From positions 10,602,001 to 10,666,000 of the forward strand of contig NC_060024.1 in the NCBI RefSeq assembly GCF_021134715.1: a stretch of 64,000 nucleotides of DNA, read 5' to 3'. Source of the DNA: Daphnia pulex. Taxonomy: Eukaryota; Arthropoda; Branchiopoda; Diplostraca; Daphniidae. A model generated the notes under the pieces. The model searched no databases, was not told the origin of the DNA, and was given only the letters and a program-made list of their open reading frames with translations. Both the position numbers and the translations under genes were made by a program. This document shows positions 1 to 64,000 of the stretch, one piece after another (positions within the stretch are counted from its first letter, which is position 1; each line of letters begins with the position of its first letter).

Positions 1-453
1 CTCTTGTTATACTAATAATTTACAATCGACGATATACCGTAATTCCCTTTGTCTATTACTGTACAGCACTGTTGAATATGAAATTGGATAAAAAAAAACA
101 AAACAGAAGAATCAAAAGTTCAAAAACAGAGAACTTGTTTTTACGCTTTTCTCTCGAGTGACAGACGACCTGACAACTCAGCATGTTGTGTTGTCTGCAA
201 ACTCCATATCTCTATTTCTAAATTTTGGTTAACAGCTTCACAGCTTTCTCTTCTTTCTTAAACTCTTGTTTGTATCTGAAAATCATGTGATAGTTACGTT
301 CCATTTTGTAACAGAATCAATTTATCATCATAATATTCAAGTAATCAATTCATGTTATTTTAACGTAAATTTTTCTCTAGAGGGATAGTAGGTCGAGTGA
401 CGCATTTACATTTGATCTATTAAGTATACTGAATTATGTTTTTCAGTTTCAGC
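1..453. other. Upstream region of TMUB1-like gene
   Basis: AT-rich sequence with no convincing coding region. The bases just before the TMUB1-like start (TTTTTCAGTTTCAG at 439-452) look like a 3' splice site, so the first exon of that gene is probably non-coding and lies in or before this stretch. No TATA box could be assigned. Confidence 0.4.
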
Positions 454-1481
454 ATGTCGTTGATCGAAGGAATGGGCGATGAAGTGCCCATATTTTTTGT
501 TCTGGCTGCAATCGTCATCGTGGCTTTCATGGTTTTAGCCTGGAAATCAACTGATGTTCCCGAACTGTCCCTTCCATCACCTGTCCTGACATTCACACTA
601 ACCCAAAGAGAAATTCCTGCTGCGTCTGGACTTGTTGTAAACGAAGATAGACCTCGGCTTACACCTGAAGAAAATGTTTTAAATCAAGATATTCCTTCAC
701 CTCCCAATCCAGACTTGATTTCAAGTCATCAAGCCACAACGATGGGCTCTGACACACAGCCTGCAAATGGTGATTCAGAAACTGTGGCTGAAGCTACATC
801 TGAAGCTGTTTCTGAAGACAAAAGTAGCGAACTGAGGGAAAGGCAGACTGATGCTTCCCGCAGTGAAGCTACCATCATCAGTGTGAAATTAAAGTACATG
901 AATGATACACACAGGGTTGTAGAAAGTCTTATAAACTCAACTATTGGTGATTTTAAAAGGTGACTACTAAATCAAACTTCTCAATCACTTCTTGCCATTT
1001 CTCACCATTTCATTGATTATTTTTCAGGACACATTTCAAGAAAGAATTAAATGAAAACAAAGTAGTTAAACTCATCTTCAATGGCCAGGTACTCAGCGAT
1101 GAGTCGTCTTTACTCTCTCAGCTGGGTCTCGACAATAATTCTGTAGTTCACTGTCTTATTCATCAACCTCGTTCATCCGATACTACACCATCATCTCCTC
1201 CCCATACTAGCAACTTGCCACGTCCTATTCACCATCAGCAACAAACAACAGAGGATTCGATTCCTCGACAGCCCGGGCAGCAGAGTGCCGCTGAGGCCGG
1301 TATAGACATTGGCGGTCTACTAGTCCCTCTTTTTGGAGTCATTTTAGGTTTGGTTTGGTATTGCCGGTTCGCCTACGCCTCTTATTTCACCGCTGCAGCG
1401 ACAACTGGTCTTGTTGGACTTTCAGGGCTCTGCATCTTCTCGGTCCTCATTATTTGGTATCCTGAACCCGAAGCACCTTAG
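454..1481 (+). CDS. TMUB1: TMUB1/TMUB2-like transmembrane ubiquitin-like domain protein
   Basis: Two exons, 454-959 and 1028-1481, encode 319 aa. The start at 454 is preferred to the in-frame ATG at 436 because MSLIEGMGDEV matches the conserved N-terminus of TMUB proteins and the six upstream codons overlap a likely 3' splice site. Visible parts: an N-terminal hydrophobic segment (about residues 10-30), a long acidic Ser/Thr/Pro-rich linker, a ubiquitin-like fold (about 142-217, with KLIFNGQVLSDE and a conserved VVHC), and two C-terminal membrane segments (about 262-283 and 291-313). Family knowledge: TMUB1 acts in the endoplasmic reticulum membrane in ERAD and membrane-protein trafficking. 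The gene converges on the WDR76-like gene with 214 bp between stop codons. The intron falls within the ubiquitin-like domain. Confidence 0.88.
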
Positions 1482-1695
1482 ATGACCTGTAGGTTTGACA
1501 ATTTTGTTTTTCCCAAATACAATATGACACGTTGTTTCCATCCAAATGTTAAATTATGATGAAAATTTGTATTTTCCGGAATATAGCATAAAATATGCAG
1601 TGTGCACACCGTTCAACTGCGGGTTTTAAAAGATTTCTGGGGGAAAACTCTAAAAATCATTGCGCAATTTAAACCAATTTAAAAGTCGCGCGAAA

Positions 1696-4203
1696 TTACG
1701 GACGAAAAATGTGAACTTGAGACAAGTTACAAGAAGCAAAAACAGGCAGAGTTGGGTGAAAGGTGGCTAAGGAAGTCATTGAATCCAAGACATCCCCTTC
1801 GAAGGTATGAAGAAGTTCGCAAGAGGGAGCGCCATAAAGTTCAACCTATTGAAATAATGGGTTTTGGTTAGTTCCTTTGTATTTGAAAGAAATTTTTTTC
1901 ATTTTAATTACCCGACTAGGATCTTCACCGCTGCCAACGATAAAAACGTCTTCGCGTTGAGGATGCCAATTGGCTTTGAATGGGGCAAGGAAACGTCCAA
2001 CGTAGTTGTTATGATGAATGGATTTGATGCCTGTTAATGGAGTTTTATCTTATTCTAAAAATTTAACTTTGGTAAAAATTTGATTCAGTTTTACATTCTG
2101 GTTCGGATTCTCCCTTCTGGACATCGTACAATGTTATAGTGTCATCGGCACCCGTAGTCAAGGCGAAGTTTCCAGTAATAGGAGAGAAAGACGCTCCATT
2201 AATTCGTTTTGAAGCCTCTGGAAAACTAACGACCGGCACGGCAACGGCATTTGTCGCCGTGTATCGCATATCAAATATTCCTATTTCTCTATTGTTTTTG
2301 TTTTTTTTAAATAAGTTGTTAATTTCATGATCTGATTTAATGAATTTATAACTTTTACCCGGTGCGACCGCAAGCCATGAACAGATTTTCGTCCTGTGGA
2401 TGCAAGCTAATGGTATAGGTGATATTATCAAAACACTTAATCGTGTTTTCAATTCTACAAGATCCTGTCCGCGTGTCAATCACTACTGCATTTTCTGTAG
2501 ATTGAAAATTAGGGGATTGATTTCTCGTGAACCTATTCATTAATGGACTTACTGTGCGCCACGATAAAAGTGGATCGATTCTTCTGTGCATGATCAGTTA
2601 TCCTACTCGATGATGAATGGAAAATCTAACAGACAGCGGTGGCAAACAATAGGGAAAATGCCCTTATTTTAAATAATTTAAAAATATATGTGTACATTAC
2701 TTTTTCACAGACGTTAGAATGCAAATCCAAACTTCGAAGACAATAATCATCACCGCTAGTTATCAGTCGCATTCGGTTTGAAGCGTCGAAAGTTATGCAG
2801 TTGATTGGCATTGTGTGGACCTTGTTGAAAGCCCGAACACCTTGATACTTGTCATCAAGCTTATCAATATCCCAGAAACCTGTGCAAATTAATGAAATTT
2901 GACAATTTGTTTCACTTGGCAGAAAACGAGCAATGTATGTCATTACCAATGTTTCCGTAACGATCACCGACTGCAACAAGAAGTTTGTAGTTACTTGGAT
3001 GCCAAGCAAGGCATTTTATATCGGTCTGGGATATTTTGGCCACTCCTTTCTCGTGAATGCTGAAGGATTTCATCAATTTCAAAAAATCTTGTTGGTCTAC
3101 AGGTAATTCTTCCAATTCACCTTCTTTTTCTAGCAAAGGAATCATTTCTTTGATGAATTTGCTGTCAACAATAGACTTGTGTTTCAATTTCGCGTCAGCC
3201 AAAGTGACTAGGTCCACACGTTTCCTCCATTCCTCTAATTTTAAAAGGAAAACTTGTATAGCAGATTACTTAGGTAATTTTCTGTTGTTGTCATAATTAC
3301 TTATTATGTAATTTCTTTGACTAGGAATTTCTGTGGCTTCATCAACTTCCGTTTTCCTCCTATAGACAGGTCTTTCATATTCATTGCTGTTATCTGAAGA
3401 TCCCTCTGAGCTTTCCTCTGAGCTTTCCTCTGAAGGTCCCCCTAAAAGTTCATTATAATTTTGAATGGGTAATGGAGTTTTCCTTGCCCTCAAAGATCTA
3501 CTAATCGAGGTCAGGTCTCTGCTTTTAAAAAATAGTGCGTGTAAATATTTTCGAAATTTCTCATGCTGAAATTAATAAGAAAAGTGTTCTCAATAACATA
3601 CCTTTTATTCATATCTTTTTGCTTGTATAAACGTTTAACAGCTCTGAACTCCTGCTCCTGCTCATTTACATCGTTGTACCATCTCCTCTTCTTCTTCTTA
3701 GTTACTTCAACATTATTGAATTTTTTCTTCGGTACTACTTTCATAAAACCCTTTTTTGCACCTCCAATAAATTGTTGGAACATTTTCTCATTTTCTTCTA
3801 TGTTTCTTTGAATTTGCTTTTCATATTCTGACATTTCAGAATTGGCTTTTGCATTCGTTTTTCTTTCACTTGTTTTGTTTTGTTTGACAGGTGTTTCATT
3901 TTCTTCCGCAGACTCCTCTGAAGATTCAGATTCATTTTCCTCAGCTAACTCCTCTGCTGAACATTCAGATTCATTTTTCTCAACAGACTCCTCTGAAGAT
4001 TCAGATTGATCTTCAACCGCTTTTCTGACTGGTAATAACCTTCTGAGAGTTTCTTGATCAAGTCTTTCAACACGGACGTATGGCTGAAGAAGTGTGAGGT
4101 GTTTTCCAATTAATGGCTTCTTTTTAGGAGAGGAATCCACTGACGAATTTGGGGCAGAGTTAACCAATGACATATCTGCAAATGTTGAGCTTCTTTTCTG
4201 CAT
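1696..4203 (-). CDS. WDR76: WDR76/CMR1-like WD40 protein, tandem copy A
   Basis: Nine exons, 4203-3602, 3518-3301, 3234-2947, 2879-2701, 2625-2553, 2494-2359, 2288-2095, 2030-1912 and 1845-1696, give 652 aa with all phases closing. The first 270 residues are basic and Ser/Glu-rich, with a conserved YEKQIQRNIEENEKMF segment and SLRARKTP. The C-terminal half is a WD40 propeller (LLVAVGDRYGNIGFWD, TLYDVQKG, WHPQREDVFIVGS). WDR76/CMR1 proteins bind chromatin and act in DNA-damage responses, and WDR76 is a CUL4-DDB1 substrate receptor. The copy differs from its neighbour by expanded acidic SEES/AEEN repeats. It also has a weakened last blade, reading ASCNLSQVHIF where copy B keeps AGGNSSGRVHIF. 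The start at 4203 aligns with copy B; an in-frame ATG lies 10 codons upstream. The exon 2/3 junction (donor at 3300) is the least certain. Confidence 0.82.
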
Positions 4204-4982
4204 GATGCCAAGAGAAGCAAAATATCTGTGCAATTTTGTTTGTAGCCCTATTACATGGGATCAACCAAGTGAGTTACAGAAAAAATTGGCATAAACTATC
4301 GTCTTATAGAAGGTGAATTGATAAAAAATGTATTGCCTACCAAAGATGTACGTAGGTAAGAGAATTCCTTAGAACAACAAGGCACAAGCACAAGATAAAG
4401 AATATTGCCGCCAAATAAAAATTTATACCAAGTTAGCAACACTTAGAAGTTAGAACTTGAGCAGACGATTTTCATAGTTTATCCGTTGGGAAGCGGTAAA
4501 TGCGGCGGAAAAGTCACTAAATTGCGGAAACTCGGCGCTTGAAAAAGAAAAACACGCAAGCCGACTCCCATCGATCGGAGATAAAAATTAAAAAGGTAAG
4601 ACACTTTTTAAAAATAGAGAGAATTGAGAAAACTTAGAGTAAATATGAGAGCTAAAACTATGAACAGAGATTATGTGTGGGTTCGACTATTTAAGTTTGA
4701 CCGCTTTATATGCCAGCCACCAGTAAAAATTCAAAATTTGTTCTATCAGTCTCACAATCAAACTTGTTTTTTAAAAAGTGTATTGTATTGGGAGGAGCAA
4801 AGAAGCAGGCACATACATCTATCAATTCAGAGGTAGAATTTGAGTTATCTACTCAGACGAAGCCTTCAAATTACCAACGAAAACTGCTTCCACACAAATA
4901 TATTGTGGTTTTAATTGTGATGCCACTTAAAACTTTTCAAACCAAAATCGTCGAAAAGTCGTGAAATATTTGGAAGGTAAAA
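4204..4982. other. Intergenic DNA between the two WDR76-like copies
   Basis: Holds the upstream region of copy A and the 3' flank of copy B. The part at about 4430-4610 resembles the sequence upstream of copy B (GAGCAGACGA, a CTTGAAAAAG block, CGCAAGCC), so the duplication included roughly 200-300 bp of promoter. An 84-codon open frame on + (4710-4964) has no recognised similarity and is not called. Confidence 0.5.
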
Positions 4983-7232
4983 CTAAGCACGGAAAATGTG
5001 GACTCGGCCGCTTGAGTTGCCGCCAGCAAAAATAGGTACTGTCGGGTGAAAAGCGTTTATTGAAGTCACCGATGCCAGGAAATCCCCGTTGAAGTTATGG
5101 AGGAGTGTGCCGGAGGGAGCGCCATACAGTTCCACCTATTTAAAGAGTCAGTTCTATTTATTTTGTTTTCTTATTTAAAAAGAAAGTTGTTTTTCGATTT
5201 TATTACTCGTCTAGGCTGTTCCATGCTTCCAACGATAAAAACGTCATCCCGTTGTGGATGCCAAACAGCTTTGAATGGGGTGAGCCAACGTCCAGTGAAG
5301 TTGTTATGATATATGGACTTGATGCCTGTTAATAGATTTTGTTTTTCTTTCATTCCCATAAATTTCGATTAGGTAATATTTTATTTTATTTACACTCTGG
5401 TTCGGATTTGCCCTTCTGGACATCATACAACTTCAAGGTGTCGTCGGTACATGTAGTCAGGGCGTACTGTCCGCTGATAGGAGAGAAAAACGCTCCATGA
5501 ACTCCTTTTGGAGCTTTCGGGAAACTAACGACTGGCACGGCGAGGTCATTATTGTTTGTAGACGTGTATCGCACATCAAATATTCCTATTTCTCTGAAAT
5601 CAAAAGAAAAATTTTAATAAGACAATTAATTTAATTAATTTTTTTTTTTTTTTTACCCGTAGCGATTGCACGTCATGAAGAGATTTTCATCCTGTGGGTG
5701 TAAACTAACTGTTCTGGCGCTCATTTCAAAACATTGGATCAAGTTTGCAACGCTACCAGGTTTTGTCCGGCAGTCAACTACCGCTACATCTCCGTTGGCT
5801 ACATATAGCATCACAATTCGGGTAAAAATTTGTTTATACAGTTTTTTAAACTTATTACTTACACTGTGAAATGATTAGGGTAGATGGGTCTTTCTGAGCG
5901 TGATAGGCTGTCCACGTTTTATTCGTTCTTTTGATCGAGTAAACCTTATGATCCAAGACAAGTTGACAGGAGATTAACGCCTTCATAATTTCACAAATTT
6001 CTGATTCATGTTCCTATTTCAAGTATATTACCTCATCAAACACGTTGGAATGCAAATCTAAGCATCGGACATAACCATCGTAGCTAGTGGTTAGCAATCT
6101 TGTTGAGTTAAACTTATCGAAAGTTATGCAGTTGATTGGTTGGTTGTGAACCTTAAACGCCCGAACGCCTTGATGTTTGTCGTCAAGCTTATCAATATCC
6201 CAGAAACCTGTGCAAATTAATGAGATTTGACAATTTGTTTCACTTGGCAGAAAACAAGCAATGTATGTCATTACCAATGTTCCCATCACGATCACCGACG
6301 GCAACAAGGAGCTTGCAGTTACTCGGATGCCAAACAAGGGAATAAATTCGAGACTTGGACACCTTGGCTACTCCTTCCTCGTTAATGCTGAAGGATTTCA
6401 TCAATTTCAAGAAATCTTGTTGATCTGCAGGTAATTTTTCTAATTCACCCTCTTTTTCCAACAAAGGAATCATTTCTTCTATAAATTTGCTGTCATCAAT
6501 TGACTCTTGGTCCAAGTAGGCATCAGCTAATGTAAAGGTACCTAAAATTAAAGATTTTTAGGCTTAGCTTATAACAAAAAAACTTTACTGCATTTACCTG
6601 ATTTATTAACTTTGGGATTACTAGGCCATTGCTTGATTTCATCGTTATCTTTCATAATGACAAATTCTTCTTTAGGTGGCTTTCTGCTTCGTAAAGACAT
6701 TCTCAAGGGAGGGACTTCAATGCTATGCAAAATATGTTTGTAAATCTTTTCTGCAATCAATTCAAGTTATTACATACCTTTCATCCATTTTCCTTTTTAG
6801 TCCACGTTGAGTGGCTTTGTTTACCTTCTCCCTAATTACTTCACTCTCAAAATCCTTTTTGGCGTCCCCAACAAGTTCTTGGAACATTTTCCTTCTTTCT
6901 TCAATGTTTCGTTGAATTTCCTTTTCATATTCTGACATTTCAGAATTGGCTTTTGTAATCACATTTTCTGTCTTTTTTTCACTTTTTTTGACAGGTGTTT
7001 CATTTTCCTCATTAGATCCCTCAGAGGATTCACGTTCATCTTTGATCACTTTTTTGGTTGGTGATGTTTTTTGGGGAGTTTCCAGATTCAATTTTTCAAT
7101 AGAAACATATGGATCAAGAACTGTGAAGTAGTTTTTAATTGTTGTCTTCGTTTTAGGAGAAGAATCTACATTTCTTGGTGGAGGAGACTGGACTGATAAT
7201 TTTTCTGACACTCTTGCACTCCTTCTTGCCAT
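4983..7232 (-). CDS. WDR76: WDR76/CMR1-like WD40 protein, tandem copy B
   Basis: Nine exons, 7232-6778, 6722-6598, 6541-6275, 6207-6032, 5944-5863, 5798-5657, 5593-5394, 5325-5207 and 5135-4983, encode 572 aa. All splice phases close and match copy A exon for exon. The N-terminal part is basic and low-complexity, with the conserved YEKEIQRNIEERRKMF helix and SLRSRKPP. It is followed by the acidic LLEKEGELEKLPADQQDFLK segment and a WD40 propeller ending in FAGGNSSGRVHIF, the family's last blade. This copy is nearer the vertebrate WDR76 pattern (GRW, VGSMEQPRRVELY) and is probably the less altered one. Expected role: nuclear, chromatin-associated, linked to DNA damage or ubiquitin ligase targeting. 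The two genes share orientation and intron positions, so they arose by tandem duplication. Confidence 0.84.
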
Positions 7233-7720
7233 TTCTAAGCAAAAAAAAAATACGTATTATTTAGAGGTCATCTACAAGGCAATTTAGTAACGAATAACTC
7301 ACTAGTATCGATGATTATAATAGATTGAATGTTTAAAAAATTAGTCCCGTACAATGGAACACCATAATTTTACGAAGCACGATAGGTGATTGTATTTTAC
7401 ACGTTGCAGAAATCTTCCAATTCTAGTTCCAGAAACACGCTCTAGAAATTTGCCGCCAAATCCAAGGTACATACAAAAAGCTTTTAAGCAGACGACTTTT
7501 TTCAGTTCAAATGCCGCGGGATTCAAACTTGGCACTCGAAAAAACCCGCAAGCCTCTACGGAAAATTTTCATCATCGGGATATAAATGGTAATCGCTCCA
7601 GGAAACATAATTTTATTCGAATTCTTTTTTTTTCTGCTGATTAAATGTATTTCAAATGAAATTCACCCAGGGTTAAAGCTACAAACACCCACGACCAAAA
7701 GTCCAAAATAGCATAGAACC
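7233..7720. other. Upstream region of WDR76-like copy B
   Basis: No supported gene. The stretch at about 7480-7590 is similar to the region upstream of copy A (AGCAGACGACTTTTTTC, CACTCGAAAAAACCCGCAAGCC) and marks the edge of the duplicated block. It may hold the promoter of copy B and possibly a divergent transcription start. The open frames here are short and do not match between the two copies. Confidence 0.45.
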
Positions 7721-8094
7721 TCAAGCAGAGAACTCGAGTGGATATATGGCAGCAAAGGACCAGCAGCTTCCACACTGTAAAAATATCATAAAGAGTAAGG
7801 TAAATATAGTTAAAAACGCAACAACTTTTCTGGATAACTGTAGAAAAACGAAGAATTACCGCTGCTTGGTTTCGAATTGGTGCCATACATTTATGCTTGC
7901 GATAATCCAACTAAATCCCCAACATTTTTTAAATAATTATTTAGAAACTCGTAATATTCTTCTCAGTTTTTAAAATCAAAATCAATATTTAAAATACGTA
8001 CAGTAGCAGGGAGAGCTTGGCGATTTTCACGGCTAATTGTAGTCATTAGAGTACTTCCTTTTTCGTTGGCTGGTTTCTTCTTTCTTGGCTCCAT
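7721..8094 (-). pseudogene. Truncated papain-like cysteine protease (cathepsin L type) fragment
   Basis: Three exons with good splice sites, 8094-8002, 7910-7860 and 7774-7721, splice in phase to 65 codons and a stop. Residues after the first exon read LDYRKHKCMAPIRNQAA then CGSCWSFAA, which is the start of a papain-family mature domain with the catalytic cysteine (CGSCW) and the upstream oxyanion glutamine (NQ). The frame stops 17 codons after the last junction, so the histidine and asparagine of the triad are missing. The N-terminus is lysine-rich (MEPRKKKPANEKG) with no signal peptide and no recognisable ERFNIN propeptide. It is most likely a broken gene copy or a 3'-truncated duplicate. 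A short expressed product cannot be excluded because the splice sites are intact. Confidence 0.6.
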
Positions 8095-9340
8095 CAGTGC
8101 GGCGATTTTAAAGTCGAACTAAATTTGAATTATTATTATTATTATCCTTTCATTCATGTAGTATGTAGTTACAGATTTGCTGTAAATTCAATTGGCACAT
8201 TTGAATTACCCGAAGGGTTACTGGTCAAAGTTTCGTTTACAGTATGGTTTACATGGGCACCCTCAGTTCTCGTAACACAACATAGATGGCTGCACTAGTT
8301 TTTGGCAATTATTGATTGTAATCAACAATTTAATTGCATTTCAATGGCAGCAATCGGTAGCTTACAATTTTTTACATCTATTCTGAAAATTTGGCTGCAA
8401 TCAATTCAGGCGTTTGATCAAACGGAGTTCTTGTTACTTTTTGACAGAATTTCAATAGCTGTTAGAGCAGACGATAATACAGAGACATGTGACAGGATGA
8501 CAGCATCGTCTCTATTGAATATGACCAGCATGACCCAGGATCGAAGAAAAAGCGTAGAGTACCGCCGTTGATTGTTGGACCATCTCTAGCCTGTCTTATT
8601 TTTCTTTTCAAAATTATCATCCTGTTGGAGTAATATTGTAGGCTTATGATAGAATAGAAGTCACTGTATGTTATTACCTAACCGCACCTAACGCTATCAA
8701 TCTCCAGTAAAAGAAGTGCTGATAGGTAGTTACTTACATTTAATTTTAACAACATCCGGTGTGACGTGGGGTGGCGGGGCGAAGCCTCCGCCGCACCAAA
8801 GTCACGCCTTACCCTTACGCCGCGCCATATCATATTAGGTTTTTGGGAATTGAATTTGTATTAAATGTTTGGATAGAAACATGCGGAAATATGCTTTTCA
8901 TCTCTTTCTCGATTTCTGCATATTACATTCTTCCGGAAACTAAGGGCATAACATTTTTGTTTTAAATATTATTAATTAATCTTAATAATAGGCCTACCTT
9001 TATAACAGAATATTATTTTTATTCTATAACTATTCTATAGCTCTGCCTTTATAAAACTATACCAATACAGCAATTCTACTATTCCAACTAGTATACCCTT
9101 AACATCCCCTTCGGGTACCTTGCGGCGTACGTACGCTGCCTACAGTGGTATCTATTACCATATCAGAGAAAACGTTGTGATCTTGTTTGAATTTATTATT
9201 ACGGTCCTGGTGTAACATAGATGGAGCGTCGGTCGTTCAGACGATTGCCAGTTTTATTGTTTTGATTTTTCGAAATCGACTAATCGAGATCTGTGCCGGG
9301 CTGCCGGCCTTGAATCAGTGTCGGATCGGTTACATTTTAC
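8095..9340. other. Intergenic region, no supported gene
   Basis: AT-rich except for a GC-rich patch at about 8757-8830 that can fold back on itself (GTGACGTGGGGTGGCGG against CCGCCGCACCAAAGTCAC). That patch may be a small repeat element. A TCAGACG initiator-like site near 9235 may belong to the putative small gene that follows. Nothing else is supported. Confidence 0.35.
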
Positions 9341-10008
9341 ATGGCAGACACACGTAATTTACATAATCATCGTCATCACCTTCAATGTCAAATGAGTGTC
9401 TGATGGTTGGTTTCAGAACAGTCCGTTAATTTTAAATACTCTAACTGTTGACTTTTGTAAACAGTGGATGGCGTTTGTACGGTTTCCATGAGGTTCCAGC
9501 ATGTTAGAACCACTCCTACACATCATGACACAAGTGGTTTCCATAACACCCAAGTTCTCTTTTGTCATATTGCATCCAGAACATTGCTTGGTCGGTTGAT
9601 GGAAATGAGTAAAGACAAGGAAATATCATCAGCATCTTTTTGTAGAGTTGGTAGAGTGGAAGACTGGATTGAAGGACGAAGGTATGTAACATTAATTGCT
9701 GTAAGTTGTAACATATTGTTGAAAAGTTTATTTGTGGATTCTCAGTAGGGTTAAATTTTGGGCATTGCTATGTAACATTTAGCAAACTGATGTGAATGTA
9801 ATCTAAAACAAATTTAAAGGGTAAACAAACACTTTGACGATAAGAATAATTTACACATAGGATCATAATTGATTTTGGAATTACAGAATTTAATCAAATG
9901 CTGCTGAATAACTGCATTCATTAATATTTGTGATAAAGGTTGGTACACATTCTTATCAAGTCAAAAGTAAAGAATGAATTAAAAAGTTCTGATGTGTTCC
10001 AAGTATAA
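9341..10008 (+). CDS. Putative small three-exon gene of unknown function
   Basis: Exons 9341-9353, 9465-9681 and 9939-10008 join in phase to 99 codons (MADTLDGVCTVSMRFQHV at the start). The first exon carries ATG GCA GAC ACA C followed by GTAATT. The second is bounded by TTTTGTAAACAG and GTATGT and is open throughout. The third follows GTGATAAAG, a weak acceptor, and runs to TAA. I do not recognise the protein. It has several Cys and His residues (VLFCHIASRT, ASFCRVGR) and no membrane segment or signal peptide. The splice sites of exon 2 are good, so a real transcript is likely, but it could be non-coding. The third exon is the weakest part. Confidence 0.35.
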
Positions 10009-10675
10009 ATTATCCGTAACAAGGAAAACGGTGCGGTATGAAAACAGGAAGTAGAATTCTACTATTTGCGTTCCAGACTTCACGAGGAAATTTCCGTCTT
10101 AGAGTACAAGCCAACAACAAGTCGGATTCGGTCGGATTTTACCTGTTTTCTTTGTCACTGTTTGGTTTTCCTTTCCCGTTTTGTTTTCGTGAATGCGACT
10201 TGTAGCCCTCTATAGCAGGTAGAAAACTTACACTCGCGACGCTAGTTGAGTTTGTTCACTAGCCGCGTTAGAGTTTCTCTTCTACTCTGTGTACACTTTT
10301 TATATGATTTTCATAAATAACCGACGTTCATTTTAAATTACTTTGAAGCAGGTAATTATCTCATTTCTACTTAGGATTGATTTCTTATTTTGGTGAGATA
10401 ATTTCAGAATTGTCATTAAAAGTTTTAAACTTGTTTTTTCTAAACCTTAAAAGAAATTTATCTCATATAAATTGTAGCCTATAGATAAGAGCGTTGAATG
10501 TTGAAGCAACAACCTTAGAATATTTCTTGTCTAAAATTAATTGTAATATTAAATGATTTTATTATCTGGACAAAATTTTATCGACTATTTGTTTTTCTGC
10601 AGCACTTAAAACAACACATCCGCTTCACGCAGCATTACAGGGCTGTTTTCAGACTTTAATATTCAGCATTAAAAA
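10009..10675 (+). promoter_or_regulatory. Annexin upstream region with probable 5' UTR intron
   Basis: Sequence just upstream of the annexin start. TTTGAAGCAG followed by GTAATTATC (donor after 10351) and TTTTTCTGCAG (acceptor ending at 10602) fit a 5' untranslated intron of about 250 bp. The transcript would then start somewhere around 10200-10300. No TATA box is obvious. The next intron begins only 9 bases into the coding sequence. Confidence 0.45.
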
Positions 10676-12197
10676 ATGGGCGAAGTAAGCATACTGATTA
10701 TATTGTAAATTTGTCAAATAATTTGAACTCGAAACTTCATTTTCAGAATATTCCTACTATATTTCCGGCTTCATCGTTTAATCCCCGAGCTGATGCTGAT
10801 GCGCTTCAGAAAGCAATGAAAGGTTTCGGTACGGACGAAAAAGCTCTGATAAGTATTCTGTGCCATCGCACCTGTGACCAGCGCGCGTCAATAAATCTTG
10901 CCTACAAGGCAGGCTATGGAAAGGTTATTTGGCAACAATATGTATAATTTTTTTTTTTTTTTTTTAATTTGAGCTCGTAATGTAAAAATTAGGATCTGGA
11001 GTCGGCATTAAAGAGCGAATTAAGCGGTTGTTTTGAAAAGTTAATGGTTGCCCTCTGCCTTCCTATAGCTGAATTTATGGCACGTGAAGTTCATCATGCT
11101 ATCAGTGGAATGGGGACCAATGAAGATACGCTCATTGAAGTTCTTTGTAGCGGGACTAACCAGGAGATTCGCGAAATGAACGCTGCCTACCAACGATGTG
11201 AGAATTAGAAATCGACAGGTTTTATTACGTTCTAGATTGTTATTTGTGGCTAAATTTTTCGTCAAGTGTACGGGCACTCTATGGAGAAGGATATCAAGGG
11301 AGATACTTCTGGTGAATTTGAATTGCTTCTCGTTTCAATGGTCCAGGTGAAGTTCTTGCTGATTTAATGTTCTCCGTTATTCGATTTTATATGTCCTGAG
11401 TTTATTTTTTTGTATTTAATTTAATTGTAGGGTCAAAGAGATGAGAATCAAGCGGTTGATGTTTACGAGGCTAGAGCGGATGCCCATCTTTTGTTTCAAG
11501 CAGGTAATTTTATTAACTGCATTTCTGTATATCAAGTGATCGATAACTTATAGCCTCTGTCAGTTAAAATATCCGCTTTATTTATTTCCAGGAGCGGCTA
11601 AGATAGGAACAGATGAAAGTGTTTTTCATTCTATCCTTGCTTCTCGCAGTTGGCCTCATTTACGTCAGGTTATTTCCGAGTATCACAATATGCACGGCCA
11701 CACTTTGGAACGTGCTTTGAAGGCGGAGTTTTCGTTCAACGCAGAGAGGGGTCTTTTAACAATATGTAAGTGTCACAGCTTCCTACGAAATTCCTACTTC
11801 TTGCATGACTTCACAATATTGTTAACATTCTGCCAGTGCAATGTGCCAAAAACAGACATGAATATTTCGCTCATCGCCTACATCACGCCATTGATGGATT
11901 GGGCACAAACGAGTATGACCTAATCTTTATTGATTTTTCACTGAATTTAATTGACATATATATTTTACTTATTCAGTCGTAACCTTATTCGTATAATCGT
12001 TGGTCGTTGTGATGTTGATCTCAACAACATAAAACAAGAGTATGAAAGGAAATTCAGCCGTAGTCTTCAAGCTGATCTTTCGGTACTGAAATGCTTTTAC
12101 TTTTCTTTTCAATAAACTTTGAAAGAAAATTACGATTTCTTCGTAGGGCGATTCTTCAGGTGATTACCGAAGGGCACTTCTGGCTCTTCTCGGCTGA
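10676..12197 (+). CDS. Annexin (four-repeat calcium-dependent phospholipid-binding protein)
   Basis: Nine exons, 10676-10684, 10747-10923, 10993-11197, 11267-11346, 11431-11503, 11592-11765, 11837-11912, 11977-12082 and 12147-12197, encode 316 aa, the normal annexin core length. Four annexin repeats are visible. Repeat 1 has KGFGTDEKALISIL, repeat 2 SGMGTNEDTLIEVL, and repeat 4 DGLGTNDRNLIRIIVGR, each with the G-x-GT type II calcium loop. In repeat 3 the loop reads AAKIGTDESVFHSIL, without the first glycine, so calcium binding there is probably weaker. The protein ends YRRALLALLG, typical of the family. The N-terminal tail is short. Family knowledge: annexins bind acidic membranes in the presence of calcium and act in membrane traffic and repair. 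It resembles arthropod AnxB9/B11-type proteins; the exact orthologue is not assigned. The first coding exon holds only three codons. Confidence 0.9.
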
Positions 12198-12820
12198 AAA
12201 TGTAATAGGAAACTATATTCTTTACATTTGAGTTATATCTGAGTTATCTTTAATACTTCCATAACAAAAAATTTCTTTCATTATAATCATGTTTATGGAA
12301 TAATTGTTGCCGAAATAGTTACAATTGTTTAAGAATAATAAGTGTCTTAAATCTGTTTCTTTAATTTGCTAATTCTTGACTAAATATGCAGTAAACGCAC
12401 TGTGATTTGGGAAGCCACTCGGGCATTATAGATTATAGTTCTGGGTAATATTTGATTAGCCTACACCTTCGTCTCAATGAGCACAGATCAGTTTCTCCGG
12501 AGTGAAATCTACAGCGTTTATAGGAATGAAGAGTTGCCTCAAAAATGTTAAAAAATCTTTCCTTGACGTAATCGGAACGGACTACCAATTGAATTTCTGA
12601 ACGAAAAATAATTTGTAAATTCTTTTCCGTGATTTGATATTTCGATCAAAATTAAAGTTCTTAAAGTAAAGTAAGATATAATCTAGTTCGTAAGTTAAAT
12701 ATAATATGACACTTTTTAGTTAAAGCATGGTTAAAGAACATCACTCATTCACCGAAGAAACGCGTTAAATTACTCAAATGTCAATTGGTAAAAAAGAGAG
12801 TTTAAGCCATAACCATTTGA
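12198..12820. other. Annexin 3' flank
   Basis: AT-rich sequence holding the annexin 3' UTR. No canonical AATAAA could be tied to it with confidence. No gene seen. Confidence 0.35.
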
Positions 12821-13140
12821 TATTCATTTTGATATTGGTTACCCTACCCAGCAACGCCAACCTAAAGAAGGAAAGGCCAGTTTGCATGTCCTTCACATTC
12901 GAAGGTTACGGAGATCATTACGTAAAACGTGTCATGCAGTGGGGTAGAGGTTGGGTGAGAACGACACGTGTTACATAGCTATTTGGTATTCATTTTGATA
13001 TTGATATTTTGATATACCCATCCCCAGCAACATCTACCTAAAGAAGGAAAGAAAATTTTCCTTCACTTCCGAAGGTCACGGAGATCATTACTTAAAATGT
13101 GTCATGTGGTGTAGAGGTTGGGTGAGAACGGGACGTTTTC
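12821..13140 (+). repeat. Two-copy direct repeat of about 166 bp
   Basis: Two adjacent units beginning TATTCATTTTGATATTG at 12821 and 12987 share long blocks: AACCTAAAGAAGGAAA/ATCTACCTAAAGAAGGAAA, GGAGATCATTAC and GTAGAGGTTGGGTGAGAACG. They lie immediately upstream of the first copy of the tyrosine-rich gene promoter and may be part of its regulatory region. Confidence 0.75.
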
Positions 13141-13201
13141 ATAATTATCAGGCAGGTACAATAGCCGCAAGGCTTAGGAGGGGAATGGTGAGAAAAAATC
13201 G

Positions 13202-13238
13202 TATAAAAGGAGAGAGAAAAGGCGAAGCAAAATCAGTC
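13202..13238 (+). promoter_or_regulatory. Core promoter, first copy (interrupted by retroelement)
   Basis: TATAAAA at 13202-13208 is followed 31 bp later by the arthropod initiator TCAGT at 13233-13237. The surrounding block GTATAAAAGGAGAGAGAAAA is repeated exactly at the second promoter (16557 on). The retroelement begins two bases after the initiator. The downstream leader therefore now lies 3 kb away at 16319, and this copy cannot make its original transcript. Confidence 0.7.
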
Positions 13239-16200
13239 GATTTTGCTGTACCGATATTGATGTTTTCAATAACAATGTGACTCACGCCATCATCCTAGCA
13301 GCCAGCAACCACATCCCAGTCGTGCGACAAGGACACCACAAGCCGGGCGTCCCATGGTGGAATGCAGCGTGTGCAGACGCCATCAAAGAAAAAGAAAAGG
13401 CCTGGGTGAGAGCAAACGCATCAAGAAATCCAGACGACTACAAAATATACAGCACTTTACGTAACAAAAGCCGATCGGTGATGCGAAACGCGAAGAAAGA
13501 GCACTGGCGAGCTCACTGTAGCACAATAAACAAGAACACAACGTCCCGTGATCTCTGGGAAAAAACCAACCAAATGCTGGGGCGAAACAACAAAACAAAA
13601 CCGATCTCGGTGCTACTCGACAAAAATGGGACGTGTGTTACGGAGTCATCAGCAAAAGCCAACCTATTTGCAAAGCATTACAAAGCAGTGAGTAGTGACA
13701 CCAACCTATCAGAATCCTTTCTCCAACACCGCCGAATTTCCGAACAGTCCATGGAAGATGGTGAAGCGGACGAGCCGGACGGACGGATAGAAGACGCAGA
13801 AATGAATGCAGATTTCTCAATGCAAGAGCTGACGACCGCCCTAAAAGAAGCAAAAGATACAGCAGTGGGAAGCGACCGAATATCTTTATCAATGCTACGC
13901 CACCTACCGGATACAGCCCTACGTACGCTACTGGCCCTGTACAACGAGTCCTGGAAACAAGGCACGCTACCGAAAGGATGGAAGCACTCGCTGATCATCC
14001 CCTTGTTGAAGCCAAACAAAACTGCATCGAAACCGGAGTCATACCGGCCGATCTCGCTTACCCCGGTGCCATGCAAGGTCCTGGAGAGAATGATTAAAAT
14101 CAGACTCTCTTGGTACCTTGAGAAAAATCTCCTCCTCGCCCCAAATCAAAGTGGTTTCCGACGAAACAGAGGGACTATGGACAATTTAGTGAGGCTCGAA
14201 AATTCGGTCCAATCAGCCCTAAACAACAAAGGATATGTGATGGCAGTCACGCTCGATCTTGAAAAAGCCTACGACATGATCTGGATAAAAGGACTAATTT
14301 ACAAGCTCAAAAAGCTCAGCATAAGAGGCAACATGCTCAAGTGGATTACCTCCTTTTTGGTCGGTCGGACAGCACAAGTATCGTTAAATGGAACTCGGTC
14401 CGAGCTCTTCTCCTGCCTAAACGGCACACCACAAGGAAGTGTCATCAGCCCGTTATTGTTCATCATCCTCATTAACGACATTGCCAAGAAACGCCGCTCC
14501 TGTATGTCGGGAATGTACGCCGATGACATTTTCATCTGGCAGAAGCACCGAAACTTACACTTCCTGAGAAAAAAGGTAGAAAAGGACACACAAGATGTTA
14601 TCGTCGAGCTCAGACTATGGGGCTTCCTAGTTTCGGCAGCAAAAACCGGAGAAATAGTTTTTTCCAAGCGGAATATACCCGAAAATTTGAGCATCACAGT
14701 AGACGGAGCTAGCATCCAAGTGCAAAAGTCAATCAAACTACTGGGCATGACACTCGACAGCAAACTAAATTGGTGCAAACAAATAGACGACGTCGTCAGC
14801 AAGTGCTCAAAAGTTTTAAATTTACTACGCCTCATATCTGGAACGAAATGGGGCGCACACGCAAAGCCCATGCTACAAATCTACCAGGCTCTGATCCGCT
14901 CAAAACTCGACTATGGAGGAGAACTCATCGAGTCCGCCTCTATCACAGCAAAGAAAAAACTGGACAAAATCCAAGCACAAGCGCTGAGAACAGTGGTGGG
15001 TGAGCCAAGGGACACTGCAACAGAGGCCCTGCTACGAGAGACGGGCGAAATGCCCTTGCACCTTAGGAGAAATCTCGCCAGCGTCAAACATTATTTAAGG
15101 TGCTACGAGGTGAAGTCTGACCTGCTAGCAGAAAAAGAAGAGTGGTTCAAAAACGCCGAGCAGTGTTTTCTCTCCAGAGTCGAGTCCGTTACAAACACCT
15201 TGGACCATCATCCTAAATCAGTCGAGAAATTATCCATCAGCAAGCACCCGCCATGGCAGGCTTTGCTTCCGGAAGTCACGACGTACACACCAAACGACCT
15301 GAAATGGCAAAATGTGGTCCACATTTACACAGACGCAGCAAAATCAAAAGACGGGCGATGTGCTGTTGCCTTTGTGGTACCAGAGAAAGTCATCGTTGAG
15401 CAGAAGCGTCTGGTGGACGGTTTGGCGACAGCAAAGTGTGAACTCGTAGCAATACACCTGGCAGTAAAGTGGGCAGAAGCACACGCAACACTGGGGAGCT
15501 TTGTTATCCTAACAGACTCAAAAAAGGCATTGCAAATACTCCACTCAAGTAGTGAAAACAACAGTGTCAAAACAAGCACCGTGGACACCTGGCGAGCACT
15601 CTCCAGAGCTGGCACAACTGTCAGTTTTTCGTGGGTAAAAGGACACAGTGGAATATCCGGCAACGAGCAAGCTGATCGTGCTGCCAAAAATGGGCTGGAG
15701 CTAAAACCTAGCCTCAGCTGCAGAAGAGACACAAACGACATCCGTGAAAACGTTGAAGACCTCCTCCTGAAAAAATGGCAAGGCCTCTGGGACAAGCCGA
15801 AAACGGAATGTGGACTTTTCACCCACAGACACAGTCCAGTCGTGTCAAGAATCGCCTCCCTGTTCGGCCAGTCAAGAAGTGAGCAAGTGTTCTTATCGCA
15901 GATTCGCCTCGACATGCTGCCGCTAAACTATCGTCTGTTCAAACGCAAAAAACATCCGACCGGTCTCTGCTGCAACTGCGACGCCGAAGAAAAAGAAAAT
16001 GTCGAACATGTACTGCTGGCCTGCCCGGCGTACGCAAAGGAGCGAGAAGAAATGGTGTACGTAGTGAGCGAAAACACTCCCACACTGCAAGAGCTGCTAA
16101 ATTTCAACGACGAGGTAACTCTCAAAGCCGTTTTGGACTTCTTTAATGCCATAGGCATCAAAGCCCGACTCGGTTTCTAGCAAGAGAAACCAAAAACCTA

Positions 16201-16318
16201 AAGCCGGTGCCCAGCTTTCTCCCTAAAACGCATGTGCAAGTGGCGTAAATAGGCCTGCCGGCCTGGAAACGTCAAACCCCCATCCCCAAAAAACCAACCA
16301 ACCGAAGCAAAATCAGTC
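13223..16318 (+). mobile_element. 5'-truncated RNase H-bearing non-LTR retrotransposon with 16-bp target duplication
   Basis: The element spans 13239-16302 and is flanked by identical 16-bp copies CGAAGCAAAATCAGTC at 13223-13238 and 16303-16318. The reading frame is already open at the left junction, in the linker that follows the endonuclease domain (DVFNNNVTHAI). The 5' half, including the endonuclease, was therefore lost at insertion, as is usual for target-primed integration. The 3' end after the stop is about 120 bp and ends CCCCATCCCCAAAAAACC rather than in a long poly(A). Perfect target duplications and an intact frame indicate a recent insertion. Confidence 0.9.
13241..16180 (+). CDS. 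Reverse transcriptase-RNase H polyprotein, N-terminally truncated (retrotransposon ORF2)
   Basis: One open frame of about 980 codons without an authentic start; the first GTG/ATG-like start is at 13277. Residue numbers count from 13277. The reverse transcriptase domain occupies about 190-490, with FRRNRGTMDNL, GTPQGSVISPLLF and the catalytic YADD at 414-417. The RNase H domain begins at YTDAA (684) and keeps all four acidic catalytic positions: TDAA, CELVAI, TDSKKAL and GNEQADRAA. A C-terminal zinc knuckle of CCNC...H...C type is near residue 900. RNase H after the reverse transcriptase places it in the I group (I, Nimb, Loa, Ingi and relatives) rather than in Jockey or CR1. The clade is an inference; a tree would be needed. 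It has no start and no endonuclease, so the copy is probably immobile. Confidence 0.88.
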   Translation, partial: FCCTDIDVFNNNVTHAIILAASNHIPVVRQGHHKPGVPWWNAACADAIKEKEKAWVRANASRNPDDYKIYSTLRNKSRSVMRNAKKEHWRAHCSTINKNTTSRDLWEKTNQMLGRNNKTKPISVLLDKNGTCVTESSAKANLFAKHYKAVSSDTNLSESFLQHRRISEQSMEDGEADEPDGRIEDAEMNADFSMQELTTALKEAKDTAVGSDRISLSMLRHLPDTALRTLLALYNESWKQGTLPKGWKHSLIIPLLKPNKTASKPESYRPISLTPVPCKVLERMIKIRLSWYLEKNLLLAPNQSGFRRNRGTMDNLVRLENSVQSALNNKGYVMAVTLDLEKAYDMIWIKGLIYKLKKLSIRGNMLKWITSFLVGRTAQVSLNGTRSELFSCLNGTPQGSVISPLLFIILINDIAKKRRSCMSGMYADDIFIWQKHRNLHFLRKKVEKDTQDVIVELRLWGFLVSAAKTGEIVFSKRNIPENLSITVDGASIQVQKSIKLLGMTLDSKLNWCKQIDDVVSKCSKVLNLLRLISGTKWGAHAKPMLQIYQALIRSKLDYGGELIESASITAKKKLDKIQAQALRTVVGEPRDTATEALLRETGEMPLHLRRNLASVKHYLRCYEVKSDLLAEKEEWFKNAEQCFLSRVESVTNTLDHHPKSVEKLSISKHPPWQALLPEVTTYTPNDLKWQNVVHIYTDAAKSKDGRCAVAFVVPEKVIVEQKRLVDGLATAKCELVAIHLAVKWAEAHATLGSFVILTDSKKALQILHSSSENNSVKTSTVDTWRALSRAGTTVSFSWVKGHSGISGNEQADRAAKNGLELKPSLSCRRDTNDIRENVEDLLLKKWQGLWDKPKTECGLFTHRHSPVVSRIASLFGQSRSEQVFLSQIRLDMLPLNYRLFKRKKHPTGLCCNCDAEEKENVEHVLLACPAYAKEREEMVYVVSENTPTLQELLNFNDEVTLKAVLDFFNAIGIKARLGF

Positions 16319-16402
16319 AAGTGAGCGTCTCCGACACGGCAACAACTGCAGCGTACCATCTGCTTTCTTCATCCTTATTACAGCAGTTCACATCAATCAT
16401 TG
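16319..16402 (+). pseudogene. Relic first exon of the duplicated tyrosine-rich gene
   Basis: Sequence after the retroelement (GTCTCCGACACGGCAACAACTG onward) matches the leader of the second copy (CATCTCCAACACGGCAACAACTG). It ends CAATCATTG followed by GTAAATATG, where the second copy has CAATCATGG and GTAAATATTC. The start codon has changed from ATG to ATT, so this copy cannot start translation at the usual place. No second exon for this copy is present before the next promoter. Confidence 0.6.
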
Positions 16403-16557
16403 GTAAATATGCATTTTTATTTATAGTCGTGAATCAGTTCTACCTCGTGTCTAGCTGTTGATAAAACTGTTATAATTTTAAAATTGTTTATTGTACTGAT
16501 AACTATAACGTTATGTTGGGAATCATTGATGGCTTGGTCGACCACGAGAGGAAATCG

Positions 16558-16592
16558 TATAAAAGGAGAGAGAAAAGGCGATCGTTATCAGT
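16558..16592 (+). promoter_or_regulatory. Core promoter, second copy (TATA box and initiator)
   Basis: TATAAAA at 16558-16564 and the initiator TCAGT at 16588-16592 are spaced 30 bp apart, the standard TATA-Inr distance. The 5' leader of about 85 bp ends at the ATG at 16677. Confidence 0.7.
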
Positions 16593-16676
16593 CGAGCGGG
16601 CATCGAGCATCTCCAACACGGCAACAACTGCACTGCCCTATCACTGCATTCCTCATCGTGTAACCAAATCGCAATC

Positions 16677-17945
16677 ATGGGTAAATATTCTGTTTTCTAC
16701 ATTGAGTTTTATATGAATCCTACTTTTTTCTATTTATTAATATGCCATCGAAAATTAATGTTTAAACTTATTCCTTGTTTAGCTAACGTCGTGCTGCTGT
16801 TGGGCGTTGTATGGCTGGGTCGACCACTGGTGTACCGATGTCTCCAGGGTATAGCGGATACCAAACCGCAACGCTGCTGCCTTACTACACAACAACAACT
16901 TTGACGACCAGTTACTACACCGAGGCCCCCAGGTACTACACCACTAAGGCACCGGAGTATGATACCATAACTTACGCTTCCCCGAGTTACTACACCGATG
17001 CCCCGAATTATTACTCTGCCTCGAACTTCACCACCAAGGCAGCGGAGTACTACACGACTACGTATGGTGCTCTATCTTACTACACCGAGGCTCCCAAGTA
17101 CTACTGTGATACCAGCTACTACACCGAGTCTCCAGCTACTACACCGAGTCTCCAGCTACTACACCGAGTCTCCAGCTACTACACCGAGTCTCCAGCTACT
17201 ACACCGAGTCTCCAGCTACTACACCGAGTCTCCAGCTACTACACCGAGTCTCCAGCTACTACACCGAGTCTCCAGCTACTACACCGAGTCTCCAGCTACT
17301 ACACCGAGTCTCCAGCTACTACACCGAGTCTCCAGCTACTACACCGAGTCTCCAGCTACTACACCGAGTCTCCAGCTACTACACCGAGTCTCCAGCTACT
17401 ACACCGAGTCTCCAGCTACTACACCGAGTCTCCAGCTACTTCTCGACCAAAACGGTTATACTACACCGGAGCGCCCAAGTACTACTCTGCCCCGAGCTAC
17501 ACAACCATAACTGACGCGGCCAAGTATTTTCGTAGCCCCGACTTACTACACAGCAGCTACGTACTCCTTCCTACTACGTTGAACAGAAATCCTACACTGA
17601 TGCTCCAGTTTACTACATCCCAATCTACGCTAAATCTAGCAACAACACCGAAGCCAAATCTAGCAACAACACCGAAGCCCCCAAGTACAGCACCGAAGAA
17701 ATCATATTACAGAGCCACGTACGCTGTCCCACTTAAGTACACCGAGGAACCCAAGTATTACACTGCTCCAAGCTACTACCAAACAAAGGCTCATAATTAT
17801 TAAACCGCTACTTACGCTGCTCCGAGCTATACACCGAAGTTGCAAAGTATTCCTCTGCCTTGAGGTACTATACTACTAAGGCACCAACATGTTACACCTC
17901 AACCTACCCTTCTGCAGCTGACTACAGGGAGACTTCTGAATACTA
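16677..17945 (+). pseudogene. Decayed tyrosine-rich secreted repeat protein gene
   Basis: Exon 1 holds ATG G (16677-16680), then an intron to AG at 16782. Exon 2 starts ANVVLLLGVV, the beginning of a signal peptide. The frame then diverges: the tyrosine-rich frame starting MAGSTTGVPMSPGYSG (16811 on) is shifted by one base, and the spliced frame ends at 16904. The body repeats SYYTEAPKYY, APSYYT and TKAPEY units typical of secreted structural proteins. At least two further frame changes follow the minisatellite, near 17530 and 17690. The last tyrosine-rich frame (YYTTKAPTCYTSTYPS) ends at the TAG at 17943-17945, beyond a stop at 17801-17803. A gene with working promoter and poly(A) signal but several frameshifts is best read as a recent pseudogene. 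Sequencing error in the repeats is the alternative. Confidence 0.6.
17114..17440 (+). repeat. 20-bp minisatellite, 16 identical copies, inside the tyrosine-rich gene
   Basis: Unit AGCTACTACACCGAGTCTCC is repeated 16 times without a mismatch (17114-17433) plus a 7-base partial unit. The unit derives from the codons for SYYTE-SP. Because 20 is not a multiple of 3, each copy shifts the frame, so the protein period is 20 residues over three units. All three forward frames stay open across the array. Confidence 0.95.
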
Positions 17946-18590
17946 GAGCTGAATTTTAATTTGATTATTTGTGTGGAGATTTGTGTTCAGATTTGTCGGT
18001 TTTTTTTAATAGTTGCTAGTCATAGATATTTAATTGTGGATGTCTAATGACAAAATAAATATTTAATTGCGGGAAACTATCTTGTAAGATTTCCCTTAAT
18101 ACCTTTACACCTTTCGACATTGCTACAGATGTTCCTATTTTGGAGGTAACTACTTCTCTAGTCGCTCTTCATACGGACATATCCTGGTCTTTGGACGAAA
18201 TTCTTTTTCGAGGTAAGTCACGAAAGAAACTTTAGGCTACTGTTTAGTGTTTATTCTAAATGTTTAACATCAACAGTTCTATACTTTACATATAGGATGG
18301 CGTAACAAAGGAGTTGGCAGACATTGATTTTGGCCTCTTCACAGAAATTTATTGAAAGAGAAATGTCTTTACAAGTAATAGCCAAGTGTCTTAAAACATG
18401 AATGTAAAACTTTAAAGTCAGATAAATATACTGTTTTATTTGCTGAACATTACTTTGTTATAAATTACTCAAACACAACAAAAAGGTGAAAAGGAATTGC
18501 TTTATATTCCCACCTCCACCCACAATTCCTCCACTTTTTACAATCACACATATACATACATACATACATGCATACATACATACACTTAAG
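17946..18590. other. 3' flank of tyrosine-rich gene and microsatellite
   Basis: Contains the AATAAA of the tyrosine-rich gene at 18054-18059 and a (CATA)n microsatellite at about 18546-18585 directly before the MITE. No other gene seen. Confidence 0.5.
18054..18059 (+). terminator. Poly(A) signal of the tyrosine-rich gene
   Basis: Canonical AATAAA about 110 bp after the final TAG of the tyrosine-rich frames. Confidence 0.5.
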
Positions 18591-18923
18591 TTAACCCGTT
18601 GGCTGCCACGCCATACAACCCGTAGGTTGTTCTCTACTCTCTACGCGCCATGTCTGAAGGATCCATGACCAAGGTGGGACTTGCCATTGCTGACAAGTCC
18701 GGGCTGACACGGTGACAGGAGAAGATGGAATGCACGCCTCTAGAATCCATCACCGTATCGACAAGGGGGAAGTCCCTATGGTGCACTGCCTAACAGGCGC
18801 CTTGCGGCGAATCTTGGGCTGGTGCGACTCTCCGACCCCGCGGCATGTAAACCACGAGACCGAACAGCGCGGCCCGTGCTAAGGAGCTAGGGGAGAACAA
18901 AGGCGTGGCAGCCAACGGGTTAA
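18591..18923. mobile_element. piggyBac-type MITE with TTAA target sites
   Basis: Perfect 18-bp terminal inverted repeats CCCGTTGGCTGCCACGCC (18595-18612) and its complement (18902-18919) are flanked on both sides by TTAA (18591-18594 and 18920-18923). TTAA target duplication and termini beginning CCC are the signature of piggyBac elements. The 325-bp interior is GC-rich and has no transposase-like frame, so it is a non-autonomous element. Confidence 0.85.
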
Positions 18924-20756
18924 CTAACACAAACGAAAACATATTACCAATAACATATGATGATCCGCACTGACATTTTGGAGATACCGGCGATGTTGGA
19001 GTTCATCTTCTCGACGTCTCCTCTGTATGACCTGAATAAATAGAAAACAATTCTTATTAAGTGAAATGCCAATAAAAGTTACATAATACATAAAGGTACA
19101 TTGATCTGTTTTTTTTTGCTCAAAACTTTACAGGCGCTTAAAATTTTGCTTAAAAATTTAGCATTCAACATTCAGAACTGTACACAGAACAAAGCTCACT
19201 CGCTAGTTTTATGAAAATTTTCCGGAAGTATACCGGAAGTAACCACAGTGCCTCAACCATTGAGCTGTTGTCAAATTAAACCACATATTCGTGATCTCCA
19301 TGAAATTTGGGGTCGATTAGATGTGATTTGAACGAAATCCAAAATTTGGCCAAAATCGAGAATTTTCCTGAACTAGGGCAGGAAAATTCTCGAAACCGGA
19401 AGTACGCGTACGTAAAAAAGATAACATGAACTTTACCACAAATTTGACGAGGATCACGAATAAGTGGTTATTTTGCTCCTCGAATGAATATTTACTGAAC
19501 TACTGACTGAAATCAGAAAACCGGAAGTAAAATAAAAAACACATAATTCAAAATCTAACAAATGAGCTTTGTTGGGGGAATAGTTATCGTCAGTTTTCAC
19601 TAAAAATTCCTACACAGCAGCTGCCGATAAATGTTTAAAGAGATTTGCAAAGTAACTGAAACTGACTGTTTTGACAGCTGAAAATTATCGGAAAGCCATC
19701 TAGCGTTAGAAAAAAGAAACGTCTAAGTAACACACTAACACTTCTTTTACGCGCAAGAAGGGCCTGATTTTGGAATTATTACACAGACAGAGAGTTTAAC
19801 GCAAATAGACTACTAGAAGATAATCTACGAAAATAAGTCAATTGTCCGGTACCTGGCCATAATCCCGTGGTGAATGACTGCAGGTGTGTCACAGCAACGG
19901 AAGTGATCCAACTCGCCAGTGAAGCAAGAAAAGTTGTGTAGCAGGACTAGCAGCATAAGAAGCACTGAAGCAGTGAAACTGGATGAGTCTTGAAGATAAG
20001 GATGGAGCAGAACGTTGGTGGAAGTCCCTCTTCTGTGATGGACATAATCCAGCATTGGCTCAAAGATGTCTGTGGGATCTTGCGTGCTCTGTAAAAAAAT
20101 GTTACATTAATGAAAATATAAAAATTTAAAAGCATATCAATCTTCACCTTTTCTAAGAAGCACACTGAAATGTTCATGATGAAAAACCGTGATAATGGAA
20201 CTACAGCAACCAACTGCATTACTCCTCAGGTGGGATAAATTTCCTGATGCTAAAGAAAGTGTTATGAAGTATTGAAATAGCGTGGTGATAGCTGATATTG
20301 ATGCTTACCTTTATCATATGGGTGATGATGTAGTAAGGCATTTGACGTAGTGTGGTTTTTGTGGTAGCAGTAATGGGAAAATACCTTATCTCCACACATT
20401 TGTATACCACTATATGTGTGCTTCAAACATGAGTTTTAGGATTTTGACAGCATGAGGATCTAATGGATGGAAAGTGACTGAGCACTAAGTCAACTTGTTG
20501 GGATGACTGACAGTAGCTATGCATCTAAAATTTGAAGAAATCAGTTGGTATAATATGAAAATAAGGAAATTATGTCAAGATAAACCTACATTAGATACGA
20601 AGCTCAATTTGGTATTTGAAATCACAGGAATATAAGTATTAGCAACAATTTTGTTTCGTCCATTTCACCTCGTTTCATGACAGGCGTAGTAACAACAAGA
20701 ACGACAGCGGCGACATCTAGTAATGAGTTTTGAATCTTATGTTTGTTGCACAATCA
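18924..20756. other. Intergenic region with foldback element
   Basis: No supported gene. It contains the palindromic element at 19270-19480 and several ACCGGAAGT motifs (about 19222, 19231, 19396 and 19518). Minus-strand frames of 60-90 codons between 19825 and 20410 lack recognisable content. Confidence 0.45.
19270..19480. repeat. Foldback (long imperfect palindrome) element
   Basis: The centre is a perfect 14-bp inverted pair CGAGAATTTTCCTG (19357-19370) and CAGGAAAATTCTCG (19379-19392) with an 8-base loop. Outer blocks are also mirrored about the same midpoint near 19374. ATTCGTGATC at 19287-19296 pairs with GATCACGAAT at 19452-19461, and AAATTTGGGG pairs with CCACAAATTT. This is a foldback transposable element or MITE rather than an isolated hairpin. 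Confidence 0.7.
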
Positions 20757-21062
20757 CAGTTCTATCGAGTTCTATTGTCGAACATTTGAGATATTTAAAA
20801 TTCAATTGATTTCTACTGTCGGGCATGAAAATAATTTTAAAATAATTGGAGTTCTATTGTCGGACATGAAAATAATTAAAAATTATTGGAGTTCTATTGT
20901 CGCGTAGTGGAGTTCTACTGTCGGGCACTGGAGTTCTTATGTCTTTGTAGTTCTGCTGTCACAGGAGTTCTACTGTCGCATACAAAGAAATTTTTAAAAA
21001 TTATTTAAAATATTGGAGTTCTTTCGTCGGTGGAGTTCGCCTTTGGAGTTCTACGGTCGCCC
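20757..21062 (+). repeat. Irregular array of a 15-bp motif GGAGTTCTAYTGTCG
   Basis: About eleven forms of GGAGTTCTACTGTCG or GGAGTTCTATTGTCG occur in 300 bp, all in the same orientation. They are separated by variable AT-rich spacers such as CATGAAAATAATT, which itself recurs. Later copies are degraded (GGAGTTCTTATGTC, GGAGTTCGCCTTTGG, GGAGTTCTACGGTCG). There is no coding frame across it. Confidence 0.75.
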
Positions 21063-21967
21063 TACCTTAAAAACCAATTAAAAACTGATTAAGAAAAGGT
21101 CCCACTTAACTTTAGCATGGTTAAACTTGAATCCAACTCTTGAATCTTGAATTCAAACCCTTGAATCCAACACTTGAATCCTCTTCCCTTATCTCTACTC
21201 TTTTTTAGATTGCGTAAATGACAAACACTATCGGCGGTACTGGAAAATTGGAATGAGGAAAAATATTTTATGTTAAAGAATACAGCATTTTGTGGAATTT
21301 TTTTTTAAATGCCACTCAAGGTTTCATAGTTACTGAATAACTTGAAACCTATTGTTGCGCCTTCCTTAATATACATATCTTGGTACAATGTTACGGTATG
21401 CACGGCATTGAGTAACCAGGAAGTTAAATTTTTTCAAGATAAATTCGAGAAAAATTGTTGATCTGTAGGAAAATATCACAATTGACAAACAGAAAGCGGC
21501 AGTAATTTGTATAATTAATATTCCAATCTAGACATTAGTCGATAACTCATTCTTGTTTTTATCAGATACGGATAGGAAAGAAGTACTTTCTTGCCAATGT
21601 ATAAAAAGTAAATAATAATAAGAAAAAAACTGTACAGTTGAATTTTAAGGAAGAAGAAGCCAACAATCCATCGTGTCAACATTTTTATGGCCTATCACCC
21701 AATTTCATTGTATAACGAATATAACAGACTTATTTGCGCAGGCAATTCTTTCCGAAAAAGACACTCAAAAGGAGAAGTAGAAATAGAACAAAACATTTAA
21801 GTGAGCAGTAATAAATTGTCCTACGCCAGAGAAACAAAAAGTGGGAGGCGGGGGTTAAACAGGGTAAAGTAAATCCTGTCATAATCGAAATAATGTATAC
21901 GTCAGCTTCAAGCAATTAAACGTCAGTAGAAATAGACTTGAAATCGTGAAAGCGTATAAACAGATAT
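21063..21967. other. 3' flank of CEP170-like gene
   Basis: Includes a short tandem of CTTGAATCCAAC-like words at 21125-21182. The rest is AT-rich with no gene. The 3' UTR of the CEP170-like gene must lie here, but no clear poly(A) signal was identified. Confidence 0.4.
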
Positions 21968-24900
21968 TCAATAAAAATCCCCACTAGTGTAGCCATTCCA
22001 GTCGTCTCCCTCAGTGGTTGTGCCATCGTTTAGAATAGCGCCTTCTTCTCCGCCGCCATCTAAAACGTCTTCAAACAAGACCTGGTCCAGCGCTGATGAC
22101 CAAAATAAGCAAAACGAAATGTCATTCCTGCTTCATGATGAATACCGCGGGACAAAAGTATGACAAATTTACCTTGAAAGACCTGTTCGACGCGTTTCAT
22201 AACCTTGAGCGTGCCAGACAACTCCCTAGAGCTTGACCTCCCTGCTGTCATCGAGTGAATGGGCGATTCCGAGGCGCAGTCAGACAGGCGGTTAAGGGCA
22301 TCGTCAATCAGGCCCAATCGTTCCAAATCGTCCACATATTGTGGCCTAGTCAAAGACAAAGAAATGATAAGATTACCAAAACAGGACAAAGCCAACGGAA
22401 CAAAAAGAAGTTGGAACACACCTTAATTTCCTCATTAGGCTCTCGGCGTTTGAGCGTATTTTTGCTGACATTCCGTAGATTGTAGAAATGACCAAGTTGT
22501 CCAGTGCTTCTAGTTTTGTGCGTGCTCGTAAAGACGAATTGGAGGCCGAAGTGCGCATCAATAGTCCGTCTTCCATGTACAACTAGATACAGCGAAGAAT
22601 TTCGTTAATCAACATTGACAATCAATTGCCTTGAAATCTAGGATGAAGAAAAACGTAAATCAAAAGTAAATCATACCTTTCTTCGGGGGGATCCGGGACT
22701 GGAGGTTAAGTCCACGTCATTGCTCATGACGCTGGCCAAGTCGCTGAAATCGGCAGGCAAACTGGGTGGAGAATTGTGCGAACTTGTTTGCATCAGGTTG
22801 AGACCCATATACTTGCGGGTGGTCATCGGACTGGGTTTGGGGCTTGCCTTCTTTGGTGGACTGTAAAGCATTTCGTTCTCGTCGTCCGAGCTGGAAATTT
22901 GCCATTTGGCAATTCAAATGAAATTGCGACCAAATACAGAAACAGTAACAGCAAAACCAACGCTTGCCTACCTGTAAAGTAGGGCGGAGTTGTGCATCGA
23001 CGAGGGCTTGTGATGCGACGTCCTCCTACTGTTATTGTTATACTTCGATTGCTGCCCAGCGGCATCCATCCCTGCGGAACGAGCTTTTGAATTGTTCACG
23101 CAAGTGAAGGAAGCGGAACGGATGATTGTTCGGGGCGGCGGACTATAGGAAACGAAAATGAAAAATTGTCAATTTTTGGATCCGATTGGTTGGAAAATGA
23201 AACAAAACAACACACCTGGGACTTTGTGACGACGGGCTGCTAGCCATGCTTGTCACGGTACCAATCATGCTCTGGCTCATGGTCAGCGTCGTAGTCTGGG
23301 CCCGTCTAGCAGCTTCCTTTTTCTTGCCTTCAGCTGCAGCTTTCATGGGATCATAGTTCTTTCGGCGTTTCCAGTTCTGGAATTCGGCTTCTTTGGATGA
23401 TAAGGTCGAGTTGCTTCGGCTCTTGCGAGCACCGGTAACATGAGGCGGTTGCGGAGGAGATGCAATCACTTGCTGCGATGGAGAGGGCATGTGGCCGCTC
23501 TGACTCTTACTGACTTTGACTGGCTTGTAACTCGATGGCCCAGGTGTCGCCATCTTTTCCGTTTTGCTTCCAAGACGCAGGCTGAATCGGCCACCGTCGT
23601 TGCGGGAAAACGAATTGGAATTTGGCGGAGTAGCTCTAGCACTGTGGGTAGACGTCGCCGACATTTGACTGTTGGTCGAAATCGACGACAACTTCCTGGC
23701 CAGTGGGGCAGTTGCAGCAGCCGGAACTTGAGGGCTAGAACCACGCGAAGGTGAATCATTAAGTCGGCGATGTTCCTTGTTGGGAGCCGAGGATCCAACC
23801 GCAGACACCGAGGCAGATGAGCCTTGCTCGACGTCCAGACCGAGTCTACCTCTGCGTAAACTGAGGGCTCGGTTGTACCGTACGGCTGGCGCATTGTTCT
23901 GCAAATAATGAAATTCCAATAAAATCTTCAAGAGTTCCTTATACGGCAATTGTGAATGAAAACGTGTTAACGCTTACCGGTGTCTTGTGATCCTCGTGAG
24001 CGTGTCTTGAACGAGAGCTAGTCTCTCCCGAAGTGAAATCACTGAGGCTGCTATCTGAATGAAGGCTCTTGGCGTCATCGCCATGCAGTTCGTTGTGGAT
24101 TATATTGGTGGCGGTTGTGGTGGTAGTGGAAGTGTTCATGGCGTTAGTGGTGCTATTATTGGCAGTCATGACGTAAGTAGTTTTGCGGGTAGGGGCTAAA
24201 GGCGCCGCAGGTGTAGACGTTACTGGGTATTGCTCGTCCAGGCTGCGGATCTTGGCTCGCAATTGTGCGCTCAGTTTGCGACCTGAAAAGGGGAAACATA
24301 AAAAAAAAAGTGAATTGTAATTACCGCAAACAATCAAACCAAATTATATTAGTACTGTTTTCTAGTTCAGCAGGGGCGGCGGAAGAATGGACGGACTGGC
24401 GATAGCTGCTGCTACTTCGAGTTTCAGCATCGGATTCTGTACTACTCCGGCCGTCGACTCGAGCCTAGGTGTCGGTAATAATAACGATAATCCAATTACG
24501 TCAAAAACCCATAAGCTGCCTGATTCGATTAAGATGGCACAGACCTGCATAGCGGAAACGACTGATTCCGTATCACGTAAGAAAGACTCGGTTTCCAAAC
24601 TGCTGTCACTTGGATCGGACATGTCACTGGGACGGGGAGAGGAGCGAGAGCGAGAGCTACCGTTGCTAGCACCGGGCGGAACACTCGGCAGACGACGCCG
24701 GGGACGTTGTGCCGTCGGAAGCTCAGGCGGAGGTGGACGGGGATGCGACGGAGGTTTGGCTAAGTTGGCCGGAGCGGCCGGGATGTTGAGGTGAGCTAAA
24801 GGAGCCTCTTGCTGTTGTGCAACTTGTGCTGCCCACTCGCGGATCCACTGCGGAGTCGATCGGTTGTTGTTTTCAATGGAATCGATTTGGCCAGCTGCCG

Positions 24901-27900
24901 TGATGGTCGCCAAAGAATCCGACTGAGAGGATAGAGCCCCAGGGGGCAAGAGACCGAAAACGCGATCAATGTCGCGTCTCGATTGATCCTCATCTGGCGA
25001 CGGACTGTCCTTTCCGATCGTGTACGTGCCCGTCTCACTGGCCGCATCATCACAGCGATCCTCCTCTTCCTCCACCATCTCCGCGGCCGTTTCACTGTCA
25101 TTGGCGACTTCCGGATGGCGGCCACTCCCCGTACGCCCAATGACACCCATCATCACTTCCTGATGATGATACTCATATCCGCCCTCATCCGACTCGATCG
25201 ACTGTTGTGGCTTCAACTCGCGGCCCGTAGGATGTGAAGTCGCTCTGGTCGATCCGTTGTTGTATGCGGGCCGGTTGATGCTTTTGACGGGCGACGGTGG
25301 CGGAGTGGGCGACGGAGAGCGTCGAGCCAGCGGCTCTTGCGGCGGTTTCTTTCTCAATCCGTTGGATTTGGCGGCCGAGACTTCGCTAGTCCTACCGACC
25401 GATGAGTTACGATTGGGATTCGTAATTTTACCACCTTAACATAACAACAATAAGGAAACATCATAAAATAAAAATAAAAAGTGGGATTCAGTCATTGATT
25501 TGTATCGCTGGGTACTCACTCTTGGTAACCGCCGCGGAGCGTCTCGGAGTCTCGACGGTCTCGATCTCAGGGCTGGTATTAAATTTCGACAAAGGACTGA
25601 GCTGACCACCCAGCCGGTTGCTCAAGGACTTGAGCATCTTGGTCTCGGACGGCTCTGTTGCGGTGCCACTTTCACTCTGAAAGAATACAGCGCAAAGAAA
25701 ACAAAACACACACACACACCCACAAAAGGCTGGAGTTAGAATAGAACAAAAGAATCCGAGATCGCACTCCACATCATTATGCCAAAATCGACAATTGCCT
25801 GCGCAAACATCAACAATAACAACCTGAAAGCCAAAGCAGCACAACAGACGCGCGCGTACAGACGGACTAAGACACGCTTGGGAACTGGGCAACGGGCGAG
25901 ATCGGACTACGCGACATCCAAATCTCGCTGACCAGTTTTCGTGTGCAAGAGATGGAGAGAGAGAGAGGGAAAGTCACCTTAAAGCTCTGCCTTCTAGCGC
26001 ACGAGGTAAAAGTTGGTTGGCTGCCAACCTGAACGTACCATCAGAGAACGACGGTCCATATAGAGCGAGATGAAGGTCAACATTCAAACAAACTCAAGCG
26101 AGAAAGAGAGAGAGAGTTTGAGAAAAAATGCCTTGTTAATTCCTCCTCTTTTTTTTTTTTAAACATTCTATCTGGTTTAGAGCCTGGCCTGCTGATGACA
26201 TCATCTTTTTTTCATTCTTACCCTTGAGCCGGGCAGGCCCCATCACGAAAGTCATTGTAATACTGTATATATTTTATAGACCTCCGAAGGGGAAGAAAGT
26301 TTTTTTTTGGGAAAAAAAAGAGACCTTAGAAGGAGTTGTCAATGTCGCAATTGAGATTCAATCACCTTCTTAACTTCCGCTTTGCCGGACGGCGTTGCGC
26401 GTTTGCCGAGCCCTCCGCCACTGGACGCTGCGGCTAGACGTTCGGCGAATCGTTTCGGGGGCGCTTCTTTCTTCTTGCCGGGCGTGACGTCGCCAAAATC
26501 GATGGTGAACGCCAACGGTTCCAACTTGACAGTCTCCGTGCAGCTGCTGCTGCTTTCTTCTTCCTCTTCAACCACTTCTTGTGCCACGGCAGCGTGCTGT
26601 TGTTGTTGTTGATGCTGTTGCTGTTGTATCTGTCGTGGTGGGGCCGATTGTTGTGGAGTCACGCCAGGCGAGTTGAGCGAGTCTTTACTGAAATCCAGCA
26701 GAGCAGACGACGACTGCTGAACTACTGGAGAGGATTGAACGGCGATTGGGCGTTTCTCTACCGCCATGCACGATCCGGTTTCCGGAATCCAATGACCTGG
26801 AAAGGTAAGAGACCATATCCGTTAATGCCTGCAAGTAGTAGTAGATCAACGCATACTATATTATCCATCCGTTACAATCTCCCCCTCCCCCTCACACACG
26901 CACTTTGAATTCGGGACCTACGGCGTGACAAGTGCAGCGAATCCGGGACAACTCCCACTGACTGAGCTGCTGTTACCATTATCTCCCCATCTCTTTCTCT
27001 TTCCTATTGTTTTCGATTGTACAAGTATCTGTCTGTGTGTGGGGGGCAAAGGCACAGAGACACAGGCCGATAGTTTACAACACTCTCGGCCCCTCCCCTA
27101 ATCCCCTTCATAGAAAATTTATGCCACGTCGGTTGAACTTAATCAAGAACAACATGAGAAATAATCGAGAAATGAGAGCCCCAAAAGGCCGGATAGCTTC
27201 TTTTTTTTTTACGGCCATAATCCCCCACCCAGCGGTGTCGAAACGCCCAGATAACACCCATAAAGAAAAAAGGAAAGAAACCAACTGAACAGAAGAAATA
27301 GAAAATGAAATAAAAACCACACGACCGATAGAACCTTTCGGTTCACACTGGAAGAAAAGAAAAAAATAGTGAGAAGAATGGCCTCCGTGAGCTACTGACA
27401 TACCACCATCGGCACAAGCCGATAAATATATCCGACTCGAGTATATCACCTCAATAAGTAGGCAGAAAGGTAAACAAACAAGCCAGACAAAAGAGGAAAA
27501 AAAAAAGGTTGGTGGCTCCCGGGGAAAGAAGCCACCGCCGCCGCCACTGTTGCTGCCGGAAACGGGGTAATTCGGTCACACACACAAAACACAAGACACC
27601 AGGAAAACTGATTCTTCCGAAGAAGATAGAGTCGTCAAGAGAAAAGAAATACACGTATGCAAAAGGCGTGCGTACAAAATTCTTCGACCCGACAAAAATA
27701 CAAGTCCAACCGCAAAACTCGACCCAATTTAATTCGAGACTCTCTTTCTTCTTCGCAGACCGTCACGACTTTTTTTTTTTTTTTTTTTGGTGGAATTTTG
27801 AATTTCCAAAACGGATTGAATTCGTGCGTTAACATCAAAGTAGACGATTTTTCCAGTTTTAGCCAACTTTCGTCCAGCCAGGGAACAGCGTTAAAAACAA

Positions 27901-30900
27901 GAAAAACGGAACGCATATTCGGCCCATGATGAACTCGAAAATAGGGGCGGGTACGGTCACGAGCGTAACAACGGATTAAACCTTAGCAACCTAAACCTAG
28001 GCTGAATGCAATCTAAAAACGAGCTTTCAAAAAATTATTCGAAAGGAACTCCCCCACACACACACGTCTAATTATGTTTTCAAATTGAAACGAGTGTTAT
28101 TACTAGATACGTTTTAACATATACGTTCAGTTTCCCACGCATTGCGGCAGCTGGGGGTAACGCCCGAAGGAGACAAGAGTGTCATCCGGGTGGGCCCTGT
28201 TCGACCCTTCTCTCTCTCCCTTAAACATTTGGAAACGGCCAGCATTTCCGGCCGGGGCAACACAAAGTTGGTCGTGCCCTTTGTTGCGTTTCAACCAAAT
28301 CCTGGAGAGGGTCGCTGATCTTTTTCCAGAAAAGGAAAAATTTAACAAATGGAAAAATCTGAGTTACGCAAACATGGTGGGCGCTGGTACGAAAATGTGA
28401 CAGGCAAACTTTCTTCGGATGATTTTTGTGTTCTCCCACCTTTTTAAGCGGCTCACTGCATCGCCAAAACGACAAGGAGCGTCCAGCTAACAAGTCCCGT
28501 TAGACGACACCACAGGCTAGCAGACAAACAAACAATCACGCACGCACGCTCACACACATACGAACGAAATGGAGGGGGTGGATAGGGGCTCGTATATCCT
28601 GGAAACCACTAAAAACAAAAAAAAATGACGTCGGACAGGCGGACGTTGTTCCAAGCTCAAAAGTCGAATAGAGACTACTGCCGAGGTTTCTTTTTCCCGG
28701 CCATCTTACATTTCCAGTGGCACTCGCCTGTTGTTTTATCCCACCTCCACCCACACCACCAAGCCCCCCGGTCCGTCCTCTTTTTCGTTTTCTTCTTTCT
28801 CGACTGGCAATCACGGCCGTGTAACGACTCACGACTGATTGTCTACTTGCGCCAAACAAAGCCGAGAAACACGGGAAGGAGAAGACAATACAAAAAATGA
28901 AACAATTCGTGAAAAAAGTCGTGACTAGCTCTTTCATGGTCGAACTTTGGCTTCCTGCTATCGGTGCCGTTTTTCCTCGATCGCGTGACCTTTAATCATC
29001 GCGCCAAACTCAATTTGATAGTTGGTAAAGAAGAAAAAAAGAAAAAGATATTCGGTAAAGGAAATTGCTCACGCTCCACTGCCCTCCCCATATGTTGCAC
29101 GTACGGTCACGCAAACTCTCCTAAGTGTCTTCTATCAGGTGTTGTGTGCCCAACTGTGCACTCATTTCACAAATTTGGGATTACCTTTTCTGGTGTTTTG
29201 TATCTCTTTTCTGACTTTCGGGGGCGGTTGGTGCCAGTGCCAGTGCCCAGTAGGCTTGGGATATTCTTTAACGAGGCCATTCGCACCTTCAAATTCAGAA
29301 ATTCTCCTTAATGTGCCGATGACTATTATTTCCTAAAAGTTCTCAAACCCACCCAGCAAACGTGAAATGGCCTTCTTACTTTTCAGCTATAAAGCCATAC
29401 GATCTAATCGCTGTGGAATGACACAATTGAAAGGTGAGATTTTATAGACTGAGCGGAGACCAAAAGAATCCCAAAACAAACATAATAAACCAAAAGAAAC
29501 ATTCTGAATTGATATCCTTGGCTGGCCACGCACAAGGAACGAAAAATTCGGAGAATAATAAACGAAATGCAGCAAGTATTTCTTTTTTTGTTTCTCGTTT
29601 TCTTTCACGAAATTGTAGTCGAGTAGAAAGAAGGAAATAACTGGGGCAGGACGTCAACACCCACCGGCGGACCCAGGATGGGATGTTCCACTGGATTTAC
29701 TCATCGAGCAGCTGTTTCTCTCTCTCTTTCTCTGTCGTCGCTTTAACACTACCACACACCACCACCACCACCGCCGCCACCCGAAATTGTGTAAAAAGCC
29801 TACGCGGGAATTAAACGCTTTCTAGATAACAACAGTTACGATCGAAATGACTCCTACCCGTTACTTTTAAGCGCGACGTTTTCTCAATAGAGAAAGGGAT
29901 ATTAACATTACGATCACGGGTTTTTATTGCGCCCAGTCTTTTTCTTTATTCGCGTTTTATTTTAGTTTTTTAGTTGTGTGTTTATTTTATTTACCGGAAT
30001 TGTGGCTGTCGTAGTTGATGTTGTTCCAGCGCTGGGCGGTAGGTGTCGCACCGGTGAACTCTCCGGCGATGCACTGCTGACAATTCTGATGATTGCTGAA
30101 CCTTTGGTGCTGGTTCCCGATCAGCGAATCATCCGAATAGGTAGAATGAGCACTTTGAATGCTAGCGTTGCTCATGCTGGTACTCAGGGGCAGAGCGACC
30201 ACTGGAGAAAGCGATTTGTCGCGGAGGGGCAGCGACAAATTGCCCGTCTGTGCAGGGCTCGACGTGTATGGTGGCGATCGTCTGCTGACTTGAGGCGACA
30301 GGATTCGATCCAAACTGGCCTTGCGGATTGGAGGTGAATCCCTAACTGTAAACAGAGTTGGCCATCCAAAAGGAAAGGGTCGGCGTTAAGAGAGAAACAC
30401 GACGTGAGCTGCTTTCTATTGAAAAGACGGACCTGGTCTGTACTCGAGCGAGTCGGGCTCCTTGCTGTCGTCGTTTTGGGAGTTAGTGGTAGTGCTGAAG
30501 CTGGAAACTGGCGTAAAATAATGGCTGGATGCGGTCGACAACTCCCGTAGTAGTAGTTGTTGTTGCTGCTGCTGCTGCTGGTGCTGATGAAGCTCGGCTC
30601 TACCACTACTACCACTGACCTGGCTCAGTGGCGAAAGCGAAACGGGTTCTGCACTATTGCCGCTGCAGTGACAAGTGCACGCCATCTGAATTTTCAAATC
30701 AAACAAAAACAAAGAAGCAAAAAAAAAATGAAACCCGTTATAGTGCACCTGTTTAGCATAAACAGACAAGTTATTATAGGGTCATTCGACCCTAAGAAGG
30801 AAAAAAAAGTTGATAGTCTCAATGGAAACAACATGAATTCCTTTTCTTCGTTTCGCTGATCGATTAATATGGCAAAGAACCGGAAAGATATTTGACTAGA

Positions 30901-31979
30901 AAGTAAGCGCGTGTAAGAGACAAGACAGGGAAAGAAAAAAGAAATAAAAAAACCTGCACCACAGTTTACCCGCATTTTAGAGCAATCATCTTTTTTTCTT
31001 TTTAACATCTATATTTTTCTTGTTCTCTCAAAGTCGGCACCGCCCAATTGGGAACGCTCGTACGGCACAAACACAAATCTCCACTAGAGCAAGGTTTTGA
31101 ATATTATGACTCGGAGTAGTAGATATAAAGTTGTGAGGCTTTTTTTAAATGCTGCTGCCCGAGTTATAATGTTAGAGTGCGTAGCAAACGGCTCCATTTT
31201 GGGTTCGTTTGACGGTCCGACGAGATAAGAAAAAGAGAGAGAGGAAAATCCTGCGGGTAAAGAAATAGTATCGTGAAACGACGCCCGAGGAGAGAGAACG
31301 AACGAAAAAGGGAGAGAGAATAGATGAAGATGGAGAGGAGAGAGGTGCTGGATAAGAGGGAACTGAATGAACAGGTACAAGGTCTCCCCCTCTTGCTGGC
31401 TCATGTTTTCTCTCTAAAAAGATGTTTGTATTGCCTTTGTGTCTGTATGTTTTTTTCTTTCTTTTGAATACCTGCGTGTGAGAGGGTGTTGCTGGAAGGC
31501 CGCGAGAGGCCCAAGGTGTCAGCAGGCCGTCCGCATCAGAATCCATGGCTTCACGCAACTTATTCAACTTTTTGGCAGGCACACATGAAGAATCCGGCAG
31601 CGGCGGCGGTTCTGTCGATGAGAAAATTTCAACATCAAACAAACAATCACACTTGATGTAGTAACACAATATCTGTGGTCGGTTTCAAAATGAAAAAACA
31701 AAAACAAAACAAAAACACACAAAAAAATAAAACTAAAGGCAAAAATAGACTGTATGGCTAACCACGACTCTCAGACACTTTGGAGTTGAACCCTTTAAAA
31801 ACCGATTGACGCAGAAGTTTGGGACTTGGAGGCGGTCGGATCACGTTTTGCTCTTGACTCTTCACACCGTTTAACGTCGTTTTATTATTACTGACATTGC
31901 TGGGCTGTTTACTGACGCTTTTGTACGACGAGGAATTGGTGTTAAGTATGCGCTCGGGATTGTAAACGTGAACGATCAT
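21968..31979 (-). CDS. CEP170: CEP170-family centrosomal/microtubule protein lacking the FHA domain in this model
   Basis: Fifteen exons, 31979-31763, 31611-31472, 30685-30433, 30345-29995, 26796-26366, 25676-25520, 25434-24545, 24464-24356, 24282-23978, 23898-23216, 23142-22972, 22890-22677, 22582-22422, 22345-22173 and 22092-21968, total 4380 bases (1459 aa) with every phase closing. CEP170 landmarks appear in order: LAFTIDFGDVTPGKKK (about 415), ETGTYTIGKDSPSPDE then IDRVFG (about 650), QWIREWAAQ (about 712), SFLRDTESVVSAM, SRNDGGRFSLRLGSK (about 1045), NWKRRKNYDPMKAAAEG (about 1126), and the C-terminal ALDNLVISTIYGMSAKIR. Family role: centriolar subdistal appendages and microtubule anchoring. 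The start at 31979 has an in-frame TGA seven codons upstream. The N-terminal FHA domain of vertebrate CEP170 is not seen; FHA exons could lie on an alternative upstream transcript. Poly-Gln runs occur near residues 160 and 385. Confidence 0.85.
26797..29994. other. Large intron of the CEP170-like gene (3.2 kb)
   Basis: No gene seen on either strand. It contains a T20 run at about 27770-27789, CT-rich and GAA-rich low-complexity tracts, and a trinucleotide CCA/CCG tract near 29750-29780. It is by far the largest intron of the gene and the likeliest place for an internal promoter or enhancers. Confidence 0.5.
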
Positions 31980-33476
31980 TTCCGAAATGATGAATTCTCA
32001 CGGCCATAAATAAAACTGGAAAGAAAAGCACTGGAAGAGAGGCTAGCGCCGGGGACCAAGGAGATGGTGATAAGCGTGTATGAATGAATCGCCGGAGCAA
32101 CGGAGACTGAGCCGATAGAGCAGAAGAGGGAGAGAAAACAGCTGAGGCTGTTGCAGGTGTGGCCTAGCCATATTCCCCCCCACTGAACGAAGGGGAAATC
32201 GCCGACCTTCAAACAAAAAAACTAAAGTAAAATACAGAGAATCACTCCTCCAACCTAGCTAGCATGTCAAGAATAAGAAACCGGTTAGGATACTAATAAG
32301 AAAACCGCGGACAAAGAAGGCACTCGCCACTTTCCTCTCTCTCTCTAGACCATATGGACACTTCGACTGATTTAAATAGCTCCTCCTACCTTGGACCATT
32401 TACATTGGGTTACATGATCACCAGGGACATAATTATCGGGCAGAGAATAGAGCGAGCCATCCGCTCCACTTTCGACATCGTCAGCAGTTTGCAAAATCAG
32501 TTTAGAAATTTGTTGATTACTCTCTATGACGACGTGGTCATTCTCTTCAGTTTCTCTTTACGGTCGCAACACTCTCCTGACACATTGTGTTTTCATTTTC
32601 AAAACGCAAAAGGTATGGAGGGAGAATCAGAATATTCTATTTGGTTTAGGCCTGCGACTGGAACAAGGTTTGCATCTCCTTTTGGACATCTCTGATGCAC
32701 AAGAGCAGCTGCTGAATAACAATGACTCTGAACAAAATCACACAGCCTCTGGCTACGAAAACAGTTGGTGTGACCGTTTTAAGCACACACACTGTGCCAG
32801 CCATGAAATACCACAGAATTCTTTGGGATAAAGAGATATGAAGCAAGCTGTGGGCAATTCTTTCCTAAATACATTTATGGCATTGCAACCTGTGCTTGAT
32901 AAAAGGACCGAGCTGCTGCTGAGACTGCAAGCGAGTTTTAGAAGAATTCCAGAGATGCTGGTTCCTAAGTAATTAAGTCTGCTCAGTCATCCAGAGTATT
33001 TCACAAGGAAAATTCTTGCACATAATTGTTAATATACGAAACACTTTTGGTACTCGGCTAGCCAGTTTAATGATGGTTGACAAGGGGGAAAAACAGTAGA
33101 GTTCAGCAGCAAAGTTTGGTGTTGTCAGGGTTATCTGTCACACGATTGTAAGCCAAGCTACGGGACCGGCGTACAGGACACATAGATTTGAACTATTTAC
33201 CTGGTAAAGAACAGAGAAGATGATAAAATGGTAAGCCACTTCAAAACAAAACAGAAGCCGTTGAAGTGAGAACCAAATTATTACATGTTACAGAACTTTA
33301 CACCTGACGAAGCAAACAGAGAGCAGCCATAGGCCATAGTGGACACTTATGACAAAGTCCAAACTAACACCGGTAGATGGCTTATTTTGCATCCCAACAA
33401 TGCTGCGGCAATGCAGCGGTTCCTTTGAAAGCAAAAATGACAAAATATTTATCGAATGAATCTAATCTAGTATCCA
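31980..33476. other. Region between CEP170-like gene and GTP cyclohydrolase I
   Basis: The first 200 bp are the probable 5' UTR of the CEP170-like gene; a TCAGTC initiator-like word on the minus strand is near 32110. Open frames at 32354-32831 on + are not recognisable proteins. Nothing else supported. Confidence 0.4.
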
Positions 33477-33482
33477 TTTATT
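33477..33482 (-). terminator. Possible poly(A) signal of GTP cyclohydrolase I
   Basis: AATAAA on the minus strand about 500 bases after the stop codon. No closer canonical signal was noticed. Confidence 0.35.
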
Positions 33483-33978
33483 GACAATCCATTAAAACGA
33501 AAACGATCCAGATAAGCTCTATATTTTTCAAAGACACGAATATATTATCAATCGATGCTGTTGATATAAATAATATCTTAAGTCACACCAAAATGTAACG
33601 TAACGTATCAATTAAAAAAAAAGTTACCATTGAAATGGAATGTTTCAATATTCGCAAACACAGCTAGCTAAACGAAAAAAATTATAAAAAGATGGACAAA
33701 CTGTAATAATATTTGATTAATGAGAATTTTTGTTAAAGTTGATAATAATATGCTGATGGTAATCATGGTCCCCACAACGATACGAGACAATACTAATTGA
33801 TACATTCTTGTGGCAGGGTCATGGTTCCTGTACGCAGCGAACTTATGCAGTGCTACTTAACACATTCCTCAGGCAGGACTGTTGGAAATGAGTAATAAGT
33901 GATGTCATTCGGTAATTTGGATGATGGAGTCGTATTCCGGATTGGCAAAGAAACATTATTACTACGAAAAAACCGGGG

Positions 33979-36291
33979 TCAAGGAGTGCGCACAAAAGTT
34001 AGAAATTCTTCGCGTGTCTTGGAGTCATCACGGAATCCGCCCAACATGGCGGAAGTGACTGTCTTGGCGTTGATCTTCTGAACGCCCCGCATGACCATAC
34101 ACATGTGTCTGCAAAATGAGCACAACAATAAAAGGAGATCAATGAATCATCCAATCAATTGTGCTGTAACAAATGATGAATTAACAATGTTCAAATATTT
34201 ACGTTGCTTCTACTACAACGCCGACTCCGTGGGGCGTTACCGCCTCACACACGGCCAGTGCAATTTGTTTGGTCAACCTCTCCTGGACTTGTAAGCGACG
34301 ACTGTAGATCTCCACAATCCTGTTTTGGAAAAAAACAAAAAGAAAAACCTGTTATATTTTATTTCATTCAAAATTAGATATTCAAATGAACAGCAAACCT
34401 GGCCAATTTGGACAGTCCAAGAACTTTGCCGTTGGGCAAATAACCGATGGACACTTTACCGATGAACGGTACCAAATGATGTTCGCACATGGAAAACATT
34501 TCAATGTCTTTGACCACGACCATTTCGTCGTGGTTTTCATCAAAAATGGCATCGTTCAAAACCTCTGTCAAATGAAAATAATAACAAATGACTTGAGAGT
34601 TTAATAAGATAGGCGGCGCCAGCTGTCAAACTGTCACGTAGGCAATGATTATGAACAAAGACATTCAGCCCCACCAAACGAGACAGTGAAATGAAAAAAA
34701 AAAATGAAACTAAGACGAAAAAAAAGTCGGTTAAGTGACACGCGAAACGAAAAGGACAATTCCTAACTAAGCTGCTTTTCATCATCTACCCCCGCACGAT
34801 ATCGATCGCGTGCCAGCAATCTGGTGAAAGTTAGACGCGTCACGTACTGCGAGGACCGTCTATCTAGCGACAAGGAATTTTTCTTGGAGGGGCTCGTGCT
34901 CAACAGGCAGCAATCAGGAAGAATGTTCGCAGAAGTCGAAGAATGGGACCAATCACTCCTACGAGAATAGCAAGTCAAACGAATATCCCTTTAAGGCTGC
35001 TCATCTTAAATCGCGGAGAAAATCATTTCGGGAGGGGGTCTTGTGCCGGACGGGATGGAAACAGTAAACCATAAAACAGCACTAATAAAAAAAAGGGGAT
35101 TGTTGACGGCCGGCTCATCATCCCGGCGTGCGGGAATGAAAGCGCTTTCACAGCCGAGTAGAATGGAAGATGCCTTTAAGCGCTGCCCTAGTAATCAACA
35201 ACGGCCCGTCATTTAATTACAGACATCTAACGGGAAAGAAACGTTTCTTCAGAGATTGGACGAGGAGAAAAGAAAAGAAAGAAATCTGCAAGACAAGATT
35301 GATTGGCATGAATGATGTCTTGGAATAACCTTCTAGCGTCTGTTCATATCCTTTTGTGAAAAAGAGGAAAGCTTTGGCCGCTCTCTCGGGCGTTTTCAGC
35401 AGCCCTTGGCGACATGGGTCCTCCCCAACATCGGACAGCAAGGAACGATACGACTCCACCATTGACGGTAACATGTCCTCGCGATTCAGACGTGGAGAAC
35501 TCCGCAGATTATCGACATCTAATAAAAAAGAAAAGAAATAAACACAAAAATATGTTTTACAATAATCATCATTTTTATTTTGACTTGTAATTGACGTCAT
35601 GTAAAAGTAGGATGCTGGGCCTTGATTAGAAACGTAATAAGATCCAAGTCGTTGAATTCCCCATAGGTCCCGTAATTTAATTTGCTACATCATTCTGGCA
35701 AAAAATTTGGGCTATAGTTATCAGCAGGTTTCTGATGAAATTAGATTTTCCCGGAGAAAGCTGAACCTCGGTTGATTTCATTCGATGTCCCAGAACTGAA
35801 TACATATGTATCGATCGTCAACCGTCTCGAATTTTCATGCTTAGCATATCAGACGAGGAGCAAAGTACATTGTCTTGTCAAAAATGAGACCAGATATTTG
35901 TGGGGTATTCCTTTATATGTGCGATCTAGGTATTACCACGATCAGTTGTCACACACGACACACACACAACTCTTTGAACCTCATTTTCTAAATCTCGACT
36001 AGACATCTCGTGGAGTTCGGACCAAATTTGAAAGCTTTTTATTCGCATTTAAGGCTTTCACATAGATTACGAACCGAGCCCAGGGCGTTTCTACGCGACA
36101 CATTTGAAAGAATGAATGGAAAAAAAACCAGCTTAAACCTCAACAGCATTTGTCTTAAACTCAAAGTAGAGGAAGGAAAGTGGAAACTAACCGATTGTCC
36201 GTAGTCCATTAGTGATGGATTTACACTCGGGATCATCTCCGTTTGTGACAGCCGCTCCAGCTACTGGCTTACTGCCTTTGAAAGCTTCCAT
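33979..36291 (-). CDS. GCH1: GTP cyclohydrolase I
   Basis: Five exons, 36291-36192, 35518-35330, 34564-34399, 34319-34203 and 34108-33979, encode 233 aa. The catalytic domain is almost colinear with animal GCH1. It has [13 protein letters not shown], the zinc ligands Cys123 and His126 in [41 protein letters not shown], and [17 protein letters not shown] with the third zinc ligand Cys194. The spacing of the three ligands equals that of the human enzyme. It converts GTP to 7,8-dihydroneopterin triphosphate, the first and rate-limiting step of tetrahydrobiopterin synthesis, which also feeds pteridine eye pigments and is called Punch in Drosophila. The N-terminus ([15 protein letters not shown]) is short and not conserved. 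The intron after exon 1 is about 670 bp. Alternative first exons, known in flies, are possible but none was identified. Confidence 0.95.
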
Positions 36292-38431
36292 GTTAGTAGT
36301 ATCAGATTGATTGATCTAAAGATTGAAAATTGAAAAAAAAAAAGATTACAAATAAATCTTGCTATTTTAGTATTTTTCCTATTCAAACAGTAAAATGGAA
36401 AAAAAAACGGGAAATTTAACAATGGAAAAGTCATTTTCTTGATTCTGTACCTAATCTTTTTTTGAGAAATAATATATATATATATTTTTAAACTAAATGT
36501 CCAGCTGCCTGTTGGTTCTGCCACTACTGGTGCTGTTGCTCCGGAGACTGTGAAGGGACTGAACCTCTCTTCTGCCGACCTTCTTTATATAGTGCGTAGG
36601 GCGCACGCCGAGAAGCAAAGCAACAATGCTCTCGTTTCATATTCGGGTTACCCAATAACGCCGCAAGCTTATATAACACTCAATCAGTCCGCATTTGATA
36701 GATCTCGTTTAATAGAAAGTGAACAGCAACCAAAAAAATAGGTGATTAAGGTGTAGCTAGAGCAAATTAGATAAAAAGTGTCGAGGAAAGTTTGGCGGGA
36801 AAAAACGCTAAATTTGATGCAAGTGCATTGAACTGCAGTTCCGAATAAGTGAACGCCTCACATATAGGGAACCCTGTCACGTAGACCAAGAACATTGGTA
36901 TCCTCTTCCTTTATCGTCTCGCTGTATGCAATTATCAGATTTTTTTTTTCCCCCGGCCAAAAATGTCAATCGAATATACGAAATATATTGAGGAGCGCGG
37001 GGGCAGCAGCGCGAAAGACTTTAACAAGAATTCAATCGCCCATAGAGAGTGCCTTGATGAATCTTTGATGAAAATGCCATTTATTTTCCACTCCCGACCC
37101 ACCCAAGCCGACGGCGGGACTTGATGCATCTACGGATCGATTGCTTCTGTGAGAGAGTAGATTGGATCAAACGACTCGAACGCTAAAAGCTGATCTCATG
37201 TTCATTCATCGAGCGTTGAGAACTGCAACACGGTGCCCTCAAGGGGCACTGTAGAAGGTTTGAATCGATCTACTTTCCCCCCCTCCCCACCCACGATCCA
37301 TTCAACTTATGGGGCAAGTTGCGCAACAAGATTTATCTATCGGTTGTTTTTACTATCAGCTTGTGAATAATGCCCATCAAAAATTGTTTGCGTATGTGCA
37401 GCACCGACGACACAATATACTGTACAAACTACAAACTGATGATCGATGGCCACACTTTGGACGTTCAATCAATTACATTAACAGATTTCATCAGAATCCA
37501 TCAACATTGATTGGATATGAAATAAGTGACAATAATTTCAAATAGCATTTCAAATTACACAAAGTTCCATAGATCAATCGCTATAAAAAAATTACTAAAA
37601 TTATAAGCCATTAAAGCCAAACTTGTACAAATTTATGGTTAATTGGTTATATAGAGCAAAACTTGTACAAGTTTATGGTTATATAGAGCAAAACTTGTAC
37701 AAGTTTGGCTAATAAAACTATTGCTTGTGATGAAGTGATGCAAATATTGAAATGACACCTGCCTTTTAAATCGAGCAAGGTTGGAGACAGATCTGCTACT
37801 GTTGAAAGACTAGGTCAAGGCTTCCATACCATCCACATGGAAACTGCAAATATTTCAACATAAAATAGATTATAATATTTTTGAAAGTAAAATTGTGCAA
37901 CAAAATCCAAATGGTTGAAACAAATATATATACTTACTTGAGAGATTGTGACGGTTCAATGAACATGTGTGCCAATTTAAACTTGCAATGAAGTGAAATA
38001 AAGATCTTTGAAAGCCAGGAAACTTTAAAAGTTAGCCAACACACAAAAAAGATCTTGTTAATATCCAAACAAAAATATTCTGAGAAATTTGTAGGAAAAA
38101 AAAACTGGTCCAACTTTTAAACTCTCAATTCAGTACAACGAACGCCACTAGTTATTTCTAGGTTGAAACTAATACTACTATTACTGTTCTCGCTTTATTG
38201 AGGGTTCTACATGTAATAAGATAAGATCAAAATCTTTGTTGGATAAGTTATACAAAAGGAAAACCGGATTCAAATCGTGTCTCTTAAAAAAACAACAAAA
38301 CTATCTTGACAAACAAGCAGACGACTTTGCCATTGTCATAGTAACTAGATCACCCATGGCAACCTTTTGTTTGTTTTCTTTTCGAGTAGTTGGCGTCTCT
38401 CTCATATTAGTAGTGGGATGGAAAAAGGGAT
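36292..38431. other. Intergenic region between GCH1 and B9D2
   Basis: Shared upstream region of two divergent genes. It contains a TA microsatellite at about 36471-36486 and an orphan open stretch on + at about 36505-36741 that follows a 3' splice-like ATGTCCAG and reads LPVGSATTGAVAPETVKGLN. The protein is not recognised and may be a fragment. A short inverted repeat lies at 37615-37710. No other gene seen. Confidence 0.4.
37615..37710. repeat. Short element with 15-bp terminal inverted repeats
   Basis: AGCCAAACTTGTACA (37615-37629) and its exact complement TGTACAAGTTTGGCT (37696-37710) bracket 66 bp. Inside, ACTTGTACAAGTTTATGGTT and TATATAGAGCAAA are tandemly repeated, and ACTTGTACAAGT is itself a palindrome. 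Confidence 0.6.
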
Positions 38432-39130
38432 ATGGCAGAACTACATTTAATCGGGCAAATCATCGGCGGAACAGAGTTTTCCGAGAAATCAATTTGCTGT
38501 CGCTGGCAATTATCTTCAGGTAGGTGCCAATCGGCTTTGACGTGCGCTTTCTCTCTTTAAATGTGATCGGGCTCGTTAACGTTTTGAATTGTGAAACATC
38601 ACAGGTGAAAATTGGCGTGTTCTAGAAGGAGCCACTGAAGGCCAGACGCAACTTGACACACCACAAATCGGTTCTGTGAGCAGCTGGAATCATCCACTGG
38701 ACGTGCACTGGGCTACTCGAGGTCTTCAAGGCTGGCCGCAAATTCACCTACAGATTTACCACCTGGACGCTTACTCACGAACCAATTTGATAGGCTACGC
38801 ATCTGCATCCATTCCTACACGTCCCGGCATCCACTACATCGACGCTCCGGCCTGGAGACCTTTAGGTTTTTATTTTTTCTTCGTTCCCTTTGTAAAAAGT
38901 AAAACCTGTCCGTTTAGGAGTTCAGAGTGATCAATTCTGGTTTTTTAAAAGGTACATTCACTGAGGAGTTGATGCGTCATTTCATTGGCGGTGGAGTCGA
39001 GTTGGCTGACGCAGAGCGAATCCAAAACGGAGCCGATCGATCCCGTTTGAGAACTGAAGCCACCGGAAGAGTCTACTTGGAAATAGGATTAGTCTTCCGC
39101 GATTTCAAAAAGTTTGGCATCGAGTACTAG
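38432..39130 (+). CDS. B9D2: B9 domain-containing protein 2 (ciliary transition zone)
   Basis: Three exons, 38432-38519, 38605-38865 and 38952-39130, encode 175 aa, the same length as human B9D2. The protein opens MAELHLIGQIIGGTEFSEKS and contains EGQTQLDTPQIG, HPLDVHWATRGLQGWPQ, PAWRPLG and a C-terminal GRVYLEIGLVFRDFKKFG, all close to the vertebrate protein. The whole length is a B9 (C2-like) domain. B9D2 with B9D1 and MKS1 forms the B9 complex at the ciliary transition zone, and human mutations cause Meckel and Joubert syndromes. Its stop codon is 13 bases before the ATG of the tectonic gene, and the ATG-containing region is in the same exon. No poly(A) signal lies between them. In arthropods motile or sensory cilia are limited to sensory neurons and sperm, so its expected site is sensory neurons. 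Confidence 0.95.
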
Positions 39131-39143
39131 ACGTCAAAAGAAA

Positions 39144-41197
39144 ATGGCCAAGTTACCCACCCTTCAGCTGCTATTCGTGATTCTACAATTTGCCCTGCTC
39201 ATCTCCAAAACTTTCGTCTTTACCCAGTCCGCGACGCAAAGTACAGCAGTCGATCAATCTGAAAGTAATAACCAAACCGACTTGAATCGAAAAAACCAGT
39301 CGAGCACCGATTCGACGACGGCGGCGACACCTATGTCAGAGAATTTAACCAATTCCTTATCAACAGCAGATATAAATCTAGATGAGAATATTTTCCTTTA
39401 TCTCAACACCGAGTCGTCGTCGGAATCCATTCCGACAACGACCGTCGCTCCCGAACAACCGGAATCGGATCCGTTCGATTACAATTTGTTCTTCTGCACT
39501 TGCGATTTGATTGGCGGAGAGTGTGACGTCAACTGCTGCTGCGATCCCGACTGCAGCCAGGACGACCTCCGCCTATTAAATGGCTGCTGGTCGCCGCCCA
39601 GTTCGTATTTCGACCGTTACTATTGCTCGCCGGATCCTGATCGTTACGGACTCGTATGGAACAATACGCCGGAATTCCGCGTCCAGTGGAGTTCTCGCAG
39701 CGGAATGTTCTGCATCGTCACAGACAACGTCCCTAAAAAGAGATTGTTCGAAGATCAAGCTCCCGTTACCGAAGATGAGCTTTTCAAGCACATCTCGCCC
39801 AAATTGTCCGGCAGATGGAACGATCCGGAGAGCCAAGAACCCAGTGCCGGATTGGAACAATGGATTTATCAGCCGTACTACAAGCAAGGGTCGCCCATCT
39901 TCACTCTCCATATCAACGGGATCGTTAGCGTCTTGAGTAATTGCCTGAAATTCATTTTTTTTTAAATTGAATTATTGATGCGAATTTGTTTTAATTGCAA
40001 TTTCATTTGTCAGATTTACCGCGTTCGCTCAATAGCGCTTCGTGCAACACGGCCCAAACGGTCCATTTCCTGGAATCTGATAACGATTACCAGTGCAGTC
40101 TGCCGGGCGAGGATCGATGCCGTCCAACGATTCGTCTTGAAGAATGGCTGGCCAATTTAGCTGTCTTCCGGCTTCCGTCTTATTCGGTCTCTTTCAACGG
40201 GAACGGCAATAGCAGCGCCCGATGGGGCGACATGGACAAGTTGGCGCCGGTGGTTGTTAGAATCTGCGAGAACTCTTATTCCGAATGCAGATCGGATCTT
40301 CCAGCACCTGAGCCCAGCTGTCGGAATTCGCTGACCGCCGTGACGTTGCGCATTACTCACAACGGGACAGAAGGCATCCGCTCCGTTTTGGCGGATCTGC
40401 TCTACACGTCGGCGTCGGCGGGACCGGTCCGTTTCCAAACGATCCATCAATCACTGGCCGAAATGAACCGACCGAGTGGCGGTGCGAATAATCCGCTGAG
40501 AACACGGTCGGGAAACCCTGGCTACCTGACGGGCAAACCCCTTCTGGTTGCCAAATTGAACTCGTCCAGCGGGGAAGGAGCTTACCAAACGCTGGACGTC
40601 TTCCCCGGCACGCCCAAAGCCCGGCTGATCCGATTTGGAGAGGACAGTTACCACGCTTTCCGTATGAATGGGATCAAGATGGACAACCGGACTCAATGGT
40701 GTGCAAACTGGAGCCACTTCGTCCTGGAATCTTTCTGGGGTCCGCAATTGCAACTGCTTCGCTTGGGGGCTTTCGGCAACGTCGAGTTGAACGAGACGGA
40801 AGTCTCCGCCCTGTGGCTGGCCATCAGGATCCAGACGGAAGAGCTGAGCTGCTTCGATTCGCTCATCCACGGCCAACTGGTCGTCGCCTACGCCAAATCG
40901 GGGTCGTACGACCAACCGCAGAACAAACTGCTGGGCGCTGGGTTGACGCTGAGGTCGTCCGGTGCGGATTGCCTCGTCGAATCGTCCAACAGGTGCTCCC
41001 TCCAGCTGAGTCAAACCGTTTCGTTCGTCATGTCGGATTCTCCCACGTTCATGGTTCTGCCTCAACCGCCCCGTTGGAAAATCCAGTTACCTCACGATTT
41101 CTTTTATCCCTTTCTTTTGTCCTCGGCCGGAAGCGTATTATTAAGTCCGTCCATCACGCTTCCTCTATTCCTCGTCGTCGTGTTTTATGGCCGTTAG
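39144..41197 (+). CDS. TCTN: Tectonic family protein (ciliary transition zone)
   Basis: Two exons, 39144-39936 and 40014-41197, encode 658 aa. The start MAKLPTLQLLFVILQFAL gives a clear signal peptide. An in-frame ATG at 39114 lies inside the B9D2 coding region and would add ten polar residues before the signal peptide. A Ser/Thr/Asn-rich stretch follows, then the cysteine cluster CTCDLIGGECDVNCCCDPDC (residues about 118-137) and a long tectonic domain with NPGYLTGKPLLVAKL. The last 25 residues are hydrophobic and may be a membrane anchor or GPI signal. Tectonics work in the MKS/B9 complex of the transition zone, the same complex as B9D2. Whether it is TCTN1, 2 or 3 is not assigned; arthropods often have one. 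The gene is probably co-transcribed with B9D2, since no splice acceptor occurs in the 13-base gap. Confidence 0.9.
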
Positions 41198-41226
41198 ATG
41201 GCGTTCACTGTCTCCTATTTTGGAAA

Positions 41227-41232
41227 AATAAA
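41227..41232 (+). terminator. Poly(A) signal of the B9D2-tectonic unit
   Basis: AATAAA 30 bases after the tectonic stop. It is the first canonical signal downstream of B9D2 on this strand in the region examined and would end a joint transcript. Confidence 0.6.
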
Positions 41233-44200
41233 AAGCGGAGAATTTCTTATCAATTGACTTTTTCGACCGCTAGATGGCGTCTAGGGTTACAAATAACAAA
41301 TAATAACAATAATGCTGGCAAAAAGATAGGAACCGAAGTGAAGCCATGAAAGAGAAGAGAGAGGATCACTAAAGTATTAAAAAAGAAAAGATAATAATAA
41401 AAGAAAAAAAAAGAAAACAGGTTTAAATTTATAATGGAAATAGTAGAAGTCGAGAGTCGCAAGTTCTTCTGCATAAAAGGATGATATCGCGTGACAAGAA
41501 AAACGAGTAACATAGTATTATTATAACATTCCGAAACAGGAAAAAGAGTGAAAACTTTTTTTTTTCCTTGGCTAGCGCACAGGATCATCGCATCCGATAT
41601 ATCGACGGGAGGATTACGCGCTAGCGCGGCGACTCTGAAAAAGTCAAAACAACAACAACAACATCCACCGGGGCAGACAGCGGAAAAGAAAAAAAGACAC
41701 ACAAAAAGGACGGCGACTTCAACCGTCGAGGAAAGTGCGAAGCCAAAAAACCACACCCACCCAAACACAGAGAAATATAAGGAGGTACTATACTCCTACT
41801 ACTATACGTTCGACTATACGATTATATCCAAGTCTGATCAGAACGACGATAGAGATACAGGATCCCCCCTCCCGTCTGTTCATATTTGGAAAATGCCACA
41901 GCAGAGTTGAACGAAAAAAAGGTGAACTTTCGGGCCGGTTCACGGAGGAACATGAACCGACAGTGGGTGCGGACGGTCGGAATTTGTTGGGGAGGGCATG
42001 TACCTACACACATTTCTAAATACTTTTTGTTTTTGTTCTAGTACTAGACTTTATTTTGAAATGTCCCGACCCCGGTGACCGTCTCAATTTGCTCGCCGAT
42101 AACCCTCGCTGACTCGGTCGCCGCTAAATAACCATAAAGTTCACCATGAGGAAGATTTCTAATTCAATTTTACAACCAAACCCCCTCCAAAAAAAAATGT
42201 TAGACGACCAACAAAATAATAGATGTGTCCTGATGCACCCGGCACCCCGTTGGGCGACTCCTATGTATCGATCGTCTTTTTGATTGTTAGGGAAAAGAAA
42301 CAAAATAACCGACACAGTGACATCATGTCGGAGCGGGAGCGTCTAAACGAAAAGATAGAGGAAAAAGGCTTAGTCCAATTAGAAAAGGTCCCGGGATTGC
42401 TGTTGTGTCCCGCCAAGAAATAATAAGACGTACCACTATATTACGTAGTACAGCGTACGTGTATGGCAATTATAGCGGCCGGATCTCTCATCTATCAAAG
42501 TTGATTCCACTTTTTTGGAGGGTGAATCTAGACTAGATCTTTTATAAATTATTATTGTTACCATCGTTGGGAAAAAGAAAAAAAAAGTGTTGTTATTTCT
42601 AAAGAGGTCACGTGACTGACGAGTGCGACTGGAATAAGCGAACGGCGTTCATCGCTCGGTGGTTGAACGCCCGCCGAAAATGCGGCCCAGTCACGTGCCG
42701 CACTCATCTCTCCATCCGTCGGAGAGATATATCTCATGCGGCTTATTGATCCGGCGCTCTCTCCCAACACACACACTCTGTCTGTGTGTACACATATCAT
42801 CGTTGACAATCCGGGGTACTAAAAAACCGAGTGAGAGGGGGGAGTGAAACCGCTAATTAACCGCCGGCAATGGTGCGGAACGAATGAATATTTCAACTCG
42901 GCGTCCGTCCATCTATCAACAATTGGCCGGCATCAACTTGCGATTGTCCCGGTGTTGAGTGACAGGCTCATCCGACGCCAATCAAAAGACTCTCTTTCCC
43001 ACTCATTTTTCCGCACTTGTGCTACACACACACAAAGGTCGTTTTGAGGTGGCCATGAATAATTCATCGATTTTGGTATAGAAATAAAAAAAGTGGCTCA
43101 GTTTTTTTGGAACAGTTCAGCACAGCCGGCCCAGGGACTGTGTTATTCTTTAGCCTATATAGCGCTCTCCTTTTTTTTATATTTTTGTCATTGTTAAATA
43201 TAGAAAATAAAAGGAGAACCTCTTTTTTTTCGTTTGGGGGGGCTGTGTGAGGGGAGTGATGATTTTGATACAGCGGGTAGAGAGGGGGGCCTTCTATATA
43301 GTTTGACAGCCAACGACCTTTTTATTATACGGACAATCGAACAGCACACGGGAGCAGAAAAAGAAAAAGAATCTATATATATATGCCGCTCGCTGTCTAT
43401 CATTGGAGCTGTGCTGTGCTGTTGCAGCCGTCGATGACAAATATATTCCGCACCAGGAATGTTTTTGCTATCGATTCTATTCAACACCTCCGGTGTAGAA
43501 GAGGAGGAGGAGGCAGGCATGAACACATGAAAAGTGCTGGATGTGGTGTTGAATTGGCCATGTGTGGATGATGATGGCTTCTTCGGGGGTCTCTTGTTGT
43601 TACAAGGGACCCTAGACACACATAGAGGGGGGACCGACGCTCATATATACGATGCGGTATTCCAAGCGTTTCAATGAATATAGGAGATCGGGCGGCCGAG
43701 GTTTTTTTCCTTTTTTTATTTTGGATATTCACAAGAGGGGAGAAAGAAAAGCGACAGAGTTTCTCTAACGGTTACTACCCCAGCGGGATGAGGAGGGTTG
43801 TGTGTGTGTGTATCCAAAGTCAACAGGGCGATGGATCTACACGGACTCTCACTTAGAGTAACAGCGCAATTTATCGTTCTAGTACCGCAGTAGCCCACGA
43901 AAACTAGGCAAACATTTACCACATACATTGGCTGCACACTCCCCATTCAAAAAAGGCCCGTCTCTCTCCTTGGCTGCTGGCCCTGACGTCTTCTTTTATA
44001 TCTCTCGACAAATACGACCAATGTTTGCCCAGTCTTTCCTCCTATAACCCATATGTACATTTATGTGTTATGTATAGGCAAACAGCAGCTGAGAGATATT
44101 AGCGATATCTTCATTTCAAATCGATTTCCTATATATTCCGTGATGTTTGTCGCGTGTTGGCTGCTGTACAAAGTCCGCTGGAAACCGCTAATTTCGATGC

Positions 44201-47200
44201 CATTCGACGATATAGTCAAACCATCTCTTCTTCACCAAACTCGATGGTTATCATTCATCAGAATGGCTTGGAAATGGCCAAGCGTGTGCCCTACATACGA
44301 GAAACCTCCCCTTTTATTTTATCTTTATCAAAGAAAAGAAAGAAAAGTAAAAAGGGTCTGATGGTCTGGGTCTGATGTCGGGCGTGCGCCCACGACGTTT
44401 TTCTCTTTTACCATTCGCCCCCCCCCCTCTTTTTACAACAAGTTTCAATGAGAACTTAACACAGACACACACACACACAAAAAAATTGGCATCTCGGGTT
44501 ACCTTTTGATATGATAGAAGCGAAAGAAAAAAGACTAAAGAGCTAGAGGGGGAGAGACTCTTGTGTCAACAATTGGCCCGACGCCCGTCCGCGCACATTC
44601 TGCGCGGGGGTTTCAAGTTCACTATAGCTCGTATTGATAATCATCGTTGCACTAGTATAGACTAAATAATAATAGTTATTTTTCTTAGTGTGTGCCAGCA
44701 GCACGCGACCGTTGGTCTCCAATGTCACACACCGCCCCTTTTGCTGCTGAGGCTGACGAGTTTCAAAAATGGCGCCACGAGATTATTATGATTACATTTG
44801 AATCCTACATGTAGTTATATTTTTGGTTGGGGAAGTATAGTAGTACCTTTTCTGGCGTCTGTGTAATAGCGGAGCCCAGCTAGGAGCAGGATTAAATCAT
44901 AATATAAAACCGGCGCTCCTTGACTCATCATCACCATTTGACTGACTTATTGCACTTTTTTTCTTCTTAATAGAAAAGTTGAAAGCAGCAGCACAGGATA
45001 TTTAGGGAGATATCTTGCGTGTGGCTTGGCTATATTTAGAAAAAGATATAGCTACATACACGCGCTAGCTTCTTCTTCTTCTGATCTTTTTGTGGGTATA
45101 GAAAGAAGAAGAAGAACAAGTCTGGTTGGTCACGTGGTTATATTATGGGATAGAGATCTACTTAATAGTTTTTACGCATAGTAGTATAGTAGATAAGCTC
45201 CTTAACTTTTCTCGGTGGGGTGGACGGAAGAAGAAGAAGAAGAAAAGTTTGTTTTTTTCTCACTTGTGGAAGAAGAAGAAGTAAAGCGTATAATTTACGG
45301 TGCTGGCCGAAAGGTGAAAAACGGACGAGCGTTCAAAAAAATATTTCGAAAATAATAATTCTACGACTTGGCTCGCTCTTTTCTTTCTGGTTCATATTGT
45401 TTGAATTCTATCAACAACTACACCACTTTTTTTTTAGTTTACGAACTCGTAAAAATGAAAAATCCGAAAATCCCCTTTGATATTTTTCATGACGACGACG
45501 GCTGTGTGTATAGCACGCGACCGTTGGCCTATCCAAAATAAAAAAAGGGGGGAAATTCAAACCAGCCAAACAAGAAGACGACGAAAACACGCGGTGATAA
45601 CATCTTACGGTACACACACGTCTGTTTAGGAAAAACTTCTTCTTTTCAATTTGATATCGATAATAATAACAAGGTATAGGGCCTATTTATTCCGTCGAGC
45701 GAGGAGGAAAAAAAGGGGGAGGTCAAAGAAGAACTTTCCCCACGAAAATCCTTATAGTACACGGTTATCGCGGTGTAATCAAACACACAACCGACTCTCT
45801 CTCTCTATCAATTGGCCTCTCTCTTTGCTTTTGTCTGAAGTTTTATTTGTGGCAAATGACAATTCAAGAGTATATCTCTATCTCCTGGATCGCGTATAGG
45901 GTGCGGGTGGGGGGGAAGGCCAGAAGGGATTGGGAAGTCCATCGATCATACAGACCCATCCGCAGTTCATCATCACATGATGGGCACCAAATTGGTGCAG
46001 TGGTTTGAGACGGATCGATTCTCTCCGCGCCGATCCGTGTAGAATCATTTCATCGTTCGATATCAATAGAGGGAGAAGAGAGCCAGCGATGTTTGGCCAG
46101 TAAATAAATCAAACTATATACGTGTACAACTCTAAAAATAGGCCATGTGAAATTAGCAATTTTCTGCCAATTGAACCGCAACGGCGGCGGCAGCCAAAAA
46201 CGGACGATCTAAACAATAGAACTTTATAACTGTACACAACGTTTTATAAATAGGTGCCGGAATGCTTCACCTGGACTACTCCTCCCAACCCCAGATAGGA
46301 GGGGAAATAAGCCTCCGGTCAATCAAAGAAAAAGAATTCATCTCCATCCATCCATCTAGGTATATAGCTGAACTATTGAAAAAGAAATATACATATCACA
46401 CAGCTCTACATGTCCAACCCACGGACGTTTGTGCACAGCAGAGTATATGCGTATACGAAGAAAACAGGGTCCCTGTTGGCGTCCCATGATGATGGGCATG
46501 CCGGGTATAGTACCTATATATATACCCTGCTGTGAAATGATAGTGTGGCGGAACCCCTCCGTTTAGACACACAGGATCCCTCCCCCTTTTTTTTCTGCAC
46601 AGCACCATTCAATCTAGCGAAAATACAGAGGCCATCAGCCATCATTCTCTATACACTTTTCTTCTTCCTCCCCCTCCCCTATATTCTGTGTGTTTATTTG
46701 TATACACATCAACGGTGTGTGTGTGCTGTGTGTGTACAGATAGACGCCGAGGCGTGAAATGTGCCCTGCCGTTTTGTGTATCGAAACGTCGTCCTGTGTC
46801 GGACATTGGCGGCCATTTGCCGCTAAAGTTTTCTTCTATCAAAAATGGTTTTCTATTTTATTATTTGGCCATTTCCTCACTCCTTTTCATCTGTCAATTC
46901 TCGCCTTCCATTCAGACAAATCACAATATAACTTGGGGGACGTTCAAATTGTGAACACACACATTTCCGCTGGCGCGGAGAGATTGACAGCCGTCGAAGG
47001 TGAGAGAGCCGGAATCTCAAATAAAGGTGTAAAGATGTACCAATAATCGAAATGGATTGGTCTATCCATTTCTACACCTTTTTGTAGAAATTGATCGAGA
47101 GATCAAAAAGAGTGAACGATCTCATTCGATTTTCTCATAATAGATTATACATATTAGACGTTATTATCTAATATATCTCATCATTACAAGATTGAGATGA

Positions 47201-50200
47201 TTGGATTTCTTCGCTAGAAAAGCGGGGGGCTTTATACCGGGGTACACATATAAAAGCTCCTGTGGGTGTCTGTAATACTTTCTTTTCTTTTTTGTTCATC
47301 CGATAGATTTATAGAGTGGCTCTGTGTAGTGTAACACAGCGGCGATGATTGAATGAATGAACGAGCACCATCAGCAGCCAAAAACAAATATCAAAAAGGA
47401 GAAAAGGTTTGATCCTCTACAACAACAATAAAACAACTCGGAAAAAAAAAGCACGGCATCATCATCATCATCAGCTCACACACACACATACAATGTGTGT
47501 GTGTCTACAGCTACTAAAGTCGCCGGCTCGTCTATGTACATCTCTATAGGACGAAAGAGAGGCTGAGCTTTGAATCAACAGCTTATTGCGGTTCTCATCT
47601 TATAAGTCGATTATTGCTGTGTGTGTGTGTATATTGTCAACGGTGTTAGAAGCCACTAGACTATAGGCGGGAGGAGCCTTCGTGTTTTGTGGTGTAGTAG
47701 CTAGTAGTAGTCAGCTCGGGATGATGATGATGGATCTAATAATAGGCGATTCTCAACTGTTGAAGAAATCCCGAAATCCTACACATGTTTCTATGTCTCT
47801 TTTCTTACAATTGAACGAGGAGGGGGACGACCTTATAAATAACCATCAACTCAAAGCCGATCAAGTGTTTGTGTGCGGTTTGATATTTTTGTTTGGCCTA
47901 GATATTTATACACACTTACTTACTTACTTACTGATGGCTTTTCTGGCCCCTCAATCAAAATCCGATCCTTCTTAGCCGTCGTCACTCGTCACTTTTCAAG
48001 TGCATTAGCTCCACCACCACCACACTCTGACTGGGCACACGGGTGGGTTTATATGGAGGAATGAAAAACAGCTGAAAAGCCGATGACCATCATCAAGACC
48101 GGGCGGGCCATCATGCACACGACGGCGACGACGAGCGAGCGAGCAACTCGACACAAGTGATCACAATATAGGATCTAGACGGGCATTAAATCAATGAAGA
48201 TGGAGACGAGAGCCGGATGAACACTTGTCGACCAGCTTTTATATACTCTATAGGAGGATCATGCTGTCTCTTCAACAACAACAACAACAACAACTTCAAC
48301 CCAGGGAAATAGAAATGAAATATCAAAGTTATCACGAATTAGATCTGTTTTCTCTAGTGGCCTATTTGTCTGATTTCTAAAGATGATCGTCGATCAGGAG
48401 GGGGGGAATTTCTGAAAAATAGTTGATTGAATTAATTCGGAGAAGAAAATAATAATGATTAAACTTTAAGTTCTTCTTCTTTTTAGTTTTCGATTCCCCC
48501 GTGAAGACGAAAAAAGATTGGGGGGGGGGGGATGGGAGGAGAGTGTATGTGGGGTGGGACCCATTGGGGCGGAAGCGAAAAACGGTCCGGAAACAAAAAA
48601 AAACTGATGGAGGGTCGGTCCCTCCTCACCCAATGAGGAGAGAGAGTCTGGGCGGAGTTGTCGAGTCTGATTGGCGGTGGAGATGGGCGGAACGAGGCGG
48701 AGCCCAAACTGGGGCAAGATGAGAAATGACAAGGCGGAGCCAAACTCCCCACGTTCGTAACAGCCCCCCCTTCTTTTCTCGATGGTTTATATCCTATCCA
48801 GCCAGATCCATCCATCCATCGACACAAAAAAGAGAAATAACCCCAAAAATAAAAATAAAAAATAAAAAAGGAAAGCGAGCGAGTTGCTGGCTGCTGTGTA
48901 ACAGCGCACCCTCTCTCTCTATTCGTCCGCCCAGTCAAAAACGCTTGGCCCGTCTGGTAACCACTGACTGTGCGTGCGGATATGCCCGTTTGCTGGCTGC
49001 TGCTCGTTTGTTTGTGTGCGCTAGTCGTCGCGGCAGGGACTGTTCTGGGCTAGCTTTCGTCTGTGTTGTAGTGTGTCTCTGTGCAGTGTGTCTGTGTAGT
49101 GTGTGTGCAGCTAAAACATCAGAGGCAGTTATTGGGCAGGGAGGGCGGCTAGAAGGGCTTATCGCATCGACGTCGTCGCGTGGTCAGATTTGAGCACTGG
49201 CACACACACACACATAAGGGCAACAGCCGCCTTAGAGTGTACAGCCCCATAGTCCTAGAGCGACTCCTAGTCGACAGTCACACACAACACACACAAGAGC
49301 TTAAAGAGCAAAAGCGCCAGACTCTCTCTCTCTCCTTTGCTCTTAAGTCCTCGCGTCTTAAGTTGTGTGTGTGAGAGAGAAAAAAAGAAAAATATATAAG
49401 AGAACACCAGCAGCTTTTTTATTTCGTGTGTGTTGTTGGGAGGTGAAGCCTCTTAAGGGAGAACCAAAAGTTCGGACAAGACAAAATAGAATTTTCGTTC
49501 AGTTCACTAAAAGGAGCGACACGGTTTCCGTGGGTTATAATATTCGTGTGCGTGTGTTTCTTATGTAGTAGTGGTGGTCCTGCGGAGTGAATCCAACATT
49601 GGACAACTGGGAAAAAAGGTAAAAAATCAAATTTGAATAATTGCAGAACTTCAATATTTTGATAGCAAATCGAGACAAAATGTGTGACGTATAAATTCTT
49701 CGATTCTACTTGGGTGGAAAGAAGAAAAAACAAAAAAAAAAACACAGAAAAGTCAATAGGAGACGCGGCGAAAAGCCGGGAGCTTATTGGTTTATAGACT
49801 CTCAATTTGACTAAGACACTTTAGGCCGATTATTAGAAGCTCAGAGCGGCTCTCTTATCTCTTCTCTCTGTATGTGTATGTGTAGTAGTAGGTAGTACTA
49901 CTATGTGTGTGTAGATATATATTTGTCTGTGTGTGACTGCCCCCTGTGTGTGTGTGTGTCGATGAGTTAAGTAGAGTAACACACCCCTCTTATACTTATT
50001 GACAAGAGGTCATTTAACCCCGCGTGAAAAACCAACAAACAAACAAAAAAGAGACTTCCCTTTTCTTCCGGTTGGGTTTTATTTATTTATTTTTGAATTC
50101 CGGAATAGTTTCTCGGAATTTTAATTTCCCGTCGGAGGGGCAATAGTGTGAATCAAAATGGTCCAAAAGGTGGACAAACAAGGTTCTGAAGAAGAGAGCC

Positions 50201-53200
50201 GTTGGGCACAGCTCCTTTCAGCAGGAGGAGGATGTGGGGGAGTACAAGTGAGGGGGAGGGAAGGATTGATGGGCGGAAGTGCGCGGAAGTTAACTCGGAT
50301 ACCCCCCTCCTCTCACCTTTGAGCATAGTCGGTTTGTGGCTTAATATTGGCTGGTATTATGTCAAAAAAAAGAGATGAGAATCTTTGATATGTTTCAACG
50401 TAAAAATAACCAACCCGATCCGTTGACGAAAAAATCGTAGAAACACATCCGGACTTCCGGACAGAGTCACACACAGTAAAGAGATTAGAAGCAGATTGTT
50501 TTGTTTCATTCGCCGAAACTATAGGCGCTTGTGTCTTTCTAACGAAAAAAGTTGTTTTTCTTCCGGCTTCCGTCGCGTGCCGTTGGATATCCCCATCCGG
50601 AACTATACAACTGCTAACCGTGGGACCATTTCTTATTATTAGTCAAAAACCTCAACCACCAAATGGTTGTTGTTCTCGATGATGATGATGTTGTGACCTT
50701 TGATAGACGAGGGGTCCCATCCATCATCGGAATGTCGGATGCGTTGTGGCTCGTGCCCCCCATCCAGCTACTGCTACAACCCGGTGTGCAAAAACCCAAG
50801 AGAATGTGAAATAACCCATCAAGAAACGATCATCTATTAAATGCCATTTTCTCTTCTTCTATATATATGTAGTACTCTTTTACTCGGAAAATCATTAAGC
50901 CCTTCTGGTCCCCCCACCACCACCTTTAGGCTACATAGAGGCCTATCTGAACGATAAGGGACTCTCCTCCATGACCGGATCAACCCCCCCCACCCTCTCC
51001 CATTGAATTCAATAAAGGTTCAAGGAGTCAATTAGGCAGCCACTACTACACCACCTCCGTTATTTTGTTGAATGGGGGGGTTGGAAACAAATAATAAAAG
51101 ATGATTGGGACGAAAAAAAAAGTTAACAAAGTTTTTTTGCTGGCCATTTTTTGGGGCAGGGGGTTGCAGCTAGGGACTCGGGATCAAAAGTTCTTTTGGC
51201 TATTAGATTACAAATAAGAGGAGCTAGGTTATTATATTTAGTGGTTAGAACCGAGAGTTTGAATTGTCTCAGGTCAAAGGTCGTACATACCCCCAAAAAG
51301 AAGTAGATGGGGGGTAGAAGACCCCGGAGAAATGAGGCCCGATCTACTCACTAGCTATGCGAACACACACAACAACACAAACAGAAACAACAAAAGATGC
51401 GAGAGGGGAATAAGAGAAAACACATTTTTTTTTCAGGGTTCGATTTTTGAGCGAGATGGGCCATCCATCCATGCACACAAGAGTCTAACCTGGTGGTGTG
51501 TGTACAACACAAAAACCAGCAATACGTATAGGGTCCTCGGCAGCTGCTGTCAGCAACCTCAGCAGGCGGTACATATAACCGGAATAAAAGTGTATCTCTC
51601 TCTCTCCGGGGTCTTGTGTGTATACGATTTTAATCCTGTCGATTTGTTACTCGATTCATTTCTTTCTTTTTTCCCCTTTTTTTCTATTCTCTTTTGTTGG
51701 TTGATTCACTGTTGCTTTTCCCACACATGAACCACCGAATTTTGGACGCCATTTGTCAACAATTCAACATGTTAAACGAATGGGGGTGTGGTGGTTACAT
51801 GACCCAATTGGCCTGGGTGACAAATGATTTCAGCCAATCAAGAAAAATAGAAATTTTGATTATTCCCTAGCTGCAGACACAGTGTGTTTCAATTCAACAA
51901 GATTCTTCCAACTTTTTTTGGGTTGGAAAAAATAGGCAATTGGCAGAGCATATACGATCCGTGGGAAACACGACAGACGGAAGCTGGAGTCTCTCCCCAG
52001 AGTTTTATATATACCAACTAGATATATTCTTTTTTTAAAAAATAGGAGAAGAAAAACATGAATAAAGAAGCTGGAAGAAGAAGAAGAAGTTTCTTTCTGT
52101 TAAAAAAAATAAAGTTTGATTGACAAGTGGAGGAAGAATAGGCGGGGTCAAATCAGGTAGCCCCCAGTAGCTGTTGTATAGACACACTAAGCAAGTCTAC
52201 CTTTTAATTGGGTCTTTTCTTTTTTTTCTTTTTCTTTTCTCTAACCTTTTGTTGTATGTTTTTTTGTGTGTGTCTCTCTCTCGGAAATGAAGATCCCCCC
52301 AACTCTTGACGTTCTTCCCTCCCACCATTTTGATTCTTCTCTCCCCAAAGAGATGAAGAAAAAATAGAAAAAAAAATTCTTAAAACAAAAGAAAAATGTG
52401 ACAGGTGAAAAAATCGGCCATTTTGAATTGTGGTGGGCGTTCGTTCTCTTCCCACACGATCAAATAGTTTTTCAAACTGAGAAAAATTTCATTGCCATTT
52501 TCATCGCCCAACCAAAAAATACGTTTTCTTCTCGATTTGATTGAGATTCAATTTCTCTTCTATTCCAACAGGTTTGAAATCTCGACGTAGGTGAAAAACA
52601 CAATCATCCAATTCCCCCAGAAGAAGCAGAAGAATCACCTTAAGGCTAGAAAAAAAGGTGGGGCTGAAGAAGAAGAAGAAGAAACCTTCACTCCTCCTCC
52701 TGAGAGTGCCCTGGGCCAGTCCCTTCCCAGATCCATCGTCATCGGTCGTGAAGGTTTTCTTGGAAGAAAAAAGGGGAAGACGAGGACACACAACTAGAAG
52801 AAGGAGGGAGGAGATCCAAATCTTTTTTCTCTTCCCATTTTACTTTTTCCACTTGTGTCAAGACTTGATCCCACCAAGTCCAGTGCAAAGTGAACTATCG
52901 ACCGGCCGTGACGTGTGTCTCTGAGCCTCCCAAACAACGTTTCTAACCTGATTTTTTGAGTTGAAATAACTAGTTGATTAAAGAAGTTTGCACTTACTAC
53001 TTTTGGCTGGTTGGTGTGAGTGTGACTTTGGTGTTTCAATCAAACGTGTGCTGCAGAAGTGTGGTCAATCGAAAGTGGTTGGCAAGAGCTCAAGTGTGGA
53101 GTGGACTCGTCTGCTAGACCGCGCTGCTGATTACTGGGGATCATCAGCAGCAGCCAATCACAGCAGCGTAGCAGACGTCCATTGTTTCGAATTGAATTAT

Positions 53201-53242
53201 CGTCTGCACGACAACTCGAAAATTGATAATTCTGCCAACATC
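41233..53242. other. 12-kb gene-free region upstream of orthodenticle
   Basis: No protein gene is supported in 12 kb. The DNA is full of low-complexity tracts: GAA runs near 45105 and 45230, CAA repeat near 48270, CA/TG runs near 46720, 47480, 49090 and 49190, CT runs near 49322 and 51598, and ATC repeat near 47460. A candidate 5' UTR exon ends AACTGGGAAAAAAG at 49618 before GTAAAA. A second candidate acceptor, GTGTGCTGCAG, ends at 53056 just before the orthodenticle start. These would give orthodenticle a 3.4-kb leader intron. Such gene-free DNA around a developmental regulator usually holds enhancers. Confidence 0.5.
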
Positions 53243-55336
<2,094 letters not shown>

Positions 55337-58300
55337 GAGACAAAACAAACGAACAAAAATTCAATTGAACAAAAAAAAAGACATTATTTCTCTGTAACAT
55401 AAAAAATATCGTTGGCTATTGCTACGCATCTTCTCCATTTTCTCTCCTATTCTTTTTTTCCCGTTTATTTTCCTTCACGGGCTGGCCGTCAAAACTTTTC
55501 TTTTCAGAATTTCAGTTGTTTTTGATGTGATGACTTGATGAACAAATTTTACCTACACACACACAAAAGAAAAGAGATCAAATAGTGTCTTCCCCTGCCA
55601 CCCCCATCAACCTTGGATCCTTGTAACCTTCCCACATTTTTTCCTTTTATAATTATCTTGGAATGATTTTAAAAAAGATTTTTTGACCATGGATTTCAAA
55701 GGAAAAAAAAACTTGGGAGAAAAGAAAAGAAAAAAAAACAATCGCTGGGAAAAAGCATAAACAATTTATCCATATTAATCTATTGTCATTATGTAATTTT
55801 GTCTCGTGTGTGTCTCATCTTTCGTGTCCTTCCTCAATGAAAAACTGGCTGCCCTTTTCCTATTTTAATTTTAATCTCGTTTTTTTTTTGAAAGACAAGT
55901 AATAATAACTGTATATTTGATTGAATAAGAACGGCACGACAATTATTGGAATTTTGATTACTGTGTGACTCACAGCTCCCATTTCCCCCCGAAGGGTTTT
56001 TAGCGCGTTCGAAATGTTTTTGGAGATATTTTTCCAAATAACAAATGTTGATCAACATTTTGAATTAGAGCTCAAAGTGTTTCTGTTCGTTTGTTTCGAC
56101 TATATTACACCTTCTCTTTCCTCAAAATCTCGATGAACCTGTAAATAATTGGATTAAAATAGTTGTCATTCCCCATCATCATTTTTTTTTCGTGTGTCAA
56201 ATTGAGAAACAAAAGTTTGTAATTTTCTTGTTTCCCTTTTTGTCTGATTGCGTCATATCACACACTTTTTTTAAAAATTAAATTAATGGTCCCTCGTTAT
56301 TTTTTCAGTTACAATTTGAATTGAAAAAGAAACGAAAAACAAAAAAAAATCGTGTCGCATTCCGAGTCATTTATTCCCTCCGCTCCCGCGTGTGTGTCGT
56401 GTAATTGATAATTTCTCTCTCAACAACAAAAAAATATTGTTTTGTTTGTGCGTGTACGTCTTTTATTTGACTATTTTTTCCAATTTTTCTCGTATGTGTG
56501 ACTTGTGTGTGACTACATTAAAACGAACCGATGAAAAAAACAGAAAATTTCGTCTCCATATTTCCGCACGTATCCAACCATTTCCGATGTGTCGAAAAAA
56601 CAAACAAACAAAATGATTAACCGAAATTAATTTTTAACGGTTAATTGATTTTTCCCTCAATTTTCTTCGTCCCTCATATTATATATAATATTATATAACA
56701 ACTTATGGATACTATCACACACAATACACAATTCGGTTCAATGTTATAGCCCGAAACGCGCAATTTTTATTCGCCGGATGACAATAGAAATAAAAAAATG
56801 GGAGGGGGGGAGTGGATCAAAGTTTTTTTTTCAATCATTTGAAATTTTTTTTTTTTTAACATTTTATTATCCGTCGTCGTCGTCCAATGATACAACACGG
56901 ATGAAACATTTTGTTGTGGAATGAATGGAGGGAGAGAGGGGAAAAGGTTTTTGGGTTGGCCATTCCGGAATCATCCGCCAGCACACCGGATTATACACAC
57001 ACATCTCCCCCCTCTCGTAGCTATTCATTCTTACTCTGCTGTGTGTGTGCGTCCCTTTCATACGCATCACATGCAAAGGTTCCGTGTGTGTGTGCCGTTC
57101 CTCGTCGTGATGCAAAATGGGAGGAAGAAATAAAAAAATACAAATCCTCGAAAAGAAACAACAACAAAACCAAACAGCTGCGACACTTCCCACACCTGGA
57201 TCTAGATCAGGTTTTTTTTTCCTTCTCTCCTCCTTGTCCAACTGCTATCAAATGTTAGGTTGATTGCATTAAACAAATATATGACCAATCCGGTTCAAAT
57301 AATAATTCCCCCGCCAAAAAATAAAATAAAATAAACCCGAATGGTGACGACGACGACAGGGAAATAACACGAGTCTAATAACGTAACGTGACTCTGCGGG
57401 AATGTCGGACATTACAACACGCATCCCAAGCCTCTTCTCCTCAACAGGAGTGAGCGTGATTTATGGGTTGGCATCTCTCCATGCTGCTGCTGCTACTGTG
57501 TTGCTTCTGTATATTTTCTTCTTCTTCTTTTCGTTCGTTCAACAGCCCGGGTGTACACAGTAGCAGTTCTATACTAGCTGATCTCCTTCTTCCTCCCGGC
57601 ACGAACGATGATGATCACATTTTGAATATGATTTTTATTTCCTGGCGACCTTTTCTTGTATTATATGTTTGTTGACTCGGACAAGAAGAAAAGAAGAGCC
57701 CTCCATAGAAATACAAAATTCTATCATAAATAATACCCCCCTGGACCTGGGACCAGTCCAGTTGTGTATATCTTTTTTGGGAGAGTCTGAGAAAAAACGG
57801 TGATGGCGGACATTTTGGCTTCACCAACCATAGGAAAAAAAAAGGGAGGCGGGTAAAGTCATGGGAAACAAGTCCAAAAGGTGAGGCTCTTACAAGAAAA
57901 TGTTGTTGCCCGTTCTCTGTGACCATCACACCCGCGCTGTATACGCCGATCCCGTCGGAAATTGTGTCTGAAAAATAAAAATATAAAAATTCATAACGTA
58001 TTCAAGAAGAAGATTGTGTCAACACGACTTCCTGTTTCTTCTTTTTTCACCTTCAGAGGTTTGGCCCTCGAGGGCAAACTATATACTACACCAACCTGTT
58101 TCTTCTTCCCCATTCACCCAACTTTCTTCTATTGAAATTGCCTTTTTTTCTTGGTCGAATATAAAAAATTTTGTTTTTTGTTCGTCTTCACACACACAGT
58201 TTGCGGTGCTCTGAATAGTCAACTTCTTTTTCTCCTATTTATTTATATCGACTCGAGAAAAACCGGATGTGTATGACGCCATTCAGAATTCTTTTAAAAA

Positions 58301-61275
58301 ATAAAAAAATTTTTCGGACCTTTTCATCAAAGTGACACTATAACTCAGTGTATGAAAACTGTACACCTTTTTTATTTTATTTATTATCATTTGTTTTGTA
58401 TACATACACACACACACCTTTTCTTGAAATTCGGTGGGAAATGTGTCGGGAATTTTAAGAAAAAAGGATGAAAAGAAAAATTTTACTTTAAGGAACCGAA
58501 ACAAGGAAATTTGATGTCTCTATTTCAAAATATATAACCCTGGAGGGGGGTTCTGCTGCTGCTGCTGGCCTTTACGTGTTTGTTGTCGCTATATTTTTCT
58601 TTCTTTTTCGTTCAGCTTTGAACTTTTTTCATGTGCAAGTCTTCATCACACTCGAAGGGGTGGTGGGCGCCTTTTTTTTCCCACTTTGAAATGCGATCAG
58701 ATCCGCTAACTTCCAGTTCATTGATCGACATCAAACAACAAAAAACCCACAGAAGAAAAAGGTCGGACGGACGGAACCCAAGACACAGACAAGAAGGGAA
58801 ATATTTGAACACAAAATGGCTGACTGCCCTCTCGTAAAACCCCAACATCTATTACTTAGACCAGATAGAAGAAAAGTCAGACTATTTCCTTACGTGACAT
58901 GACTGCTGGCAAAATGGCCAGTCACGCCCATCACATCCCTCCCACTCTTTTCGAAAAACAAACACCCGGGGGATTATAAAAACAATTATTGAATCTAAAA
59001 AAAGAATCAAACTTGTATAAATAATAATCAAAAGGAAAAGCGAAATAATAATAATTTGTGTTTCAAAATGCGCTGAACGCTGTCGGTCCGGCGAATTAGG
59101 AGGATCATTGGATCAGAAAGGAATTAAAAGGGGAATGAATGACACTCGAGTACTTCCTATGAGATTACACAGACTCAATCGGCTGTTGAGTACGTCAATT
59201 CCGTATACATACAGGCCTATATCCGACACTACAGACACAGAGAGAAAAAACCGGAGGATTTCCACACAGCCGCCCCAAAAGGAAACAACAACAACTTAAG
59301 ATTTGCTGCTGCTGAGCTCATCATCAGCTTTAGATAGATTCTACTTGTCAATGTGTGTGTGTGTTTGTCTGTATTGAGGGCTGAATAACTAATAACCCGC
59401 AAAAAATATAAGAAGAAGAGTCAACTCGACAGTTTCCGAAAAAAGAAAAACAACAAGGAGGGACATTTAAGGCGATTTTCCATCTCCTTTTTCTCGCTCT
59501 CGACGTCGAAATGGTTTAAGGAAAAATCTCGCGAGAGAAAAATAGCCATCGGCCCGAGTCACACAGGTGTTGTGTGTGTCGTTATACGTAGAGAGACCGA
59601 TCGGGCGTGAGGAGAACAATGAAGAGAGAGATCACACTTTATTCTTTTTTTTCGGTGTCTATACCCACCCAACATGCCAAATGTCCAAATATCGATCGCG
59701 GAAGAATTCGAGGGTCTAATATAATAAAAGGTGTGAGATTTTATATTTTTATTATACACCCAATTGACTCCTGGACTTTTTGAGCTCCACAATGTCTACT
59801 ACGTGGTTTTCGTCCGTAGGCCTAGTGTAGTACAGGTGGATGTCGTACGCATCTATCTATATCCCCCACCTGGGTGTATATGTACAGGGACAGAAGTGTC
59901 ACGTGCATATAATTGCACAGGGAGTTGTAGCTGGCTGCATTGGGGGTTTGATTTAATAGCTCCCATTGGGAGGAGGGTGTCCCCCACCACCAAAGAAAAG
60001 GTCTTTCTCTATCTCTCTCTATCCATGTCGTATGTAGTAGTTAGCAAAAGGTCACGACCCTTCACCCCGCCCTCGAAATTGATGGAGTGGATTTTCTTTT
60101 TTTCCCCCTGTTATTGTATCGAGTTTTTCTTCTTCTTTTATATTGTCCAATAAATATTGGAGTTGGCCCACTCCTCTGCGACAAATGACTATCATAACAG
60201 ACACCTCGTTAAACACCTGGAATGTCCCCAGTCTCCTGAACGAAATGGGAGTCGAGAATTTCTATCAGATAATTCCGCAACAGCTGATGAAAATAAAATT
60301 TTGAAAAAGAAAGAGTTGCGCGCAAAGAGTTCCGGATTAAAAACGCGTTTCTTTGAATAAAGAGAGATAATACCCCATGCGATTATCATCCCCTTTTTGT
60401 CGCACAATATAAAAAAGGGGAAAATTTCTATTCTTTTTACTCATCACTATACATGATACGTTATACAATCCTCCCCCCACCCTCTCTCTATACAAACTGG
60501 GGGTATATCATAGCCTCAAACTACCCCCTACTACCCCCTTGGTTATACAAATCATCACAAAGAAAGAAAAAATGAAATGCCGTTTGTGTGTCTGTGACAT
60601 AATAATAGTTGTGTGCTTCTTCTTCTACAAACATATAGCGGTCGTGGGCTATTCCCGCTATATAATACCGGTATCATCGTATATATATAACTGTTGGGTC
60701 GTCTGCTGCTATGGAGGGGATTTATACGTCCGATATGATATCACACAAAAGGAAAAAAGAGGAAACTCTCTTCATCCCCCCCGGTTTCTTTTTGAGAAGA
60801 ATTTGTCTTCCTTCTTCCGAGCAGGGCGGAAAGATATGTTTCTCTTTTTTCTATTTAATCCTTTCCGGCCGTTATCATCACAACAGTTCGGAAACTGGGA
60901 AAAAAAAAATATATTTTTCAGTTTTTTTATTTTTCAATGGATTTGATTTGTTGTTTGAATTGCCCGCGCAATAAAAAAAAGGGGCGCTAAGATGTTATTC
61001 CATAAGCCTATTTGTAGACTGAGAGAGAGAGCTCTGTGCTATAATGGCACACACCAACTGTTGAGAGATATCATTCGTATTAAATCAGAGTAGTGCGGCT
61101 TTAGAATAAGACGACACGCGAAAAATAAAATAAAAAGGCTCGAGACTCTGATAGATTAAACGAGGAGGTGTCGGCAGTCAACCGCCTAGCTTAGAGGAAT
61201 AATCGTACTCTGACTATGTCACGATTTACAATCAACGCCAGTAATGGTCAAAAAGGAAGAACATATTTGTCCTAC
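55337..61275. other. 3' flank of orthodenticle and intergenic DNA
   Basis: The first part is the orthodenticle 3' UTR. Its end is uncertain; AAATAAAAAAATGG near 56789 is one candidate poly(A) signal. The rest is low-complexity, T-rich and CA-rich DNA without a supported gene. K50-type GGATTA words occur (for example near 56985 and 58971), but their number was not compared with chance. Confidence 0.45.
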
Positions 61276-61434
61276 CTTTAAGCCTGGGAAATATACAGCC
61301 AGGAGCCCATCCACAAGTGCTCCATCCGCAGAAGAGTTGAATTTTACACGCAGGCGGGATAGATAAAGAACGCCCTCGTGAATACACCCACACTCACATG
61401 GGTGTACACGAGGACATTGTAATTCGACCGACAT
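61276..61434 (-). pseudogene. Unrecognised exon-like repeat, copy 1 (minus strand)
   Basis: An open stretch reads SVELQCPRVHPCECGCIHEG and later VDGLLAVYFPGLK, followed by a good splice donor GTAGGACAAA. A diverged copy lies inverted at 63095-63212. I do not recognise the family. The cysteine cluster PCECGCI is shared by both copies. No complete gene can be built around it, so it is treated as a fragment of a repeat-borne gene. Confidence 0.45.
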
Positions 61435-62664
61435 CGGTAGTTCCTCGAATCAAACAGGATGCTTTATCTAAAATTCAAAAATCAAAAATGGGTTACGAAA
61501 AATATATTGACAGGAACAACAAGGAAAAGTTGAAAATGAGACTGTGCCCTACTTGTATATCAACAGGAGAGTTTGAGGTTTGCTATAAGTTGTTAAAAAA
61601 AGTAACGAAATTCATTACCCAAGAGATGATGGCTGGTTTGTTACTGATGACAGGTCAATACCAGTACCAGTACAAACAATGCTGGAATATCTAGTGGTGG
61701 CTGACTCAGGCCTTAATTCTGCACCTAATGGAAAAGTTAAATATCATATCAAACTGCAATACAGAGACAGGGGAATTGCATGATACACGTATGCTAATCA
61801 CAAACTAACATGTGACAAATTTGGAACAGGTTTAACTCTATTCTATTTCAGCTCCCAGTATAATCATTTATTCATATTCTTAGTTATATACCTTCTAAAC
61901 AGCACAGAGTGGCATTCAGGTATTACAAGACCAGAATTTTCACGACGAACACATTTTCGTAATTTTAGCTGATTGAGCTATTTTCGTGAAGACAGCAGAC
62001 GACACTAATCTTCTAATTAGTCATGCTTTAAGATATCGATAGAAATTGATTCCCTTTCGGACAATTTGCTGGTTTCGTACAAAAGTGGCTGGGCTTAATT
62101 CTGAAGAAAAATCAAAAGATGTGGAAATAATACCGATCCGTTCAGCGGATGTTGAGCTCTAGCCGTCTAGCGAAAACCGCTTTTATCCTTTTTTCGCGGT
62201 TTGGATTTAAGGGGAAGGGGGCGAATAAATTCTAATCGATATGACGATATCTTAAGTATTGCTAATTAGACGATTATTGACTTCTGCTTTTTCATTTCAA
62301 GTATACAAGCCAAGAACAAGTTTCGAAAAGTAGAAACTTAAATAAAAAACAAAAAAACTTGTATAAATTTCCAAGAAAAAGGATCGATCACTTTTTTGGA
62401 CGTGGATGCACGAAGATAAAATTACAGAAATAATGTGGTCATCGTGATGTGAACTTTAGTGTCGGAGCTTTCCATGCTCTCCACTCCATGCTGTATATAG
62501 CAGGTAAATACTCGGAATAAAAATGGGATGACTGGGAGCTTAAATAGAAAAGTTAAACTTGGTCCAAGTTTGTGAATTTTTATTTCCTGCTAGGCATTAT
62601 TTATCCCCTTGTCCATGCATGGCTGTTTGTTTGCACTAAAATGTAACCTTTTCCTCTGCTGTGC
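61435..62664. other. Region between the two exon-like copies
   Basis: A + frame at 61440-61694 reads ALSKIQKSKMGYEKYIDRNN, which faintly recalls the segment after the integrase core in LTR retroelement polyproteins, but the rest does not support it. ATCCGTTCAGCGGAT, a near-palindrome, is at 62136-62150. No gene is supported. Confidence 0.35.
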
Positions 62665-63212
62665 AGATCTGAGGCCTGAGCCAGACATCGTAACAGCAAA
62701 GTTTTGCCTGTGCTGGACCTCCAGTCATATGATTTGACTGATGACCTCCTGTCATCAGCAGCAATCACAGTTTCATCGCTCAGGTAATAGATTTTGTTAC
62801 TTTTATTAACCTGCATGTTACCTGCCAGATTTTTTAATGAGATGCATGACTTGCATAAAAGCAGTGTCTTCCATGGAATCAGTCAATTCCCCTGTTTATT
62901 AAATTAGGGTATACTCCTGGTTTACAACTGTCTTACTTTCAACTTTTGCTTGATTGTTATTGTTTCTCTAAATATTTTTCGTAACTCATTGTTGACATTT
63001 TTTATTTAGGTTAACAGCATTCCGTTTAATTGGAGAAACTTCCAGTGTCGACCGAGTTAAGGATCTCTTCAATTTCCCCGTTCTTTAAATGTCCTAATCT
63101 ACGCCCATGTGAATGTGGGTGCATATTCACGAGGACTCCCTTTTACCTGGCGGATTCAACTTGTCTGTGGATGGAGCACGTGGATGCCTGGCTGTATTTC
63201 CCAGGCTTAAAG
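62665..63212 (+). pseudogene. Unrecognised exon-like repeat, copy 2 (plus strand), with degraded upstream exon
   Basis: An upstream exon-like segment (62665-62782) follows CTCTGCTGTGCAG and ends at CTCAG/GTAATAG, with a coding-like tail LTDDLLSSAAITVSSL but stops in its first half. A second segment starts after TTTATTTAG at 63010, continues in phase as LTAFRLIGETSSVDRVKDLF, then meets TAA. In a shifted frame it gives CPNLRPCECGCIF and LYFPGLK, ending at donor GTAGGACAAA (63213). The match to copy 1 and the frame breaks suggest a decayed gene. Confidence 0.45.
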
Positions 63213-64000
63213 GTAGGACAAATTCATCTATCTTTCCTTTCTGACTATTCAGTGACGTTTATTATAAATCATTGCATCGTAGTACGATTGTTCCTGGGCC
63301 ATGCAGTTGGCTGAAACTGTTTCATCTTGCCCTTTTTTGTTTTTCTTAGTCAGGGTTCATTAAATAGGTAGAACCACTGCAGATCAGGCTTGTTTTTGTA
63401 CCTTGCAACTTTGTCTGTGGGTAAACAATCAAATTCAAAAACTTTTGAACTTGAAACACTTGGAAGCAAAGTGCAACTTGAACAATTTTTTCCACCAAAA
63501 TTTGCTGCCACACCGGCACTTTCTGTTTAAATCGACATCCGCTGAACGGATCAAGATTATTTGAGTATCTATTAGTACTGAACCAGTTTGACTAAACTCC
63601 CCTACAATGTCAAGATAATAGTCGAATTTGGCACGAAACCCCCCCAAGACCCTCTTGATGGAAGCCAAGAGGGAATCTAAAACGGTTTAAAGAGTCGAGA
63701 TTTCCGGGCTTCTTTGAATCTAAACAAATAAAAACACGTCGAGACCTTTTTGTTGGGTGAAATCTTTTAATAGCCTGTGTGCTGGTTGAATGGCGGGCGT
63801 GTTCGGCCGACCCGGGTGTGACCTGCTGGACCGAATCATCCATCAATTTCTCGTATAATATCCTTAAAAATTGAGGTCCAATTCTTTCCCTTATTTTTCA
63901 AAGTTTGTTAACTGTCCGCCCAAACAGTCAATAGATATAATAAACAGGACTGGACCACCTACGAGAGGGTGAATGCATTTGTAGCCTACTACTGTATATA
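63213..64000. other. Right-hand end of window
   Basis: AT-rich, no supported gene. CATCCGCTGAACGGATC at 63536-63552 is the exact reverse complement of 62135-62151. A GC-richer patch at 63780-63840 contains no recognisable feature. Confidence 0.4.

Follow-up and report, generated by a model that had tools for sequence, protein, structure and literature searches.

Few animal mRNAs encode two large proteins with linked functions, and conserved cases in which both belong to one complex are rarer still. Dicistronic genes as such are already known. In the fly, 159 dicistronic pairs have been annotated and the spacers of polycistronic-only loci range from -34 to 319 nt, according to the excerpted text of the survey (PMC4528330). 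For the fly genes stoned and snapin, the excerpt of a later article cites a study in which the second ORF is attenuated when cistron 1 carries in-frame AUGs (PMC3372440). Bicistronic loci of green algae are described, in the sections of the report at hand, as having few AUGs before ORF2 and as behaving like leaky scanning in vivo (PMC11892635).

The described locus closest to ours is fly CG9227. In the excerpted text of Laurencon et al. 2007, it is named "tectonic", counted as one of three fly B9-domain genes and paired with human NP_085055 and worm Y38F2AL.2; one X-box was counted as conserved 119/146 nt before the ATG in two fly species, where it sits among six and four loose matches (PMC2375033). 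A reporter for CG9227 is stated to be silent in flies lacking dRfx. The accession NP_085055.2 is given as human B9D2 in the part consulted of Barker et al. 2014 (PMC4092220), while the corresponding part of Pratt et al. 2016 treats fly B9D2 and Tectonic as separate proteins (PMC5087661). As far as these excerpts go, the two identities under one identifier suggest a dicistronic locus, for which they would be expected, the alternative being a simple misnaming; because CG9227 carries both identities, the pair may be ancient in Pancrustacea. Presumably FlyBase later split CG9227 into the consecutive genes CG42730 and CG42731, listed as neighbouring dicistronic genes. In the open-licence literature no paper was found on CG42730/CG42731 and, among the matches listed, none that combined B9d2 with dicistronic or bicistronic, by which we do not claim absence from print; none of the literature matches listed dealt with an X-box in Daphnia pulex.

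In Daphnia pulex, B9D2 and tectonic lie in tandem within the window that we analysed, a 64-kb stretch of DNA taken as a whole, and judging from their sequence they probably form one RFX-driven dicistronic transcription unit. The pair itself is real. A single splice solution was found for each gene within the ranges tried, giving B9D2 at 38432-39130 (three exons, 175 aa) and tectonic at 39144-41197 (two exons, 658 aa; Table 1). The spliced B9D2 protein matched the Pfam profile B9-C2 at full length (residues 4-163 against profile positions 1-165 of 166, E 3.3e-52), and the spliced tectonic protein matched DUF1619_N (PF25752, E 3.2e-12) and TCTN_DUF1619 (PF07773, E 2e-06). All three matches exceeded the curated cut-offs, which bears out the gene pair proposed in the initial annotation. 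The protein is assigned to B9D2 over B9D1 or MKS1 by its presumed resemblance to the human sequence. Since the N-terminus of tectonic from 39144 has, by eye, a signal-peptide-like hydrophobic stretch, a missing upstream coding exon of this gene is unlikely. Fusion of the two proteins by read-through of the B9D2 stop codon was considered and rejected, as the frames differ and a ribosome reading through would add 43 residues in a frame other than that of tectonic until it met a stop.

Table 1. Coordinates of features at the B9D2-tectonic locus (positions within the 64-kb window)
Feature	Position	Strand	Basis or remark
Candidate X-box 1 (putative RFX site), ATTGTCATAGTAAC	38332..38345	+	100 nt 5' of B9D2 ATG; match to RTTRYCN2RGYAAC
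Candidate X-box 2 (putative RFX site), ATCACCCATGGCAAC	38349..38363	+	83 nt 5' of B9D2 ATG; match to RTNRCCN1-3RGYAAC
Possible uORF, 10 codons (MEKGIWQNYI)	38418..38450	+	in the mRNA only if transcription starts 5' of 38418
B9D2 exon 1	38432..38519	+	splice solution; Pfam B9-C2 on whole protein
B9D2 exon 2	38605..38865	+	splice solution; B9 genome search; Pfam
B9D2 exon 3, stop TAG 39128-39130	38952..39130	+	splice solution; B9 genome search; Pfam
Sole ATG within spliced B9D2 past its start	38972..38974	+	codon 124 of the B9D2 frame; T at -3 and C at +4, a weak context
Intercistronic spacer, 13 nt, ACGTCAAAAGAAA	39131..39143	+	splice solution
Tectonic exon 1, ATG 39144	39144..39936	+	splice solution; Pfam
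Tectonic exon 2, stop 41195-41197	40014..41197	+	splice solution; Pfam
Earliest AATAAA 3' of the B9D2 start; putative poly(A) signal for both genes	41227..41232	+	signal search

Searches of the genome (133.2 Mb, 13 contigs) located at least three B9 places, B9D2 on contig C8 and the others on C1 and C7, and at least one tectonic. A scan of the genome with PF07773 returned no match, which we regard as a miss because the spliced tectonic protein passes the cut-off of this very profile. It is unlikely, as a judgement rather than a computed figure, that an MKS-module gene came to be the next downstream neighbour of B9D2 by chance. No solved structure matched tectonic, and a tblastn search with B9D2 of the prokaryote (46 pattern matches) and virus (5) contigs, two collections to which arthropods do not belong, found no relative. 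The window also holds a 1000-codon open frame at 13178-16177 on the plus strand that encodes reverse transcriptase and RNase H domains, probably a non-LTR retrotransposon, and, upstream of B9D2 at 35220-35684 on the minus strand, a frame encoding the N-terminal portion of a GTP cyclohydrolase I domain.

At the junction, the layout is that of a fly-type dicistronic gene, with two complete, non-overlapping ORFs in tandem and a short spacer of 13 nt. The initial annotation had put the B9D2 stop 13 bases before the tectonic ATG, with which our coordinates agree, and its statement that the first AATAAA comes after tectonic was likewise correct, the stretch 38432-41197 containing none. Our search covered AATAAA and 12 variant signals. 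Between the cistrons there is thus no AATAAA, as in fly-type dicistronic genes, while variant hexamers are present from the B9D2 start to the spacer (TTTAAA at 38556 and 38944, AGTAAA at 38898, AAGAAA at 39138 in the spacer itself). A second in-frame ATG for tectonic at 39114, overlapping B9D2, had also been reported; the letters there are TTG. From the upstream stop at 39090-39092 to 39144 the tectonic frame contains no ATG, so that an ATG-started tectonic cannot overlap B9D2. A scan of 38200-39200 for promoters and terminators of bacterial type found nothing and is not meaningful in a eukaryote.

Over 38432-39144 the spliced message contains three ATGs only, namely the B9D2 start, the in-frame ATG at 38972 and the tectonic start. 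Not one out-of-frame ATG occurs in the 528-nt coding sequence of B9D2, against 3.5 expected when its own synonymous codons were shuffled (P 0.0056) and 4.4 expected when codons were resampled from a usage table pooled over nine genes (P 0.0023). When all 64 triplets were ranked by depletion in B9D2, ATG came first (P 0.0027) and GGG second (0.008). Seven other ciliary genes showed no depletion of ATG (P at least 0.20); these controls comprised 15 stop-free partial coding stretches, 102-813 nt summed per gene, from which HMM-matched stretches with stop codons were left out and part of one B9D1 stretch was trimmed. Controls and tectonic together had 45 ATGs per 5,019 nt, which gives a Poisson chance of 0.009 for a count of zero in B9D2. 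The depletion rests on a single gene, and as tectonic is itself mildly ATG-poor (13 ATGs against 19.6 expected from pooled usage, P 0.027, or 17.1 from its own codons, P 0.094), part of the signal may be regional.

An AUG-poor first cistron of this kind, here with one in-frame ATG left, is what characterizes fly-type dicistronic genes of the scanning class, and a B9D2 without out-of-frame ATGs provides a layout that lets scanning ribosomes arrive at the second cistron. We favour leaky scanning because of this AUG-poor frame and the precedents of stoned/snapin and the green algae; that B9D2 and tectonic share a message and tectonic is reached in this way is a reading to which we would give a little less than an even chance. 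The tectonic AUG has a good context (A at -3, G at +4). Leaky scanning is most efficient past weak AUG contexts, and caution is called for by the context of the B9D2 AUG, which is not weak (G at -3, G at +4), by the remaining in-frame AUG at 38972 and by the possible uORF, which spans the B9D2 start in a different frame. Were this uORF part of the mRNA, it could bring a share of the ribosomes beyond the B9D2 AUG and on to tectonic.

On the same dicistronic mRNA, tectonic might instead be translated by termination and reinitiation, from an IRES, or by reinitiation after the uORF, an alternative to leaky scanning that we consider unlikely. The stop-to-start distance of 13 nt would be suitable for reinitiation, and the uORF, through its overlap with the B9D2 start and its end 522 nt (spliced; arithmetic from the coordinates) before the tectonic AUG, would offer a second route. 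Reinitiation after an ORF of 175 codons is, however, inefficient, and it does not require an AUG-free first cistron. A structured IRES just 5' of tectonic was rejected, as the 155 nt ending at the AUG fold no better than shuffled sequences (z -0.71).

Upstream of B9D2, two X-box consensus matches were found, as is typical of ciliary genes under RFX control, and both are putative RFX sites. Candidate 1 is the sole match to RTTRYCN2RGYAAC on either strand of the window, a pattern that was devised after this site had been seen; candidate 2 is one of three matches in 64 kb to the published RTNRCCN1-3RGYAAC, and 98 sites in the window fit the loosest consensus. Across the 133.2 Mb of the genome, RTTRYCATRGYAAC was matched 175 times and its reversed control 25 times, an approximately sevenfold excess in a tally that counts palindromic matches on both strands. 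At about 1.3 matches per Mb, a given 300 bp would contain one with odds of about 4 in 10,000, a value flattered by the after-the-fact pattern. The A-initial subset, to which the B9D2 sites belong in kind, numbered 49 matches against 12 in the control, eight of the 49 being one identical word, perhaps a repeat. The genome-wide enrichment of RTTRYCATRGYAAC also supplies a list of candidate RFX-driven genes in Daphnia pulex.

Seven ciliary loci of the same genome served as controls, namely the two other B9 genes, TMEM231, BBS5, BBS1, IFT57 and IFT20. In six of the seven, one or more of three restricted X-box consensuses matched 5' of or at the N-terminal exon, and the other two B9 genes have such a match 66 and 119 nt ahead of their presumed ATGs; BBS5 had one loose match in the scanned range, and a half-site, ATGGCAAC, was noticed there by eye. 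Scores were also taken from a matrix of 28 published fly X-boxes, which we picked from a table with omission of degenerate and A-initial sites: five controls scored 13.3-22.3 bits, TMEM231 9.6 and BBS5 9.5. The best B9D2 site, candidate 2, reached 8.5 bits, a value equalled or bettered in 18 of 213 window bins, and the omission of A-initial sites pushes down the scores of sites like those at B9D2. The X-boxes of B9D2 therefore fit the consensus well and reach moderate scores with the fly matrix. As a separate observation, the B9 gene on C7 (11926876-11927226) has an ATG 66 nt past a good X-box, and the splice solutions that begin there give a protein of only 181-195 aa. It presumably resembles MKS1, human MKS1 is far longer, and the C7 gene is perhaps a B9-only form.

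Tectonic has no good X-box near its start: the 300 nt 5' of its ATG scored -2.2 bits, which 204 of 213 window bins matched or exceeded, and between the two ATGs even the loosest consensus gave just two matches, both of them weak and on the minus strand (near 38475 and 38939). This bears on a promoter of tectonic located in an intron or the last exon of B9D2 and producing a monocistronic mRNA, with B9D2 ending at a non-canonical poly(A) site in tectonic or reading through. Such a promoter is compatible with the variant poly(A) signals in tectonic (TATAAA at 39371, ATTAAA at 39575, TTTAAA at 39961, AATGAA at 40462) and with an X-box-like site of 6.7 bits by the fly matrix at 38496 in B9D2 exon 1, 3' of the B9D2 ATG. 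It also agrees with the excerpted survey of 159 fly dicistronic pairs, in which monocistronic forms exist for both genes in 45 pairs and for one gene in 69 (PMC4528330). Most of the other ciliary genes tested have the good X-box that tectonic lacks at its start, however, and the ATG depletion of B9D2 would be left unexplained, so that we rate the internal promoter as improbable. The initial annotation had offered the dicistronic mRNA and the internal promoter as two readings; the X-boxes, the ATG depletion and CG9227 favour the former and lower the standing of the latter.

It had further been stated that the gap contains no splice acceptor. This holds insofar as there is no pyrimidine tract, although one AG does occur at 39139-39140, with a pyrimidine fraction of 0.40; by the same crude measure the three acceptors in use at the locus have 0.47-0.67 and the 17 AGs between 38952 and 39143 have 0.33-0.60. 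A weak acceptor inside the 13-nt spacer is unlikely, and by this measure the pyrimidine-tract acceptor that precedes the second ORF in nematode-type SL operons is absent at tectonic. Separate processing of a tectonic mRNA from one primary transcript, through alternative splicing to an acceptor near the B9D2 stop or SL trans-splicing near 39141, is very improbable: AGs at 39111-39112 and 39129-39130 (both 0.53) stand beside the one in the spacer, and the excerpted survey includes fly loci in which an alternative splice breaks up one of the cistrons (PMC4528330), but the spacer AG has no pyrimidine tract, none of the literature matches listed has a title on SL trans-splicing in Daphnia (a weak point), and the ATG depletion is not predicted.

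For the dicistronic unit with leaky scanning, the following course of events can be proposed. RFX, if it binds the X-boxes at 38332-38363, would direct a transcription start shortly 5' of 38432, and a single primary transcript would span B9D2 and tectonic. After cis-splicing of two introns in B9D2 and one in tectonic, and polyadenylation after 41227, B9D2 would be translated from 38432. A fraction of the ribosomes would bypass its AUG, scan a frame nearly free of AUGs save for one weak in-frame codon, and initiate at the well-placed tectonic AUG 13 nt past the B9D2 stop, by leaky scanning with or without help from the uORF. Both subunits of the MKS transition-zone module would in this way come from one message. 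More tentatively still, and with somewhat less than even confidence, we propose that a dicistronic B9D2-tectonic gene has been kept without trans-splicing ever since flies and branchiopods last shared an ancestor, with selection excluding AUG from B9D2 so that ribosomes scanning a single RFX-controlled message would supply both ciliary-gate subunits.

The value of the locus lies in the probable deep conservation, in the two subunits of one complex and in a testable AUG-poor first cistron, since the AUG-poor B9D2 frame makes leaky scanning directly accessible to experiment. If the pair is dicistronic as in flies, it would offer a natural setting for testing whether the supply of ciliary-gate subunits is set by their translation from one message. 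In annotated crustacean and insect genomes, B9D2 and tectonic may appear as a fusion, or one of the two may be missing.

Among the known systems, the CG9227 locus is the most similar, sharing, as far as the excerpted sources describe it, the B9D2 and tectonic identities and an X-box before the ATG (119/146 nt in the flies), and having an RFX-dependent reporter. Fly Mocs2/CG42503, which encodes the MOCS2 subunits, is likewise conserved as a dicistronic unit, its two products being subunits of one complex, in the excerpted survey (PMC4528330), but the complex is a different one, and the fly case is annotated as dicistronic whereas B9D2-tectonic is a predicted case. In stoned and snapin two cistrons also share one mRNA and in-frame AUGs of cistron 1 attenuate cistron 2, as cited in the excerpt of PMC3372440. 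The proteins there are unrelated, the dicistronic mRNA has been shown in the fly and is proposed for B9D2-tectonic, and the emphasis of that study is on in-frame AUGs, of which B9D2 retains one. The green-algal loci resemble ours in the few potential starts before ORF2 and in the natural 14-nt spacer used in a reporter, by the sections at hand (PMC11892635); they belong to another kingdom, and ORF1 contexts tend to be weak there, in contrast to that of B9D2.
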